64,000 bases of DNA from an uncultured Lachnospiraceae bacterium (GTDB lineage Bacteria > Bacillota > Clostridia > Lachnospirales > Lachnospiraceae), in NCBI GenBank assembly GCA_947173495.1, contig CAMWFQ010000001.1, positions 1 to 64,000 of the forward strand, in the 5' to 3' direction. Every line of letters begins with the position of its first letter. Positions within the stretch are counted from its first letter, which is position 1. Positions 1 through 64,000 of this stretch are shown here, piece by piece. The position numbers and the translations under genes were made by a program. The notes under the pieces are model-generated. The model saw nothing but the letters and a program-made list of their open reading frames with translations. It had not been told where the DNA came from and searched no databases.

Positions 1-262
1 AGGATGGAAATGGTGCCAGATCCAGGTGCTCTGAAGGGCGGCTGCGGTACTAAAATCAGCAGACACCCGCAACGGGCACAGAACAATTTACGGATGTTGA
101 GCAGCCGGAAATTGTTCTAGATTAGGGTGTCCTGAAGGGCGGCTGCGGTACTGGAAATCAGCAGACGCTCGCAAGAGCACGGCACAATTTACAGACTCCT
201 TCCGGAGGATGGAAATGGTGCCAGATCCAGGTGCTCTGAAGGGCGGCTGCGGTACTAAAAAT
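1..262 (+). promoter_or_regulatory. Tandem structured-RNA array (riboswitch-like), locus 1
   Basis: Two complete copies and the 3' end of an earlier one lie before the esterase gene; the array probably continues upstream. The period is 101-104 nt, and the 17-mer GAAGGGCGGCTGCGGTA recurs near 34, 135 and 239. Each full copy folds the same way. P1 is 59-68 with 137-146, and 161-170 with 241-250. P2 is 76-79 with 127-130, and 177-180 with 231-234. P3 is 80-89 with 109-118, and 181-190 with 213-222, with a small hairpin inside. The copies differ in sequence while pairing is kept. Conserved loop bases include TTAC before and GGAAAT after the inner hairpin. The last copy runs straight into the ribosome site at 263-268. 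I cannot match it to a named RNA family. Confidence 0.72.
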
Positions 263-275
263 AGGAGGCACACTC

Positions 276-1079
276 ATGGCATTATTGCAAGTAAACTTTA
301 TGTCCCAGTCTCTGATGCGGACTGTTCCTGTCAATGTCATTCTTCCGGTGGACACGGAGAATGCTCCTTCCTCATCGGAGGAACAAAAGCCTTTCCAAAC
401 CCTTTATCTGCTTCACGGTATTTTCGGCAACTATGTGAACTGGCTGAACAAAAGCCGTATCCAGCAGTGGGCGGAGGAAAGGAATCTGGCTGTTGTCATG
501 CCCTCGGGGGAAAACAGCTTCTATGTTGACCGGTTGGAAAGCCACAATCTCTATGGGGAATTTATCGGCCGGGAGCTGGTGGACATCACCAGACGAATGT
601 TTCCGCTCTCCCGTAAAAGAGAAGACACCTTTATCGCAGGACTTTCCATGGGGGGCTACGGGGCTCTGCGTAACGGGCTTAAGTATCACGAGACCTTCGG
701 CTGTATTGCGGGCCTGTCCTCTGCGCTGATCACCGGATCGCTGGAGGAGCGCACAAACGATACTTCTGTTCTTTTAGAGCGCAGAGATTTTGCAGAAAGT
801 ATCTTCGGGGATCTGTCCAAAGTAAAAGACAGTGATATGAATCCTGAATGGCTGGTCTGCCGGCTGATAAACACAGGCGCCCCAATACCGGAAATCTATC
901 TGGCCTGCGGGACGGAAGATCCTCTGCTTGATCCCAACCGGAAATTCCGGGATTTTCTGAACGAGCAGGATGTGCCTTTGACCTATGAAGAAGGCCCCGG
1001 CGATCATAATTGGGATTTCTGGAATCAGTATATTCAGAAGGTGCTGGAATGGCTCCCTCTGAATCAGACAATCGAGTAG
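276..1079 (+). CDS. Alpha/beta-hydrolase esterase (tributyrin esterase / EstA-like)
   Basis: 267-residue cytoplasmic serine hydrolase of the esterase-D / FrmB superfamily, expected to cut short-chain acyl or acetyl esters, for example on sugars. Seen: an LLHGIFGN oxyanion-hole segment near residue 46, the nucleophile elbow GLSMGG near residue 123, an acid-bearing segment CGTEDPLLD near 210, and a C-terminal GDHNWDFW that supplies the catalytic histidine. No signal peptide. The start is fixed by AGGAGG at 263-268, seven bases upstream. The tandem structured RNA ends directly at this ribosome site, so translation control by that RNA is plausible. The exact substrate is unknown. Confidence 0.88.
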   Translation: MALLQVNFMSQSLMRTVPVNVILPVDTENAPSSSEEQKPFQTLYLLHGIFGNYVNWLNKSRIQQWAEERNLAVVMPSGENSFYVDRLESHNLYGEFIGRELVDITRRMFPLSRKREDTFIAGLSMGGYGALRNGLKYHETFGCIAGLSSALITGSLEERTNDTSVLLERRDFAESIFGDLSKVKDSDMNPEWLVCRLINTGAPIPEIYLACGTEDPLLDPNRKFRDFLNEQDVPLTYEEGPGDHNWDFWNQYIQKVLEWLPLNQTIE

Positions 1080-1085
1080 TGTCAA

Positions 1086-1423
1086 GTCGGTAATACAGCC
1101 TACTTTAACTTTGATGAAAACGAGGAATACAAGCAGTTTTTTGAGACCACCAAAGATGTACATCGCATTCTGCAGAATTTGATACTGGTCTGCCGGCAGC
1201 TGCCTATGATGACCTGTCTGCATTTAAGATCTATCTGGTGGATGTGGAACTGTTCCCAAATCAGGTCAGGCTCCGTGTGCGGTTCTCGCTGGATAATTTG
1301 AAGCTGGATGGAGATGCGCTGAACATTCCGCTGTTTATGGCCGTCCAGATGGATCGGCTGATTGGACTGGCATTGAACCAAAGACAAGTTGACACACATA
1401 ATGAACTCCACGGAGAATCGTAG
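1086..1423 (+). pseudogene. Decayed DUF4143-type AAA ATPase gene
   Basis: Remnant of an ATP-binding protein of the ATPase/DUF4143 group. One frame from 1086 reads AYFNFDENEEYKQFFETTKD, a segment usually near the N-terminus. After about 1177 the matching frame shifts and continues with PAAAYDDLSAFKIYLVD, which resembles the mid-protein LxAYxDxxAFKxYLxDVGL motif of DUF4143. It ends with a C-terminal-like piece before TAG at 1421-1423. The Walker A part and most of the middle are missing, so there is at least one internal deletion and one frameshift. The family call rests on motif memory only. Confidence 0.6.
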
Positions 1424-1480
1424 ATATCCAATGTCCATAGACAATATATTTACCTGAATGGAACGGATGATTGAGGCAAA

Positions 1481-1506
1481 AAGCCGGCGCCCATGCGCCG
1501 GCTTCT
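1481..1506. terminator. Bidirectional rho-independent terminator
   Basis: Perfect 10-bp stem 1481-1490 with 1495-1504 around a CCAT loop. On the minus strand it is followed by TTTTT, so it ends the leftward gene at 1600-2019. On the plus strand it is followed by a T-rich run and would stop transcription from the esterase side. Confidence 0.75.
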
Positions 1507-1599
1507 TTCTGTGCGCAGGCCCGTACAAAGGAAGCAGGCCGTGCGGCAGGCAGAGAGAAAACCTTCCCTGCCCGATTCTATCAAATTTATAAAGTCCTT

Positions 1600-2019
1600 T
1601 TATTCTTCAGGCTCAAACGAGAGAAACACAGAGCCGTTATGAATCAGCGTTCCGTTCATTCCCTTTGCCAGAGACCCGGCCTGTTTCGCCGATAGCGACA
1701 GAATGAGGCTGGTATGATCCTTCAGCAGAAAGGTAACATGATACCTGGTGTCTGCTCCGGCACATACCGGTCCTCCCTTTGACAGGTATTGTCCCGGATT
1801 CATCTGACTGACAGAGTCAACTTCTGTCACCTGCACATGCAGCTCCTTTTCTTTTTTCCGGGATATCAAAAAAATCAGTAAAAATGCAGCCACAGCCAGT
1901 ACCATGATCACAATTCCCTTTATCTTCCAGTCCCCTGCCTGATCAGGCATCAGGAATAAAACCACCATTGCAATCACGTCCAGAATCAGTAACGTTGACA
2001 AACTCTTTCTGTCAGCCAT
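1600..2019 (-). CDS. Small membrane protein, DUF2500-like
   Basis: 139 residues. Two hydrophobic segments (about residues 9-26 and 34-53) are followed by a soluble domain. The C-terminal pattern YHVTFLLKDHTSLILSLSAK, then a G-x-x-G-T-L stretch and a final FLSFEPEE, resembles DUF2500 proteins, whose function is unknown. I chose ATG at 2019 because GAGGAG lies ten bases before it, whereas the upstream ATG at 2028 almost touches that ribosome site. It stands alone between two leftward genes and ends at the terminator at 1481-1506. Confidence 0.7.
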   Translation of the reverse strand: MADRKSLSTLLILDVIAMVVLFLMPDQAGDWKIKGIVIMVLAVAAFLLIFLISRKKEKELHVQVTEVDSVSQMNPGQYLSKGGPVCAGADTRYHVTFLLKDHTSLILSLSAKQAGSLAKGMNGTLIHNGSVFLSFEPEE

Positions 2020-2052
2020 ATTTCCCATTCTCCTCTTCTTCTCCCTAAAATC

Positions 2053-2643
2053 CTAACTGGATTTCTGTATGCTCTTCTCATCTCTTCTGACAAATCTGCT
2101 GCTCTTCTCCAGGATCCCTGCCCTCAAGAGACGCCTCCGCACCTGTTCTCCCACTAAAACTGCAACCGCAAGCTTGATCAGATCTCCCGGGATAAACGGA
2201 ATCACACCAGCCCAGAGTGCCGCTGAAAAGCTCATAGCCGCCTGTTTTGCCAGCCAGAGGGTACCAAACAGATAACAGACTGCTGTTCCAACCAGCATTC
2301 CCCCTGCCTTTATCAGATAATTATCTTCCCACTTGTCAACCGCAAATCCAATGATAAGCGACATAAAGATATATCCGACAATGTAGCCTCCCGTAGGTCC
2401 TGCCACCTTTCCAATCCCTCCGGCAAAACCGGTAAAAACCGGAAGTCCTACCAGGCCCAGCAGAATATAAATACAGACGCTGATGGTTCCTCTCATCAGT
2501 CCAAGTATGTATACCGTAAGGTAAACCCCAAACATTCCCAGAGAAATCGGTACCGGACTTATCGGAATCGGAAGTGACAAAGGTCCCAGGATACATAAAA
2601 CTGCCGCCATTAATCCTGTCAGTGTTATTTGCTTTGTGTTCAT
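2053..2643 (-). CDS. bioY: BioY-type biotin transporter S component
   Basis: 196-residue integral membrane protein with about six helices, the substrate-binding subunit of an ECF-type biotin importer. Seen: the early segment PISPVPISLGMF, the middle GPTGGYIVGYI (a classic BioY signature) and the late IPFIPGDLIKL. It would work with an EcfAA'T module encoded elsewhere, or alone. ATG at 2643 is preceded by GGAGG with a six-base gap; earlier in-frame codons lie inside the promoter region. No biotin synthesis genes are nearby, which fits a scavenger. Confidence 0.9.
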   Translation of the reverse strand: MNTKQITLTGLMAAVLCILGPLSLPIPISPVPISLGMFGVYLTVYILGLMRGTISVCIYILLGLVGLPVFTGFAGGIGKVAGPTGGYIVGYIFMSLIIGFAVDKWEDNYLIKAGGMLVGTAVCYLFGTLWLAKQAAMSFSAALWAGVIPFIPGDLIKLAVAVLVGEQVRRRLLRAGILEKSSRFVRRDEKSIQKSS

Positions 2644-2692
2644 AATAATCCTCCATTCTTGCTCAGCCTGCGAATTGGGACGCAAGCACAAA

Positions 2693-2766
2693 TGTAAACT
2701 TATCACAAAGCAAAGTATACAATCTTCCCTTCGAATTGTCAACTGAATTTTCAAATTTGGTTTACA
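2693..2766 (-). promoter_or_regulatory. bioY promoter with flanking TGTAAAC half-sites
   Basis: TTGACA at 2742-2737 and TATACT at 2719-2714 with a 17-base spacer form a near-consensus sigma-A promoter. TGTAAAC at 2693-2699 and GTTTACA at 2760-2766 face each other across it. They resemble the outer arms of BirA operators, but the gap is about 60 bases rather than the usual 14-16, so BirA control is only a guess. Confidence 0.6.
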
Positions 2767-2801
2767 ATCTTTCTCCGGCCCACGATGCTGCTTTTATAAA
2801 C

Positions 2802-3236
2802 TCAGTCAATACAGAATTCCCCTGACAGATAATACCCCTGTTCCGTATCTGAAATCGTTTTAACGATCCGGAATTTTCCTTCCGGCAGTTTCCCATAGGA
2901 ATCCTCCCAGCTGATCTCCATCTCATCTCTTCCTCCCGCCGGGACCGTGAGCAGTTCCAGGGTAACCGCTGCCGGGTTGTCGGGCTCCACCTGATACCAT
3001 GCGCCGTCCTTTTCCATTTGAATCCAAAAGTCACGGCCATAGGATACGTCTCTGTCAGACTGGTTACTGATGGCATAAACGAGACCTGTGGGAGTCACTT
3101 TTTCAATGACGATTTCTACTCCCTCCAGCGTATTGACCTCTTCCGTAAATACGTCACCCAACTTCAGGCCGCACCCTGCAAACAGCGCAAGGCACAGACC
3201 GGTGACGATCATCAGTGCGACTCTGTTTCTGTTCAT
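2802..3236 (-). CDS. Lipoprotein with immunoglobulin-like (Big_14-type) domain
   Basis: 144 residues. An N-terminal signal ends in the lipobox LFAGC, with Cys22 lipidated. The rest looks like one small beta domain with VTPTGLVYAISNQSDRDVSY, then GAWYQVEP and YGKLPEGKFRIVK, a pattern typical of the Big_14 group in Clostridia. Function unknown; surface exposed by inference. It follows aspS on the same strand after 66 bases. Confidence 0.7.
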   Translation of the reverse strand: MNRNRVALMIVTGLCLALFAGCGLKLGDVFTEEVNTLEGVEIVIEKVTPTGLVYAISNQSDRDVSYGRDFWIQMEKDGAWYQVEPDNPAAVTLELLTVPAGGRDEMEISWEDSYGKLPEGKFRIVKTISDTEQGYYLSGEFCID

Positions 3237-3302
3237 TCCCCTTTCTTTCCTTTCATTATTTCCGGATCATTTCCCTTCCTTTCCACCAGAGAATGTTCTT
3301 TC

Positions 3303-5069
3303 TCAGGATTGTTCCTGCGGCAGAACCACCTTAATGTGTACGTCCGCAAGCTGCCTCTCATCTACTTCTGAAGGGGCTCCCATCATCACATCCTGAGCTG
3401 TCTTATTCATCGGGAACGGAATGATCTCACGAATACTCTCCTCGCCGGCAATCAGCATGACCATCCTGTCCACCCCGGGCGCAATCCCCGCATGGGGTGG
3501 CGCACCATAACAAAATGCATTGTACATAGCGGGAAACTTGGCCTTCACATCCTCCTCCGCAAGCCCCACTACCTGGAATGCCTTCACCATAATCTCCGGA
3601 TCGTGATTTCTCACCGCGCCGGAAGAAAGCTCCACCCCGTTGCATACCAGGTCATACTGATAGGCATAAATATCCAGCGGATCCTTCTGTTCAAGCGCTT
3701 CCATTCCTCCCTGAGGCATGGAAAACGGATTATGACAAAATTCCAGCTCCCCTGACTCCTCTCCGATCTCATACATTGGGAAATCCACAATCCAGCAGAA
3801 TTCATAGCACTCCTGCTTCATATGCCCGGGCGATGCATATCCCAGGAATTTTCGGAGCACACCGGCAGTCTTCAGGGCGTCCAGCCTTTTGCCGGCACTC
3901 AGCCCCACAAAGTCCCCGTTTTTAAGTCCCAGGGCTTTTATCACCTCTTCCTTTCTCTCCTGGAGGAATTTGGAAATACCACCTGTCAGGTCTCCCTTTT
4001 CATCCAGCTTAAACCAGTATACCTTCTGTCCGCTCTGTACCTCCACATCCGAACAGATCTTATCGATCGCCTTCCGGGTCCCGGTAAAATGATCTGCCAC
4101 AACAGCCTTCACCTGGGCTCCCTCAAAAGGTCCGAAACCACAGCCCTGCATACACGCCGTGACATCCTTCACCTGCAGATCAATCCTTAAGTCCGGTTTA
4201 TCCGTACCGTATCTTTCCATGGCGTCATTGTAGGAGATTCTGACAAACGGCGCTGAAGAAGCTATTTTATACCTGCCGTACTCTGCGAAAATAGGCGGAA
4301 GCACTGTCTCGATCACACGGAACACATCCTCCTGTGTCGCAAAAGCCATCTCCATATCCAGCTGATAAAACTCGCCGGGCGAGCGGTCCGCTCTGGCATC
4401 TTCATCCCTGAAACAGGGTGCAATCTGAAAATACCGGTCGAATCCGGAGGTCATCAGGAGCTGCTTAAACTGCTGGGGGGCCTGAGGCAGCGCATAGAAT
4501 TTGCCCGGATGATTTCTGGAGGGCACCAGATAGTCTCTTGCCCCTTCCGGTGAAGAACAGGTCAGAATCGGTGTTGTAATCTCCAGAAAATCCTGTTCTG
4601 TCATTCTCCTTCTGATCTCCGCCACGATCCTGCTTCTCAGGACGATCTTGTCCTTCACCGCAGGATTTCTCAAATCCAGATATCTGTATTTTAATCTGAC
4701 GGCTTCATCCGCCTCTTTCGAGCGGTTTACCTCAAAAGGCAGTTCATTATAAATACACTTTCCAAGAACGATGATATCTTCAGGCACCACTTCGATCTCG
4801 CCTGTGGCAAGCTGGGCATTCTTGCTGGAACGTTCCCGCACGGTACCTGTGATGGAAAGCGTTGACTCATTGTTGATCCCCGAGAGCTTCTGCATCATCT
4901 CTTCTGTCTCCACCACCACCTGAGTCACACCGTAAAAGTCCCGCAGAATCAGGAATCCCAGATTTTTGCTAACCTTCCTCATATTATCATACCAGCCTGT
5001 AAGGGTTACTTTCTGCCCTACATCGCTTAGTCTGAGCTGATTACATGTATGTGTCCTTGACTGTATCAT
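3303..5069 (-). CDS. aspS: Aspartate--tRNA ligase (divergent type)
   Basis: 588 residues, class II synthetase charging tRNA(Asp). Domains in order: OB-fold anticodon binder (about 1-110), catalytic core with motif 2 around FRDEDARADRSPGEFYQLD, the inserted GAD domain (about 290-410), then core motif 3 near PGVDRMVMLIAG. The wording QAPQQFKQLLM, SPGEFYQLDMEM and the C-terminal NKTAQDVMMGAPSEVDERQL resembles the AspRS form I associate with alpha-proteobacteria and Bacteroidetes rather than the common Firmicute form (QSPQLFKQLLM, RQPEFTQID). GAGG precedes ATG at 5069. It may be a transferred or second copy. Confidence 0.9.
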   Translation of the reverse strand: MIQSRTHTCNQLRLSDVGQKVTLTGWYDNMRKVSKNLGFLILRDFYGVTQVVVETEEMMQKLSGINNESTLSITGTVRERSSKNAQLATGEIEVVPEDIIVLGKCIYNELPFEVNRSKEADEAVRLKYRYLDLRNPAVKDKIVLRSRIVAEIRRRMTEQDFLEITTPILTCSSPEGARDYLVPSRNHPGKFYALPQAPQQFKQLLMTSGFDRYFQIAPCFRDEDARADRSPGEFYQLDMEMAFATQEDVFRVIETVLPPIFAEYGRYKIASSAPFVRISYNDAMERYGTDKPDLRIDLQVKDVTACMQGCGFGPFEGAQVKAVVADHFTGTRKAIDKICSDVEVQSGQKVYWFKLDEKGDLTGGISKFLQERKEEVIKALGLKNGDFVGLSAGKRLDALKTAGVLRKFLGYASPGHMKQECYEFCWIVDFPMYEIGEESGELEFCHNPFSMPQGGMEALEQKDPLDIYAYQYDLVCNGVELSSGAVRNHDPEIMVKAFQVVGLAEEDVKAKFPAMYNAFCYGAPPHAGIAPGVDRMVMLIAGEESIREIIPFPMNKTAQDVMMGAPSEVDERQLADVHIKVVLPQEQS

Positions 5070-5223
5070 AATCTACCTCTTTTCTATCCTGTATCTTCTT
5101 TCGTAAACGCCTCTATTATACACACTTCCCGGCTATTCCGCAAACGGTTTTTTAAAGTCCCCCCTATCAGCATTGCAGATACCACCATGAATGAAAGGGG
5201 TTTACTTTGAGCCTCCGGCGGAT

Positions 5224-5296
5224 GCGCAGAAAATGGGAGCGGAAGATGTCACTTCGTGACCCCATTTTCGCGCAGTTCAGCGCTGGAGCGCTGAAC
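5224..5296. repeat. Palindromic intergenic element
   Basis: In the 246-base gap between aspS and pepF. A long imperfect stem pairs GAAAATGGG near 5229-5237 with CCCATTTTC near 5261-5269, with an inner GTCAC-TTC-GTGAC hairpin. Next is a perfect 10-bp hairpin, 5275-5284 with 5287-5296. No T-run follows on the pepF strand, so it is not a standard terminator. It looks like a REP- or MITE-type element. Confidence 0.55.
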
Positions 5297-5315
5297 TTTC
5301 AAAATAACTAAATTT

Positions 5316-7130
5316 CTAAGCGCGCTCCAGTTCATCCGTAAGCCTTTCAATCTCTTCTATCATCTCTCCAATGGTATCGATGGTATTAAGCAAAGGCCCG
5401 TCTGTGGTGATATCAATGCCTGCCAGCCCGGCCAGTCCTACCGGATCCAGACTGCTGCCTGCTTCCAGGACTTTTTTCCAGTCCTCCACGGCAGGCGCGC
5501 CTTCCTCTTCGATCCTGCGGCAGGCCTGCGTGGCCACCGTAAGGCCGGCGCTGTAGGTATAGGAATACAGACCCATATAATAATGCGGCTGTCTCATCCA
5601 GGTAAGGGCGGCATCATCGGAAATCTCCACATCCTCTCCCCAGAATTTTTCCAGCGTCTCTTTCATAATGCGGCTCATGGTCTGCGCATTGACACTGCCT
5701 CCCTCATCCACAATCCTGTAAACTTCCCTCTGGCAGGCCGCCTCCAGAAGGTGTGTGACAAAATTATGATAATAAGTGTTGCTCACCATGCAGGAGAGCA
5801 CCCAGCGGCGGAAGCGGGGAGAGGGATCTGTTTTGATCAGATAATGCGCCATCAGAAGCTCGTTCATGGTGGAGGGCGCCTCCACAAAGTAAGTGGAAAC
5901 ATCCGTATCAAAAAGGGACTGCTTTTCATTGCAGGCTTTAAAGTGCCCGGCATGTCCCAGCTCATGGGCAAGGGTAAAGACATCCGCCATCCTCTCGTTC
6001 CAGTTCAGCAGGATAAAGGAATTTTTTCCATAAGGGCTGGCGCAGAAGCCTCCGGTGGATTTTCCCGCATTCCGGGCAAAATCCACCCACCTGTCACGGT
6101 AGGCCGTCTTTATCATCTCCACATAGTCCCCGCCCAGAACCGCCAGCCCTTTTTCGATGTAATTTTCGGATTCCTTGATGGTCACTTTCGGGTCGTATCC
6201 GGGGTCAACGGTTATTTTCAGATCGGCGAATGTCATTTTGTCCAGCTTATGAATCCTTTTCAGCAGACGGGCATACCGGCGCATATGAGGAGCAAGCTTT
6301 TCCATGATCAGATCGATCTGCCTGTGATACATCTCCTGCGTCACTTTCTGGGGGAAAAGCAGGCTGTCGAACACAGAGGAAAATCCCCGTAATACGGAAA
6401 GCGTTTTTTCGGTCTGCACCTGGGTATTGTAGGCGGCTGCCGTCACATTTTCGTATTCTCTGATCTTATCGGAAAAAGCTTTGAAGGCAGCACGGCGCTT
6501 TGGAGTGTCCTCGTCATACTCATAGTCATCCTCAAACAGAGAATACCCCAGCGGATACTCCCGGTCTCCCGTATCCGGAACCGTAAAAGGATCAAATTTC
6601 ATATCCGCCATTTTGGTCATATTGTAAATCTGATACGGAGCGTTCAGCGTCTGGTTTAAGGCCGCCAGCGCCCTCTCCGCCTCCGGATGGAGCCTGTGAG
6701 GCTTTTGTCTGAGAATGTCCTTTAGAAAAAGCTTATTGTCTGTGGCTGTGTCAATCGCCTTTTGCAGAACCTCCTCCTCCTGCTCCGAAAGCTCGCTCAC
6801 CACGAAGCTCAGCGTGCTTGCAATGTCGGCGGAAAGGCGTCCCGCTTTTTCATTTCGCTGCTGATTGTAAGCATCATAATAATCCACCGAAACTGCCAGG
6901 TCACAGTAATCCATAATCAGAATCAGCATCTGCTGCAGCTCTCTGTAATCGTCCAGACAGGCATTGATCCTCTCCGGTGTATTCAGTTTTCCCCGAAAGT
7001 TCTCCGCCATACGGCTGCTCAGGGCCTTAACCTTCTCCATATCCTGATACATTTCTTCTTCGGTGGTATAAATTGAGGACAGATCCCAGGTCAGTTCCAC
7101 GGGAACGTCTTTTCTTGATACAGGTTGCAT
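5316..7130 (-). CDS. pepF: Oligoendopeptidase F (M3 family metallopeptidase)
   Basis: 604-residue cytoplasmic zinc peptidase that trims imported oligopeptides. Seen: the zinc motif HELGH in TLAHELGHAGHF near residue 385, with a downstream glutamate segment EAPSTMNE, both typical of M3B enzymes. The length matches PepF. ATG at 7130 follows GGAGG with an eight-base gap; the longer in-frame start has no ribosome site. It is a single gene between the palindromic element and the divergent sensor kinase gene. A second M3 enzyme is at 56469-58172. Confidence 0.92.
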   Translation of the reverse strand: MQPVSRKDVPVELTWDLSSIYTTEEEMYQDMEKVKALSSRMAENFRGKLNTPERINACLDDYRELQQMLILIMDYCDLAVSVDYYDAYNQQRNEKAGRLSADIASTLSFVVSELSEQEEEVLQKAIDTATDNKLFLKDILRQKPHRLHPEAERALAALNQTLNAPYQIYNMTKMADMKFDPFTVPDTGDREYPLGYSLFEDDYEYDEDTPKRRAAFKAFSDKIREYENVTAAAYNTQVQTEKTLSVLRGFSSVFDSLLFPQKVTQEMYHRQIDLIMEKLAPHMRRYARLLKRIHKLDKMTFADLKITVDPGYDPKVTIKESENYIEKGLAVLGGDYVEMIKTAYRDRWVDFARNAGKSTGGFCASPYGKNSFILLNWNERMADVFTLAHELGHAGHFKACNEKQSLFDTDVSTYFVEAPSTMNELLMAHYLIKTDPSPRFRRWVLSCMVSNTYYHNFVTHLLEAACQREVYRIVDEGGSVNAQTMSRIMKETLEKFWGEDVEISDDAALTWMRQPHYYMGLYSYTYSAGLTVATQACRRIEEEGAPAVEDWKKVLEAGSSLDPVGLAGLAGIDITTDGPLLNTIDTIGEMIEEIERLTDELERA

Positions 7131-7268
7131 TGCATTTCCTCCGTCTGTGTTTTTGATCTCAATCGTACTGACTTCCAGTATAGCAGAGAGAAACCCCGGT
7201 GAAAAGTCCTGAATCACGTTCCCATTCCCATAGATGAAAATCTCATTTTCATTCCCGGGATTCTGTAG

Positions 7269-7274
7269 TATAAT
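7269..7274 (+). promoter_or_regulatory. Probable -10 box for the YesM/YesN pair
   Basis: TATAAT at 7269-7274, 60 bases before the kinase ATG, in the gap between the divergent pepF and kinase genes. The -35 is weak, which fits a promoter needing an activator. Confidence 0.4.
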
Positions 7275-7333
7275 TGATAAGGGACGATGAAATCTTTTGT
7301 CGTTTACCGCAGATGAAAGACAGGAGGCTGCAC

Positions 7334-9172
7334 ATGAAAAAACCGGACGGCACGCTCACTTACAGGCATTCCTTTTTCTATCAGCTTATCATCCGGTTTG
7401 TTTTTATGATTTTGCTTCCTATCCTGATTTCCTGGTGGCTTTATGTAAGAGTTCTGGATTACTATTATGATAAAAATACCCTTGCCACCCAGCAGATTAA
7501 TATGGAAAACTCCCTTTCCTGGCTGGACTCCTCCCTGAACGCGGCCTCCCATGTATTCACTGCTCTGGGAAGCAACGCGGAAATTGTTTACTATCTGGAG
7601 TATTATCCGGATAAACCCTCCATGCTCTATTCTCTGATCAAAAATGTCCGCTCTTTCTGCAATAATCTTTATATGATGACCCCGTACCTGGCAGGACTGA
7701 ACATATACAGTGACGATCCGGATCTCCTCTATTCCGCCCCTTTTGCAAAGCTCAGCGATATCCCGCTGGATGCCGGCACGCTCAGGCTTCTGGAGGAGAG
7801 CGGCCCTCAGGAGATCATCTGGCAGGTGAGCGTTCCGGAGGACTCGGGTTTTCCTGCAATCTGCGGATACCGAAAACTCTATCTGGCCGATTACATCAAA
7901 TGCATCGGCTATATGGAGGTACAGCTCTCCGACAGGCTTTTTTCAGATTATTTTGATCTGCTCTCCGAGCTTGGCGGCGATACCGAAGCTGCCTACTTCC
8001 TTTATCAGGGGGAGGAGCTTATCTATACCAGCTCTGTACAGACGGACCCAAACCCCTCCGGGGCACATTCCGCCGTCACGGATCCTGCCGGCTTCCCAAA
8101 ACCCGGCAATTCTCAGGCGTCCGGCTATGAGATCCATCCGCTGCAGAATGAATGTACCAACACCATCCTCATTCCCCAGCTGGGACTGTGTGTGATACGA
8201 TCCGGAAAGCTCTCGGGTCTTTATGCGGGTTCCTCCGAAAGGCTCCCCAGCATATTGATCTCTCTGATCATTCTTCTGCTGTTATCGCTGTTTTTCTGGT
8301 TTTTTGGTCATGTGGCGTCACTCTCCAGAAGGATTCTGGTATTCTCTTCTTTCATCCGGAACTCTGATCCCGACAATCTGACCTCCTTTCATCCGGACTT
8401 TCCGGCCAGGCAGGAAACAGATGAGCTGAATACTCTGATCGATGCCTACAATACCATGATCCATGAAAACACTGCTCTGATCTCCCGGGTACATAAAATG
8501 GAGCTCTTAAGCCAGGACGCCAGGTATCAGGCCCTGCAGGGACAGATCCATCCTCACTTTATTTACGGGACGCTGGAGACAATCCGTATGACCGCACTGC
8601 AGAATAAGGACAGAGAGGCAGCCTCCATGATCTTCTCTCTTTCCACGCTGATACGGTATTCTATCTCTATCTCCTCCAAATCCGTAACTCTTAAGGATGA
8701 GCTGGAGATTGCCTCCCATTATCTTACGATCCAGAAGATCCGCTTTGACGACCGGATGGATTACGACTTTCGGACAGACGAAACGCTTCTCGATCTGGAG
8801 CTCCCTTCCTTTCTGCTGCAGCCCCTTCTGGAAAATGCAGTCATGTACGGTATCTCTCAGACGTTGGAGCACTGTATCATCAATGTCAGCTCCGAAAGGC
8901 AGGGCTCCGACATCATTCTGTCGGTCTTCAATACAGGTCTTCCTGTCCCCCGCCAGCGGCTCCTGGAGATCAACAGCCTGCTCTCAGGAGATACTCCCAT
9001 AGAATCCTTCCAGGGAAGGCATAACGGAATGGCCCTGTACAATATCCGGGAGCGCCTTATCATCTTTTTCCATGGACAGGCCTCCATCCGGCTTGCGTCC
9101 AGTGAAAACGGCACTGCCGCAATTATTACCATACGAAAGGAGGCAGAAAATGCTTCGAATTATGATAGTTGA
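7334..9172 (+). CDS. YesM-type sensor histidine kinase
   Basis: 612 residues. A transmembrane helix near residues 18-38, an outside sensor region of about 260 residues, a second helix near 306-325, a HAMP-like linker, then a His_kinase domain with QIHPHFIYGTLE (the family form is QINPHFLYNTLE; phospho-histidine about residue 408) and an HATPase domain with LLQPLLENAVMYG and a weak late glycine box. ATG at 7334 follows GGAGG. It overlaps the next gene by 23 bases, so the pair is co-translated. Kinases of this family usually sense sugars or sugar-loaded binding proteins; the glycan genes just downstream suggest a host-glycan signal. Confidence 0.9.
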   Translation: MKKPDGTLTYRHSFFYQLIIRFVFMILLPILISWWLYVRVLDYYYDKNTLATQQINMENSLSWLDSSLNAASHVFTALGSNAEIVYYLEYYPDKPSMLYSLIKNVRSFCNNLYMMTPYLAGLNIYSDDPDLLYSAPFAKLSDIPLDAGTLRLLEESGPQEIIWQVSVPEDSGFPAICGYRKLYLADYIKCIGYMEVQLSDRLFSDYFDLLSELGGDTEAAYFLYQGEELIYTSSVQTDPNPSGAHSAVTDPAGFPKPGNSQASGYEIHPLQNECTNTILIPQLGLCVIRSGKLSGLYAGSSERLPSILISLIILLLLSLFFWFFGHVASLSRRILVFSSFIRNSDPDNLTSFHPDFPARQETDELNTLIDAYNTMIHENTALISRVHKMELLSQDARYQALQGQIHPHFIYGTLETIRMTALQNKDREAASMIFSLSTLIRYSISISSKSVTLKDELEIASHYLTIQKIRFDDRMDYDFRTDETLLDLELPSFLLQPLLENAVMYGISQTLEHCIINVSSERQGSDIILSVFNTGLPVPRQRLLEINSLLSGDTPIESFQGRHNGMALYNIRERLIIFFHGQASIRLASSENGTAAIITIRKEAENASNYDS

Positions 9173-10622
9173 TGACGAGAGGATCATCTTGAACGGCATA
9201 CGCATGATGATTGAAAACGATCTGGGACTTTCCTTTTCCACCGACATCGTCACGGCCTCCAACGTCCCTCAGGCGCTGGATCTTCTGAACCGCTTCACCC
9301 CTGACCTGATCCTCACCGATATCCGGATGCCTGTTATGGATGGCTTCGATTTCATCCGGGAGGTAAAAGAAAAACTCCCCTCTGTGAATATCGTCATCCT
9401 CACCAGCCATGCAGATTTTGAATACGCCCAGCAGGCTATCCGCTTTCAGGTAACGGATTTTATATTAAAGCCTGTCTCTGTGGAAATGCTCAAAGCAACC
9501 ATAGAGCACGCTTACGATTTAAAAAAGAAAAAGGAAGAATCCGCTCTGCACGCCGCCTCTCTGGAGCTGCGGAATATGATGCTTTATGACCTGTCCGTAC
9601 AGGAGCTGATCAGTACCCCCGAGCAGATCCGTCAGATCTTTCCTCATACCTACTTTACGGTGGTCGTGCTCGCCCTCTCCTGTGTGTCAGACTCTTATCC
9701 TGAGATTCTCAGACAGATCCTCCTGCAGAAATTTAACGTCTGCAGCTGTTTCCTTCTGCCGGAGAAAAACCAGCTGATTGCCATCTGCAACCATACGCAG
9801 TTTTTTGTAAAACCAGCCGATCTGACGCAGCAATTTTATCAGCTCTCCCACTGTGAAACCTTCTGGGCCGGCATCAGTATCAGTTCCAATTCCTATAAAT
9901 CGCTCCACAGCCTTTATATCAATGCCATCCAGCGGATCTTCTACGCCCGCCATTTCGGGGAAAGCAGCTCTCTGGTGGAGCTTTCCCTCTTTTCCTATCA
10001 GGACTGCGTGCAGATATTCGTAGAAAATGAGCGTGAAAAGACGCTGACGCTTTTACAGAATTATCTGACCAGCATCAGCGCCTCCTCCGGGGATCTCTCA
10101 TCCCAGGTAATCTATGACAGCTTCTTCCACAATATTCTTCTGTATCTGGACAACAATGGCATTCCTCTTCCGTCCTCCGGCCTGATTCCCCACTCCTGCC
10201 GCGCCCGGGATACCCGGGAGCTGATCCCGGAGATTGCATCGCTCCTGGACGCCATCAAAAGGAATATCCGGAAGAACAATGATTACTGTGGGAACGACGC
10301 CCTGATCCGGCAGCTCCTGGAATATATCCAGCAGCACTACCAGGAAGATATCTCCCTGGACGATCTGGCCGCCAGTGTGGGGCTTCATCCCAACTATGTA
10401 TGCTCTCTTTTCAAAAAGAGCGCCGGACAGTCCTATCTTTCCTACCTCCACAGACAGCGGCTCGCCGCGGCCAAGCGTCTGCTGACAGACACGGATTATA
10501 CCGTCGAACAGATCGCCGCCCAGGTAGGCTATAACAGTCCCTCCCAGCTGGCGCGGATTTTCCGGAAATATGAATCCATATCCCCATCGGATTTCCGCAC
10601 CTCCCGGAGCAGCCGCCAATAA
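9150..10622 (+). CDS. YesN-type response regulator with AraC DNA-binding domain
   Basis: 490 residues. Receiver domain at residues 1-125 with acidic pocket VDDE, phospho-acceptor Asp57 in LILTDIRMP and the KP signature near 106. A middle region of about 250 residues of unknown fold follows, then two helix-turn-helix units of the AraC family from about 390 (ISLDDLAASVGLHPNYVCSL and VEQIAAQVGYNSPSQLARIF). AAAGGAGG precedes ATG 9150. It is the partner of the upstream kinase and probably activates the adjacent GH95, GH20 or LplABC-type genes. Confidence 0.9.
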   Translation: MLRIMIVDDERIILNGIRMMIENDLGLSFSTDIVTASNVPQALDLLNRFTPDLILTDIRMPVMDGFDFIREVKEKLPSVNIVILTSHADFEYAQQAIRFQVTDFILKPVSVEMLKATIEHAYDLKKKKEESALHAASLELRNMMLYDLSVQELISTPEQIRQIFPHTYFTVVVLALSCVSDSYPEILRQILLQKFNVCSCFLLPEKNQLIAICNHTQFFVKPADLTQQFYQLSHCETFWAGISISSNSYKSLHSLYINAIQRIFYARHFGESSSLVELSLFSYQDCVQIFVENEREKTLTLLQNYLTSISASSGDLSSQVIYDSFFHNILLYLDNNGIPLPSSGLIPHSCRARDTRELIPEIASLLDAIKRNIRKNNDYCGNDALIRQLLEYIQQHYQEDISLDDLAASVGLHPNYVCSLFKKSAGQSYLSYLHRQRLAAAKRLLTDTDYTVEQIAAQVGYNSPSQLARIFRKYESISPSDFRTSRSSRQ

Positions 10623-10636
10623 CCCTCCGGAGATGA

Positions 10637-12940
10637 TTATCCGGCAGAGATCCCGGTTTCCTTCCCCGCTTCCAGATGTACGTTTACAGGCTCTCCTTCT
10701 GCGATCCGCAGCCGGACATCACATGTCCTTTCACTGAAAAGTCTGATCTTTACATGGCATCCCTGCCATTCCATCCCCACAAGAATACCGCCTCTTGCTC
10801 GGAGCCCGCTTACCTTCCCTTCTGTCCATGCGGGAGGAAGCGCCGGAAGCACATGGATCTCTCCGCCATGGCTCTGCAGAAGTACCTCCGCCACTCCTGC
10901 CGTATACCCGAAGTTTCCGTCGATCTGATAGGGCGGGTGGGCACACAGAAGATTGGGGTAGACACCGCCTCCAAAAAGCGTATCCTTAATATCCGGATCT
11001 ACCAGATGGAACAGATTATTGATGATCCGCCCCACATGGACGCCGTCCTTTAATCTGGCCCACATCAGGATTTTCCAGGCAAGGCTCCACCCGGTTCCTT
11101 CGTCGCCCCGGCTCTCCAGGCTCCTTTTCGCCGCTTCCATAAGTGCAGGTGTATCCCCGGTGATTCCTCTGCCGGGATGCAGCTCATAGAGATGAGACAG
11201 ATGACGGTGATGGACATCCGCCTCCTCAAGCTCCTCATTCCACTCCCGGATCCGGCCCTTCGAGTCCACGGCGACAGGCATCATCCCCTCCAGCACCTTC
11301 CCTGCCCGCTCCTTCAGATCATCCTCCATACCCAGTTCTCCGCAGCATTCCAGATAATCCTGAAGCAGATTCCGAATAATGGCATTACAGTTTTCCGAGA
11401 AGACAGCCACCGATACCTTCCGCCCTTTTTGGATAAATTCGTTTTCCGGCGAAGTGGCAGGTGAAAGGACGTACCCCTGGGGCGTTTCTTCCACCGCTTC
11501 CAGACAGAAGCGCACATTTTCCTTCAGCACAGGATAAATCTCTTTCAGATACTCCCTGTCCCTGTTAAAAAGATACTGGTCGAACAGATTCCGGCACAGC
11601 CACGCATAGCCCATGGGCCAGAAACTCCACATAGCCTGTCCCACTGCAGGAGAAGTCTTCCGCCAGAGATCCGTATTGTGGAAACTGCACGCACCCCGAC
11701 ACCCAAAATAATCCTCTGCGGTTCTTTTTCCGTCCGGAAGCATCTCCCGGCACAGCCGCACAAGGGGCTCTGTCATCTCATCCAGATTGCATGCTCCGGC
11801 CAGCCAATAGTTCATCTGGGTATTGATATTGATGGTATAATCGCAGAACCAGGGAGGCACCATCTCTTTATTCCAGATGCCCTGAAGATTGGCCGCCTGG
11901 GTTCCCGGTCTTGAAGCGCTGATCAGCAGATATCTGCCATAGTGGAAAAGCAGGGCGGAAAGGCCCTGGTCGCTTCTGCCTCTCTCCGCCTCTATCAGAC
12001 GCTGCTTTAAGTCCTGATCCTCAAAAGTTCCTTTTTTCAGTTCCAGGGATACCCGGTTATAGTACGGCTGATATTCTTCCAGATGCCTTGCACGAACTGT
12101 CTCATAGGGGTCCTCGCAGCGCAGATCTTCCAAAAGCTGTGTCTGCGGATCCCGCCCCTCCAGCTCCGGATGCCTGTCGTATCCGGCAAAGCTGGAACGT
12201 ATGGCATAATAGAGCGTCATCTCTGTTGCATCCTGTACCTCCAGGCTCTCTCCTTTGCTCCGCACTCTGCCGTCCGGGGTTGTCACTCTCCCCCATCCCT
12301 CATAACGTATTCCCATTTCCTCAGGTTTTTCGGAAAAAAGAAGAAGCTCTGCTCTGGCAGGATCGTCTTTGGTGATCCCGCTTCTGCCGGGACAGCGCCC
12401 TGCGGATTTCAGGATATCACCCTGCACGCGGCTTTCTCTCAGACACCCTCCTTCTGCGCGGATACACAGTGTGAAAGGCCGCTCTGATTTGATCTGGTAG
12501 ACCATAATCTGATCCGGCTCACTGATCAGACAGCGTCTTTCCACCAAATGTCCGAAATTTCTGTACCGGACGCTCATTTCCGCCGTCTCCAGATCCAGCT
12601 CCCTGTGATACTCCGTAATTTCCTCCGGTCCTTCCATTTCCAGAAACAGATTGCCGAACGGCATATACAGCTGGGTGTCTTCCGACTCTCCCAGCGCCTT
12701 CTCCGTAACTTCCATGGCGCTGACATAATCCCCCGCCTCCACCAGCTCCCGTATCTGCTTCAGATAGTCCTTCGGCATCTCCTTCTGCGTCTGTGCCGGA
12801 TAACCCGACCAGAGTGTGTCCTCATTGAGCGCAATCTTCTCTCTGGCAGTCCCTCCGTACACCGCTGCGCCGATCCGCCCGTTTCCCAGGATCAGCGACT
12901 CGTGCCACCCCTGTGCGGGGTTTTTAAATATCATTTTCAT
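10637..12940 (-). CDS. Glycoside hydrolase family 95 (alpha-L-fucosidase-type)
   Basis: 767 residues. GH95 enzymes invert alpha-1,2-linked L-fucose or L-galactose on host and plant glycans. Seen: the N-terminal WHESLILGNGRIGAAVYGG and ALNEDTLWSG, typical GH95 openings; the central INTQMNYWLAGACNLDE; and the late QIDGNFGYTAGVAEVLLQSH of the (alpha/alpha)6 barrel. No signal peptide, so it acts on imported sugars. GGAGG lies six bases before ATG 12940. It is convergent with the response regulator and follows the importer operon, separated by a terminator. A short upstream frame overlaps its start. Confidence 0.88.
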   Translation of the reverse strand: MKMIFKNPAQGWHESLILGNGRIGAAVYGGTAREKIALNEDTLWSGYPAQTQKEMPKDYLKQIRELVEAGDYVSAMEVTEKALGESEDTQLYMPFGNLFLEMEGPEEITEYHRELDLETAEMSVRYRNFGHLVERRCLISEPDQIMVYQIKSERPFTLCIRAEGGCLRESRVQGDILKSAGRCPGRSGITKDDPARAELLLFSEKPEEMGIRYEGWGRVTTPDGRVRSKGESLEVQDATEMTLYYAIRSSFAGYDRHPELEGRDPQTQLLEDLRCEDPYETVRARHLEEYQPYYNRVSLELKKGTFEDQDLKQRLIEAERGRSDQGLSALLFHYGRYLLISASRPGTQAANLQGIWNKEMVPPWFCDYTININTQMNYWLAGACNLDEMTEPLVRLCREMLPDGKRTAEDYFGCRGACSFHNTDLWRKTSPAVGQAMWSFWPMGYAWLCRNLFDQYLFNRDREYLKEIYPVLKENVRFCLEAVEETPQGYVLSPATSPENEFIQKGRKVSVAVFSENCNAIIRNLLQDYLECCGELGMEDDLKERAGKVLEGMMPVAVDSKGRIREWNEELEEADVHHRHLSHLYELHPGRGITGDTPALMEAAKRSLESRGDEGTGWSLAWKILMWARLKDGVHVGRIINNLFHLVDPDIKDTLFGGGVYPNLLCAHPPYQIDGNFGYTAGVAEVLLQSHGGEIHVLPALPPAWTEGKVSGLRARGGILVGMEWQGCHVKIRLFSERTCDVRLRIAEGEPVNVHLEAGKETGISAG

Positions 12941-13064
12941 AGTAAACCTCCATCATGCTCAACCTGCCGCTTTGGCCATCCATGCTGCCAATACCTGCAA
13001 ATTTGGGCGTCAGCACAATATTTGCAAAACGAACAAGTTCGTTTGTGAAAAATTTATTTTTCAC
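12924..13064 (-). CDS. Possible 46-residue leader frame overlapping the GH95 start
   Basis: A GTG at 13064 has a perfect GGAGG five bases upstream and opens 46 codons that end 17 bases inside the GH95 gene. The product would start VKNKFFTNELVRF and contain VLTPKFAGIGSMDG. It may be a leader that couples translation, or an accident of an RNA leader. Two perfect palindromes, 13028-13043 and 13045-13064, sit in its 5' half. A related stretch lies before bioY. Confidence 0.35.
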   Translation of the reverse strand: MKNKFFTNELVRFANIVLTPKFAGIGSMDGQSGRLSMMEVYYENDI

Positions 13065-13228
13065 AGTATCCTCCATCCTCTTTTCTTATTCACATCATAC
13101 CATCTTCTTCTCCTGATTGCCAGAAAAGGACTGCGCCAATATTTCATTCTTTCCACCTTAATTTTTGTACAGCAATCGCCCGGAGGAGGTTTTCCCTGTT
13201 CATTATGCAGACCTGTGCGGGCCTGCGC

Positions 13229-13275
13229 ATAAAACAGCAGCGAACCCTGCCGAAGCGGTTCGCTGCTGCCTGTTT
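13229..13275 (-). terminator. Terminator of the LplABC-type operon
   Basis: A 12-bp stem, 13235-13246 with 13257-13268, followed on the minus strand by TTTTAT. It lies 60-100 bases after the solute-binding protein gene and separates it from GH95. The rest of the 390-base gap (12941-13332) holds the palindromes and leader frame. Confidence 0.75.
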
Positions 13276-13332
13276 TCCTCCTCTTATGACCGGCAGATTC
13301 TGTATCCTTCCTGCCCCGGGCGAAGTCCGGAA

Positions 13333-14958
13333 TCAGAATCCGAAGGCTTCCTTCACTTCCACAACCTTTTCCGTCATGTAATCGTTTAACTGCTGTACGC
13401 CGATCTTATCCAGCAAAGCCATATAATCTGTATAGGCGGCTTCAAACTCTTCATCTGATTTGGCCGTATAGATCTTGGCAAGCTCTGCTTCTCTCGCTTC
13501 GTCGATCTTGGCCCTGATCACGCCTTCATCGCTGCTGGATACAGGCGATGCGATACTGATCTCAGGATGGATCTGCTTCTCGGGCCTGTTCTTTCCGAAA
13601 GCGTCCAGAATCTCCTGCTCAACGCCTGCATAATACGTGTACTGTTCTGTCAGTTCGGTTGTACACATAAAATAGTTGTTATTAAACGTCGACGTCATCT
13701 TCTCGGAATCCTTCACGGTCTCCTTCCACTCCTCTGAAAATACCGGCATTCCGTCGTCTCCCATAGTCCAGTCAATACCTTCTCTTCCCCAGAGCGCCAG
13801 ATGCTGTCCTTCCTCGCTGTTCATATAGGCAATCATTTTGATGGCCGCCTCGGGATCCTTACAGTTCCTGGAGATAAAGACGCCTGCCCATCCGGAATTC
13901 ACGCTGACCTCGGGCTCGTTTTCTTTCACGTACACCAGAGGCGCCCATTCTCCTCCCTCTACATTTTTCTCCAGATCGGTCTGAATCTGAGCCATCTGCG
14001 TGGGCCGGCCGTTCCATTCATACATAAAGCACTGTCCGCCTATGGCCTGCTGCTTTGCGTCGTCCTCATTGGTGATCGCCAGGTTTTCCTCCGGGAAGAG
14101 TCCTTCACGGTACAGCTGATTGATATATTTGAGATATTCATGGAAATTAGCCGCTGTATCTTTGTAAATTACCCTGTCATTTTCCATCACATACTCATTG
14201 CTTACTCCAAACCAGAGAGACATCACCTTAAATCTCCAGGTAGGATTTCCGCCGCAGAGAGGGATCATATCGGGATACTTCTCCTTCACCATCTTCAGGA
14301 CATTGAGCACATCCTCTTTGGTGTCCATGGCAGGGCTTCCCAATGCCTCCCAGATGTCCTTTCTGTAATAGGCGCAGGGAGGGCCGCCTACCACATTTTC
14401 ATTTGCATTCGCCCAATCCTCAGCGCTGTTATAATTCTGGATGATGGTATAAAAGTGATCGTCGTCTGCATTGGCATTGTGGCTCTTTGCGATGGCAATC
14501 CGATCCTCCGAGGGCTGCCAGTCGATCCCGTACTGCTCAATCAGCTCATCATAGCTGTAGCAGAGATTACTGTCGCAGAGTCTGTCCATCTCGCTGTCGG
14601 TAAAGATCACATCCGGCAGATCACCGGAGGCAATCATCAGCCCCAGCTGACTGCTGTCCGCCGTTCTTGTAACGTCAAATTTAACGCCGCCGTTTTTGGT
14701 CAGCTCCTCGGGAATGATCCCGGTCCAGCTGTCCGTAGGGAACCATGTAAAATTAAGATACAAGTCCAGGCTCACTGCATCTCCCGCATCTGCGCTTTCC
14801 TCTTCGCCGCCTTCAGCATCCTCAGCCGCCGTCCCGCCGCTGCTCTCCTCTGTAGCAGCAGAGCCCGTATCTTCGCCCTCCGTAGTGTCCGTACATCCTG
14901 TGAGCATAGTTGTCAGCATTGCCGCCGCCAGCACTAAGGCCAGCCATTTCTTTTTCAT
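13333..14958 (-). CDS. Extracellular solute-binding lipoprotein, family 1 (LplA-like)
   Basis: 541 residues. Signal peptide with lipobox MLTGC (Cys22), then an acidic low-complexity linker to about residue 60 and a large two-lobe sugar-binding domain. The length and phrases such as LTVDRLCDSNL-like helices and IKMIAYMNSEEGQHLALWG match LplA-type receptors for oligosaccharides. It delivers ligand to the two permeases encoded just upstream on the same strand, and is the last gene before the terminator at 13229-13275. Ligand unknown; nearby GH95 and GH20 suggest a fucose- or GlcNAc-containing glycan. Confidence 0.87.
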   Translation of the reverse strand: MKKKWLALVLAAAMLTTMLTGCTDTTEGEDTGSAATEESSGGTAAEDAEGGEEESADAGDAVSLDLYLNFTWFPTDSWTGIIPEELTKNGGVKFDVTRTADSSQLGLMIASGDLPDVIFTDSEMDRLCDSNLCYSYDELIEQYGIDWQPSEDRIAIAKSHNANADDDHFYTIIQNYNSAEDWANANENVVGGPPCAYYRKDIWEALGSPAMDTKEDVLNVLKMVKEKYPDMIPLCGGNPTWRFKVMSLWFGVSNEYVMENDRVIYKDTAANFHEYLKYINQLYREGLFPEENLAITNEDDAKQQAIGGQCFMYEWNGRPTQMAQIQTDLEKNVEGGEWAPLVYVKENEPEVSVNSGWAGVFISRNCKDPEAAIKMIAYMNSEEGQHLALWGREGIDWTMGDDGMPVFSEEWKETVKDSEKMTSTFNNNYFMCTTELTEQYTYYAGVEQEILDAFGKNRPEKQIHPEISIASPVSSSDEGVIRAKIDEAREAELAKIYTAKSDEEFEAAYTDYMALLDKIGVQQLNDYMTEKVVEVKEAFGF

Positions 14959-15123
14959 ATGATACTACCTCCTTTTCCTTTCCGCTTCTGCGGTATTTCT
15001 ATAGCAACCCCATACCGGGATCCTATACCTTATTACTGCCTTCTCACATTTTGTTTTTCTCTGTCCGTGCCTATTATAGTGAACCACAAATTATTTTGTC
15101 ATTTACTGTACATCTGCAACATC

Positions 15124-16023
15124 CTATTCCTTCACCGCTCCTACCATCATACCCGTTACAAAATACTTCTGCAGGAAAGGATAGACGAATATAATCGGAA
15201 GCACCGAGATTACCATGGCCGCCAGCTGTACGGAAAGGGTTGTGGTGTTTGTTCCCATATGAGATGCCGCATTCAGATCGCTGGGCGCCTGGTTCTGGTT
15301 AATCACCTCCATCATCAGATAGGGAAGGGTCCGCAGGGTCTTGGTTTTGATAAAGAATGTGGAATCGTACCAGTTATTCCAGTGTCCGACGCCGGTGAAC
15401 AGCGCCAGAGTTGCCATAAAGGGCTTGGATATGGGCACAATGATCCTGGCAAACACAGTGAGCTCTCCTGCCCCGTCGATTTTCGCCGACTCCCGCAGAG
15501 ATGCCGGAATCCCCTCAAAGAAAGTCCTGCCAATAGTAATATAAAACAGACTCAGCATCCCCGGTATCACATACACGGCAAAGCTGTCCAGCAGATGGAG
15601 CGTCCGAAGCAGTGTATAATACGGAATAATGCCTCCTGAAAAGTACATGCAGATGATCACAAAGGTCATATAAGCCTTCCGTCCCACCAGATCCTTAAAG
15701 GAGAGCGCGTAGGCCACCAGCGTGGTAAACGCAACACCCAGCGCTGTTCCCACCAGTGTCCGCAGAAATGTCACCAGAAGGGCGCGAAGCCATTTCAGAT
15801 CATTAAAGAATTTTCCGTAATTGACCAGCGTAAACTTCCGCGGAAACCAGTAGATTCCTCCCAGGCTGGAATCCATCCCTTCATTGAAGGAGAGCATGAA
15901 TACAAAATAAAAGGGATACAGCGTCATAAACAATATGATAACAGCGAGCACATAGATGACGGAATCCATGATCCAGTCTTCTCTGCTCCTTCTTCTTTTT
16001 CCGGAAATCAGTTTTGCCTTCAT
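15124..16023 (-). CDS. Carbohydrate ABC permease (YtcP/LplC-like)
   Basis: 299 residues with six predicted helices. The EAA loop that contacts the ATPase is seen as SLRESAKIDGAGELTVFARI, and the C-terminus ends KYFVTGMMVGAVKE, typical of LplC-type subunits. GGAGG and a four-base gap favour ATG 16023. It follows the first permease by 13 bases. No ATPase gene is in this operon. Confidence 0.9.
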   Translation of the reverse strand: MKAKLISGKRRRSREDWIMDSVIYVLAVIILFMTLYPFYFVFMLSFNEGMDSSLGGIYWFPRKFTLVNYGKFFNDLKWLRALLVTFLRTLVGTALGVAFTTLVAYALSFKDLVGRKAYMTFVIICMYFSGGIIPYYTLLRTLHLLDSFAVYVIPGMLSLFYITIGRTFFEGIPASLRESAKIDGAGELTVFARIIVPISKPFMATLALFTGVGHWNNWYDSTFFIKTKTLRTLPYLMMEVINQNQAPSDLNAASHMGTNTTTLSVQLAAMVISVLPIIFVYPFLQKYFVTGMMVGAVKE

Positions 16024-16036
16024 AATACCTCCTTCT

Positions 16037-16981
16037 CTAGAACAGACCGGAACCGGCCAGCTTTTTTGATACGAAATTGCTGACAAATATCAGAATTACG
16101 GAGATCACTGACTGGATCAGTCCCACGGCAGTCGCATAGGCGTATCTTCCCTGAGAAAGGCCCACGTCAAATACATAAGTCTGAATAATATCGGAGGTCG
16201 CCGCATTCAGGCTGTTTCCCAGAAGGTAGCTCTGCTCAAAGTTGGAGCCGCTCAGGCCCCCGCCAAACAGATTCCCCATGGTCATGATCAGTACTACCAC
16301 AATGGTGCTCTTAATGCAGGGCAGCGTAATATACCAGATTCTCTGCATTCTGGACGCGCCGTCGATCTGCGCCGCCTCATAGTAATCATTGCTGATGCCT
16401 GTGATCGCCGCCAGAAAAATAATGGTCCACCAGCCCATTTCCTTCCATACATCCAGAAATACCGCCAGTCCCCAGAACTTACCCGGATCCGTCAGAAATC
16501 CTACCGGTCCGCCGGTTATGTGCAATGTCTGGAGCAGGGTGTTTATAATGCCTGCCTGTGAGAAGAACTGATAGGCGATATTGGAGATGATGACCCATGA
16601 AATAAAGTGCGGCAGATAGCTGCAGGTCTGAAGAACCTTCTTAAATTTCAGATTGTGGATTTCATTTACCATCAGTGCAAAAATAATGGGAAGCGGAAAT
16701 GAGAAGATGATCTTAAGGACACTTAAGGCTACCGTGTTTCTCACCAGCCTCCCAAACTTATAGTCTGTCACAAATTCTTTAAAGTATTTAAGCCCCACCC
16801 ACTCACTGGTAAAGATTCCCCTGATACCGGAAGAGATATTATAGTCCTTAAAGCCCATAATAAGTCCGAACATCGGGATCAGATTAAAAATAACCAGATA
16901 AATCATTCCTGCCCATACAAACGCCTGTATGGCTCTCTGCTGACGGAATTTTTGAAACCATGTCTTTTGCTTTGCTTCCAT
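16037..16981 (-). CDS. Carbohydrate ABC permease (LplB/YteP-like)
   Basis: 314 residues, six helices after a basic N-terminus (KQKTWFQKFRQQR). The EAA loop reads YYEAAQIDGASRMQRIWYIT. It is the first gene of the importer operon; GGGAGG lies just before ATG 16981. It pairs with the permease at 15124-16023 and the receptor at 13333-14958. Confidence 0.9.
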   Translation of the reverse strand: MEAKQKTWFQKFRQQRAIQAFVWAGMIYLVIFNLIPMFGLIMGFKDYNISSGIRGIFTSEWVGLKYFKEFVTDYKFGRLVRNTVALSVLKIIFSFPLPIIFALMVNEIHNLKFKKVLQTCSYLPHFISWVIISNIAYQFFSQAGIINTLLQTLHITGGPVGFLTDPGKFWGLAVFLDVWKEMGWWTIIFLAAITGISNDYYEAAQIDGASRMQRIWYITLPCIKSTIVVVLIMTMGNLFGGGLSGSNFEQSYLLGNSLNAATSDIIQTYVFDVGLSQGRYAYATAVGLIQSVISVILIFVSNFVSKKLAGSGLF

Positions 16982-17224
16982 TGCTTCCTCCCTTTTCTTT
17001 TCTCTAATGTGACTATTATAACAATGTACAATTTCACATAACAGAAACAATTTTTAAGACACTTTGCAAAAATTAAGGTGTAATACAATTGTTAATAATG
17101 TACAGATCAACATATTTTCCACCCGTCAGCAACAACTTCATCCGGGCGCCCCTGCACAATCGAGCGGGGATGCCCTTTTCTCTGCTCGTGCGCGGGGCAC
17201 TTCATCCGGGCGCCCCTGCGCATA
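16982..17224. repeat. Gap before the importer: -10 box and a 21-base direct repeat
   Basis: On the minus strand TATAAT at 17020-17015 is a likely -10 for the importer operon, with a weak -35, as expected for an activated promoter. Further out, 21-base copies starting ACTTCATCCGGGCG occur at 17135-17155 and 17199-17219. Nothing else recognisable. Confidence 0.5.
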
Positions 17225-17266
17225 AAAAGTGCCGGTTCCTGCGAATTTACAGGTAACCGGCATTTT
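17225..17266 (-). terminator. Terminator of the GH20 gene
   Basis: GTGCCGGTT at 17229-17237 pairs with AACCGGCA at 17255-17262 around an inner CCTG/CAGG stem. It is followed on the minus strand by TTTTTAT and lies about 30-70 bases after the GH20 stop. Confidence 0.75.
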
Positions 17267-17297
17267 CCAAAATCACTTTTTATTTTACAGAGAACTT

Positions 17298-19121
17298 CTA
17301 TGCCATTTTCCGGAGCAGATCCGCATACCAGAACACGACTTCCTCTATCCGGTACAGCTCTGCTTCACGGCCAATCCTTCTCCAGATTTCCTTATAATAC
17401 ATAAACCATTCTTCCATTTCTCCTGCCAGGGCCATGGCATCTACCGGCAAAACAGGTTCGGTCTGATAATCGCGGGCTGTGACCAGCACTCCTGCCTTCT
17501 GGATCAGCTCCATCCCCTGGATCGACACAAAGCAGGCATGCACAAGAGGCCTTGCTTCTCTGTCCACTTCCGGGAGAACCCTGCAGAGGCTTTCCCTGAC
17601 ATTCTCCAGCTCTCTCAGCATCTCCTTTGTCGCTTCCATCTTCTCCGGGGAAAGAGCTTTGGCTCTCCCTTCCTTATAATACACAGCGTCAAACCACTTA
17701 AATACCCAGTTAGGCGCAATACGCGCAATCACTGATACAAAGGATTCCGACCTGTCTCCGAATTCCAGCAGAGATATTTTCTTATTAATCTCCTCAAAAG
17801 ATGGGATATCCGTATTCCAGGAAAAGGCAGCTCCATAAATCATACCTGGGATTTCCAGATCCGGATGATTGATATGTCCATAATCACCCCACTCTGTCAG
17901 AAGGACGCCTTCTGCGCTGTAGGTAAGAGCATAGCTGCACATGCGCCTGGTATTTTCATAAGCGCTCTCCAGATCCGCTACAAACTGATTCCAGCCGTTG
18001 ACGCCCGGACAGACATACTGCACAGCCCCCGCCTGAGCAAGTTTGCGTACCGACTCGTCGCTCTGGTTCCTGGCATATCCCCAGTTCAGACAGATGGTCT
18101 CAGGAGGAAGCTCCTTTACCGCCTCCGGAAAGCTGCAGATGATATCTCCCCAGAACATGGGCTTTTTTCCCTTTTCAATCACAAACTCACAGACCTTCTT
18201 CACGAAGTCCAGGTACATCCGGTCCGTGCCGATCTTTTCTGCCAGCTCTCTGCTTTTTCCCTTTCCCAGATCAAAGGTCTCATCCGCCCCGATATTAAAA
18301 TAATCCGATGTGAACAGCGGCATAAACTCTTCAATTCTCTTCTGAATAAAGGCAAAGCTTCCCTCATTGGTCACATCCAGTGTATGATGCTCCATCCTTC
18401 CTATAAAGCTGAAAGGCATCTTCTCTGCATCAGGGAGTTCGCACAGCTCTGCATAGGTTCCGGCAGAAAGTACCTTATACAGATGCCCAAAACAGGAAAG
18501 GCTGGGCACCAGCTCAATGTTCAGGTTCCGGCAGTAACGGTCCAGCTCCATGATCTCCTCCGCAGTAAGAGGGGTATCATCCCGCCACACCTCGCTTAAA
18601 TCCTCAAACAAAAAGGAATGCTCCATATAAAGCTGAAGCTGATTCATCTTATAAAAAGCCATCCGGTCCGCCATCTTTTTCAGATAGGCAAGGGTCGGAA
18701 TCCTTCCTCTTGTCACGTCAAAATGATAGACTCTGTTTTTGATCGCCGGAGCATCCTGAATACTCACACAGGGAATGCACATTCCCTGCTGCCGCACCAT
18801 CTGCCGCAGGGTCTGGATCCCATAAAGCAGACCTGCGTCTGTGCCGGCCTTGATCTGTATCCCTTCTTTGCTGACTTCCAGATGATATTCTTCTCCTGCC
18901 AGATCAGGGGCCTGCATCAGCCGTACTGCCGTCTTTTTCGACCGCCCCCGGGTAATGGCCAGGCCGAAGCCCGCATAATCCCGCATTTCCTCCTGCAGAA
19001 GAAGAGCATACTCATATGCTTTCACAGAGCATGCCAGGTCTATGACGATCTTCTCGTCATATTGAAAGGTGAAGGATCCCTCCTTCTGAATCATTTGCTT
19101 TGGTTCTGGTATCAGATACAT
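17298..19121 (-). CDS. Beta-N-acetylhexosaminidase, glycoside hydrolase family 20
   Basis: 607 residues. An N-terminal GH20b-like domain (about 1-110) is followed by a TIM barrel with HFDVTRGRIPTLAYLKKMAD and the catalytic Asp-Glu pair in FNIGADETFDLGKG near residue 280. GH20 enzymes release terminal GlcNAc or GalNAc by substrate-assisted catalysis. No signal peptide is visible, so it probably acts on imported glycans. AGGAGG precedes ATG 19121. Two tandem copies of the structured RNA end right at this ribosome site. nagA at the window end would process GlcNAc-6-P. Confidence 0.88.
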   Translation of the reverse strand: MYLIPEPKQMIQKEGSFTFQYDEKIVIDLACSVKAYEYALLLQEEMRDYAGFGLAITRGRSKKTAVRLMQAPDLAGEEYHLEVSKEGIQIKAGTDAGLLYGIQTLRQMVRQQGMCIPCVSIQDAPAIKNRVYHFDVTRGRIPTLAYLKKMADRMAFYKMNQLQLYMEHSFLFEDLSEVWRDDTPLTAEEIMELDRYCRNLNIELVPSLSCFGHLYKVLSAGTYAELCELPDAEKMPFSFIGRMEHHTLDVTNEGSFAFIQKRIEEFMPLFTSDYFNIGADETFDLGKGKSRELAEKIGTDRMYLDFVKKVCEFVIEKGKKPMFWGDIICSFPEAVKELPPETICLNWGYARNQSDESVRKLAQAGAVQYVCPGVNGWNQFVADLESAYENTRRMCSYALTYSAEGVLLTEWGDYGHINHPDLEIPGMIYGAAFSWNTDIPSFEEINKKISLLEFGDRSESFVSVIARIAPNWVFKWFDAVYYKEGRAKALSPEKMEATKEMLRELENVRESLCRVLPEVDREARPLVHACFVSIQGMELIQKAGVLVTARDYQTEPVLPVDAMALAGEMEEWFMYYKEIWRRIGREAELYRIEEVVFWYADLLRKMA

Positions 19122-19133
19122 ATTTTCCTCCTA

Positions 19134-19335
19134 TTTATAGTTCCGCAGTCCTCCTTCTGTGCACCTTCTCTGGCATGATTTCCGGTCATCTTCTATGCCC
19201 GTAAGTCATGCCATACACTTTCGGATGACTGCTGTTTATAGTTCCGCAGTCCTCCTTCTGTGCACCTTCTCTGGCATAATTTCCGGTCATCTTCTATGCC
19301 CGTAAGTCATGCCGTGCTCTTTCGGATGACTGCTG
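19134..19335 (-). promoter_or_regulatory. Tandem structured-RNA array, locus 2
   Basis: Two 101-base copies (19335-19235 and 19234-19134, read leftward) precede the GH20 gene. The fold is that of the array at 1-262. P1 is 19333-19324 with 19255-19246, and 19232-19223 with 19154-19145; each is a 10-bp helix with one mismatch. P2 in the first copy is 19317-19314 with 19265-19262, and P3 is 19313-19304 with 19282-19273. In the second copy P2's 5' arm is changed to GTAT yet still pairs with GTGC through G-U pairs. The loop bases TTACGG and CCGGAAAT, and the exit ATAAATAGGAGG, match locus 1. Confidence 0.72.
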
Positions 19336-19344
19336 TTTATGGTT

Positions 19345-20748
19345 TCATGTCTGATATTTCTGCCAGCGCTTTCCGAACAGGCGGATCAGGAACAACATGC
19401 CGCGCACGCACAGCTCGATACACATGGCGATCCACACGCCTGAAAGTCCCATAGTTTTTGACAGAAAGGCTGCCAGCGGAAGGCGGACCAGCCACATACT
19501 GACAAAGTTCATGCAACTTGGAATCAGGGTATCCCCGGCTCCGCGGAAAACGCCGGATGCAACAATAGATGCCGCATACATGGGCTCCGCAAAGGCTTCA
19601 ATCCGAAGAACCGCCGTACCCAGCTCCCGGATCTGCGGATCCGGAGACAGCAGTCCGATCATCCAGGGAGCAAAGAGATACAGCAGCACTCCTGTGCCTG
19701 CCATCACCGCCATCCCCAGCCCTACCGAAAGATATCCCAGTTTTTTGGTTACCTCATATCGTCTGGCGCCTATGCTCTGTCCCACCAGGGTGGTAGCCGC
19801 AACGCCGATTCCATATCCGGGCATATAACAGAGACTTTCCGCCGTGACAGAAAAAGAGTTGGCTGCAATGGCGGCCATTCCCAGCGGAGAAACGATTCTG
19901 GTGGACATGATCTGCGCCCCGCACATCACCACCTGCTCAAATCCTACCGGCATGGACAGTCTGAGCGCCTTTTTCAGCTGCTCTGAAGAAAACTCCAGCT
20001 TCTCTTCCCTCCGCAGATGCAGCGCCGGCGAACGGACCAGAAGAACATACAACATCAGGGCCATCGTGACAAGCTGTGCCAGAGCTGTTCCCAGTGCCGC
20101 TCCGGCGACCCCCAAACCGGCCCCCGGCAAGATAAATGCGTGCCGAAACAATATGACCTCTCTGGATGGAAAGATCAAAATTCCGTTGAACACCACGTCC
20201 AATGCACACATGAGGATATGAAGCATACTCGGCACTTTCATGTTTCCGCTGCACTGCAGCATCCCGCCGGCAACATTATTCAGCTGAATCACAGGAAGGG
20301 AGAGACAATAGATCAGAAAATACAAGGAGGCGTCCTTTACTATCTCTTCTTCTCCGCCCAGCCAGAGAGGAAGTTTTCGCCCGATCAGTCCCCCAAAAGC
20401 AAGCAAAACGAGACTGAATGCAAAAACGGCCGCCAGGGCCTGGCGCACAATTCTTCTCGCTTTTTCCTCCTCCTTTGCGCCGATAAAATGGGCAACCTGT
20501 ACCGTAAATCCTATGGACGCTGCCGAACATAAACCTCCCAGAAGCCATGTGCTGGAAGACATGAGCCCGATTGACGCTGACTCTCCCGATCCCAGATGTC
20601 CCACCATGGAAGCATCGATATACTGCATGATAATTGACGAGATCTGCGCCATGATTGCCGGGATACTCAGCTGCGCCGTCAAAAACAGGAGCTGGCCGAA
20701 GGACAGATCCTGCCCATTGCGCAGTCGTTCCAAATAATTCTTTTTCAT
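19345..20748 (-). CDS. MATE family efflux transporter
   Basis: 467 residues, about twelve helices, with the typical two-half pattern (early QYIDASMVGHLGSGESASIG, later GYGIGVAATTLVGQSIGARR). These pumps export cationic drugs or metabolites in exchange for Na+ or H+. The ribosome site is GGAG. It lies 39 bases after the Rrf2-type regulator and is probably co-transcribed with it. Confidence 0.9.
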   Translation of the reverse strand: MKKNYLERLRNGQDLSFGQLLFLTAQLSIPAIMAQISSIIMQYIDASMVGHLGSGESASIGLMSSSTWLLGGLCSAASIGFTVQVAHFIGAKEEEKARRIVRQALAAVFAFSLVLLAFGGLIGRKLPLWLGGEEEIVKDASLYFLIYCLSLPVIQLNNVAGGMLQCSGNMKVPSMLHILMCALDVVFNGILIFPSREVILFRHAFILPGAGLGVAGAALGTALAQLVTMALMLYVLLVRSPALHLRREEKLEFSSEQLKKALRLSMPVGFEQVVMCGAQIMSTRIVSPLGMAAIAANSFSVTAESLCYMPGYGIGVAATTLVGQSIGARRYEVTKKLGYLSVGLGMAVMAGTGVLLYLFAPWMIGLLSPDPQIRELGTAVLRIEAFAEPMYAASIVASGVFRGAGDTLIPSCMNFVSMWLVRLPLAAFLSKTMGLSGVWIAMCIELCVRGMLFLIRLFGKRWQKYQT

Positions 20749-20787
20749 CTGTTTCTCCGATAGCTGTTTCCTTCCGCTTCCCTTTCT

Positions 20788-21222
20788 TTAATCAGGATTC
20801 TTCTCTTCTTCCTCCTGCTGCCACTTTACCATATCCGCCAATGTGATATTATCCACTACCTGGTTGATAGCTTCACCCAGCTGTTCCCACACCCTGGCGC
20901 TTACGCAGCCCTCCCTGCGCCCGCACTCTCCGCCGCTCTGCCCCGCGCAGCTTACCGGCACAAGCTCTCCCTCTGTCAGTCTCAGAATCATGCCGACCGT
21001 ATATTCAGAAGGCGCTCTGTTCAGCATATATCCTCCCTGAGGACCTCTGACACTTCTCACCACTCCCGCCTTATTCAGAAGCGATATAATCTGTTCCAGA
21101 TATTTTTCCGAGATCTGCTGTCTTTTTGCAATATCCTTCAGGCAGACCGGATCACCGGTACTGTAAACTGCCAGATCCAGCAACAGCCTTAATGCATATC
21201 TTCCCTTTGTTGAAATCTTCAT
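20788..21222 (-). CDS. Rrf2 family transcriptional regulator (IscR/CymR type)
   Basis: 144 residues. The N-terminal winged helix starts MKISTKGRYALRLLLDLA and continues with ISEKYLEQIISLLNKAGVV and VRGPQGGYML. Three cysteines near residues 90-105 (VSC, GEC, EGC) resemble the Fe-S cluster ligands of IscR, so it may sense iron-sulphur or redox state. ATG 21222 follows GGAGG. It probably controls itself and the MATE pump next door. Confidence 0.88.
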   Translation of the reverse strand: MKISTKGRYALRLLLDLAVYSTGDPVCLKDIAKRQQISEKYLEQIISLLNKAGVVRSVRGPQGGYMLNRAPSEYTVGMILRLTEGELVPVSCAGQSGGECGRREGCVSARVWEQLGEAINQVVDNITLADMVKWQQEEEEKNPD

Positions 21223-21348
21223 ATATCCTCCCAAAACCAGCTGACCGGCTTTTCCAGCCCGGTTGTACGCGGGTCCCAATTCCGACTGTATCTGTCTGAA
21301 TTGTATAGTTTACCGGGAAAAAAGTCAAGGCGTGCCGCCGCGGCATTC

Positions 21349-21597
21349 TTATTCCTTCGTCAGCGCGCTGAACAGATTCACTCCGGATGCCATCTTTTTA
21401 AGGTTTGGAAGCTCCTTTTTCATATAATCCTCCAGACGGGAAATTTCTTCTTCCTCAAAACCTCTGTTAAACGTGATGCGGCAGTCGGGAATTCTTCCCT
21501 CCGCATTCCTGGTCCCATCCGTAAAGGAGACAAACGCATATTTCTCTCCATTCTTTACAAATACCTGAGATACCGACATCTTTATATCTTCGTTCAT
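21349..21597 (-). CDS. Small conserved-looking protein of unknown function
   Basis: 82 residues if started at ATG 21597, which has GAGG about seven bases upstream; ATG 21609 is another choice. The product is soluble, with an early beta-rich half (MSVSQVFVKNGEKYAFVSFT) and a late amphipathic helix rich in Glu and Lys. I do not recognise the family. It is a single leftward gene before Rrf2. Confidence 0.6.
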   Translation of the reverse strand: MNEDIKMSVSQVFVKNGEKYAFVSFTDGTRNAEGRIPDCRITFNRGFEEEEISRLEDYMKKELPNLKKMASGVNLFSALTKE

Positions 21598-21734
21598 TTT
21601 TTTCCTCATTTCTGCGCACACCTCCGCCCACCGCAGGCAAAACCTGCGATACTGCCACCAGTACCACACCTATTATACTGCCGTTTCGTATCTGTTTCGT
21701 CAAGACATAAATTACCTGTTCCTCGTTTTCCTCA

Positions 21735-21763
21735 TTGAAAAATCCTCCGAAACGTCGTAAACT
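21735..21763 (+). promoter_or_regulatory. Candidate promoter of the GNAT gene
   Basis: TTGAAA at 21735-21740, 17-base spacer, TAAACT at 21758-21763, about 75 bases before the ATG. Confidence 0.4.
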
Positions 21764-21838
21764 GAATTACGGAGAATAAACGATATTCTGCCTGTCTTTT
21801 CAGGAATTCCAGAAATAATCAGCAAAGGAGGACGATTT

Positions 21839-22309
21839 ATGGAAATCAGACGTGCAAAGGAACAGGATATGGATGGAATCAACGATCTGTTGCAACAGGT
21901 GTGCCTGGTGCATCACAGGGGACGGCCGGATCTGTTTAAATACGGTGCCAAAAAGTATACGGATGATCAGCTTCGTGAAATTATTCACGACGACCTGCGT
22001 CCCATTTTCACCGCCATCGATGAAAACGGTCGCGTGGCGGGCTACGCCTTCTGTGTTTTTCAGCAGCATCTGAACGACAATATCCTCACCGATATCAAAA
22101 CGCTGTATATCGATGATCTGTGCGTGGACGAAAAAATCAGAGGACAGCATATCGGCAAAAGCCTCTATGAAGCCGTGCTGGCATTTGCCAGGGCCCGGGG
22201 CTGCTACAATGTCACCCTCAATGTATGGAGCTTAAACGACAGCGCCATGAAATTTTATCAGTCCTGCGGATTAAAACCGCAAAAAGTGGGCATGGAGGTC
22301 ATCCTGTAA
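21839..22309 (+). CDS. GNAT family N-acetyltransferase
   Basis: 156 residues with the GNAT fold. The acetyl-CoA pyrophosphate loop is seen as RGQHIGKSLYEA near residue 100, preceded by the beta-4 strand LYIDDLCVDE and followed by NVTLNVWSLNDSAMKFYQSC. AAAGGAGG lies seven bases upstream. Substrate unknown; convergent with the HD protein gene. Confidence 0.88.
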   Translation: MEIRRAKEQDMDGINDLLQQVCLVHHRGRPDLFKYGAKKYTDDQLREIIHDDLRPIFTAIDENGRVAGYAFCVFQQHLNDNILTDIKTLYIDDLCVDEKIRGQHIGKSLYEAVLAFARARGCYNVTLNVWSLNDSAMKFYQSCGLKPQKVGMEVIL

Positions 22310-22341
22310 AGAGGAGGATCTCCACGCCCTTACTCATTCCC

Positions 22342-22929
22342 TTATGTCAACTGCTCCATTTCCTCCTGGATCTGCTTTTCGCAGCTGCGCATGGCAAGAA
22401 TTGTCTTTTCAAACAGTTCTGAAAGATCCCATCCCAGCTCCTGCGCCCCCTTTGAGATGACATCCCGTGAGCAGCCTGCCGCAAATCTCTTATCCTTAAA
22501 CTTCTTTTTCACGCTGGAGGCTTCCATATCCATCACACTCCTGGACGGACGCATCAGAGCTGCCGCACCGATCAGCCCGGTAAGCTCATCCACTGCAAAC
22601 AGAACCTTTTCCATCTCATGCTCCGGCTTCACGTCACAGCACAGTCCATAGCCGTGAGAGCAGACAGAACGGATCATGTCTTCAGAAGCGCCTCCTTCTC
22701 TTAACAGATCAGGAGCCTTCGCACAGTGCTGCTCCGGGTACTGTTCAAAATCAATATCGTGAAGGAGGCCTGTTAATGCCCAGTAGTCCGTCTCCTGTTC
22801 ATAGCCCAGCTCTCCCGCAAACCACCTCATCACACCCTCCACCGTCAGCGCATGCTGAATGTGAAATGCCTCCTTGTTGTATTTTCTGAGCAGCGTCAGA
22901 GCCTGCTCTCTTGTCAACTGATTCTCCAT
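22342..22929 (-). CDS. HD domain hydrolase-like protein
   Basis: 195 residues, an HD superfamily protein, often a phosphohydrolase. Metal ligands are visible as HIQHALTVEG, LLHDIDFEQYPEQH and a late VDELTGLIGA. ATG 22929 is preceded by AAAGGA; longer in-frame starts lie in the promoter zone. A consensus promoter is present at 23038-23010. Substrate unknown. Confidence 0.8.
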   Translation of the reverse strand: MENQLTREQALTLLRKYNKEAFHIQHALTVEGVMRWFAGELGYEQETDYWALTGLLHDIDFEQYPEQHCAKAPDLLREGGASEDMIRSVCSHGYGLCCDVKPEHEMEKVLFAVDELTGLIGAAALMRPSRSVMDMEASSVKKKFKDKRFAAGCSRDVISKGAQELGWDLSELFEKTILAMRSCEKQIQEEMEQLT

Positions 22930-23009
22930 TCTGACCGTTCCTTTCCCTGTTTCTTTTTCAGATGCAGATTTTTCATTATTGAATGGCAAACGATTTTGCC
23001 GTTCCCTAT

Positions 23010-23038
23010 ATGATAACGGCCTGCCTTCTCAATGTCAA
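23010..23038 (-). promoter_or_regulatory. Promoter of the HD gene
   Basis: TTGACA at 23038-23033 and TATCAT at 23015-23010, 17-base spacer, 80 bases before the HD gene start. Confidence 0.65.
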
Positions 23039-23137
23039 TAACCTGTCCACAGAGCCGAAGGGAGAATAAGCCGGAGTGGTGCCTGGCCAAATGGACATGC
23101 AAGCATATCTGCCTGGCTCGTTGGCTGCGGGGCAAAA

Positions 23138-23914
23138 TCAGAAGCAGGTAAACGCGCCATCCAGCCCGAAGTCAGCGCCGGTGGTGAAACTGCTGGTATC
23201 TCCTGCCAGGTAAACACAGATGGATTCCAACTCTTCCGGTTTACCCAGTCGTCCCATGGGGGCCATGGCATTCCACTGGGCAATCAGAGGTTTAAGTGTT
23301 TCAGAGGACAGCGTCAGATCCGTTCCGATGTAGCCCGGACTGATGCTGTTGACCCGGACGCCCCGCCTGGCCCACTCTACGGCCAGAGACTTCGTCAGTT
23401 GGATCACTCCGGCCTTGGAGGCATTGTAAGCGCACTGAGGCTGAGGCACATTGACAATGTGAGCGGACATAGAGGCGGTATTAATGATAGAACCACCTCC
23501 ATGGGCGAGCATATACCGGCCCGCGATGGTATCCGTCAGAAAGACGCTGTTGAGATTTACGTCAATGTTCTTCTTCCACTGTGCGTAGGTCATTTCGTCC
23601 GCTGCGGCATTGATGCAGATGCCTGCGTTGGCATGGCAGAAGTCCAGACCGCCTAACCGTCTCACCGTCTCGTCCACCATGGCCTGTACCTGAGCCTCGT
23701 CAGTCACGTCGCATTTCAGGGCGATCACCTTACGGCCAGTGGCCCGGGCAATCTCCTGTGCGGTGGCTTGCGCTGTCTCCATATCCATGTCCACGATGGC
23801 GATGTCCGCGCCCGCCTCAGCGAAAGCGGTAGCAGTGCATTTCCCGATCCCCCGGGCAGCTCCGGTAATGAAGCCCTTTTTGCCATCCAATCTCATTTTC
23901 TCGATGATTCCCAT
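23138..23914 (-). CDS. Short-chain dehydrogenase/reductase
   Basis: 258 residues, a classical SDR. The cofactor motif is TGAARGIG near residue 18, NAG is in CHANAGI, the catalytic serine is in INTASMSA, and YNASK supplies Tyr and Lys. The C-terminal TGADFGLDGAF matches sugar or polyol dehydrogenases. An Asp after the second strand (IVDMD) suggests NAD(H). GGAGG lies eight bases before ATG 23914. It is divergent from a ROK regulator that probably represses it. Confidence 0.9.
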   Translation of the reverse strand: MGIIEKMRLDGKKGFITGAARGIGKCTATAFAEAGADIAIVDMDMETAQATAQEIARATGRKVIALKCDVTDEAQVQAMVDETVRRLGGLDFCHANAGICINAAADEMTYAQWKKNIDVNLNSVFLTDTIAGRYMLAHGGGSIINTASMSAHIVNVPQPQCAYNASKAGVIQLTKSLAVEWARRGVRVNSISPGYIGTDLTLSSETLKPLIAQWNAMAPMGRLGKPEELESICVYLAGDTSSFTTGADFGLDGAFTCF

Positions 23915-23973
23915 AGTATGTCCCTCCTTTATTGAAACTAATTATATAAAATGATTTTCTATAATGTACTTAT

Positions 23974-24128
23974 ATAATAGCGTTGCAAAATCAAAAAGGC
24001 AATTCGCGAAACCAACGAAAATATACGCTCCTTTTTGTCCAAAATATACAATTTTAACTGTCATCTGTGAAAGTTCACAAGCGTCGGTTGCTTTCCTTGG
24101 GCGAATAAGTTATACTCATTTTGCAAAA
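23974..24128. promoter_or_regulatory. Divergent SDR/ROK promoters with matching TTTTGCAA sites
   Basis: Leftward promoter: TTGCCT 24002-23997, 17-base spacer, TATTAT 23979-23974. Rightward promoter: TTGCTT 24088-24093, 17-base spacer, TATACT 24111-24116. A TTTTGCAA site lies in the leftward spacer (23990-23983), and the palindrome TTTTGCAAAA at 24119-24128 sits at the rightward start point. Both are good candidates for ROK operators. Confidence 0.55.
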
Positions 24129-24154
24129 CGTATTACCGGAAAGGCGGATCTAAT

Positions 24155-25276
24155 ATGGAAAAAATCTCGATGAATGATATTCGGAAAAGGAATTATTCCG
24201 ACGTCTATCGCCTGATCTATCAGGAACGACGTATCTCCAAGTCCAGGATCGCCGCCTCCCTGGAAATGAGTCTGCCTACCGTCACACAACACCTGTCCAC
24301 ACTGGAGAGAGAGGGACTGGTTGAAAAGCAGGGGCAGATGGCCTCTGGTATTGGCCGAAGGGCGGCTGCCTATACCATCAGACCAAAGGCACGGGTTTCA
24401 GTTGGCGTGGAAATACTGCCCGATCATATAACCGCTGTCGTGCTCAATCTGTATGGGGAAGTCATAGGAAAAAAAGAAGTTTCGTTGACCTTTTCTGAGG
24501 GGGATGCGTATTTCGCGGCGCTGCACACTATCATTTGTGAACTGCTTCAAAGCTCGAATGCTCCCATTGATGTTGTGCTTGGAGCCGGTATTGGTATGCA
24601 GGGACTTGTATCGGAAGACGGTCAGAGAATGCTGTACGGAAAAATTCTGAACTGCACCGGATTGACGATCCGGCCCTTATCAGAGCGGCTTTCCTGTCCG
24701 GTTCGCTTCATCCACGATGCCGAGTGTGCCGCTTTAATGGAGCTGTGGAGAACGCCGGAATTAACCGACATCATTTACCTCTCGCTTGGTATTCACTTAG
24801 GCGGAGCAGTCATTATGCGTGGCCAGATCGGGCGAGGACGTACCGGACGAACCGGAACAGTGGAGCATATGACGCTGGTGGAAGGCGGACGGCCTTGTTA
24901 TTGCGGCAAACTTGGATGCATGGAATGTTACTGCTCCGTAGATGCCCTGCTGGAAGAGGGGGAACATCTGTCAGACTTTTTCCTCCTGCTCCGGCAGGGG
25001 GCTCTTCGGCAGACCCGGCGGTGGTCGGAATTTCTTGACTATTTGGCTATGGCTCTGAATAATCTCCACATGGTTTTAGACTGCACGATTGTTTTGGGCG
25101 GACACATCGCCCCCTATTTAATCCAGCAGGATATTGATACGTTATTTTCTAAATTACAAGATCGCACTGCTTTTCCGGAAGAAGAAAACTTTATACGCAT
25201 TGGTGCGCAGGAAAATAACGCTGTGGCCTCCGGTGCGGCAATTCCGTTTATCCGGACTTTTTTGAAGACAATTTAG
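24155..25276 (+). CDS. ROK family transcriptional regulator (NagC/XylR-like)
   Basis: 373 residues. An N-terminal winged helix-turn-helix (ISKSRIAASLEMSLPTVTQH) is joined to a sugar-kinase-like ROK domain. The zinc motif GRPCYCGKLGCME is near residue 250. The glycine-rich sugar-kinase motif looks weakened (SLGIHLGGAVI), as in regulators that bind but may not phosphorylate sugars. It starts at ATG 24155 after AAGGCGG and is divergent from the SDR gene. Confidence 0.88.
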   Translation: MEKISMNDIRKRNYSDVYRLIYQERRISKSRIAASLEMSLPTVTQHLSTLEREGLVEKQGQMASGIGRRAAAYTIRPKARVSVGVEILPDHITAVVLNLYGEVIGKKEVSLTFSEGDAYFAALHTIICELLQSSNAPIDVVLGAGIGMQGLVSEDGQRMLYGKILNCTGLTIRPLSERLSCPVRFIHDAECAALMELWRTPELTDIIYLSLGIHLGGAVIMRGQIGRGRTGRTGTVEHMTLVEGGRPCYCGKLGCMECYCSVDALLEEGEHLSDFFLLLRQGALRQTRRWSEFLDYLAMALNNLHMVLDCTIVLGGHIAPYLIQQDIDTLFSKLQDRTAFPEEENFIRIGAQENNAVASGAAIPFIRTFLKTI

Positions 25277-25291
25277 CTCCACACCATATTT

Positions 25292-25897
25292 TCAGGCGCG
25301 CGCATCAAACCTTTCATATCTGCGAAGAAAGGCTTCCTCTGCCTCCTGTGGCTGTGCCGGCTCTGCGGCTGCCCTGGCCCTCTGTGCCTCCGCCGCTTTT
25401 ACGGCAGTTTCCGTCTCCGGCAGCTGTGCCGATTCTGCGGCCGCGTCTGTGAGCTCTTCCGCTGTCTCAGTCAACTCATCCATAATCTCGGAGAGAATCC
25501 CTTCCTGCTTCTCTTCTCCCATCGCCTCTTCCGCCGCCTCTTTTTTCCTCTCTTCCGGTGTTTTGGGCTCCTGCTTTTCCACCGCCTCTGCGATTTTCTC
25601 TCCCTGCTCCCTGGCCTCGTCCAGCGTATGGAATGCCTGTTCCTGGTTATAGGCCGCTTTGGCCGCTGCGATCTGATCCTCATAAGAATGGTACATTTCC
25701 AGTTTCCTTGCAATCTCCTCCAGGGTATCACATTCCGTATTTTTCAGATTTTCCTTCTGCTTTTCAAAAAAGGCAACCTGCCTCTCACACTTCTGTCTGC
25801 GCTCCTGGCTTTGCTCTACACTTTTCGAACGGCCCGTTCCAAATAGGGTGCGGAAACCGGAAAGCAGATTTCCTGCTGTCTGATAACTGATATTCAT
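25292..25897 (-). CDS. Coiled-coil, Ala/Glu-rich protein of unknown function
   Basis: 201 residues. The N-terminal 25 residues are Gly/Ser-rich (NLLSGFRTLFGTGR). Long charged helices (about 30-125) likely form coiled coils. A low-complexity Ala/Glu/Pro tail ends RRYERFDARA. No signal peptide or helix for the membrane. GGAG precedes ATG 25897. A hairpin-rich leader lies upstream. Family not recognised. Confidence 0.65.
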   Translation of the reverse strand: MNISYQTAGNLLSGFRTLFGTGRSKSVEQSQERRQKCERQVAFFEKQKENLKNTECDTLEEIARKLEMYHSYEDQIAAAKAAYNQEQAFHTLDEAREQGEKIAEAVEKQEPKTPEERKKEAAEEAMGEEKQEGILSEIMDELTETAEELTDAAAESAQLPETETAVKAAEAQRARAAAEPAQPQEAEEAFLRRYERFDARA

Positions 25898-25916
25898 TTT
25901 TTCTCCATTTCTGCGC

Positions 25917-26060
25917 GGCTTTGTTGCGCAAAGCCATGATATGGCTAAAGCCATGAATGGCTTGACAGGTTTGCGGATGCCGCACAGACACAAACCTGTT
26001 CCTGTCCCGTTCCTCCGTACTGAACACTTTATGCAGAAACTTCCCGTACGGAGTACCGGT
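25917..26060 (-). other. Hairpin-rich leader upstream of the coiled-coil gene
   Basis: Successive inverted repeats: GGCTTTG/CAAAGCC near 25918-25936, AGCCAT/ATGGCT around 25933-25965, ACAGGTTTG/CAAACCTGT near 25969-26000, and CTCCGTAC/GTACGGAG near 26014-26060. The remainder of the gap to 26313 shows only the ECF gene's ribosome site. Confidence 0.45.
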
Positions 26061-26313
26061 ATTTCTCTGACTTTTGTCTCTGATTCTATTATCGGCTGCC
26101 CGGACGGATATTTTGGGTGGAATGCTACCAATTCCCTCTATTTTGGCATGAAATCTGTTTTCTTCCACTGAAGGCCGGCGCAAAGCATCAGCTATGTCCG
26201 TCCGCCTCACATCTTTACATGAAAAATCCTTGTCTGTAAAATAATCATAACAGAAAAAATTTTCTGTCACCTTTTCGGCACTTCATACGTGTTAGAGGTA
26301 TAAGGAGGTGAAA

Positions 26314-26781
26314 ATGATGACCGCGGAGGAAATGGTACAAGCCTACAGCAGCATGCTTTATAAAATCTGTATTGTTATGCTCTGCAACGAGCAGGACGCT
26401 CAGGATGCCATTCAGGATACCTTCTGCAGATATCTTGAAAAAAGCCCCGTATTTACAGATAAGGAGCATGAAAAAGCCTGGCTGATCCGGGTGGCCTCCA
26501 ATATCTGCCGGGATATGCTCCGGTTCCGGATCCGTCATCCCAAAGTTTCCATAGAGGAGATCACAGACAGCCTTGCTACTCCGGAAGAGCAGAATGTGTT
26601 AGCCGAGCTTCTGGCACTTCCTCTCAGATATCGCAGCGTCATCTATCTTCACTACGTAGAGGGTTACCGGATCAGAGAGATCGCGGATCTTCTCGGGATA
26701 TCCGAACAGGCAGTCAAAAAACGAATGCAGCGCGGACGGGACCAGCTGCGTCTTTCATGGAAGGAGGCCAATGCAGAATGA
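26314..26781 (+). CDS. ECF-type RNA polymerase sigma factor
   Basis: 155 residues with sigma region 2 (SMLYKICIVMLCNEQDAQDA) and region 4 (LRYRSVIYLHYVEGYRIREI, then LLGISEQAVKKRMQRG). AAGGAGG at 26302-26308 suits ATG 26314. It overlaps the next gene by four bases (ATGA), the usual layout for a sigma factor and its anti-sigma. Confidence 0.88.
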   Translation: MMTAEEMVQAYSSMLYKICIVMLCNEQDAQDAIQDTFCRYLEKSPVFTDKEHEKAWLIRVASNICRDMLRFRIRHPKVSIEEITDSLATPEEQNVLAELLALPLRYRSVIYLHYVEGYRIREIADLLGISEQAVKKRMQRGRDQLRLSWKEANAE

Positions 26782-27983
26782 CAGGCAGTCAGCTCAAAAA
26801 AGCTATGGAACATGTCACTATCTCAGAAGACATGCAAAAAGAAATCGTCAGCCATCTGAATCACCCTATGAAAAAGGAGAACTCGGAAATGATACATTGG
26901 AAAAAAATCATAACCACCGCAGCAGCCGCTCTTATTGCCATCGGAATCATCAGCATTCCGGTACAGGCCGGAATCCGCTATCTGGTAAAGGAAAGAATGG
27001 AAAGCCTTCCCAGAGAAGAGGTGGCGGAGCTCTCCGGGATGTTAAATACGCAGGGTACGGAGGATCCTGATTATCATGATCTGGACAGCTTTTCCAGAGA
27101 GTATTCCCAGGAGGAAAAGGCAAGAATGGCAGAGCTCTACCGCTCCTATCAGAAAGGTATCTTTCCGGAAGGAACACTGCCCACTGCCGTCACTGAAGAC
27201 GATGTCCCAACAGAAGGATTCTGTTATGTGGAAAGTACCGGCCGGTTTCTTCTGCCCGACCGGGAGCTGACCGATGAAGAGCTTCTGGAGATCATTGATT
27301 TCAACTACAAGCGGGATTACGCTCTGAGTCAGGACGAGGATGTCATAGCAGCAAAGGCCGCATGGAAAGAAGAACAGGAACGGCAGAGAGCCCTGGTGGA
27401 AGCCGGCGGGGGAATCAATGCCGGGGAAGCCCTGAATACTGCCCGATCCCTGCTCACCGCCCTGTTTGGAGAATCCCCGGAGGGTATGGAGGAAAGCTGC
27501 TATCTGGACAGCGATTTCTTTGACGTTCCTGTTTACTGTGTGACGCTGGATGTACGAAGTACCTGCTATTACTATTTCCGGATCAACGCTGCGGATGGGA
27601 GCCTTGTCAATACGGACTGCAGCATCAGCGCCTGGATGGATATGGAAGAGATGACAGAGGAGGCGGTCTCCGGGCAGCTGTCCGCCGCCTGCCGGGATGC
27701 AAAAGCTTTTCTGGAAAATCAGATGAATCTTCACGAAGAATACAGCGAGGTTTACTGCCTGTATCGGGTAAAAGACGGATACCTGGCCGGAAATAAGATC
27801 GGTTTCTATTTTATCAGAGAGGACGGCAGCGCCCACAGGGTGAAATACTTCTGTGACCCTCATGAACAGAAGAGAAGCCTGGCCGAATACCGCCTTTCCA
27901 GTTATGAGGAGTTTCTGAATATCCGTGAAAACGCAAACGATCCTTCCGGGCTTGTCTGTGTATCCATGGATATGCAGCAATAG
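26778..27983 (+). CDS. Probable membrane anti-sigma factor with large outside domain
   Basis: 401 residues. A short cytoplasmic N-terminus with MTGSQLKKAMEHVTISEDMQ is followed by one helix at about 43-63 and a 335-residue outer part, unusually large for an anti-sigma factor. The outer part is acidic and includes a segment that could be PepSY-like (FRINAADGSLVNTDC). The ATGA overlap with the sigma gene implies coupled translation. The anti-sigma role rests on position. Confidence 0.68.
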   Translation: MTGSQLKKAMEHVTISEDMQKEIVSHLNHPMKKENSEMIHWKKIITTAAAALIAIGIISIPVQAGIRYLVKERMESLPREEVAELSGMLNTQGTEDPDYHDLDSFSREYSQEEKARMAELYRSYQKGIFPEGTLPTAVTEDDVPTEGFCYVESTGRFLLPDRELTDEELLEIIDFNYKRDYALSQDEDVIAAKAAWKEEQERQRALVEAGGGINAGEALNTARSLLTALFGESPEGMEESCYLDSDFFDVPVYCVTLDVRSTCYYYFRINAADGSLVNTDCSISAWMDMEEMTEEAVSGQLSAACRDAKAFLENQMNLHEEYSEVYCLYRVKDGYLAGNKIGFYFIREDGSAHRVKYFCDPHEQKRSLAEYRLSSYEEFLNIRENANDPSGLVCVSMDMQQ

Positions 27984-28046
27984 CGTTAACGCTCAGTCAA
28001 CAACCCCGCTGCAAGCATGTCCGCTTGGCTCGTTGCTCGCGGGAAT

Positions 28047-28084
28047 CGGGCAGAGAGAAGCATTTTCTCCCCTGCCCGTTTTTT
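28047..28084 (+). terminator. Terminator of the ECF operon
   Basis: CGGGCAG at 28047-28053 pairs with CTGCCCG at 28072-28078, with an inner GAGA/TCTC extension, followed by TTTTTT. Confidence 0.8.
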
Positions 28085-28291
28085 CTAAAAATGCCGGAAA
28101 AAGAAAAACCACAGAGCGAGCAGAAATAATCCGATCACCAGGAGCAATACCGGAATAAACACGATCAGTGCCGCAAGGATCATGGCCAGCCGGTCATGTT
28201 TTTCCAGCTCCACATCCTCCATCCGCTCCTCAAACTCTTTTTCCGCTTTTTCGACGTCAAGCACACGTTTTACTTTTTTATCAAACAGCAT
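28085..28291 (-). CDS. Small single-helix membrane protein
   Basis: 68 residues. A charged amphipathic N-terminus (residues 1-33, VEKAEKEFEERMEDVELEKH) and a C-terminal membrane stretch from about 35 to 65 ending WFFFFRHF. AAGGA lies eight bases before ATG 28291. The last 15 codons are repeated, as a remnant, at 36915-36962. Function unknown. Confidence 0.65.
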   Translation of the reverse strand: MLFDKKVKRVLDVEKAEKEFEERMEDVELEKHDRLAMILAALIVFIPVLLLVIGLFLLALWFFFFRHF

Positions 28292-28431
28292 TTTTCAGAT
28301 CCTTTTACAGATGATTGTTTCTTTGACAAAAACAGTATACACCAAAAAGAAATCGCTGTACATAGCCCTGACAGGCTATCGCACAGCGATTTTGTTCTAC
28401 CAGCAATCCATAGAAATTCTCCCTTCCCGGA

Positions 28432-29886
28432 TCATTCAAACTGGATGATTTCGTCGTTTTGTGTATATAATATTTCCCATTCAAAGGTTTGGAAATTTAC
28501 CGTCAGAGATGCCCATTCCCCTTCATTTTGCCATTTAAGTCCCAACGTATGCTCATCCGTATCCAAAAGGATAAACCGGCCGTTGAAAGCGGGATGACTG
28601 TTGCGCAGTTTCATCAGTCGATTCATCTTCTGCGCCACGGGACGTCTGAAAGCTTCTTCTATTTCCACCAGTGAATAGTTATGCCGGTTTACATCCCGGG
28701 CCTGTCCCGTCTCGTGAAAATAATCGAAATCATTCCGTCCGGCAAACAACCCCACATAATATACCTGCGGGATTCCGGGCGTGAAAAACTGCACCGCCCT
28801 TGCCAGCAAATACTTGTTATCATCAGCACCCAAAGCATCATAATAGGTGCAGTTAATCTGATAGGTGTCAAACTTTGAGAAGTTTACCTTCAGATTGCGG
28901 ACCGTATACAGTTGATAAATCTTCGGGTTCTGCTCAAAAACCCGCTGCTTGGTCTCCAGCACATCCTCATCCGGGAGGAGATAGCGCACGTCCACTACGC
29001 CAATCCCATCGTGCGTATCCAGCGTGGTAAACTGTTTCCTGGGACAGATCTTCATCCAGTTCTTCAGATATAGAGTCCGCCCGAAATACACGGCGTTCAA
29101 AATCAGCATAGGCAGCTGGAAATCATAGGTGTAAACGTCTTTTTCCTGAAGTTTTTGTTGAATGAAATAATTTTCGTGGATTTCCGGTAATACTTCCACA
29201 CCGGTACCTTCCAGCGCATCCTGACACTGCTTCAGCAGATCCCACATCTCCGGCTCCACGAAGAAGCAGCTTGTTCCTTTTCTTTTAGCCGCATAAGCCA
29301 TGGCGTCCGTACGGATCAGAGAAAAACCTCTCTCCGCCAGACTGCGCAGCTGCTGGTCCAGAAACTTTTTTGCCTCTTCGGAGTGGAGGCAGTCAATGTC
29401 GATCTGCTCTGAGCTGAAAGTCGTCCAGAGCCGCTCCGTCGTTCCATCCTTAAACTGCGCATCGATATAGGGCGTGTCCTGCCTTTTATACAGCTTACCT
29501 TCATCCTCCTCCGAAGGTTCTCCGTCCCAGAATTTATTCCATTTAATGAAAAAATCATGGTACCGGGACTCTTCATGCTTTTCCATATAATCCTGATAAA
29601 CCGCACTTTGAACAGACATATGGTTGATCATGTAGTCGCACATCAGATAATATTTTTCCGACAACGTTTTGATATCGTCCCAGTCACCGAATGCAGGCTC
29701 CACCTGTTCGTAAGTAATCGGCGCAAATCCCCGGTCTCCTGACGAGGGAAAAAAGGGGAGAATATGTACCCCGCTCACCGCCTGATCTAAATATTGGGAT
29801 AAAACAAAATCAAGCTCCTTTAAATTCTTTCCGAGGCTGTCCGGATAGGTAATCAGCATGATTTTATTACTGACATTCTTTTTCAT
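28432..29886 (-). CDS. gtfA: Sucrose phosphorylase (GH13_18)
   Basis: 484 residues, very like streptococcal GtfA. The cytoplasmic enzyme splits sucrose with phosphate to glucose-1-phosphate and fructose. Seen: GVHILPFFPSSGDRGFAPI, the nucleophile in IRTDAMAYAAK, the acid/base in PEIHENY, and TLDTHDGIGVVD. Related GH13_18 members act on sucrose-6'-phosphate, glucosylglycerol or glucosylglycerate, so the precise acceptor is not certain. Last gene of the operon, 22 bases after the LacI gene. Confidence 0.87.
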   Translation of the reverse strand: MKKNVSNKIMLITYPDSLGKNLKELDFVLSQYLDQAVSGVHILPFFPSSGDRGFAPITYEQVEPAFGDWDDIKTLSEKYYLMCDYMINHMSVQSAVYQDYMEKHEESRYHDFFIKWNKFWDGEPSEEDEGKLYKRQDTPYIDAQFKDGTTERLWTTFSSEQIDIDCLHSEEAKKFLDQQLRSLAERGFSLIRTDAMAYAAKRKGTSCFFVEPEMWDLLKQCQDALEGTGVEVLPEIHENYFIQQKLQEKDVYTYDFQLPMLILNAVYFGRTLYLKNWMKICPRKQFTTLDTHDGIGVVDVRYLLPDEDVLETKQRVFEQNPKIYQLYTVRNLKVNFSKFDTYQINCTYYDALGADDNKYLLARAVQFFTPGIPQVYYVGLFAGRNDFDYFHETGQARDVNRHNYSLVEIEEAFRRPVAQKMNRLMKLRNSHPAFNGRFILLDTDEHTLGLKWQNEGEWASLTVNFQTFEWEILYTQNDEIIQFE

Positions 29887-29908
29887 GGGTTGTCTCCATT
29901 CTGCTTTT

Positions 29909-30895
29909 TCAAGTAGTTTTTCTTTCTATTAAATTTACCGGTAGGAGCGTAAGCTTCTGAACCTCTTCTCCGTTAATCATACCAATAATCTTTTCGATTG
30001 CCGTCCTGGCCAGCAGCTGGAAATTCTGCTGTATGGTCGTCAGCGGCGGATACATCAGTTCACTGATAAAGATGCCGTCATACCCCATGATACGGATTTC
30101 ATCAGGGATGCGATATCCCTGTGTCAGAGCATAACTTACTCCCTGGGCCGCCAGGATATCATTACTGAAGAATATGCCATCCATACCCTCATTTTCATAG
30201 AACACCAGATTGATCAGATCACGCATGGCTGACAGATTGGTAACTGCCTCTTTGTTTTTGTATACTTTACAGGATATTCCAAGCTTCTGGCATTCCCTCT
30301 CAAACGCATAGGTACGTTCATCCGCATAGCGGTATACCTCGAGCTGCCCTCCCACATGCACCACCTTTTTACAGTTTTTACTGTACAGGTGGCGGGCTGC
30401 CAGAATCCCCCCCTGACGGTCATCGGACATGACGCTGTAGGATTCCTCCAGAAGGTGATTCAGGAGCTCCAAAATGGGAACCTTACAGCGGCGTCTCATT
30501 TCCATGGCTGCTTCCGGACTGATATAGGTACTGATGATAATGCCGCTGACCTGCCGGGATAAAAGATATTCCAGCGCGCGGAATCTTTCTTCGTCGCTAT
30601 TGCCCGTCGCCGTGAAAAGAATATGAAACTGATTTTCCTTGGCCCAAAATTCTATCTCCTGAGCCAGTTCGCTGTGAAAAGGGTTGTTAAAGAACGGGAG
30701 CATTACTCCCAATACATTCTCTTTTCTTCCCACCAGCGTTCTGGCATAAGTGTTAGGATAATACCCCAGTTCCTCGATGGCATCGTTTACCTTTTTTATG
30801 GTCTTTTCTGTCAGGGGTTCCTTTTTATTGATCACCCGGGAAACCGTCGCCACGGAAACCCCGGCATGCTTTGCTACGTCTTTAATTGTTACCAT
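29909..30895 (-). CDS. LacI family transcriptional regulator
   Basis: 328 residues. N-terminal helix-turn-helix TIKDVAKHAGVSVATVSRVI, hinge near residue 50, then a periplasmic-binding-protein-like sugar domain. It sits between the importer permeases and gtfA on the same strand, so it most likely senses the imported sugar and represses the operon. Similar TGTAAACG-type sites lie in the receptor promoter and the divergent phosphodiesterase promoter. Confidence 0.9.
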   Translation of the reverse strand: MVTIKDVAKHAGVSVATVSRVINKKEPLTEKTIKKVNDAIEELGYYPNTYARTLVGRKENVLGVMLPFFNNPFHSELAQEIEFWAKENQFHILFTATGNSDEERFRALEYLLSRQVSGIIISTYISPEAAMEMRRRCKVPILELLNHLLEESYSVMSDDRQGGILAARHLYSKNCKKVVHVGGQLEVYRYADERTYAFERECQKLGISCKVYKNKEAVTNLSAMRDLINLVFYENEGMDGIFFSNDILAAQGVSYALTQGYRIPDEIRIMGYDGIFISELMYPPLTTIQQNFQLLARTAIEKIIGMINGEEVQKLTLLPVNLIERKTT

Positions 30896-31039
30896 CCCGA
30901 TCCCTTTCTTGTATGATATTGTCAGTCCGCCTTTATTTGAACAGCCGGAAATCAGGACTATTTTACCATAAAAGGAAATTTTAGGCTACCAGCCGTATTC
31001 CTGAGTCGAGAAAAGTTCCGGAATGGTTTCCATTTTTTC

Positions 31040-31912
31040 TCAGGCTTTCACCGCACCTGACACGATACCTCCCACAATATACTTCTGCAGGAAGATAAAC
31101 AGGATGATGATAGGCGCCACACACATTACCAGTGCGGCCATCATCAGACCAAAATCGCTGGTAAAGGTTCCCACAAAGGTACGGATCGCTATCGGCAGCG
31201 TATAGAGCTTTTCTCTGGTAAGGACCAGACTGGGCAACAAATAATCATTCCAGAGTCCCAGTGTCTGGAGAATCATATTGGTGGCCAGAATGGGCTTCAG
31301 CAGAGGAAATACAATCTTCCAGAAGGTATACATGGGACCCGCGCCGTCGATATAAGCCGCTTCCTCTAAAGAAATGGGAATCCCCGTTTTGATGAACCCA
31401 TGGCAGAGAAACGTGGCAAATCCGGTACCATAGGCGAAGTTCATCACCACCAGAATCAACCGGGAATTCAACATCCCCAGCCTCCCTCCATAAATGGCCA
31501 GCACCGGCAGCATGATAACCTGAAAAGGAACCACCATATAGGAAATCAGCAATAAATAGCTGATTTTACAGGCTGCATAATCTCTCCGTACCAGGATATA
31601 GGCGCACATGGACGAAAAAAAGATCAGTGCCGTTATGGAGAGCGCCGTCACAAAAAGCGAATTGAAAAATGCCTGGAAAAAGTTCATGTCGATAAAGGCA
31701 TTTTTGTAGTTGATAAACTGGGGGCCCATATCGTCCACCAGCTTTAAGGGGAATTTTATGATATTGACCTTTCTCTTGAAAGAGTTGATCAAAACCAACA
31801 CAAAGGGAACCATGTAAATTACAAAAAGAACAAACGCGCCTGCGCTCAAAATCATCCGTATGACTTTCTTTTTTGTTCCGCCAACCGCGGCCGCCGTATT
31901 TACCTTGTCCAT
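31040..31912 (-). CDS. Sugar ABC permease, MalG-type
   Basis: 290 residues with six helices. The EAA loop reads LEEAAYIDGAGPMYTFWKIV, and the end is QKYIVGGIVSGAVKA, typical of MalG-family subunits. Its start codon shares a base with the stop of the MalF-type gene, so the two are co-translated. Confidence 0.9.
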   Translation of the reverse strand: MDKVNTAAAVGGTKKKVIRMILSAGAFVLFVIYMVPFVLVLINSFKRKVNIIKFPLKLVDDMGPQFINYKNAFIDMNFFQAFFNSLFVTALSITALIFFSSMCAYILVRRDYAACKISYLLLISYMVVPFQVIMLPVLAIYGGRLGMLNSRLILVVMNFAYGTGFATFLCHGFIKTGIPISLEEAAYIDGAGPMYTFWKIVFPLLKPILATNMILQTLGLWNDYLLPSLVLTREKLYTLPIAIRTFVGTFTSDFGLMMAALVMCVAPIIILFIFLQKYIVGGIVSGAVKA

Positions 31913-32781
31913 TATGCCTCTACCTCCTTCTTACTGGTGACTTTAAGCTGTATCAGTGCCACAATCAACATGATAATAAAGAATGCAAAAGCCTCCGCCT
32001 GGCCTTCCCCGTATTCGTGATAGGTAAAGGCTTTGTCGATAATGGTCATGACCGCCATCTTTGTGGAATTGTAGGGCCCTCCCTCTGTCAGGGAAAGATT
32101 CAGGTCATACACCTTAAAGGTAGTGGAAAGTGTCAGGAAGAAGCAGATCGTAAACGACTGCATCATCAGGGGCAGACGTATCCGGGTCAGGATCTGGCTG
32201 CTGGTAGCGCCGTCGATTTTGGCCGCCTCTATATAATCCTGGGATACCCCCACCAGTCCCGCGATATAAATCAGCAGCATATATCCGGACTCTTTCCAGA
32301 CCTGTACGATAACCATTGCCCAGAACGCGGAAATCTCACCCCCAAGCATGGACTTTTCCGGAAAGACCGGCAATGTGGTCAGCACACGGTTGAATATAAA
32401 CTGCCAGATAAAACCCAGCACGATACCGCCGATCAGATTTGGCGTAAAGAAACCGGCCCGTAAAAAGCTTTCTCCGCGAATACCGCTGGTCAGCAGAACT
32501 GCCAGAAGAAAGGCAATGACGTTGGTCAGGATTACCACTGCAATCACATATTTAAAGGTCAGGAAAATAGACCCCCAGAATTCCGTATCATGGAACAATG
32601 CGATATAATTTTGTATGCCGACGAATGTCTTTGTGGTGGCTATCCCATCCCAGTTTGTCATGGTCAGATAAATACCATAAAAAAAGGGAATAATCACAAA
32701 CAGCAGAAATGCTGCCATAGACGGACCGGCAAACATCGCAAATAACATGACCTTTCTTGAAAATTTTTCATGTCTATTCAT
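31912..32781 (-). CDS. Sugar ABC permease, MalF-type
   Basis: 289 residues, six helices. EAA loop YIEAAKIDGATSSQILTRIR. It follows the receptor gene after a 154-base structured gap and overlaps the MalG-type gene. The ATPase must come from elsewhere. Confidence 0.9.
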   Translation of the reverse strand: MNRHEKFSRKVMLFAMFAGPSMAAFLLFVIIPFFYGIYLTMTNWDGIATTKTFVGIQNYIALFHDTEFWGSIFLTFKYVIAVVILTNVIAFLLAVLLTSGIRGESFLRAGFFTPNLIGGIVLGFIWQFIFNRVLTTLPVFPEKSMLGGEISAFWAMVIVQVWKESGYMLLIYIAGLVGVSQDYIEAAKIDGATSSQILTRIRLPLMMQSFTICFFLTLSTTFKVYDLNLSLTEGGPYNSTKMAVMTIIDKAFTYHEYGEGQAEAFAFFIIMLIVALIQLKVTSKKEVEA

Positions 32782-32935
32782 AGTTTTTACCCCATTTTTC
32801 AGAATGAGGCTGTGATAACAGCCTCATTCATTTTTTTATGCGCAGGGGTGTGTATGAAAAATTGCTGCTATGCAGCACACACCCCGCGCGCGGGCAGATC
32901 AGAAATCTGCCCTGCCCGATTTCTATTTTCAGGAC
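32782..32935. other. Hairpin cluster between receptor and permease genes
   Basis: GAATGAGGCTG/CAGCCTCATTC near 32801-32830 is followed on the plus strand by a T-run (ATTTTTTTATGCGCAGG). Next come GGTGTGT/ACACACC near 32846-32883 and GGGCAGAT/ATCTGCCC near 32895-32915. On the operon strand they may protect the receptor message or trim read-through, giving more receptor than permease. Confidence 0.5.
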
Positions 32936-34336
32936 TTATCTGCCATTGGGATCATTGTTTTTCCAGTAATCATTCAGCACGTCCGCCAGGGCGCGGATAT
33001 CGCCCTCGCCTGTCATAAGCTTCTGAACAGCGGGTGTGATGGTATCTCTGTAATCGCTTGGGAAAGCGAGCGGCAGATAGGTTACCGTATTCCCATCAGA
33101 TATGTACTGCATCAGAGCCTTGTTAATCGGGTCGGAAGGAATGTTCGGGTTATTTGTGAAAGCACACACGATGCCCAGATCATCGATCAGAGCCTTCTGT
33201 CCCGCTTCATCCATAACCAGATAATTCAGGAATTCTTTTGCTGCAGCCTGCTGCTCTTCAGTAGCATTGGAATTGTCAACCACGATATATTTGGTAGGAG
33301 CGGCCATTACCTTGCCCGCACTGGCGGAACCGTTTGGATAGGCCATAATGGTATAATCATCCGATTTGGATGCGCCCATAGATTCCAGCTCAGGCCATGT
33401 CCATGTTCCGTTCAGCAGAAATCCCACTTCTCCTTCAGCCAGCGCAAGAACGGTCATATCATGATCGGCGTTCAAAGGATCCGCCTTGTTGATATTATAC
33501 TCAGCCACTACCCGGCTCATGAAATCCGCATGGTTGTAGAATAATTCATCCTCAAAGATATCCTTACCGCCTTTTACGGCATCAACCAGAGCGAAAGCGC
33601 CCTCGCCTGTACCATCCTGATAAGCATAGAAGGGATAAAAATCATGTCCAACCATAGACCAGATATCAGGAAGGACAGCCACAGGCGTCTCCATACCATT
33701 CTCACGCATTTCCTTCAGAAGGGCTTCAAAAGCCTCAATGGACTTGTAATCGCCGGCTGCGAATTCACGACCGATATTCTCTTCCACCACAGCTTTGTTC
33801 ACCACGATGCAGTGACTCTCCACAGTGAGAGGGAAACCGTACAGCTTACCGTCCACATACTTGCCCATATCCGTGTACCCTTCCCAGGTCTCGCCATCCA
33901 GAGGAAGCAGATGCTCGGCCGCGAAATCCAGTACGTTGGCATCGTCCACAACCGCCAGGATGGGGGCATCCCCGGACTGGTAATTTGCCATTAATGTATC
34001 GTTAGGATTGGATGTTTCGGTAACTTCAAAAGTAACGCCGTGAGCCTCGCCCCACGCACTGGTGACCTTCTTAACCGCATCCGTAATTTCCGGTTTGGAA
34101 TTCAGGAAGGTCAGGGTAATTCCGCCATAATCGGAACCTCCATCGTCTGCTGCAGGAGCTTCTGCCTGTTCGCTTTCATCAGCTTCCTTACTGTCTGTCT
34201 CTTCAGATGATGTGTCCGCCTCACTGCCGGCTGTCTGCTCCGTGGACTCTGCGGAAGTATCTCCGCCGCCGCCACAGGCCATCAATGATGCCGCCATTGC
34301 CGCTGTCAGCAACATAGCAAGTACTTTTCGTTTCAT
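32936..34336 (-). CDS. Extracellular sugar-binding lipoprotein, family 1 (MalE-type)
   Basis: 466 residues. Signal peptide with lipobox SLMAC (Cys21), a Ser/Thr/Glu-rich linker to about 70, then a sugar-binding domain with phrases such as GEVGFLLNGTWTWPE and AAAKEFLNYLV, common in MalE-like receptors. First gene of the gtfA operon; its promoter is consensus-like. Ligand by context: sucrose or a related glucoside. Confidence 0.88.
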   Translation of the reverse strand: MKRKVLAMLLTAAMAASLMACGGGGDTSAESTEQTAGSEADTSSEETDSKEADESEQAEAPAADDGGSDYGGITLTFLNSKPEITDAVKKVTSAWGEAHGVTFEVTETSNPNDTLMANYQSGDAPILAVVDDANVLDFAAEHLLPLDGETWEGYTDMGKYVDGKLYGFPLTVESHCIVVNKAVVEENIGREFAAGDYKSIEAFEALLKEMRENGMETPVAVLPDIWSMVGHDFYPFYAYQDGTGEGAFALVDAVKGGKDIFEDELFYNHADFMSRVVAEYNINKADPLNADHDMTVLALAEGEVGFLLNGTWTWPELESMGASKSDDYTIMAYPNGSASAGKVMAAPTKYIVVDNSNATEEQQAAAKEFLNYLVMDEAGQKALIDDLGIVCAFTNNPNIPSDPINKALMQYISDGNTVTYLPLAFPSDYRDTITPAVQKLMTGEGDIRALADVLNDYWKNNDPNGR

Positions 34337-34384
34337 AAATTATCCTCCTTTTATATTTCATGCTTTCAGCATGTTGTATGCTAC

Positions 34385-34422
34385 ATTATATTTAATATTT
34401 TTATAAATGTCAATCGTTTACA
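34385..34422 (-). promoter_or_regulatory. Promoter of the gtfA importer operon with LacI-type site
   Basis: TTGACA at 34413-34408, 17-base spacer, TATAAT at 34390-34385. The sequence TGTAAACGATTGACA (34422-34408) overlaps the -35 and resembles a LacI-family operator. The 437-base gap to 34772 is very AT-rich and otherwise holds the divergent promoter below. Confidence 0.68.
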
Positions 34423-34564
34423 TTCGTCAAATGTTAACAAAATACATATTTATTTTTGGCAATAATCAACAATTTAGAGCATTATTTATTTATAACGTAC
34501 ATATTCATCTGCTTTTATCATGAAATTATTGTATATTTTAACAAATATTTATTCTTCGTTTCTA

Positions 34565-34707
34565 TTGACTTTCTGATTTTGAATTTTTATAATGTAAACG
34601 TGTTTAATTATCGACTTTGCATCTGTAACATTCAACCCTGTATTTACAATAATTTCGCGGTTCATCTTGCTATTATTGAAAAAACAGCAGAAATGATAAC
34701 GATTACA
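34565..34707 (+). promoter_or_regulatory. Promoter of the phosphodiesterase gene with two operator-like sites
   Basis: TTGACT at 34565-34570, 17-base spacer, TATAAT at 34588-34593. TGTAAACGTGTTTA starts at the end of the -10, and TGATAACGATTACA is at 34694-34707. Both share the AACG core with the site in the divergent promoter. Confidence 0.6.
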
Positions 34708-34772
34708 TTTTATGCGTATCCCGGACACAAACATGACTAGAATACAAACCATACAGAGAAAGGAGTCTTTCT

Positions 34773-36065
34773 ATGAGTCACTTAATCGTTGTATCTTCCG
34801 ACGCCATGGTCGGAGAGGATCTTACCTATTTTAAAACACTTTCCTCCTATCGGAAATGCTTTCAGGGAGGCGCGGAGATTACCAATGTTTCATCTATCTA
34901 TCCCTCCGTTACGTTTCCCGCCCATGCTACCATGATCACCGGCATGTATCCGGAGCATCATGGCATTTTTTCCAACATGCAGCTGGTTCCGGGCTGCGAT
35001 CCCGCCCCCTGGCAGTGGAATTATGATTTTCTCCAGTGTACGGATATTTTCCGTGCGGCAAAAGCGGTTGGCAGGACTACGGCGGCTGTTTTCTGGCCGG
35101 TGACCGCAAAAAATCCCGCAATCGACTATCACATTGCCGATTATTGGGCACAGGGCGGTACAGATACCACCATGCAGGCTTTCGCCAGAACCGGTTCCAT
35201 CCCGGAAGTGTTGGAAATCGTCAAAAAGCATCAGCACCTCTTTTGGGGAGAGGAACGTGAACATCCTCAAAGAGATGATTTTGGCATGGCCTGTGCGGCG
35301 GATATTTTCCGGGCCTTCAGGCCGAATCTCCTCTTTGTTCACCCTGCCAACATTGACGGTGTCCGCCATGCAGGGGGCGTTTTCGGACCGCATCTGATTC
35401 CTGCAATCGATGATCTGGACCGCTGGCTCAATATGCTCTGGGCCGCAGTAGAGGAAACCGGCCAGGCGGAAAATACAGATATTTTTCTGGTCAGCGATCA
35501 CGGACAGCGGGATGTCCGCCGCAATATCAGTCTGAACGTTCTTTTTGCGGAGAATGGTTTCATCCGGCTGGCGAAGGACGGTTCGGTCGCTTCCTGGGAT
35601 GCCTATTGTCTTTCCAACGGCATGTCGGCCGTGGTTTTTCTGCGGGATAAGAACGATTTGAGCCTGCAGAAAAAAGTTTTTTCCTTTTTGGAAAAGCTGC
35701 AGTCGGAAGAAGTCTACGGATTTTCCCGGATTTATACTGAGGAGGAAGCCCGCAGGGAAGAACATTTCGGCGGTCCCTTTTCCTTTGTGCTGGAGACCGA
35801 TGGCTATACCAGCTTCGGCGATTATCTGAAACGTCCCCTGGTGCGGGATTTAAGCAATGAGGACTATCGGTTTGGAGCGGCCACTCACGGCTATCTGCCC
35901 AATACCGGTCCCCAGCCCATTCTTTTGGCCAAGGGTCCATCCATTCGGAAAAATGTAGTCCTTTCCGGCAGCCACATCGTCCACGAAGCGCCTACCTATG
36001 CCAAAATAATAGGCGCAGAACTGCCGAATGCGGATGGCAGAGCGATTCAGGAAATTTTGTTATAA
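34773..36065 (+). CDS. Alkaline phosphatase-like phosphodiesterase/nucleotide pyrophosphatase
   Basis: 430 residues of the type I phosphodiesterase group. Metal and nucleophile residues are visible: SSDAM near residue 10, the nucleophile Thr47 in YPSVTFPAHATM, then NIDGVRHAGG, LVSDHGQ and ATHGYLPNTGPQP. No signal peptide, so it acts inside on a phosphodiester or a pyrophosphate, perhaps of a sugar. AGAAAGGAG precedes ATG 34773. It is divergent from, and probably co-regulated with, the gtfA operon. Confidence 0.85.
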   Translation: MSHLIVVSSDAMVGEDLTYFKTLSSYRKCFQGGAEITNVSSIYPSVTFPAHATMITGMYPEHHGIFSNMQLVPGCDPAPWQWNYDFLQCTDIFRAAKAVGRTTAAVFWPVTAKNPAIDYHIADYWAQGGTDTTMQAFARTGSIPEVLEIVKKHQHLFWGEEREHPQRDDFGMACAADIFRAFRPNLLFVHPANIDGVRHAGGVFGPHLIPAIDDLDRWLNMLWAAVEETGQAENTDIFLVSDHGQRDVRRNISLNVLFAENGFIRLAKDGSVASWDAYCLSNGMSAVVFLRDKNDLSLQKKVFSFLEKLQSEEVYGFSRIYTEEEARREEHFGGPFSFVLETDGYTSFGDYLKRPLVRDLSNEDYRFGAATHGYLPNTGPQPILLAKGPSIRKNVVLSGSHIVHEAPTYAKIIGAELPNADGRAIQEILL

Positions 36066-36077
36066 TTTGCAGGAAAT

Positions 36078-36124
36078 CCATAGTTTCCGTCCGGATCATA
36101 AAAGTGCATTACCTTTTTTCCCTT
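36078..36124 (-). pseudogene. Remnant of a VOC/glyoxalase gene
   Basis: The minus strand reads KKVMHFYDPDGNYGF, matching QKVIRFYDPDGNLIE near the end of the intact VOC protein at 36993-37355. Only this stretch remains. Confidence 0.55.
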
Positions 36125-36175
36125 TCTATGATAAGATAAAAGATAAGATAAAACGCTTATATAAGGAGAGATGGG

Positions 36176-36796
36176 ATGTATAGACATATTGTTTTTGATG
36201 TTGACGGCACACTGATTGATACAGAATATGCAGTTTTGCACTCTTTTCAGGATACTCTGCTCCTCCTGACCGGAAAAAAGATTTCCACAGAAGAATTGAC
36301 TTTTGCATTGGGAATCACCGGAGAAGATGCACTGAACCAGCTTGGCATAAAAGATACTTCTTCCGTAATCGAACTTTGGAATAAAAATATGCGCCGCTAT
36401 GCAGATACTGTATCTGTTTTCAGCGGAATCACAGAATTATTGGAAAATCTCCTGAGACAGAATTGCAAAATAGGAATCGTCACGTCCAGGACAAGAGAAG
36501 AATTTGAGCATGATCTGAGTCATCTGCCCATCAACCGGTTTTTTGAAACCATCGTCTGTGCAGACGATACACAGGCACATAAGCCGGACGCTGCCCCGCT
36601 TCTTAAATATATGGAATCGACAGGCGCTGAATGTGGAGAAACACTTTATATTGGAGACAGTAAGTACGACAGTGCGTGTGCGGAAAATGCCGGAGTTGAT
36701 TTTGCTCTGGCGCTGTGGGGCAGTCACAGCCGGACCATAAAAGCGAATTACTATCCGGAAAAGCCGGCCGACCTGCTATCTGTTATAACGTTTTAG
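36176..36796 (+). CDS. HAD family phosphatase (phosphoglycolate phosphatase-like)
   Basis: 206 residues. HAD motifs: FDVDGTLIDTE near the start, VTSR near residue 103, HKPDAAPLL with the lysine, and IGDSKYDSACAENAG. A helical cap lies between motifs I and II. These enzymes hydrolyse small sugar phosphates. AAGGAGAG precedes ATG 36176. It ends at a strong terminator and sits among gene remnants in an AT-rich patch, which suggests an insertion. Confidence 0.87.
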   Translation: MYRHIVFDVDGTLIDTEYAVLHSFQDTLLLLTGKKISTEELTFALGITGEDALNQLGIKDTSSVIELWNKNMRRYADTVSVFSGITELLENLLRQNCKIGIVTSRTREEFEHDLSHLPINRFFETIVCADDTQAHKPDAAPLLKYMESTGAECGETLYIGDSKYDSACAENAGVDFALALWGSHSRTIKANYYPEKPADLLSVITF

Positions 36797-36820
36797 TTTC
36801 ACAATGGATTTTATCGTTTT

Positions 36821-36863
36821 GCCTGCATGTGCAATATGTCTTTTCTCACATGCAGGCTTTTTT
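36821..36863 (+). terminator. Terminator of the HAD gene
   Basis: GCCTGCATGTG at 36821-36831 pairs with CACATGCAGGC at 36847-36857, followed by TTTTTT. A related but weaker hairpin lies at 49193-49233. Confidence 0.85.
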
Positions 36864-36914
36864 GTTACAATCAGCCGGCCCGCGAGAAGCGTGACGGCGT
36901 TTGTTTCCGTTTCT

Positions 36915-36962
36915 TAAAAATGCCGGGAAAAGAAAAACCACAGGGCGAGCGAAAATAATCCT
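36915..36962 (-). pseudogene. Remnant of the small membrane protein gene
   Basis: Reads GLFSLALWFFFSRHF plus stop, nearly the same as the last 15 codons of the gene at 28085-28291 (GLFLLALWFFFFRHF). DNA identity continues a few bases past the stop. Confidence 0.7.
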
Positions 36963-36992
36963 ATCAAAGATATTTTATAATCCCAATCTCCA

Positions 36993-37355
36993 CTACATCG
37001 GTGTTCCCACTTCGATCAGATTCCCGTCCGGGTCATAAAAACGAATTACCTTCTGCCCCCAGCTGTGCGTCATGAGCCTGTTGACATATTTGATAGAAGG
37101 ATAGAGCCTTTCAAGCTTTGCAACAAAGGATTCCAGATCGTATTCTTCAAAATACAGTTCGCAGGAATTACTTTCCGGAATGCTCTCTTTTCCCAGAAAA
37201 TCTCTCCAGATCTTTTCATCCTGAAGCACCAGACCTTCCGTTAAAATCATATTGCCCTCATTGTCGGCCACTACGTCAAGACCGAACAGATCATGATAAA
37301 ACTGCTTTGATTTTTGGATATCTTTCACAACAATCAGAATATTTTTCAGCTTCAT
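36993..37355 (-). CDS. VOC family protein (glyoxalase/bleomycin-resistance fold)
   Basis: 120 residues. Two beta-alpha-beta-beta-beta units: IVVKDIQKSKQFYHDLFGLD at the start and YDPDGNLIEVGTP at the end. Such proteins bind a metal and a small molecule and act as lyases, dioxygenases or resistance proteins; the substrate is unclear. No clear ribosome site beyond a weak purine run before ATG 37355. Confidence 0.82.
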   Translation of the reverse strand: MKLKNILIVVKDIQKSKQFYHDLFGLDVVADNEGNMILTEGLVLQDEKIWRDFLGKESIPESNSCELYFEEYDLESFVAKLERLYPSIKYVNRLMTHSWGQKVIRFYDPDGNLIEVGTPM

Positions 37356-37565
37356 TATTTTCTCTCAACTATTTCTATCCATTCTATATTCTTCCGGAGA
37401 TTTTTCTGTGTGCGGCACTGTACCTGCCCTGCAGCCTCGCCAACACCTCAAATGTCCCGTTGCTATCGCTCTGGCCCTAACCCGCTTACGGCAAGTTGTT
37501 GGCACAGATCTGTCCGAAGTCATATTACCCATTGACGCAGGTGTCTCTCTTATACAGAAATTTTA

Positions 37566-37667
37566 TCATTTTTTTAAACTAAAATATTTTTCTTCCGTCT
37601 CAATCTGATTTTCTTTTATACAGTATTCCTTCGGCTCCCTTGTCCATTTAAAGTCTTCCATTTTCAT
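37566..37667 (-). pseudogene. Truncated DUF1349-type gene start
   Basis: GGAGG and ATG at 37667 open a 33-codon frame: MEDFKWTREPKEYCIKENQI, then ETEEKYFSLKK and stop. The two parts resemble separate segments of DUF1349 proteins (a concanavalin-like fold), so an internal deletion and a frameshift are likely. Nothing else is recognisable in the 600-base gap 37356-37963 except the regulator promoter. Confidence 0.5.
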
Positions 37668-37898
37668 GATACAGTTCCTCCTGTTATAATAAAGAAGAGG
37701 CCAGGCAGTATTAATTTTCTTTACGCTATCATATTTCCGTTTTTATGTCAACATTCTCTGACGATACAAAGCACAATTGCTTCTGTCATTTATAAATACT
37801 TCTGTCGGAATTATTGTTCCCAAGATCATAGAATATCTGCGTAAAAAGAGAGATTTTTAGCAATAGTCTCAACAATTAGCATTTTTCGTGACTCCAGC

Positions 37899-37926
37899 TG
37901 GACATTATATTATTCCGGGGTATAAT
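37899..37926 (+). promoter_or_regulatory. Promoter of the second YesN/YesM pair
   Basis: TGGACA at 37899-37904, 16-base spacer, TATAAT at 37921-37926. Confidence 0.55.
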
Positions 37927-37963
37927 AATCTTATTCGTTACACATAGGTCGGAGGCTGGCTTC

Positions 37964-39598
37964 ATGCTTACTTTACTAATTGTCGAAGATGAAAAAATTG
38001 CAAGGCAGGGAATTATCCGAAATATCCAAGATAAAATGCCAGAGCTGCATTTCCGTATTCTAGAGGCCAAGGATGGCAGGGAGGGTGTTTCCATTGCCCG
38101 GCATATTCAGCCAGACATCATTCTGAGCGATGTCCGGATGCCACGGATGGACGGAATCGAAATGTGTCGAACCATAAAAGCTCTGTATTCGGACTGTATC
38201 CTCATTTTTCTTTCCGGTTATTCCGATAAGGAGTACCTGCGTTCCGCCATCACTCTACAGGCTTTTCGTTATATTGATAAGCCGGTAGAGTTTTCCACGC
38301 TTCATCAGGCTCTGTGGGATGCAGTCAGACAGTACGAGGAGCAGATCAGTTCACGCCGCTTCCTTCTGGAGGAAAACAGACGCCGTCTTCTGCGTTATAT
38401 TCTGAATACCCCTCCAGAAGAAGGGCAGCTTTCTCTCCTCCTGTCCAATGCGGAGTATTCTCCTGAGTATTTCTATTATAGCCGGATTCTGTTAATTCGT
38501 TTTATTCCCGGATCCTCTTCCTCTACCAACAGAGTCGCCGTGCCGGAAAGCATTCTGGACGGTGAAGCGACCGCAGGACAGATTCTATCGGAGTATCAAC
38601 TGGAATATATCATGATTGAACAACATCAGAATTACCTGGTTGTGCTTCTTATGCTCTCCGTTGATACCGCTACTACATCTTTCTGCCGGATTATTGACGC
38701 TTCCCGGAAAATCTCTGCCTCCCTCATGTGCCCTCATTACATCAGCCTCGGGATCCTCGCCCACACGCTGTCGGAGGTCTGCCATTCCTATAGTTCTGCA
38801 GTATTTGCCATGGAGACCTTGTTTTATTCCCCTGTTAGTTCTCTGGCAATCTGCCCTCTTCCGGATTCTGACAGCTATTTGCCTTCCCAGGAAAGTTTCC
38901 AGATTTATAAGCAGCAGGTATACAGCGGCGATCTGGATGGTTGCCTGCACACGATACGGCTAGAAGGACAACGTTTCCAAGAACATCCCGCCACGCTGGT
39001 TAGTCAGGTAAAAAGATACTTTCACCATTTTATTGAGTGGACAGTCCGATATATCGTCATGAAAATTTCCCGTCCCCTGCCTTTCACGGAGGATGAACTT
39101 TATGAACAGGTTCACCATGCTGCTAACCTGGAGCAGCTGCTTTTTCTGACATGCAATGTGATCACCGTATGTCTGCGAGAGACAGGACAACAAGCTTCCC
39201 TGTCCATGGCAGACAGAATCCGCGGCATCATCTATACAAACTACAGTGATCCTCTGCTAGATATTTGTTACATTGCCACCCGGCTTAATCTCTCAGAATC
39301 CTATATCAGCATTCTTTTCAAAAAAGAAACCGGGGATACTATCAATCATTATATCAGCGAATACAGGATCTACAAAGCCCGAGAATATTTGCGCATTAAA
39401 TCCCTGAGAATTGCCCGGATTGCGGAGGCCACCGGGTTTTCCAGTCAGAATTACTTTACCAAAACCTTTCACCGTATCACCGGTATGACACCCTCCGAAT
39501 ACCGGTTCCATCTATATGACGGGCACAGTCTCCCTGTTTCCGTCTACGAGGACGAATTTCATGAAGCTGAATCTGAAAAAAATATCCCACAGAATTGA
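37964..39598 (+). CDS. YesN-type response regulator with AraC DNA-binding domain
   Basis: 544 residues. Receiver at 1-125 with VEDE and phospho-acceptor Asp56 in IILSDVRMP. A long middle region follows, then an AraC helix-turn-helix pair from about 415 (LDICYIATRLNLSESYISIL and RIAEATGFSSQNYFTKTFHR). GGAGG precedes ATG 37964. It overlaps the kinase gene by 38 bases. It likely controls the convergent importer operon at 41468-48674. Confidence 0.9.
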   Translation: MLTLLIVEDEKIARQGIIRNIQDKMPELHFRILEAKDGREGVSIARHIQPDIILSDVRMPRMDGIEMCRTIKALYSDCILIFLSGYSDKEYLRSAITLQAFRYIDKPVEFSTLHQALWDAVRQYEEQISSRRFLLEENRRRLLRYILNTPPEEGQLSLLLSNAEYSPEYFYYSRILLIRFIPGSSSSTNRVAVPESILDGEATAGQILSEYQLEYIMIEQHQNYLVVLLMLSVDTATTSFCRIIDASRKISASLMCPHYISLGILAHTLSEVCHSYSSAVFAMETLFYSPVSSLAICPLPDSDSYLPSQESFQIYKQQVYSGDLDGCLHTIRLEGQRFQEHPATLVSQVKRYFHHFIEWTVRYIVMKISRPLPFTEDELYEQVHHAANLEQLLFLTCNVITVCLRETGQQASLSMADRIRGIIYTNYSDPLLDICYIATRLNLSESYISILFKKETGDTINHYISEYRIYKAREYLRIKSLRIARIAEATGFSSQNYFTKTFHRITGMTPSEYRFHLYDGHSLPVSVYEDEFHEAESEKNIPQN

Positions 39599-41369
39599 AG
39601 TAAGAATACTGTTTACTTATCTGATTCCCTGTCTGATTGTCAACTGCCTTTTGATCCTTGGCATTTATCTGTTTTTTGCAGGAATTCTAAAAAGCCGGCT
39701 GTTGGAGTCATCCAATGACTTTATACATCAGACGCAAAATACGATGCAACATTTTATCAAAACCTACGACAATCTTACCCTGTCTTTTTCCCTTTCCGGC
39801 AGCGTACAGGAGCTTTTTGATCAAGATCTGATCAACTATAATGAGTCGAAACGAGTACGGGATAAACTGTGGTTTGAAAACAGGCTTTATGCTTCTGTTT
39901 TCACTACTCTCAGCAACAGCCCGGAAGACTGCAAGCTCAGACTGTATTTCTTTGATTCTTTTCCCTGGTTCACCAATCATACTCAATACTTTAATTATTC
40001 CGATGCCATGGATCAGCCATGGTTTCAAAAGATACTGGAGGGATATAATAAAAACCGAACTTCCTTCTATTGTATCGCTCCGGATGAAAACAGCGCCTTC
40101 CTGCCAGAGTCTTCTCCCTTTACCCTCGCAAGGGTTATTGTAAATCAAAATTATTTTCCTCACTCCCTTGCCGTTCTGTGTATAGATTTTCCCCCGGATT
40201 ATATTGGTCAGCTGATCACCGGAGCCAATGATGATCAGGTAGTGAATCTTCTGGCCTCTCCGGATAACGGGCTTATTGCCGTATCAAAAAACAATCATTT
40301 TCTCTCACAGGAAGAACTTGTCCGCATTGCATCGCAAGATTGTCCAGAAGGGTGGAGCATACTTAAGATCGGTGCAGAGAAATATCAGATCAGGAAGGTG
40401 AGTATCGCGCCTTACGATCTGGTACTGACCACGATCATACCTTACAGCCATATTACCAATGAGTTAAAACGTATCCGCAATGCAATGGAACTCATCGGGC
40501 TTGTGATGATACTGATTTTTACCTTCTTCGAACAGTTCACTATCCGCCGGATCACTGCCAAACTTTCCAGACTGAGCGATAAAATGAAGGAGGTCAAATG
40601 CGGCAGGCTTTCTCATGTAGATATCTCCTTGCCTGCAGACCGGGATACCTGGGACGAAGTGGATGATTTAATGGATACCTATAATTATATGGCTGATGAA
40701 ATGGAAAAACTGATCCAGAAGCAATATGAGATCGGTAAAGAGATTAAAAATGCAGAATTAAAGGCCCTGCAGGCTCAAATAAATCCACATTTTTTATACA
40801 ATATACTGGACCTTATTCACTGGCTGGCCGATGCCGGAATGGTGAATGAAATTAACCAAGCCGCCTCCGCTCTCTCCATTTTCTATAGAACCAGTTTAAG
40901 TAACGGACAGGAGAAAATACTACTACAGGAGGAGCTCTCTGCTGTAAAGGCCTACATTTCTCTTCAGAATCTCCGTTTCGACAATGCTATTCATTATGTC
41001 TGTCAGGTGGATGATTTTCTCCTTTCTGTCAGCATCATCAAAATGCTCCTGCAACCCCTTGTTGAAAATGCGGTACTGCACGGGATTCTTGAAAAGGAGG
41101 ATCCCACAGGCACGATCACCATCCAGATCCGAAAAATTTCTCCAGAAGAGATGCAGCTTTCCGTCACGGACGATGGTGTGGGAATGGATATGGATACTCT
41201 GGATCAAATCAATCATAATCTGGAACCCCAGAGCATTTCTCATGGACATGGATTTGGTATTCGCAATATCAATTCTCGACTGGAGCTTTATTACGGGGAG
41301 CGATACCGGCTACGTTGCACCAGCGCCCCCGGTATCGGTACTACCATTTACTTTCAGCTCCCGATCTAA
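39561..41369 (+). CDS. YesM-type sensor histidine kinase
   Basis: 602 residues. Helices near 16-38 and 305-325 flank an outside sensor domain. HAMP follows, then the His_kinase box LKALQAQINPHFLYNILD and an HATPase domain with LLQPLVENAVLHG and VTDDGVGMD. ATG 39561 has GAGGA eight bases upstream and lies inside the regulator gene. Convergent with the importer operon. Confidence 0.9.
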   Translation: MKLNLKKISHRIEVRILFTYLIPCLIVNCLLILGIYLFFAGILKSRLLESSNDFIHQTQNTMQHFIKTYDNLTLSFSLSGSVQELFDQDLINYNESKRVRDKLWFENRLYASVFTTLSNSPEDCKLRLYFFDSFPWFTNHTQYFNYSDAMDQPWFQKILEGYNKNRTSFYCIAPDENSAFLPESSPFTLARVIVNQNYFPHSLAVLCIDFPPDYIGQLITGANDDQVVNLLASPDNGLIAVSKNNHFLSQEELVRIASQDCPEGWSILKIGAEKYQIRKVSIAPYDLVLTTIIPYSHITNELKRIRNAMELIGLVMILIFTFFEQFTIRRITAKLSRLSDKMKEVKCGRLSHVDISLPADRDTWDEVDDLMDTYNYMADEMEKLIQKQYEIGKEIKNAELKALQAQINPHFLYNILDLIHWLADAGMVNEINQAASALSIFYRTSLSNGQEKILLQEELSAVKAYISLQNLRFDNAIHYVCQVDDFLLSVSIIKMLLQPLVENAVLHGILEKEDPTGTITIQIRKISPEEMQLSVTDDGVGMDMDTLDQINHNLEPQSISHGHGFGIRNINSRLELYYGERYRLRCTSAPGIGTTIYFQLPI

Positions 41370-41370
41370 C

Positions 41371-41460
41371 AATAGAATTTACGCTTCGCGAAAATTCTAT
41401 TGTCGTGAATAAAAAGAAAAATCTCGCGGGGCAGAGCGCCCCGCAAGATCTCTTTTTATT
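41371..41460. terminator. Bidirectional terminator between convergent operons
   Basis: A hairpin CAATAGAATTT/AAATTCTATTG (41371-41403) is followed by a GC-rich stem, GCGGGGC with GCCCCGC near 41427-41445. T-runs lie on both sides (CTCTTTTTATT rightward, TTTTTCTTTTTATT leftward). Confidence 0.75.
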
Positions 41461-41467
41461 CAGAATT

Positions 41468-43090
41468 CTAATATCCCTTTCGCTCACAATATGCAAGCCA
41501 CTGTTTTTTCATTTCCGCTTCCACATCCGCAATGCCGGCATCCTCTAGCCGCTGCCGGAATTCATCCAGCTTTGCCTCCGTCTCGTCTCCGAAAACACCT
41601 ATCTGGAAACTGTTGTAATACTCATCCCGGATAGAGTTAATCACTGCCAGCTGGGTCTCCACAGGCGTGCTGTCGAAGGTAAATCCCAAACTCTTCGGCA
41701 CAAATTCCTGCGCCGCACAGATTTCCTCAAATTCGATTTCACCTACATTGGAAAGATCTTTGGGTTGATCATTTCTCTGAAGCCCCCATGCCCACGCACC
41801 CCAAACATATTTGGATGCATCCGGCCCCAGTGTACGGCTTCCGTCCTCCTCCAGATTATAATGAATGCCCTCTATTCCACCATTGATCAGATTATTTACT
41901 TCAGGAAAGCCTTTGATGCAGTCAATAATCAGGGCCGCTCTCTCAGGATCCTTACAATTTGTAGGAATAGCTACCATATCATCAGAGTATACGCCTCTGG
42001 GCCTTTTAATATCAGGCGTAATATCCCAAGCCTCATAGGTACCCAATCCTGATGCTTCCAACTGTTCTCCATAACTGTAAAGGGTAGTGTTGGAAATCAT
42101 GCTGGCTGCCGTTCCGTTAGGGAACGCCTCTCTGGCACCTGTAGTGGTATTGATGGCATCCTTTGACCAAATCCCGTCCTTTGCCATCTGCGCCATTTCC
42201 AGAGAAAAATCTCGGAATTCCTCAGATGTGAACTGATAAAATACATCCTTATCATAATCCGGCACATCCTCAGAATTATGTGTATAATACCAGAAATCAT
42301 ATCCGGGGGCCAGCTTAATACAGTTCTCAGTCTGCCACCATAACCTCTCGCCGAATTCCGGGCTGCCGCCGCTCTGAGCGCTGGCATAAATACCAGTTTC
42401 TGCTGTATCAGCCGCTACTGCATACAGATATTCCTTAAAATCATCATAACTTTCCAGTTTGTCGAAGTTATACTTTTTCATCAGATCTCCACGCACTGCT
42501 ACAAAACGGTAATTGTTAAAAATGGAAGCGGTTTTGGGAATGCCATAGATTATGCCATTGACAGATGCCTGATCCCAACTCACCTGCGGCTGCTCCTCAT
42601 AACTCATGGGCAGATACTTTTTCAGCCATTCCTGATCCAACTCCCGGAACGCTCCCTTGGCAATAGAATCAGTGAAATGACACCAGTTTCCTGTGAACAT
42701 GATGTCCACCTGGTCACTGCCCGCCAGAATCAAAGAATACTTCGTATGCAGATCCGCCCAACTGATAAATTTCACTTCAAATGTGGTATTCAGCCAAGGA
42801 TGAAAGTATTTTTCGTTTGCCTCTGCAAGAACCTTATCAATGTCCTCCGGTACATCGCAGGGGGTATACATAACCACCGTCTTATGCTCTGACAGATCAA
42901 ATCCCATACCCGCATAAGGGCTGTCTGGGCTGATTCCCTCATCTTGGCCTTCAGCTGTCGAAGTTGCCTGTTCCTGGTTCTGTGCCTTCTCAGGCTGTGA
43001 TGTGTCCGTGCTCTTTCCGCAAGCCGCCGCCGTGACGGTCAGTGCAAGTCCTAAAAGGACCGCCATTGTTCTTTTCGGTAATGTCCTCAT
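41468..43090 (-). CDS. Extracellular solute-binding lipoprotein, family 1 (LplA-like)
   Basis: 540 residues. Signal peptide with lipobox TAAAC (Cys24), Gln/Glu/Ser-rich linker, then a receptor domain. It resembles the receptor at 13333-14958 in size and operon type. Last gene of the seven-gene leftward operon. Confidence 0.87.
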   Translation of the reverse strand: MRTLPKRTMAVLLGLALTVTAAACGKSTDTSQPEKAQNQEQATSTAEGQDEGISPDSPYAGMGFDLSEHKTVVMYTPCDVPEDIDKVLAEANEKYFHPWLNTTFEVKFISWADLHTKYSLILAGSDQVDIMFTGNWCHFTDSIAKGAFRELDQEWLKKYLPMSYEEQPQVSWDQASVNGIIYGIPKTASIFNNYRFVAVRGDLMKKYNFDKLESYDDFKEYLYAVAADTAETGIYASAQSGGSPEFGERLWWQTENCIKLAPGYDFWYYTHNSEDVPDYDKDVFYQFTSEEFRDFSLEMAQMAKDGIWSKDAINTTTGAREAFPNGTAASMISNTTLYSYGEQLEASGLGTYEAWDITPDIKRPRGVYSDDMVAIPTNCKDPERAALIIDCIKGFPEVNNLINGGIEGIHYNLEEDGSRTLGPDASKYVWGAWAWGLQRNDQPKDLSNVGEIEFEEICAAQEFVPKSLGFTFDSTPVETQLAVINSIRDEYYNSFQIGVFGDETEAKLDEFRQRLEDAGIADVEAEMKKQWLAYCERKGY

Positions 43091-43236
43091 ACAAAACCTC
43101 CCTTTGTTCTTTAATTCTTAGTTTACAGTTACTTTTTTATCTCTGCTATGCGCATAACAGTCCTCTATATTCACCGCACCAAACCGGATCATCCTGCTGG
43201 AGCCCTGGCACGCTACGGCCGCTTCCTTTCTGCAGA

Positions 43237-44142
43237 CTATCCTTTCACTGCTCCAATGGTAAGACCCTTTACGAAATACTTCTGTAAAGTGGGATAAAGC
43301 AGCACAATAGGACCTGTAGCAATAATAGTCATCGCCATTTTCAAAGATTCTGCCGGCAGATTTCCCACCTTCATTCCGGTTTTTTCAGCAATTCTGCGCA
43401 ACTGTTCAGCGCTGTTTAGAATATTTTGCAGTGTATATTGCAGATTCCAGTATATACGGTTGTCGTTAAACAACATGCAGTTATACCAGTCATTCCAATA
43501 ACTCAGTGCAGTGAACAGACCAATTGTTGCCAGAAGCGGTTTTGACATGGGAAGAATGACCTGATGATAAATCCGAAAATCTCCTGCACCATCCACTTTG
43601 GCCGCTTCGATCATTTCTCTCGGAATTCCTTTAATAAAGCTTTTGGCAATAATCATGTTCCAAACAGAAAACATACCCGGAAGGATCAACGCACGTATAG
43701 AATTATTAAATTTGAAGGTCTGCGTACACAACAGATACCATGGTACCAAGCCTCCATTGAACAGTGTTGTAAAAAAGAAGAAAAAAGAAAATCCGTTCTT
43801 CCACGGAAAGTCATATCTGGCAAGCACATAACCTGTCATCGTTGTAATCATAAGCGCCAACAGGGTGCCTGTGAACGTTACGAATATAGTAACTCCATAG
43901 GCACGCAGGATCTCCAGCGGATCTTTCAGTGCGGTCTGATAACCTGACAAAGAAAAAGTTCCCGCGTCCACAAAGAAACGATAACCCTGAGTGATGATGG
44001 CTCTTTCGCTGGTAACGGAAGCCACCGCTATCAGATAAAACGGCACAAAGCAAAAGAAAGCAAATGCCGCAACCAATGCCGTCGATATGACAGAAAATAT
44101 AATTTCATCTTTTCCCCTGATTTCATTTTTTTGTTTTTTCAA
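43237..44142 (-). CDS. Carbohydrate ABC permease (YtcP/LplC-like)
   Basis: 301 residues, six helices. EAA loop REMIEAAKVDGAGDFRIYHQ, end KYFVKGLTIGAVKG. Partner of the LplB-type subunit upstream. The 146-base gap to the receptor gene shows only its ribosome site. Confidence 0.9.
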   Translation of the reverse strand: MKKQKNEIRGKDEIIFSVISTALVAAFAFFCFVPFYLIAVASVTSERAIITQGYRFFVDAGTFSLSGYQTALKDPLEILRAYGVTIFVTFTGTLLALMITTMTGYVLARYDFPWKNGFSFFFFFTTLFNGGLVPWYLLCTQTFKFNNSIRALILPGMFSVWNMIIAKSFIKGIPREMIEAAKVDGAGDFRIYHQVILPMSKPLLATIGLFTALSYWNDWYNCMLFNDNRIYWNLQYTLQNILNSAEQLRRIAEKTGMKVGNLPAESLKMAMTIIATGPIVLLYPTLQKYFVKGLTIGAVKG

Positions 44143-44235
44143 TTCCTACCCTCCTGTAATCTCTGTATTGAACCTCCGTATCGGCAGGCAGTCATGATAT
44201 TGCAAATTGTCCGCCCAAAACGCCTTCATCTGAGC

Positions 44236-45162
44236 TCAGAACAGAGTATAGTCCGGATCTATTCTTTTCACAATTCTGTTGGCAATACATATTGTCACAA
44301 AGCACAGGACAGACTGGTAAAATCCAGCGGCTGCTGACATGCCGAAATCGCTGGTTGTAATCATGGTCCGATAAACGAAAGTATCAATTACGTCCGAATA
44401 TTCCAACAGCCTCTGATTATTTTTCACCAGCTGATAAAACAGTCCGAAATCTCCGCGAAATACATTTCCTATTGCCAAAAGTCCCATAATGAAGATAGTA
44501 GGTTTCAGACATGGGATAGTAATATGGATAATCCTTTTCCAGATATTGGCGCCATCAATTTTGGCCGCCTCATACATCTCCTGACTGATTCCGGCAATTG
44601 CCGCCAGATATACCACACTTCCATAGCCTGTGGATTTCCACAGTTTCACCATAACAATTACAATCGGCCAGGTCTTTACATGCTCATAGACACTGTAAGG
44701 TTCCCCTCCCAAAGCAGTGATGACATTGTTCAATACGCCGTATTCTCCAAAAATATTAAGCATAATAGTGGACACAACCACCCAGGAAATGAAATACGGC
44801 AGAAACATAAATGCCTGTGATACCTTCTTAAATGTCACCCAGCTTAACTCACTGAGCATGATGGCGAATCCCACCTCGACCACAATTCCCAATATAATAA
44901 ATACCACATTATAACAGAGCGTATTCCGCGTAAGCGACCACAATTTGTCCGAAACTATCATATACTGAAAATTATGCAGTCCACACCAGGGGCTTCCATA
45001 AATACCTTTGCCATAATCATATCGTTTAAACGCAAGTACAATTCCCGTCATCGGGATATAGCTAAAAATTACTGTATAGATCAGCGCCGGAAAGAGCATA
45101 ACAAGAAGGACTCTGTTTTTTACGATTTTTTTCCATATTCCCTTTTTCCTATTTTCAACCAT
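44236..45162 (-). CDS. Carbohydrate ABC permease (LplB/YteP-like)
   Basis: 308 residues from ATG 45162, chosen over 45165 for its better gap to GGAGG. EAA loop MYEAAKIDGANIWKRIIHIT. It starts 18 bases after the MFS gene, so a facilitator and an ABC importer share one operon. Confidence 0.9.
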   Translation of the reverse strand: MVENRKKGIWKKIVKNRVLLVMLFPALIYTVIFSYIPMTGIVLAFKRYDYGKGIYGSPWCGLHNFQYMIVSDKLWSLTRNTLCYNVVFIILGIVVEVGFAIMLSELSWVTFKKVSQAFMFLPYFISWVVVSTIMLNIFGEYGVLNNVITALGGEPYSVYEHVKTWPIVIVMVKLWKSTGYGSVVYLAAIAGISQEMYEAAKIDGANIWKRIIHITIPCLKPTIFIMGLLAIGNVFRGDFGLFYQLVKNNQRLLEYSDVIDTFVYRTMITTSDFGMSAAAGFYQSVLCFVTICIANRIVKRIDPDYTLF

Positions 45163-45180
45163 CATATGCCTCCTTTTTTA

Positions 45181-46374
45181 TCACTTTGCCCCTTCTCCTT
45201 CCCTTTTTCCATATGCTCTGAACAGGGAAAGGAAGACCACACTGCATAAGAGTAGTACTGGAATGAACATAATTCCCCTGCGATATCCCGCCCGATCCAT
45301 GATCCATCCAATCATGGCTGCTGAGGCAATACCGGCTACAGACTGGATCAGGCTCATCAGGGAAGTGACTGTTCCGGATATTTCCGTATACATACCACAG
45401 GCTGCGGCAAGGATTGATGGATATACCGCCCCCAGAAGAATACCTGCAAGAAGAAGCACTAAAACAACAGCCTGCGGCTCCTCCGCCAGAAAAGCAATCA
45501 TATATAATGGAACCGATGCCGCACAGGAGAACAACATCCATTTTTCATAATTCATCATTCTTCCGATCAGTGGTTGGAGAAATCTGCCGCACATAATACC
45601 TGTCCAGAACAGAGTGAGTGCAAGGCTGCTATATGCCGGCGCGCATCCCAGCCCTTTCTGCAGATAAAGAGCAATCCAACTTCCTACACCGCCCTGATAA
45701 CACATAAAGAATGTACCAAACAGTGTCAGCAGAAGAAACCTTCTGTCCTTTAATAACTCCCAGGAAATTCCTCCTCTCTTATACCTTCCTCCTCTCTCTT
45801 TAAAATTCAGCGCTAAAAACAGAAAGAGTGCCAACATTACCACACAGATCAATCCAATTCCGGTAAAGGAGCGGTTCCAGGCATATCCACATCCTACAAG
45901 GATACCAGCGTAGATCGGACCTGCCAGAGATCCCAGACTGAACAGTCCATGAAGCAGATTGAGACAGGTTGTTCTTCTCTCTCCATATTCTTCCGAAACA
46001 AAAGCACTCAGCAAAAGATTCAAACAGCTGCTTGCCATCCCCAGGAGTAAAAACAGAACCAACAGAATCGGATAAACCGGCGCTCTCCCAATACCGGTGA
46101 TAACAAATGCATAGATTGTAAAAAACAGGATAATCATTTTCAGCTTCGGAAAACGGTCAGCGAGGATGAACCCCAGAATCATAGCTGCTATGGAGCCAAC
46201 GTTTTGTACCGCTCCTATATATCCCACCTGTATATTTGAAAGTGCATACTTCTCCAGAATATCCGGCATCAGACTTCCCACCATGGTGGAGGATATTGCA
46301 AACAAAAACATAATGCCTGCCAGACAAACCATAAGAGCTTTCCGGCCTCTTTTTCTACCATGCAATTTCTTCAT
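45181..46374 (-). CDS. MFS transporter
   Basis: 397 residues, about twelve helices. An early GSLMPDILEKYALSNIQVGY and the loop FILADRFPKLKMII resemble sugar-type major facilitators (FucP-like group). Its start lies 20 bases inside the upstream SDR-like gene. In the same operon as an ABC importer, it might export a product or import a second sugar. Confidence 0.88.
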   Translation of the reverse strand: MKKLHGRKRGRKALMVCLAGIMFLFAISSTMVGSLMPDILEKYALSNIQVGYIGAVQNVGSIAAMILGFILADRFPKLKMIILFFTIYAFVITGIGRAPVYPILLVLFLLLGMASSCLNLLLSAFVSEEYGERRTTCLNLLHGLFSLGSLAGPIYAGILVGCGYAWNRSFTGIGLICVVMLALFLFLALNFKERGGRYKRGGISWELLKDRRFLLLTLFGTFFMCYQGGVGSWIALYLQKGLGCAPAYSSLALTLFWTGIMCGRFLQPLIGRMMNYEKWMLFSCAASVPLYMIAFLAEEPQAVVLVLLLAGILLGAVYPSILAAACGMYTEISGTVTSLMSLIQSVAGIASAAMIGWIMDRAGYRRGIMFIPVLLLCSVVFLSLFRAYGKREGEGAK

Positions 46375-47086
46375 ATAGACTGTTCCTCATAACCAGGCGG
46401 TTCTCATCGGAATGAATGGACGGCTCTTCAGGATTGTTGCTCAAGTCGCAACTGACATACCATGCCGCTCCCATGGTCTCCCCGATACAACTTCCCGCAT
46501 AATTACGAAATGTGAATCCTTCTTTCCTGAGTCTGTTGAAATATATTTTTTCCGCCATATTTACAGCTGCTAGTGACAAATAATATCCATAATCATCTTC
46601 AGACACACAGTTGCGGATACTGGCATTTGCTTCCGTAATCACTGCGATACGTCGGATTGTACTTTTGCTCATTAGCGGCACTATAGTATCAACCAGTGTT
46701 CGGAAACCCATTACATTTCGCTCTGTTGCAGCATATATGGCTTCATAAGAATGTCTCTCTCCTACTGCTCCGTCATCTCCAGCATGAGTGCAGGGTGCAT
46801 AAACCAAGATATCTACACGCCCTTCATGTTCCAGAATCTCTTCGTACAATGCCCTGACTGTTTCTGCATAATCCGGCTGACAGATACACATATGGAAGCC
46901 GCTCCCAGCCTCTCCTCTCGATCCGACTGCAACCTTCTGCAGACCGGTCTCTCCTTCCCGCCACATCTGCTCTGCCTCCTCTTTGGTCAAAAGCAAATAT
47001 ACCGAGTCTCCTTCTTTTTCAAACTGTACAGCCATGCTTTTGATCTCCCTATGCCCAATCCCGTCCATTACTATTATTCTGTTCAT
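46355..47086 (-). CDS. SDR-like protein that has lost its active site
   Basis: 243 residues. Clearly a paralogue of the next SDR: NRLRKEGFTFRNY here against NRLRREGFTFRIY there. The TGxxxGxG cofactor motif is replaced by MDGIGHRE, the catalytic serine region reads VITEANAS, and the YxxxK motif reads YYLSL, so the lysine is missing. Probably a pseudoenzyme, perhaps a partner subunit. GAGG precedes the ATG, with a hairpin leader at 47102-47117. Confidence 0.7.
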   Translation of the reverse strand: MNRIIVMDGIGHREIKSMAVQFEKEGDSVYLLLTKEEAEQMWREGETGLQKVAVGSRGEAGSGFHMCICQPDYAETVRALYEEILEHEGRVDILVYAPCTHAGDDGAVGERHSYEAIYAATERNVMGFRTLVDTIVPLMSKSTIRRIAVITEANASIRNCVSEDDYGYYLSLAAVNMAEKIYFNRLRKEGFTFRNYAGSCIGETMGAAWYVSCDLSNNPEEPSIHSDENRLVMRNSLYEEIAW

Positions 47087-47101
47087 ATATCCTCACATTC
47101 T

Positions 47102-47117
47102 GCCGTCAATAGACGGC
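47102..47117 (-). other. Hairpin leader, also found before the ThuA gene
   Basis: GCCGTC-TATT-GACGGC directly before GAATGTGAGGATATATG. A close relative (GCTGTCTGTCGACGGC, 48705-48690) precedes GAAAGAGAGGATGTATG at the ThuA gene. Confidence 0.5.
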
Positions 47118-47174
47118 TTGCATTCCGAGGAAATCAATCACGTTTTCCCTCTTAGTTCATCACAGATATTTCTA

Positions 47175-47867
47175 TCAAAATGGCCATATTTCGCCCTTTA
47201 CATCCATCATGAGCAAGACATCCTCGCAGGGTCTGTCCGTGACAAACTGCAGATATGCGCTGGCTGAAGATTCCTCCGGCTCATATACGCCTTCCCGACT
47301 TCTGACACCTGACATATAACTGCGAACCCAACCGGGGTGGTAGATCCGAAAGGTAAATCCCTCTCTGCGCAGTCGATTAAACATGAGCCGCATCTCCATA
47401 TTCACCGCTGTCTTGGACATAGAATAGACAAAGCCATCCTCTCTCGGCTGTGTCGTAATCGATCCGGCCTCAGATGAATAGACGCATATCCGCTTTTTCC
47501 CTCTTCTTAAAAGCGCAAGAAATGCTTCTGTCATACGCAGCGGTCCAAGAACATTGACCTGAAAAACCTGTTTCCAAGCGTCCGCGTTATCCTCCGCTCC
47601 GCCCGCGATACCTGCCACATTAACCAACATATCTATGTTTTCTTCCCGTGCTCCCACAAACTCCGCAGCAGCCTTCACCGATGCATCATCACTCACATCC
47701 AATGGCATCAGAATCAGATCTGATCCAAATTCTTCTTTCAGCTGTTCCAGTTCCTTCCATTCCGGCATGAACTGTCCGGCGTAAACACGCCATCCACCTT
47801 CTATGAAATATCGGACCAATGCCTGACCACATCCCCTGTCAGCGCCTGTTATCACCACTATGTTCAT
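47175..47867 (-). CDS. Short-chain dehydrogenase/reductase
   Basis: 230 residues from ATG 47867, which has GGGAG upstream. Cofactor motif TGADRGCG, NVAG, catalytic serine in VYSSEAGS and YSMSK are all present. It probably oxidises a sugar or glycoside at one carbon, a step often paired with ThuA-type proteins. Second gene of the operon. Confidence 0.86.
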   Translation of the reverse strand: MNIVVITGADRGCGQALVRYFIEGGWRVYAGQFMPEWKELEQLKEEFGSDLILMPLDVSDDASVKAAAEFVGAREENIDMLVNVAGIAGGAEDNADAWKQVFQVNVLGPLRMTEAFLALLRRGKKRICVYSSEAGSITTQPREDGFVYSMSKTAVNMEMRLMFNRLRREGFTFRIYHPGWVRSYMSGVRSREGVYEPEESSASAYLQFVTDRPCEDVLLMMDVKGEIWPF

Positions 47868-47981
47868 ATACACTCCCATCTTCGCATTAAAAACGCATAT
47901 CAGCCGAATAGTCCCGGCATTTTACCCACCTGCGGATTTCCCTGCCTCTACTGCAAATCCAAGCCTGCTGTCTCGTACACT

Positions 47982-48674
47982 TTACTTTTCGGACTGTGTA
48001 ACCCAATCCAATGCATTCATAATGATCCGCTGATAATTCGGATTGCTCCATACATCTAACGTGTGACCAGGCGTCAGAACAATAATCCTTCCCTTTCCAC
48101 AGTTGCGGACAAAACCAGCTGTCTGTATGCCTCCCAGATCAGACATCGTCTGAAACAGAATCTCTGCATCCTCTGCCTTTATTTTAATCATATAGTGTTC
48201 ATCCCGTTCCGTAAAATTCTCCACGCCTTTCATAATCGGATGTGCCACATTCTGTACCTGCAATGTTACAGGGCATCTGCAGGGATGCCCCTGAAACATA
48301 CATCCCATCATATCCATCCAGGCCTTGTTTGGCCTTCTGAAATTCTCCTCTTTTTGTATCAGATTTTCGGTATAAGCTACTCCGGAATGGATCAATATCA
48401 GGCTGCCTCCTTTCTCTACATATTCCAGAAACTGTTCCGGGTTTACTTCCACCACCTCATCCTCGAACCATGGAGTAACATTAGAACCATTGATCTGATT
48501 TCCCTTGCTGACAATGATCGCAGGAAAACCAGCGATAAAGTTACAGGTTAAAATATCTCTGGCATCCCGCACGAAATCAAAGGAGTAACGCTCCTGCCTA
48601 ATGGAACGCATTCCGCGCTCTACCACTTCCCCCGGATGCCAGTAATCATCACAGAGCACTAATATTTTTTTCAT
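47982..48674 (-). CDS. ThuA-like domain protein (trehalose utilisation type)
   Basis: 230 residues with a class I glutamine amidotransferase-like fold. Seen: SLILIHSGVAY at the elbow position, a metal-site-like EHYMIKI, then GRIIVLTPGHTLDVWSNP. ThuA proteins act on 3-keto-disaccharides or related oxidised sugars, which fits the SDR genes downstream. First gene of the operon; GAGG lies before ATG 48674. Confidence 0.84.
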   Translation of the reverse strand: MKKILVLCDDYWHPGEVVERGMRSIRQERYSFDFVRDARDILTCNFIAGFPAIIVSKGNQINGSNVTPWFEDEVVEVNPEQFLEYVEKGGSLILIHSGVAYTENLIQKEENFRRPNKAWMDMMGCMFQGHPCRCPVTLQVQNVAHPIMKGVENFTERDEHYMIKIKAEDAEILFQTMSDLGGIQTAGFVRNCGKGRIIVLTPGHTLDVWSNPNYQRIIMNALDWVTQSEK

Positions 48675-48705
48675 ACATCCTCTCTTTCCGCCGTCGACAG
48701 ACAGC

Positions 48706-49192
48706 TTTTATATCTTGGGCAAAGATGCAGCTTTGGCATCTTTCCGAACTCTCCTGCACTGATACGTATTGTATCTTGCAATACCCATTTCTTTACTTTT
48801 AACTATATCCAACCTGTTGGTTAAAAACTAGCGGAAATGTCTTGAAATACAGGTAATATCTCTGTTTAAATGAGTGGGATGCTTTAAAATTGGTAAATTT
48901 CTTCTTCTTTTTGCCTCAGATTTTAAGGATTCAAGACCGTTGGATACAGAATGTTACAAACAGGAGCATGCATGACAAAACACCCTGTTACAGAAGTAAA
49001 CCGTATTTACGAAGACTGGACTATCTTAAAATCTTGTCTAAGCAATACGACAGTAGCGGTGATTACAATTATGATAAGTTTATTTGATGAAAAGCAGATT
49101 ATGAAATTTTTTCCAAAAGCGGAAGACATAACACAAAATAGAACAGTGGCAGAGATCAAATTTTAATACAGAGACTAAAGATTTATTACTTT
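48706..49192. other. AT-rich gap before the ThuA operon
   Basis: Contains the operon's promoter region, though no clear -35/-10 pair stands out. A palindrome AACCTGTTGGTT is near 48811-48822. A 71-codon frame at 48951-49166 lacks a ribosome site and a recognisable product. Confidence 0.4.
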
Positions 49193-49233
49193 GCCTGCAT
49201 GTAAGAGCAAATCATAGCCTCTTGCATGCAGGC
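49193..49233. terminator. Hairpin after the OppF gene
   Basis: GCCTGCATG at 49193-49201 pairs with CATGCAGGC at 49225-49233. Extended pairing AAGAG/CTCTT. No good T-run on the leftward strand, so termination is uncertain. Confidence 0.45.
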
Positions 49234-49248
49234 TCCTTCTATTTCTTT

Positions 49249-50256
49249 CTATTCCTCCATGGGATAATGGCAGGCAACCCAGTGTCCTTTTCCCTTATCT
49301 TCAAACACCGGAACCTCCTGTTTGCATTTCTCCCGGCACTGATAGCATCTGGTATGGAACTTGCATCCGGAAGGAGGATTCACCGGACTGGGAATGTCTC
49401 CCTCCAGCAAAATACGCTCCCGCTTGTCCGCATCCGCCTCGGTAGTCGGGATGGCGGAGAGCAGGGCCCTGGTGTAGGGATGGAGGGTCCTTTCAAAGAG
49501 CTCCTCCGTGGGGGCAAGCTCTACCAGATTGCCCAGATACATCACGCCGATGCGGTCGCTGATATATTTCACCACGCTCAGGTCATGGGTGATGAACAGG
49601 TAAGTCAGATGCTCCTGCTCCTTCAAATCGGAAAGGAGATTCAGGATCTGTGACTGAATGGACACATCCAGAGCCGATACGGCCTCGTCGCACACCACAA
49701 ACCTGGGCTTTAAGGCCAGGCTTCTGGCAATGCCGATTCTCTGGCGCTGCCCGCCGGAAAACTGATGAGGATAGCGACTGAACATATAAGAATCCAGCCC
49801 GCACTTTTTCATCACATCCAGTACATATTCTCTCAGAGCGGGGTCTCCCTTCTTGTATACGCCGTGGGCGGTCAGCCCTTCTCCAATAATCTGTCCCGCC
49901 GTCATTCTGGGATTTAAGGAAGAATAGGGATCCTGGAAGATCAGCTGCAGCTGCCTGCGCAGCTCCCGCATTTTCTCAGGGGGCTGATCCTTCAGTGAGA
50001 CCATCTCTCCATCCTGTTCGTAGAGAATCTCTCCATCTGTCTGGGGATAGAGCTGCAGAATGGTTCTGCCGAAGGTGGATTTTCCGCAGCCGGACTCGCC
50101 CACCAGTCCCAGCGTCTCGCCCTCATAAATATCCAGAGAAATACCGTCGTTGGCTTTTACATATTTCTGTTTCTCACGAAAGCTGCTTTTTTTCACGGGG
50201 AAGTACTGCTTTTCATCCCGGATGCTGAGCAGCACCTTTTTCTTTTCATCCTGCAT
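49249..50256 (-). CDS. oppF: Oligopeptide ABC transporter ATPase (OppF/DppF-type)
   Basis: 335 residues. Walker A GESGCGKST, signature SGGQRQR, Walker B VVCDEAVSALD. The C-terminal extension holds a cysteine cluster CKFHTRCYQCREKC, seen in DppD/OppF-type ATPases and tied there to an Fe-S cluster. Overlaps OppD by eleven bases. Confidence 0.92.
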   Translation of the reverse strand: MQDEKKKVLLSIRDEKQYFPVKKSSFREKQKYVKANDGISLDIYEGETLGLVGESGCGKSTFGRTILQLYPQTDGEILYEQDGEMVSLKDQPPEKMRELRRQLQLIFQDPYSSLNPRMTAGQIIGEGLTAHGVYKKGDPALREYVLDVMKKCGLDSYMFSRYPHQFSGGQRQRIGIARSLALKPRFVVCDEAVSALDVSIQSQILNLLSDLKEQEHLTYLFITHDLSVVKYISDRIGVMYLGNLVELAPTEELFERTLHPYTRALLSAIPTTEADADKRERILLEGDIPSPVNPPSGCKFHTRCYQCREKCKQEVPVFEDKGKGHWVACHYPMEE

Positions 50257-51250
50257 TTGAACGTCTCACCTCCTTCTCTGCATAAAAGCACCTCACCTGA
50301 TGCCCCGGCTCCACTTCCTTAAGCTCCGGCTCCTCCTCCCTGCATTTCTGCTGACAGTATTTGCATCTGGGTGCAAACTTACAGCCTTTCGGAAGATACA
50401 GCGGGTTGGGAACAGCGCCGGGAATGGGATCCAGCTTTTCTCCCTTGGGAGTGTCCAGCCTGGGAATGGAAATCATCAGCCCCTCGGTATAGGGGTGAGA
50501 ATAAGTGCCGTCTGTAAAGATGGTCCTGGCATCCGCCATCTCCACCACCTGTCCGCAGTACATGACCGCCACCTTGTCCGCCATCTCATTGATGACCCCC
50601 AGATCGTGGGTGATAAAGAGAATGGAGGTTCCCAGCTTTTGCTTCATATCGTTCATCAGCTTTAAGATCTGTGCCTGAATGGTCACGTCAAGGGCCGTTG
50701 TGGGTTCATCCGCGATCAGAAGCTTGGGCCGGCAGGAAAGAGCCATGGCGATCATCACCCTCTGGCGCATTCCGCCAGAGAGCTGAAAGGGAAACTGCTT
50801 TGCCACACGCTCCGGATTGGGGATCTTCACCTCTCCCAGCATCCGGACCGCCTCTGCCCTGGCCTGCTTCTTGTCCATTCCCTGATGAATGCGGAAAGCT
50901 TCTCCGATCTGCCTCTCCACCGTAAATACCGGGTTTAGGGAGGTCATGGGCTCCTGGAAGATGACAGAGATCTCGTTTCCCCTGATCTCATACATTTCCT
51001 TCCGGGAGCAGGCAAGCACATTTCTTCCGTTAAACGTGATCTCTCCGCTCTCCACATAGCCGTTGCCGTCCAGCAGACGGATGATGCTCATGGCGGAAAC
51101 GCTCTTGCCGCTTCCGCTCTCTCCCACGATTCCCAGAGTCTCTCCTTCCTCCAGGGAATAAGTCACGTCATTGACCGCCTTCACAATACCGCGCTTTGTC
51201 TTAAAATAGGTATGTAAATGATTCACTTCAAGCAAACTCAATTTCCCCAC
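50246..51250 (-). CDS. oppD: Oligopeptide ABC transporter ATPase (OppD/DppD-type)
   Basis: 334 residues. Walker A GESGSGKS, signature LSGGMRQR, Walker [13 protein letters not shown], and the C-terminal cysteine cluster [14 protein letters not shown]. The GTG at 51250 touches the stop of the permease gene; a TTG at 51241 with AGGTGG ahead of it is an alternative start. Works with OppF. Confidence 0.9.
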
Positions 51251-53059
51251 CTACCTTTCCTTGGATTTCGGATCGATGGCATCTCTGAGTCCATCTCCGA
51301 TACAGTTGATACTTATGGTACAGATCGCCAGCACCAGTGCCGGATATACCCAGCGCCACCAGAAATTTTCGATTACCGTAGCGCTCCGGGCGCCGTTTAA
51401 CATATTTCCCCAGGTAGCATTGGGCTCGGACACACCGAAGCCGATGAAAGAGAGGGACGACTCCGTCAGCATACAGGTGGCAAAATCCAGCGTGGCGTTT
51501 ACGATGATAACGGTAATGATATTGGGAAGGATATGACGGAAGATAATTCCCCATTCCCTGATTCCCAGCGCCTTTGCCGCCGTGACAAACTCCTGCTCTC
51601 TCTCCGCGAGCACACTTCCCCGGACCAGACGTGCAATCCCCGGCCAGGAAAGGAGCCCTAAGATCACCATGATCATAATGATTCTCTGGGTCTCTGAAAT
51701 ATTGTTTCCGATAATTGCCGATAAGATAATGGCAAAGGGCAGAAACGGCAGTGAGGATACGATCTCTGTCAGACGCATCAGGATATTGTCGATCTTCCCG
51801 CCCTTGTAGCCGGAGATACCGCCTATGATCACACCGATGATAGTGGAAATGATTACCGCAATAGCGCCCACCGTCATGGTCATACGGCCGCCCTTTAAGA
51901 GCCTGCGGAAAATGTCTCTCCCGAAATCATCGGTTCCCATAAGGTATCCCTTCAGTCCCCATCCGGTGACTGTTCCGCTCTCATCTATAATGTAACTGCC
52001 GTAATAGCCGGCCGTGATGTCTTTTACCTTTCCTTTTATGTCAGGCACCTTCGTCTGGCCAAAAGTATCATCTCCCCAGGCTTGTACTGTGCCGTCATCC
52101 AGCTGCACCACATAGTGGAACCTGCCGCCCTCGATCGCGGTCACATGTCCCTGCACCTCTTCCTTTATGTTGCGGCTGCCTTTCACATTGTTTCCCCAGA
52201 CATGTACCTGTCCGTCCTCTGTGACAGCAGCAACACTCTCATCTGTGAGAGCCAGATCCACAACCCGGCCCTGGATCTGTTCCGGGATGGCCGTGTAGGC
52301 GTTGGTTTTTGTGGTCAGGGCCGCCACCTCGCCATCCTTTGTCAACGCCATGACAATGTCCGTGTTGGCCACGAATTTCTGAATATTTCCCTGAACCTCC
52401 TTGGGGATCTTGATATCGATCAGAAAATCATTCCCCCAGTTATAGAGTCTTCCCGACTCCGTAAGGGCCAGAGAGATCTGATATCCTGCGTAGACCTCCT
52501 TGACGGTTTCCCCCATGCGGAGCTCCAGGGGAATGGAGGCAAGGCCCATGCGGTCATTTCCCCAGGTGACCACCTCGCCTGCATCATTCAGGGCCACCAC
52601 ATGATCCAGACCTGCCGAAACCTGTACCAGACTTCCCATATCCGCAGGAAGCTTTTTCAGCTTATTGGTGGGAAACCTGCCCCATTCATAGACATTCCCC
52701 TTTTCATCAATCCCCACGGAAAAAGTACTTCCCAAAGACACCTGCCTGGCCTTTTTCTGCAGGCCGGAGGGAACATCCAGCATGCCGAAGCCCGGTCCCA
52801 CATTGGCCTGGGTCACGTCCTGATAATACATATCGATGGGCAGAAAGAAGGGCAACACCACACAGCACATAAAGATAAACAGGAAACAGATCACTCCTGT
52901 CATAGCCACTTTATCCTGCACAAAACTGCGGAATACCATCTGGATAGGGGTGAGGATCTCCTCCTGCTCCTCTGTGAGCGCTCCGCCGAAGACCATCCTC
53001 TGCGCGGCCTTCCCCACCGTCGATTTTTCTCTTTTTTTCTTCGTGTTTTTATCTGCCAT
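51251..53059 (-). CDS. oppC: OppC-type peptide permease with an inserted RCC1-like beta-propeller
   Basis: 602 residues, about twice the usual OppC length. Residues 1-50 are cytoplasmic and helix 1 is about 51-74. The OppC core resumes at MGTDDFGRDIFRRLL (374 on) with five more helices and the EAA loop FVTAAKALGIREWGIIFRHI. Between them, about residues 95-372 (52777-51944) hold seven RCC1-type repeats about 40 residues apart, with repeat starts near 107, 147, 189, 229, 269, 308 and 348. Each has the pattern AG..H/F.xALxxxGxVxxWG. By topology the insert faces outward. It is in frame, with no sign of assembly error. GGAGG-like AGGGGCC precedes ATG 53059. Confidence 0.9.
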   Translation of the reverse strand: MADKNTKKKREKSTVGKAAQRMVFGGALTEEQEEILTPIQMVFRSFVQDKVAMTGVICFLFIFMCCVVLPFFLPIDMYYQDVTQANVGPGFGMLDVPSGLQKKARQVSLGSTFSVGIDEKGNVYEWGRFPTNKLKKLPADMGSLVQVSAGLDHVVALNDAGEVVTWGNDRMGLASIPLELRMGETVKEVYAGYQISLALTESGRLYNWGNDFLIDIKIPKEVQGNIQKFVANTDIVMALTKDGEVAALTTKTNAYTAIPEQIQGRVVDLALTDESVAAVTEDGQVHVWGNNVKGSRNIKEEVQGHVTAIEGGRFHYVVQLDDGTVQAWGDDTFGQTKVPDIKGKVKDITAGYYGSYIIDESGTVTGWGLKGYLMGTDDFGRDIFRRLLKGGRMTMTVGAIAVIISTIIGVIIGGISGYKGGKIDNILMRLTEIVSSLPFLPFAIILSAIIGNNISETQRIIMIMVILGLLSWPGIARLVRGSVLAEREQEFVTAAKALGIREWGIIFRHILPNIITVIIVNATLDFATCMLTESSLSFIGFGVSEPNATWGNMLNGARSATVIENFWWRWVYPALVLAICTISINCIGDGLRDAIDPKSKER

Positions 53060-53067
53060 GGCCCCTC

Positions 53068-54051
53068 CTAGTTCTCCAGCCTTACCCTCGGGTCAACCAG
53101 GGTATAGGCGATATCCATGATCACATTTCCCACCAGAGACAAAATCACATAAAACATCTGCATGGCAAGCACCACTGCAAAGTCTCTCTGATTTAAGCCT
53201 GTGATCATCATCTTTCCAAGTCCATCCCACAAGAAGATGGTCTCTATCACGATGGAGCCGCCGAAGAGCCCGATCAGCCACCATGTGGTCACCGTCACGA
53301 TGGGGATCAAAGCGTTGCGGAAGGCATGGATGTAAATAACCACCTTCTCCTTAAGTCCCTTGGAACGTGCGGTTTTTATATAGTCCATACGAAGGGCATC
53401 GATCATGGAAGCGCGCACATAGCGGGTAATGCTTCCGATCCCCGATACGGACATGACAAGTACCGGCAGTGCCATATGCTTTGCCACATCCAGCGCCGCT
53501 GCCATCCCCGTGCCGTTAAATCCTGCGGTTTTGGCACCGCTTATGGGAAATAACGGAATCTTTATGGCAAAGGCATAAATGGCAAGCAATGCTATGACAA
53601 AGCTTGGTACACTATATCCTACGATCGTTACAACCTGAACTGCCTTATCGAAAACACTGTTCTTTTTTACCGCCTGAGTAATCCCCAGAGGTATTGAAAT
53701 AACAAACACCAGGAGCATGGAAAAGATATTCAGCATAACTGTATTTCTCATGGGGACTCCCACTACATTTTTGACCGGCTTTCTGTATTCCGTGGAATAC
53801 CCGAAATCACCGGTAAGCATGTTGGTGATCCACTTCACATACTGAACCGGCAGAGGCTCATCCAGTCCCAGCTGCGCCCTTATGGTATCATACTGCTGCT
53901 GGTAGACCTCCGGCTTGACATTATCTCCCATCATCATCCGCACCGGATCTCCCGGCAGGGATTTGTAAATGGTAAACATTAATATGGATATGATAAAGAA
54001 TACAAATATGATATATACAAATCTTTTTAACAGGTACCTTCCCTTGCGCAT
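53068..54051 (-). CDS. oppB: Peptide ABC permease (OppB/DppB-type)
   Basis: 327 residues from ATG 54051, with GAGG nine bases upstream; ATG 54066 is possible. Helix 1 near 11-31, PGDPVRMMMGDN, and the EAA loop YIKTARSKGLKEKVVIYIHA. Eight bases separate it from the oppC-type gene. Confidence 0.9.
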   Translation of the reverse strand: MRKGRYLLKRFVYIIFVFFIISILMFTIYKSLPGDPVRMMMGDNVKPEVYQQQYDTIRAQLGLDEPLPVQYVKWITNMLTGDFGYSTEYRKPVKNVVGVPMRNTVMLNIFSMLLVFVISIPLGITQAVKKNSVFDKAVQVVTIVGYSVPSFVIALLAIYAFAIKIPLFPISGAKTAGFNGTGMAAALDVAKHMALPVLVMSVSGIGSITRYVRASMIDALRMDYIKTARSKGLKEKVVIYIHAFRNALIPIVTVTTWWLIGLFGGSIVIETIFLWDGLGKMMITGLNQRDFAVVLAMQMFYVILSLVGNVIMDIAYTLVDPRVRLEN

Positions 54052-54246
54052 TCCTAAAAACCTCATCCCCCTTCCGTGTGATCGGGCAGGGGAGACTTTT
54101 TCCCCTGCTCGCCGCTTTAGCGGCATATTCCTCTGTGCGGGCCTGTGCATAAAGGGGACTGCGCATAAATGCACAATCCCCTGCAGCTGTGTGTCAAACT
54201 CTGAACTGTAAGAAGTAGTTACTGTGAATTGTAACAGAGTATTATT
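54052..54246 (-). other. Structured gap between the peptide receptor and OppB genes
   Basis: CGAGCAGGGGA pairs with TCCCCTGCCCG near 54112-54083, with a TTTTT in the loop rather than after the stem. A second repeat, AGGGGA/TCCCCT, is near 54180-54149. As in the gtfA operon, this lies right after the receptor gene and may hold down downstream expression. Confidence 0.5.
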
Positions 54247-56202
54247 CTATTCAGATACCCACGCATCAATCACCGCCGAGGACCAGTCCCAAATGGAAGA
54301 GGTATCCCAATCCTGCAGCTTGTTGCTGTAGAAATCATGATATTCGTCAGAGTAAAGCGGAATATCCGGAAGCTGTTTGTTCCACTCCATGATAAAGGCT
54401 CTCCAGTTCTCAAGCCAGGCGTCCTTGTCTTCATAAGGAATGCTCTTCATGGAAGCGGTCACGCTTGCCATATCCTCATTGATAATCCAGTTGCTGTTGT
54501 AGCCGCCGCCCATGTACTGCTCATCTGTTCCGTAATAGTACCAGGGGGAATCGGCAGTTGCAAATCCGGTTGCCAGGTTGTACATGTTGTAGATCTTCTC
54601 ACCCTTATGGTTCATGGCCTCCTGCAGAGTAGGGAAGTCAACGCTGGTGGATTTCAGCTCCATACCGGCCTCCTCCATTGCCTCGGGAAGCATGGTGCTG
54701 AGCAGCTCGGAAACAGGGTTTCCTTCGGTATTACACCACTCGATGGTTAAGGGCTTTAACTCTCCGTCCACATCCTTGTAGCGCAGTCCGTCGCCGTCTT
54801 TATACTCTTCGCCGTTTGCATTCAGATTCCATCCGTCTGCTGCCAGGATTTCCTTGGCGGTATCAATGTTCTTGTCATATGTATTTAAGTTCTCGTCGAT
54901 CCAGTCCTTGGATTCCATATACTCCCACTGAGCCAGACCGTATCTTGCATGTACGATGGAAGCATATCCGCCGCTGTGCTGTCTCGCGAACTCGTTGCGG
55001 TCCAGACAGTAGGCGATGGCCTGACGCACGCTGGTGGAATCGGTGGGGAACTGGCTGCAGTCAAAGCAGATCTTTCCGTAACCGTTTCTTAAGTAAGTAT
55101 GCTTCTGGGCAACTCCCTTGTCCACCAGATCAAGACCTGCCTCGATGCTGGTTCCGCCGGAGATGGAAAACAGAAGATCAACCGTGCCTGCCTCCAGCTC
55201 GTTTAACTGGGTGTCGTTGGAAACGGTCTTCACGATCAGCTTCTCGATCAGAGGCTTATGTCCGCGGTAGTCTCCCAGGAATTTGTCGTTTACCACATAG
55301 GTTGCCTGTCTGCTGGATGCATCATAGTTATCAAGCAGATAAGGGCCGCAGACCACCTTGGGATTGTAACGATAGCCTGTATCTGTATTATTGATGGTCT
55401 CAAGCAGCACGTCGGTTGAAAAATCGCCGCTGATGGATACGCCATCCTCGGAATCCACCATTTCACATCCCGGAGCAATCACTGCCATGGGCCTGGGCGT
55501 AATACCGGCATAGTAAATATCATAGTGAAAAGGAAGCTCCTCCGCTGCTACCGTAACGGAAAAGTTCTTCTCGTCGATCAGGCGCAGCCCCTTGAGATTC
55601 TCGGTCTCGCCGGCATTAAACTCTTTATATCCATCCAGATGAGTATAGGCTGTGGCCGAATAGTTATCCACCCCCATCATCTCCGGAGAAGACTCCAGGT
55701 AAGCTGCAAACACATAATCCTGAGCGGTAACCGGAGAACCATCCGACCACACGAGACCGTCATTTAAGGTGATGGTATAGGTCTTGGTTCCGTCTTCATT
55801 CTCGGTCTCCTCACAGTTTGCCACTACCGTGGGATCGATCTCAAAGGTACCCTCCTTGCTGTAGATAACAGTACCATACCCGTGAATCAACGCATAAGCC
55901 TTGTAGTTGGTTGCATTGTTGTTGAAGTCCGGATCATAAAAATCATTGTCCATATCCGTGGTGGTTCCGATGATCAGCTGTCCTGTGGGTGCATCCGGCT
56001 TTGCAGCCTGTGCGCTTTCCGAACCTTCTGTCTGATCCGCCTCATCTGTCTCCGCTTCCGTATCGGAAGCTTCTTCCTCGGAGGTACTGGTTGTATCCTC
56101 CGCATTGTTTGTCACCGTATCATTCCCGCTTCCGCCGCAGGCAGCCAGAGATACGGTCATTGCTGCCGCAAGCAGAACAGACAGCAATTTCTTCCTCTTC
56201 AT
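54247..56202 (-). CDS. oppA: Peptide-binding lipoprotein, family 5 (OppA-like)
   Basis: 651 residues. Lipobox SLAAC (Cys22), a Thr/Glu/Asp-rich linker to about 70, then an SBP_bac_5 domain with VWSDGSPVTAQDYVFA and VRQAIAYCLDRNEFA, typical of OppA. It captures oligopeptides for the OppBCDF proteins encoded downstream. The promoter is at 56399-56370. Confidence 0.92.
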   Translation of the reverse strand: MKRKKLLSVLLAAAMTVSLAACGGSGNDTVTNNAEDTTSTSEEEASDTEAETDEADQTEGSESAQAAKPDAPTGQLIIGTTTDMDNDFYDPDFNNNATNYKAYALIHGYGTVIYSKEGTFEIDPTVVANCEETENEDGTKTYTITLNDGLVWSDGSPVTAQDYVFAAYLESSPEMMGVDNYSATAYTHLDGYKEFNAGETENLKGLRLIDEKNFSVTVAAEELPFHYDIYYAGITPRPMAVIAPGCEMVDSEDGVSISGDFSTDVLLETINNTDTGYRYNPKVVCGPYLLDNYDASSRQATYVVNDKFLGDYRGHKPLIEKLIVKTVSNDTQLNELEAGTVDLLFSISGGTSIEAGLDLVDKGVAQKHTYLRNGYGKICFDCSQFPTDSTSVRQAIAYCLDRNEFARQHSGGYASIVHARYGLAQWEYMESKDWIDENLNTYDKNIDTAKEILAADGWNLNANGEEYKDGDGLRYKDVDGELKPLTIEWCNTEGNPVSELLSTMLPEAMEEAGMELKSTSVDFPTLQEAMNHKGEKIYNMYNLATGFATADSPWYYYGTDEQYMGGGYNSNWIINEDMASVTASMKSIPYEDKDAWLENWRAFIMEWNKQLPDIPLYSDEYHDFYSNKLQDWDTSSIWDWSSAVIDAWVSE

Positions 56203-56468
56203 AAAAATCCCTCCTTAAATAAATAATAACGATCGTGCGGGCTCTGCGTACTGTGTATACCTTTAAAACGGTCCTGCACACTGCGCATACCTTTTAAAAC
56301 GATATGAGCAATAAAATTTCCGTACATTCACTGCACAGAAACAATTGTACGCACCTTACGCACAGTACTATGATATACATTCCGCGCATGGTCTGTCAAC
56401 ACTTTTTTCCTGTATTTCTGCAGTGCATTCCGCGTTTCTATCGGTTTTATACCGGTTTTATATCATTT
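56203..56468 (-). promoter_or_regulatory. Promoter region of the opp operon
   Basis: TTGACA at 56399-56394, 18-base spacer, TATCAT at 56375-56370. Near 56245-56304 an imperfect direct repeat (CTGYGYATACCTTTTAAAACG, twice) lies downstream of the start and may be an operator. Nothing else stands out. Confidence 0.55.
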
Positions 56469-58172
56469 TTACAGCAAACCTGTCAGATCATAACCTTTAA
56501 GCCATCCCTCTGCAGATGCGCATACCTCTCTTAAGCACTTCTCTTCGAAAGGACTTTCCAGCCCCGCCTTTTCAAGAAGCTCCGTAAATACCCTGCTGCC
56601 GCCCTGCTTCGTGTAGGCCATATAACGCTCCCAGGCCGCCCTAGGGTCTTTCTGAATCAGCGCCCAGAACTGAAGCGCCACCGTCTGTGCCAGACAGTAA
56701 TCAATATAATAGAAGGGACGGGTATAAATATGGTGCTGTCTCTGCCAGGCCATGCCCTCCCCGTATACCGGAATCCCGCCATCCAGACGGATCCATGGCA
56801 TATAGATCCCCAGAAGCTCTTTCCACGTCTCATGACGCTGCGACGGCGTCATATCCGGCTTCTCATAGACAATATGCTGGAAATGATCCACCATGGTGCC
56901 GTAGGGAATGAAGGTCAGCGCGCCGGACAAATGGGTATACTTAAACTTCCGGGTATCGGCTCCGAAGAATCCTTCCGCCCAGGGCCATGCGAAAAATTCC
57001 ATGGACATGGAATGAACCTCGCAGGCCTCCAGAGAAGGCCAGGTCAGCTCCATGGGCACCCGCTCCCGGTTCATCCATGCCGCAAAAGCATGGCCGGCCT
57101 CATGGGTAACCACCTCCACATCATGAGCCGTACCATTGAAATTGGCAAAAATAAACGGCACTTCATAATCCGGAATACTGGTACAATAGCCGCCTCCGGT
57201 CTTTCCTTCCGTAGAGAGCACATCCAGAAGCTCACCTTTCAGCATGGTGCGGAAGAATTCTCCCGTTTCCGGGCTCAGCTCATCATAGAATTTTCTTCCC
57301 TGGGAGAGGATCTCCGCAGGCGTTCCCTGGGGCCGCGGGTTGCCGGATCTGAACTCCAGCGCATTGTCTGCAAAGCTCATGGGATATTCCTTTCCCAGAC
57401 GCTTTGCCTGCTCCCGGTAGATCTCGTCCGCTACCGGAACCAGATACTTCACCACCGCCCTGCGGAAACGCTCCACATCCTCTTTGGTATAACAGTTTCG
57501 CTCCATCCGATAATATCCAAGCACTGTATAGCCATCAAATCCCAGTTTTCTTCCCATCCGGTCCCGCAGATGAACCAGCTTATCATAGTATTCATCCAGC
57601 TCTCCCAGATGCTCCCTGTACCACTGCCCTTCCGCCTTCCATGCGCGAAGACGCCGCTCATCGTCATTGTCCGTCTTAAAAGGTCCCATCTGGGAAAGCG
57701 TATAGCTTCCTCCCTCAAAGGGAATCCGGGCCGAGGCAAGAAGTTTCTGGTACTCCTGGCAGAGCCGCTTTTCCTCCTGCAGCTCCCCGATGATTTCCGG
57801 CGAAAAGGTCTTAAGCCGGATCTCCTCGTTTTTGAACATCAGATCCCCATATTCTTTTTCGAAATCCGGGCGGAAAGGGCTCTCCAGAAGAGCCGTCGTC
57901 CATGCCTGCTGGTCCTCCTGCAGCTGCGGAGCCGCCTCATTCCAGAAATTCATCTCCGTCTCATAAAACTCATCTCTTGTATCAATATCATAACGGATTT
58001 TTGCCAGATTATGTTCTGTCTGTATATGCCTCTGCAGCTCGTCCATCTCCAAAAAAACGGCTTTCGCCGTCCCGTAATCCTCCGCACTCTTAAAACGCTC
58101 TGTCAGCCCCGCAAGCTGTCCTTTCACTTCCTTAAGATCCGGACGCCTGTAAGGCATTTCTGAAAATTTCAC
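56469..58172 (-). CDS. M3 family oligoendopeptidase
   Basis: 567 residues from a GTG at 58172, which has AAAGGAG eight bases upstream; ATG 58190 has only a weak site. Zinc motif HEAGH in VVTHEAGHAFAAW with downstream SLEACEVHSMSMEFF. Close to the Clostridial PepF-like M3 group. Sitting just upstream of the opp operon, it probably cleaves the imported peptides in the cytoplasm. Confidence 0.88.
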   Translation of the reverse strand: MKFSEMPYRRPDLKEVKGQLAGLTERFKSAEDYGTAKAVFLEMDELQRHIQTEHNLAKIRYDIDTRDEFYETEMNFWNEAAPQLQEDQQAWTTALLESPFRPDFEKEYGDLMFKNEEIRLKTFSPEIIGELQEEKRLCQEYQKLLASARIPFEGGSYTLSQMGPFKTDNDDERRLRAWKAEGQWYREHLGELDEYYDKLVHLRDRMGRKLGFDGYTVLGYYRMERNCYTKEDVERFRRAVVKYLVPVADEIYREQAKRLGKEYPMSFADNALEFRSGNPRPQGTPAEILSQGRKFYDELSPETGEFFRTMLKGELLDVLSTEGKTGGGYCTSIPDYEVPFIFANFNGTAHDVEVVTHEAGHAFAAWMNRERVPMELTWPSLEACEVHSMSMEFFAWPWAEGFFGADTRKFKYTHLSGALTFIPYGTMVDHFQHIVYEKPDMTPSQRHETWKELLGIYMPWIRLDGGIPVYGEGMAWQRQHHIYTRPFYYIDYCLAQTVALQFWALIQKDPRAAWERYMAYTKQGGSRVFTELLEKAGLESPFEEKCLREVCASAEGWLKGYDLTGLL

Positions 58173-58227
58173 TTTTTCTGCTCCTTTCATTTCCGCTCTG
58201 TTTTGACGCTGATCCCTCCTGCCCGGA

Positions 58228-58479
58228 TCAGCCTTTTAGTCCCCTGGACTGCCTGTCCATATCTTCCACCACAATATCGTAGATCTCTCCCAGACCGGCG
58301 CAGTATTCCAACACCTTCCAGGGCTCATTGGTGTGAAAGTGGATTTTGATCAGCTCCTCGTCCCCCACTGCAAGCAGGCAGTCTCCTTCAAAATGCTCCG
58401 TGAAGTATTCGGAAATCACATCCTCATCCAGGTTCTCTCCTTCGATCAAAAGCTGTGTGTCATACTTAAATTCCAGCAT
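58228..58479 (-). CDS. Small protein like the C-terminal end of FakA/YloV kinases
   Basis: 83 residues. The segments LLAVGDEELIKIHFHTNEPW and VLEYCAGLGEIYDIVVEDM resemble the last domain of fatty-acid kinase FakA / DAK-like YloV proteins, but the kinase domains are absent. It has its own AAAGGAG and ATG 58479, so it seems a real short gene and not a decayed end. Located between a peptidase gene and a flavodoxin-like gene. Confidence 0.68.
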   Translation of the reverse strand: MLEFKYDTQLLIEGENLDEDVISEYFTEHFEGDCLLAVGDEELIKIHFHTNEPWKVLEYCAGLGEIYDIVVEDMDRQSRGLKG

Positions 58480-58599
58480 CGCCTCTCTCCTTTCTTTCCG
58501 GAACGGTACCCATTTCCACAGGTCAGTCTCTGACCCCTCCGGCTGTTCCGGTACCATTTTACCATATCGGAAGAGGCATTTCCAGAACAAAGTAGGCAA

Positions 58600-59247
58600 T
58601 CACAGGATCACATGCGCGATCCTGGAGGTCTGTATCATAATCTCCACATAAGTCCGGATTGCCTCCTCTGCAGAATATTCTCCCTCCTTTTGTGCAAGTA
58701 CATTGTCAGAGATCAGAATCCCTGTGCTCCACTTCGAGTTGAAGGGCACAATCTTCACCTTAAGCTCCTCCAGCGCATCCGCCAGAATATCGTTGGCCGC
58801 TACCCTGTGTTCCCGCTTTTCCTTTCGCCGTCCGCCGGCGTCTTCATATGTAACGACTCCGGCAAACTTTCCTGCAAGGGGGGAGGCTGCGCCAGATTCC
58901 CGGAAGGAATTCCGGGTCGGATCCAGCTTCATTTTTTCAAAAAGGATGCTGAGCCTTGAAGGCACCGGCGCGCAGAAGGGAGCGAGAAAGAAGAGATAGT
59001 CCGCCTGCTTTATCTCCTCATAGATACGGTTGAAATCCCTGTCCCAGACACATTTTCCTTCCTTCAGGCACCTGTCGCATCCCCGGCAGGGAAAGAGCGG
59101 TACTCCGCCAAGTTCCAGAATCCCGCATGGAATCTTTCGGGCGGCAAAGGCTCCGGCAACGAACCGACAGATCTGTCCGCAGTCCTGATATTCCTTTCCG
59201 TTTATTCTGTTCGCTGCCGACAGGCAGACTGCCTTTTTCTCTCTCAC
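58600..59247 (-). CDS. Flavodoxin-like NAD(P)H-dependent oxidoreductase
   Basis: 215 residues of the FMN-reductase group. The first strand is VCLSAANRINGKEYQDCGQ. A cysteine patch CRGCDRCLKEGKC near 54-66 and the loop FLAPFCAPVPSRLSILFEKM match iron-sulphur flavoprotein-like members. GTG 59247 follows GGGGGAG. Substrate unknown. Confidence 0.78.
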   Translation of the reverse strand: MREKKAVCLSAANRINGKEYQDCGQICRFVAGAFAARKIPCGILELGGVPLFPCRGCDRCLKEGKCVWDRDFNRIYEEIKQADYLFFLAPFCAPVPSRLSILFEKMKLDPTRNSFRESGAASPLAGKFAGVVTYEDAGGRRKEKREHRVAANDILADALEELKVKIVPFNSKWSTGILISDNVLAQKEGEYSAEEAIRTYVEIMIQTSRIAHVIL

Positions 59248-59300
59248 CTTTGTACTCCCCCGCTTCTGTTTTTCTGATCCTGACAGGTTATCTGCAGCCT

Positions 59301-60779
59301 CTAATACCCCAATCCTCTGTCAATGATCGTGCCATCCATGGCATTGATGGTCAGCCAGCTCTCGTAGGGGCTGCCGGACACATAGGGCTCGCTTTGGTCC
59401 GGATAGGTGACTGTCTCGGTTCCGAAAAAGTCCCATACCGGAATCATTTTCCCCTCCAGGGCGTTTCCCCTTTCCATAACGCGCATATATCCCAGCCGTA
59501 TTTCATCTATGGAAAACGAAACCCTGATTCCATCGCCATCCTCAAAAAAATCCTCATACTTTTTCACCAGCATTTCCTTGAAAATCGTCTCTATTTCCGA
59601 GAACGGAAGAAGAAAGACATATTCGTCCGAAGTTTTTTCCACCTGATAAGGATTCCCCCATTCAAAAGAGGCAATTCCTTCTGTATTATATATCAGCGTC
59701 AGATACTCGTAGGGCCAGGGCACAGAATTGTCATCCTCCAGCGTTGTACCGCCCTCATGCGTATATGTGACCGGTATCCCCTCCAGTGTTCTGGTAAAGG
59801 AAAACCCGCAACCGATCTGATCCGCCTCAAGGCTCTTTTGCTGCGGCTCCTCCTCATTTACGGAAAAGGAGGAATAGAGCTCTTCCCCTCCCACAATAAA
59901 GTCCGTAAATCCCATGGCCGAGGCCGCCTCCTCCGCCTTTGCCCTGATCTCGTCCCTGGATAGCTGCCCGGGAAGCGTCTCCTCACCCACTCCTCCACGG
60001 ACAAAATTGCTGTTCGCCTCCTCGCTCCGGATCTGAAAGGTAATCCAGCGCCAATCCTTTCTCAGATTATTGTCCAGTATGACAGTATAATCCTCCCCAT
60101 CCACTGTGGCTGTCCCGAAAATCTCGTTTTCCTCCAGGTATTCATCGCTCTCCGTATAACGGACGGTTGCGGGAACCTCCAGAATCACTACCTCCTCCGG
60201 CGCCTGCTCCTTCTTCAGGGTCCATTTCTCTATCGCCTCGTCATAAGTTTCTTCCTTATCGGGCAGCGTTTTGCTTCCGGATCCGGCTTTTTCCCTCCGG
60301 GCCTCTAACTCCGCAATCTTCTCCTCCACCTCCGCCCGGGTAAAACCGTTGGAGTCCGCCATTGCCTCATAATCCCTGGTAAAAAGAGGTGCGCTCTTTA
60401 GCAGCACCCGGCTCACATTGTCATAATCCTCCTGGGTAAACACCCGGCTGGTCACCTGCCAGGATTGAAACCCTTCCGCCTGGGGGATCATCAGGTCCGC
60501 GTCCACTTTCACACTGACCTTATCGCTGCCCCCTTCCCAGTTATAATGCTCCGGCGCCTGTACCTGCTCTGCAATAGCTCCCCCGGATCCTTCCTCTTCT
60601 TCCGCCGCTCCGGCCTGCTCCCCCGGAAGGTTCTCTTCCGATTCGCTTCCCTGCTCCTGTTTCGGTGTCACGATCTCTTCCTCTGTCTGCGCCATATCCT
60701 GACACCCTGTCGCCACCGCTGCAAGCATCCCCGCCATGCCGCACAACACTGACCATTTTCTCAGTTTTCTCAACCTCAT
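59301..60779 (-). CDS. Large lipoprotein of unknown function (DUF6034-like)
   Basis: 492 residues. Lipobox AVATGC (Cys26) and a Glu/Gly-rich linker to about 70, then an outside domain of about 420 residues that ends LTINAMDGTIIDRGLGY. I recall similar Lachnospiraceae proteins labelled DUF6034, but I am not sure of that. GGAGG precedes ATG 60779 (or GTG 60782). It follows the sensor kinase gene and may be its target or accessory. Confidence 0.7.
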   Translation of the reverse strand: MRLRKLRKWSVLCGMAGMLAAVATGCQDMAQTEEEIVTPKQEQGSESEENLPGEQAGAAEEEEGSGGAIAEQVQAPEHYNWEGGSDKVSVKVDADLMIPQAEGFQSWQVTSRVFTQEDYDNVSRVLLKSAPLFTRDYEAMADSNGFTRAEVEEKIAELEARREKAGSGSKTLPDKEETYDEAIEKWTLKKEQAPEEVVILEVPATVRYTESDEYLEENEIFGTATVDGEDYTVILDNNLRKDWRWITFQIRSEEANSNFVRGGVGEETLPGQLSRDEIRAKAEEAASAMGFTDFIVGGEELYSSFSVNEEEPQQKSLEADQIGCGFSFTRTLEGIPVTYTHEGGTTLEDDNSVPWPYEYLTLIYNTEGIASFEWGNPYQVEKTSDEYVFLLPFSEIETIFKEMLVKKYEDFFEDGDGIRVSFSIDEIRLGYMRVMERGNALEGKMIPVWDFFGTETVTYPDQSEPYVSGSPYESWLTINAMDGTIIDRGLGY

Positions 60780-60893
60780 CACTTTTATCCTCCATGCTTC
60801 TCTTTTTATCCGTCCCTGTTCTTCTTCCTGCCATCCGACGGGTTTCTCGGGGACATCTCAAGCATAGACCGTTCTCCTGTAAAAGGTATTCAG

Positions 60894-60917
60894 CAAAATG
60901 TAAACATTGTGTAAAAC
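60894..60917. promoter_or_regulatory. Candidate OmpR-type operator before the lipoprotein gene
   Basis: TGTAAACATTG followed by TGTAAAAC gives direct repeats with an 11-base period. CAAAATGTAAACAT recurs exactly at 63098-63111, just upstream of the response regulator gene. Confidence 0.45.
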
Positions 60918-60943
60918 TTTCCTTCTCATCTATAGCTACGAAT

Positions 60944-62326
60944 TCACTGCCTGAAAATTATGGAAACTTCCGTTCCTTTCCCCAATTTACTTTCCACATG
61001 GAGCTCCGCTCCGTGCAACAGAGCAATCCTGCTGGCCAGAGCAAGTCCCAGTCCGCACCCTCCCGCCTTGCGGCTGCGGGCCTTGTCTACCATATAGAAG
61101 GCTTCCGTTACTCTGGAAATCTCGTCCTCCGGAATGCCGCATCCCTGATCCCGCACGCGGATCCGGTCTTTTTCTCCCTCCAGAAAAATCTGTCCTCCTT
61201 CTTTGCTGGCCTTTGCACTGTTGTCAATCAGATTCACCAGAAGGCTCTCGATTAAATCTCTGTCCACCTTTCTGTTTTCCATGTCGCAGCTCCAGATCAG
61301 CGTCAGCTTTTTCTTCTGCAGGTGGTGTTCTTCCAGCCTTGCCACTCTCTCAAAAAGCTCCTTCATAGAGGTATCCTCCATAAAGATGCTGTCGTTTTCG
61401 TACATTCCCATAAGGCTTAAGAGCTTACTGCTCAGGCGCTCCAGGCGGCTGCATTCCTCCCTGATATGCTGAAGGGCTCTTTCCTTTTGTTCCTCTCTCA
61501 GATTCACATGAAGAAGAGAATCTGAATAGCCGATGATAGAGGTCATGGGTGTTTTCAGTTCATGGGCAAGACTTCCCAGCATCTGCCTGCGGCGCTCGGA
61601 TACCTGGGATAATTCCGTCACCTGGTCTTCTATTCTCTCCGCCATGCGGTTAAACGCCTTTGCCACCACGCCGATCTCATCCTTCGTGTGCACATCCACC
61701 CGGCTCGTCAGCTTTCCTTCACTGATGTCTCTGGCCGCCTGCTGCAGCTTTCTCAGGGGATGGAGGATCGTCTGCGTCATCAGAAAAATCAGTACAAGAG
61801 AAAGCAGCGCCGCTCCTGCAAAGACCGCCAGGTTAAAAAGAGCCTGCGCCTTCATATCCTCATAGAGCTCCGAGATATCCTGCACCAGGAAAAGCCGGTA
61901 CTGCTCTTTTCCCACTGCAGGAACCTGCTTTCCCGCAACAATGATGTATTGATTTCCTCTCTTTTGTATGATACTGTATCCCTCCGGCCGGTTCCATCTC
62001 TCATCCTCCGGCTTTTTAAGCTCAAATGCAGTAAGATTACAGATCACCTTTCCATCCTGAACCAGAATATATTTCTCCGCGCCGATCTTTTTGATCAGAT
62101 AGTTCACATACGAATTTCTGGTAGCCTCACTGTAGCCTTCCAGCGGCCCGTATTCCAGCTCCTTTCCCAGAGCATAGGCTGCTGCAGAAAGCTGCTGCTC
62201 ACAACCTTCCAGTGTTTTCTCCTGATTGTACTGAGTCGAACGGTAAATAACCGCCATCCCCGATGCTGCCATGGCGGCCATGAGTACCGTCACCGTCATC
62301 AGCGACAACTTTTTCCACAGCTTCAT
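60944..62326 (-). CDS. HAMP-containing sensor histidine kinase
   Basis: 460 residues. Two helices (about 6-28 and 158-180) flank an outside loop, followed by HAMP, the phospho-acceptor box SLAHELKTPMTSIIGYS, an N-box LLVNLIDNSAKAS, then DQGCGIPEDE and GLGLALASRI. Its ATG 62326 directly follows the regulator stop, so the pair is co-translated. Confidence 0.92.
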   Translation of the reverse strand: MKLWKKLSLMTVTVLMAAMAASGMAVIYRSTQYNQEKTLEGCEQQLSAAAYALGKELEYGPLEGYSEATRNSYVNYLIKKIGAEKYILVQDGKVICNLTAFELKKPEDERWNRPEGYSIIQKRGNQYIIVAGKQVPAVGKEQYRLFLVQDISELYEDMKAQALFNLAVFAGAALLSLVLIFLMTQTILHPLRKLQQAARDISEGKLTSRVDVHTKDEIGVVAKAFNRMAERIEDQVTELSQVSERRRQMLGSLAHELKTPMTSIIGYSDSLLHVNLREEQKERALQHIREECSRLERLSSKLLSLMGMYENDSIFMEDTSMKELFERVARLEEHHLQKKKLTLIWSCDMENRKVDRDLIESLLVNLIDNSAKASKEGGQIFLEGEKDRIRVRDQGCGIPEDEISRVTEAFYMVDKARSRKAGGCGLGLALASRIALLHGAELHVESKLGKGTEVSIIFRQ

Positions 62327-63040
62327 TTATTCCATATCCTCCAGCCGGTATCCAGTTTTGGATATCGTGCGGATCACATTATGAAAATCCAGCTTCTTCC
62401 GAAGCTGTCCAATATGCACATCCACTGTACGGGTCTCTCCCACATAGTCCATCCCCCAGATGCGGTTTAAAAGCTCCTCTCTGGAAAACGCCACATTTCT
62501 GCTCTCCGCCAGGGTCACTAAAAGCTCATATTCCAACGGCTTTAGCTGCACCTGGGCGCCTCCTTTGGTTACACTGTGCTTCTTCAGGTCTATCACCACA
62601 TCCCGGATCCGTATCTGCTGCCTGCTGCGCCCGGTTCTTTTAAGCACTTTCTCCATCCGTACCAAAAGCTCCAGTATCTCAAAGGGTTTTACGATGTAGT
62701 CCTCTGCGCCGGCCTTCAGGCCGTGGACCTTGGATATCACATCGTCCTTTGCCGTCAGATAGATCACCGGAATATCCGCCGCCTGCAGATCCTCCATCAG
62801 TTCAAATCCGTCTTTTCCCGGAAGCATCACATCCACCAGCGCAAGGGCAACCTCGCTTTTGTCAATGCCTCCCTCTGTGCCGGAGTTTTCCGACATTTTC
62901 CCGCCGCTGCCCCTTAAAAATCTCTCCGCCTCCAGCCCATCCGCAATAGAAACTGCCTCATAGCCTGCCGCTTCCAGATTCATACAGATCAGCTCCGAGA
63001 TGGAACTGTCATCCTCGATCACAAGAATTTTTGTTTTCAT
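62327..63040 (-). CDS. OmpR/PhoB-type response regulator
   Basis: 237 residues. The receiver has EDDS, phospho-acceptor in LALVDVMLPGKDG and YLTAKDD. A 15-residue Gly/Ser-rich stretch (GSGGKMSENSGTEGGIDKSE) lies inside the receiver between helix 2 and strand 3, an unusual insert. The C-terminal winged helix has SREELLNRIWGMDYVGETRT and VDVHIGQLRKKL. Confidence 0.9.
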   Translation of the reverse strand: MKTKILVIEDDSSISELICMNLEAAGYEAVSIADGLEAERFLRGSGGKMSENSGTEGGIDKSEVALALVDVMLPGKDGFELMEDLQAADIPVIYLTAKDDVISKVHGLKAGAEDYIVKPFEILELLVRMEKVLKRTGRSRQQIRIRDVVIDLKKHSVTKGGAQVQLKPLEYELLVTLAESRNVAFSREELLNRIWGMDYVGETRTVDVHIGQLRKKLDFHNVIRTISKTGYRLEDME

Positions 63041-63087
63041 GCCGTATCCCCCCTATTATCTCCTTATCCTAACATAAAAAAAGCAGG

Positions 63088-63127
63088 AAAAAAGCATCAA
63101 AATGTAAACATTTTTACACTTTGATGC
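63088..63127 (-). terminator. Terminator of nagA
   Basis: GCATCAAA at 63094-63101 pairs with TTTGATGC at 63120-63127, with inner TGTAAA/TTTACA. TTTTTT follows on the minus strand (63093-63088). Confidence 0.8.
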
Positions 63128-63186
63128 TTTCGCATACACAGGGCCGCAAAAGGATGTCTGCTTCTGATCCAAAAGAGTACGGCGTT

Positions 63187-64000
63187 CTACAACATTGCCA
63201 CACCCCTGCAATAGGTCTGCTTCACCTCATAGTCGTCCTCCAGAACCACCACATCCGCATCATAGCCTGCTGCCAGCCTTCCCTTGCGGTCGTCCACCCT
63301 GAGCGCCCGGGCCGGATTGATGGTACAGGAATTAAGAGCCGCATCAAAAGGCACCAGCGCCTCCTCAGCCAGAATCTTCAGCCCTCTGTTCATGTGGAGG
63401 GTACTTCCCGCAATGGTATCCGTTCCTTTTAATCTTGCCAGACCATCCTCTCCCACCTCATAGGCATGTCCTCCCAGCTCATACGCTTTTCCCGGAGGAC
63501 AATACTTCGCCTGAAGGGAATCGGTGATCATGATCGCGTAATCCCTGCCCTTGGCCGTGAAAAAGTTATTCAGCGCCGCCAGATGAGAATGACATCCATC
63601 ACAGATCACTTCTCCATAAATGTCCCGTACTCTGAACGCGCCTCCCACCAGTCCCGGATTCCTGTGATGAAATCCCGTCATACCATTGTACACATGTGTC
63701 ATGCTCATGGCTCCGTTTGCGATTCCCATGAGAACACTGTTATAGTCCGCTGAGGAATGGCCCATACTCACCACCACCCCATGGCTGCTGCAATATCTGG
63801 TCAGTGCAAAGTCCTCATCATGCTCCGGCGCCATAGTGATATAGCGGATCATTCCATGGGCCGCCTCCTGATACATCCGGAACTGCTCCACGGAAGGTGC
63901 GGCGATGGCCTCCGGCGGCTGCGCTCCCTTATACCCCATATCGAGATAAGGTCCTTCAAAATGGATTCCCAGAATCTCCGCTCCCTCATATCCTTCCTCC
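63187..64000 (-). CDS. nagA: N-acetylglucosamine-6-phosphate deacetylase (5' end outside the window)
   Basis: Partial gene; the frame is open to the window edge. It removes acetate from GlcNAc-6-P, feeding NagB. Seen: GIHFEGPYLD just inside the edge, the metal ligand HSH-type CDGCHSHLAALNNFF, MSMTHVYNGMTGFHHRNPG, and the catalytic Asp region MITDSLQAKY. The C-terminus ends KQTYCRGVAML. It complements the GH20 hexosaminidase. Confidence 0.92.
   Translation of the reverse strand, partial: EEGYEGAEILGIHFEGPYLDMGYKGAQPPEAIAAPSVEQFRMYQEAAHGMIRYITMAPEHDEDFALTRYCSSHGVVVSMGHSSADYNSVLMGIANGAMSMTHVYNGMTGFHHRNPGLVGGAFRVRDIYGEVICDGCHSHLAALNNFFTAKGRDYAIMITDSLQAKYCPPGKAYELGGHAYEVGEDGLARLKGTDTIAGSTLHMNRGLKILAEEALVPFDAALNSCTINPARALRVDDRKGRLAAGYDADVVVLEDDYEVKQTYCRGVAML

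Follow-up and report, generated by a model that had tools for sequence, protein, structure and literature searches.

A predicted RCC1-type propeller domain within the OppC permease of a Lachnospiraceae peptide importer

The OppC permease encoded by an uncultured Lachnospiraceae bacterium carries, in the loop between its first two transmembrane helices (TM1-TM2), a large insert that is predicted to fold as a seven-bladed propeller of the RCC1/BLIP-II type and to lie just outside the membrane. Because this arrangement is also seen in relatives of gut bacteria and in certain spirochaetes, the propeller-bearing OppC seems to be a genuine, hitherto undescribed component of peptide uptake. The gene was found in a stretch of DNA of 64,000 nucleotides, here called the window, and the features discussed below are collected in Table 1.

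The propeller insert and its operon

The OppC reading frame contains no internal stops, and its two ends match the Pfam families OppC_N (residues 37-89, 2.8e-10, 40.4 bits against a cut-off of 23.9) and BPD_transp_1 (residues 409-599, 3.5e-35, 121.8 bits against a cut-off of 26.4). The core has the fold of solved OppC and DppC proteins, covering 277 of the 278 residues of 8z21_B, and the OppC backbone proposed in an earlier note on this DNA is thus upheld. No named OppC subfamily is claimed, since the NCBIfam model Opp4C scores 321 bits, below its curated cut-off of 350, and no other named OppC equivalog among the matches listed exceeds its own; among the matches listed for OppC, OppB and OppA, none to a named subfamily is above cut-off.

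The insert matches RCC1_2 in five stretches (3.4e-35, 119.4 bits against a cut-off of 22) and WD40_RLD in three (best 99-247, 1.5e-44, above cut-off). All five RCC1_2 matches found in the genome at E <= 0.001 lie inside the OppC frame, with none elsewhere at that threshold. The seven-repeat RCC1-type propeller that had been proposed from the letters of the sequence is borne out by structure prediction, which gives seven blades of three strands each at residues 104-127, 144-167, 186-209, 226-247, 266-289, 306-329 and 345-368. The insert had been bounded at 51944-52777 (residues 95-372) and is better drawn as in Table 1. The ring may be closed by the N-terminal segment completing blade 7: residues 90-103 look by eye like an inter-blade segment, and residues 90-360 of the model align to BLIP-II 51-311. 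The tryptophan signature that had been ascribed to every repeat holds for six of the seven, the exception being blade 4, which has L248. In an alignment of 96 sequences, comprising the window protein, 15 relatives from its family and the best 80 of 314 loci from a GTDB scan, the tryptophan of the other six blades is conserved in 92 to 96, and the blade 4 position holds leucine, methionine, threonine or isoleucine in all 96 and tryptophan in none. Insert length ranges from 274 to 320 residues across the same alignment, with a median of 281. Neither GC content nor composition shows a break at the insert edges. The outward orientation suggested earlier is likewise supported, as the TM1-TM2 loop is periplasmic in solved Dpp structures.

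Table 1. Features of the window discussed in the text (positions in the window)
Feature	Positions	Strand	Remarks
OppC with RCC1/BLIP-II-type propeller insert	51251..53059	-	602 aa
OppC residues 1-75: basic N-terminus and TM1, start of OppC_N	52835..53059	-	hydropathy peak 55-73
OppC residues 90-371 (about): predicted seven-bladed propeller insert	51947..52792	-	Pfam, predicted model, alignment
OppC residues 372-602: permease core with GTDDFGRD and remaining TM helices, BPD_transp_1	51254..51946	-	
OppB	53068..54174	-	368 aa, GTG start as listed
OppA, family 5 solute-binding protein	54247..56202	-	lipobox-like LAAC, long acidic linker (by eye)
OppD ATPase	50246..51250	-	
OppF ATPase, short form lacking the helical insert seen in other RCC1-OppC lineages	49249..50256	-	
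M3-family oligoendopeptidase, upstream of OppA	56469..58190	-	

The gene belongs to one minus-strand operon in the order OppA-OppB-OppC-OppD-OppF. The true start of OppB may lie downstream of the listed one, as its relatives often have 327-335 residues. Peptide-binding proteins are among the nearest solved relatives of the window OppA (9p48 OppA, 6.6e-25) and the neighbouring M3 peptidase is above its own NCBIfam cut-off, which together suggest oligopeptides as the imported substrate. Among the best 80 of the 314 GTDB loci, the propeller-bearing OppC is adjoined by OppB in 80, OppD in 79, OppA in 77 and OppF in 76. The missing OppD (L122) and the missing OppF (L069, L122, L137, L142) all fall at contig ends, as do two of the three cases without OppA (L125, L143). 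The third, L114, is internal: at L114:8632-14281 it holds an RCC1-type OppB-C-D-F operon with no adjoining OppA gene, and the gene upstream of it is presumably spoVAD-like. A peptidase that shares 39% identity or more with the M3 protein of the window lies near 12 of the 80 loci, some of which are short contigs. When the window's Opp genes, the M3 gene and three neighbours were compared, only the Opp genes recurred throughout the 80 loci.

Distribution, evolution and a helical insert in OppF

Among the 397 genomes of the family to which the window belongs, 16, the window's own included, have full-length matches (E <= 7.3e-123), and three of these carriers are single-contig genomes. A sample of the class gave matches at E <= 1e-85 in 17 of 391 genomes, again counting its own. 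The GTDB scan returned 324 pattern hits, of which 314 also matched the propeller query by tblastn (E <= 1e-3), and the best 80 of these, which were examined further, all encode an intact frame of 582-625 residues. By NCBI names these 80 comprise 74 Bacillota (71 Clostridia, 2 Tissierellia and 1 without class) and 6 Spirochaetota; the GTDB carrier records include Roseburia, Gemmiger and Coprococcus comes. Copies in Roseburia are 78-82% identical, whereas none of the 35 other genomes of the window's own genus has a full-length match: no match there is better than 2e-68, and those listed cover the permease core only. This contrast points to lateral gain or repeated loss. The probability that the arrangement is an assembly join, a pseudogene or a chance repeat, readings for which no point was found, is negligible, and they are ruled out by the passing of the Pfam cut-offs and by the intact arrangement in all 80 examined loci and the 16 family genomes, which also makes a join at the insert not credible.

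In a tree of the permease core, for which 91 of 145 rows were used with the RCC1 rows thinned to 42 and in which certain long branches, L049 included, come together, the RCC1 proteins all fall to the same side of a single branch (98, quick method). The full-length tree (FastTree, long branches flagged) interleaves Lachnospiraceae with Oscillospiraceae and clusters the six spirochaetes with three clostridial metagenome-assembled genomes, as expected under lateral transfer. The dN/dS ratio was estimated over propeller and core in seven pairs, giving 0.047-0.099 for the propeller in five of them, the other two being saturated, and 0.021-0.058 for the core in all seven. For the sole pair with low dS (L065-L067, 0.38), the ratios are 0.060 and 0.058, respectively. 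Judged by these ratios, the propeller is under purifying selection; with a mean tree distance of 1.22, compared with 0.44 for the core, it evolves the more quickly of the two.

Many other RCC1 operons encode a longer OppF, of about 430-560 residues, owing to an inserted segment that separates Walker A from the Q-loop. The gap between these two motifs, measured in 74 OppF-like genes from RCC1 loci of the scan and from the window itself, is 45-46 residues in 45 genes and 143-248 in 29, and in four OppF proteins from non-RCC1 loci it is 41 residues. Long-insert forms are found at L107:12590-14158, L114:12662-14278, L121:12563-14032, L144:12588-14102 and 26 further loci. A search of the 391 class genomes with one such insert gave 12 matches at E <= 1e-30, every one inside an RCC1-OppC operon with OppD in between, and the insert was not detected away from RCC1-OppC in this sample. 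It is also present in the four remaining class-sample carriers and in six members of the family search that include deep branches (10 of 10), so that all 16 class-sample carriers other than the window's genome have it. The window's clade has an OppF without the insert and, on the full-length tree, falls on the short side of a single switch of state, mapped for 76 of 96 rows with 46 short states taken from the locus range and in part unmeasured. A structural model of the OppF insert has four long helices (101-254, pLDDT blocks 84-96), in a prediction where the ATPase core is poor and the overall mean pLDDT is 65.5. In the E. coli Dpp system, DppF is the partner of DppC (PMC12136057), and by this pairing propeller and OppF insert would share one half of the pump. 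The propeller does not require the OppF insert, as the window's clade retains the one without the other. A speculative and rather improbable extension is that the ancestral RCC1-Opp system was a two-sided sensor-importer, or peptide "transceptor", with the OppC propeller outside and a helical OppF antenna inside. In that case the transport cycle would relay the state of receptor or ligand outside to a partner in the cytoplasm, and the window's clade would be one that retained the outer half but lost the antenna.

Possible roles of the propeller

From the strand order, the insert appears both to enter (from residue 90) and to exit (after W367-G368) on the side of the blades that carries the a-b loops. 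In the 96 sequences (effective number 42.7), family-specific residues in these loops are D152, H153, Q194, R313, H315, Y352 and Y353, joined by Y356 just past a loop, although the measure sets blades against each other and overstates the case for this face. These residues are strong on blades 1, 2, 3, 6 and 7 and weak on blades 4 and 5, and at position 354 most relatives have glutamine where the window has glycine. The a-b loops are more conserved than the D-G turns (p 0.012). Together these loops hint at some partner near the attachment point of the domain.

The reading that we favour, though tentatively, is that the propeller serves as an extracytoplasmic docking platform at the mouth of the OppABCDF importer and grips OppA, acting in a manner similar to MalF-P2, the large permease domain of the maltose importer that binds the receptor MalE. 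The likeness is one of action upon a receptor, and identity with MalF-P2 is not claimed. Because both ends of the insert seem to leave from the same face, the a-b loops would be turned back to the permease mouth, where they could grip OppA, itself lipid-anchored, or its interface with OppB. Held near in this way, OppA might be aided in docking and in releasing peptide on the OppC-OppF half, with the platform standing across from the scoop region of OppB. In DppB a scoop motif, in a pseudo-equivalent region, enters the cleft of DppA (PMC12136057). Two suggestions of the earlier note, that the propeller could hold the receptor or could gate entry, are compatible with the data.

Several observations weigh against a docking platform. 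In a plain control, the face formed by the a-b and post-W-G loops is no more conserved overall than the other face (p 0.46). A mirror-tree comparison of 67 complete operons gave partial correlations of the propeller with OppA (0.21) and OppB (0.22) that are weak, though above that with OppD (0.09), and the propeller correlates more strongly with its own core (0.34) and, under one additional control variable, with OppF (0.32), so that the comparison does not decide on a partner. The internal L114 operon lacks an adjoining OppA, and packing against OppC or OppB themselves would account for the conserved patch just as well. Longer OppA linkers that would reach over the propeller were considered and rejected, as the linkers, of about 20-60 residues by eye, look similar in RCC1, long-loop and other Opp operons, in a comparison whose automatic classes count some RCC1 loci as canonical.

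Propeller funnels often bind ligands, and the propeller could itself bind substrate or a small ligand, as a pre-binding or filter domain that delivers peptides to OppA or else controls passage through the pore. The family-specific a-b residues R313, Q194, Y352 and Y353, together with the glutamine at 354 in most relatives, would suit such a role, as would the operon without adjoining OppA and the peptidase near a minority of loci. It is nonetheless unlikely, given that OppA adjoins nearly all of the examined loci and so is not replaced as the receptor, and that BLIP-II, RCC1 and UVR8, which act by binding proteins, rank high in the fold lists. Binding of host peptides, as raised in the earlier note, seems unlikely in view of the short linkers at the membrane and of the spirochaete carriers, in which the domain would be periplasmic.

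RCC1-type propellers often bind proteins, and a third envelope protein such as a penicillin-binding protein or a peptidase could be the partner, siting the importer where peptides are released. BLIP-II gives this some plausibility, since it binds class A beta-lactamases and has been proposed to act in cell-wall remodelling (PMC9146315). Set against this are the gene neighbourhoods, in which the Opp genes alone recur among the genes compared, and the conserved residues D152, Q194 and R313, which differ from the BLIP-II contacts, leaving a third-protein partner an unlikely prospect.

A passive spacer or stabiliser with no specific partner would accord with the faster evolution of the propeller relative to the core and with the unrelated long inserts at the same site of other OppC proteins, which indicate that the site tolerates domains. 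The restriction of the RCC1 rows to one side of one branch, the narrow range of insert lengths, the retention of six tryptophans, the family-specific conserved residues and a dN/dS of 0.06 at an unsaturated dS all argue otherwise, and this role is improbable.

Comparison with known systems

At this TM1-TM2 site, some OppC proteins of the window's family and genus (L009-L013, L051-L062, L055, L056, L064) also carry about 200-400 inserted residues, but these long-loop proteins have no RCC1 repeats and stand on branches apart from the RCC1 rows. Examples are L009:640-2193, L013:1498-3186, L055:391-2199, L056:55-2199 and L064:1501-3543, in which helix-hairpin repeats of varying number can be seen by eye. 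None of the four inserts scanned (L009, L013, L055, L056) matches a Pfam family above cut-off, and the OppA open frames adjoining long-loop OppC have 768-845 residues. A 518-residue OppC-like protein on the minus strand at L134:17186-18739, one of 19 tree rows grouped as other long forms, was rejected as a member because its OppC_N match at 258-291 places the extra part N-terminal to that domain.

The nearest fold to the propeller is BLIP-II (1jtd, 3qhy, 3qi0), which likewise has seven three-stranded RCC1-type blades and superposes at 2.0 A over 256 residues with 27% identity. BLIP-II is a free secreted inhibitor, in contrast to the permease insert described here. PMC10817188 gives the BLIP-II residues that contact two beta-lactamases, with 15 of the 16 shared ones legible. 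When placed by hand (offset 38), all 15 fall either at +1/+2 of an a-b loop or +18 to +22 beyond the loop. Among the two contacts made with TEM-1 only, Phe74 fits those loop positions and Thr57 does not. The two propellers thus present the same contact loops with other conserved residues.

MalF-P2 resembles the propeller in being a large extracytoplasmic domain of one permease subunit on the receptor side, but it differs in loop, fold and permease family and belongs to a sugar importer. Among the titles listed in literature searches for an Opp permease or ABC transporter combined with an RCC1-type or other propeller, none describes such a protein, in agreement with the earlier note, which knew of no peptide importer of such design.

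The solved importers closest to the present one are OppBCDF and DppABCDF of E. coli and OppABCD and DppABCD of M. tuberculosis (8z21, 8z1v-8z1z, 8j5q-t, 8wd9), which share the OppC fold and the GTD..GRD region. The window's gene set, A-B-C-D-F, is that of E. coli. With chains of 287-302 residues, the solved OppC and DppC proteins have no TM1-TM2 domain of about 280 residues. Opp importers belong to the textbook systems, and the variant described here is found in gut-associated Clostridia and spirochaetes. With the propeller-bearing OppC it can be tested directly whether a dedicated permease domain can serve peptide importers in holding their receptor, and the 30 loci with an OppF insert and the 45 OppF genes with a normal gap, all beside a propeller-bearing OppC, provide a natural experiment. 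Both parts of the system, the Opp importer and the BLIP-II-type propeller, are already known, and it is their combination that appears to be new.
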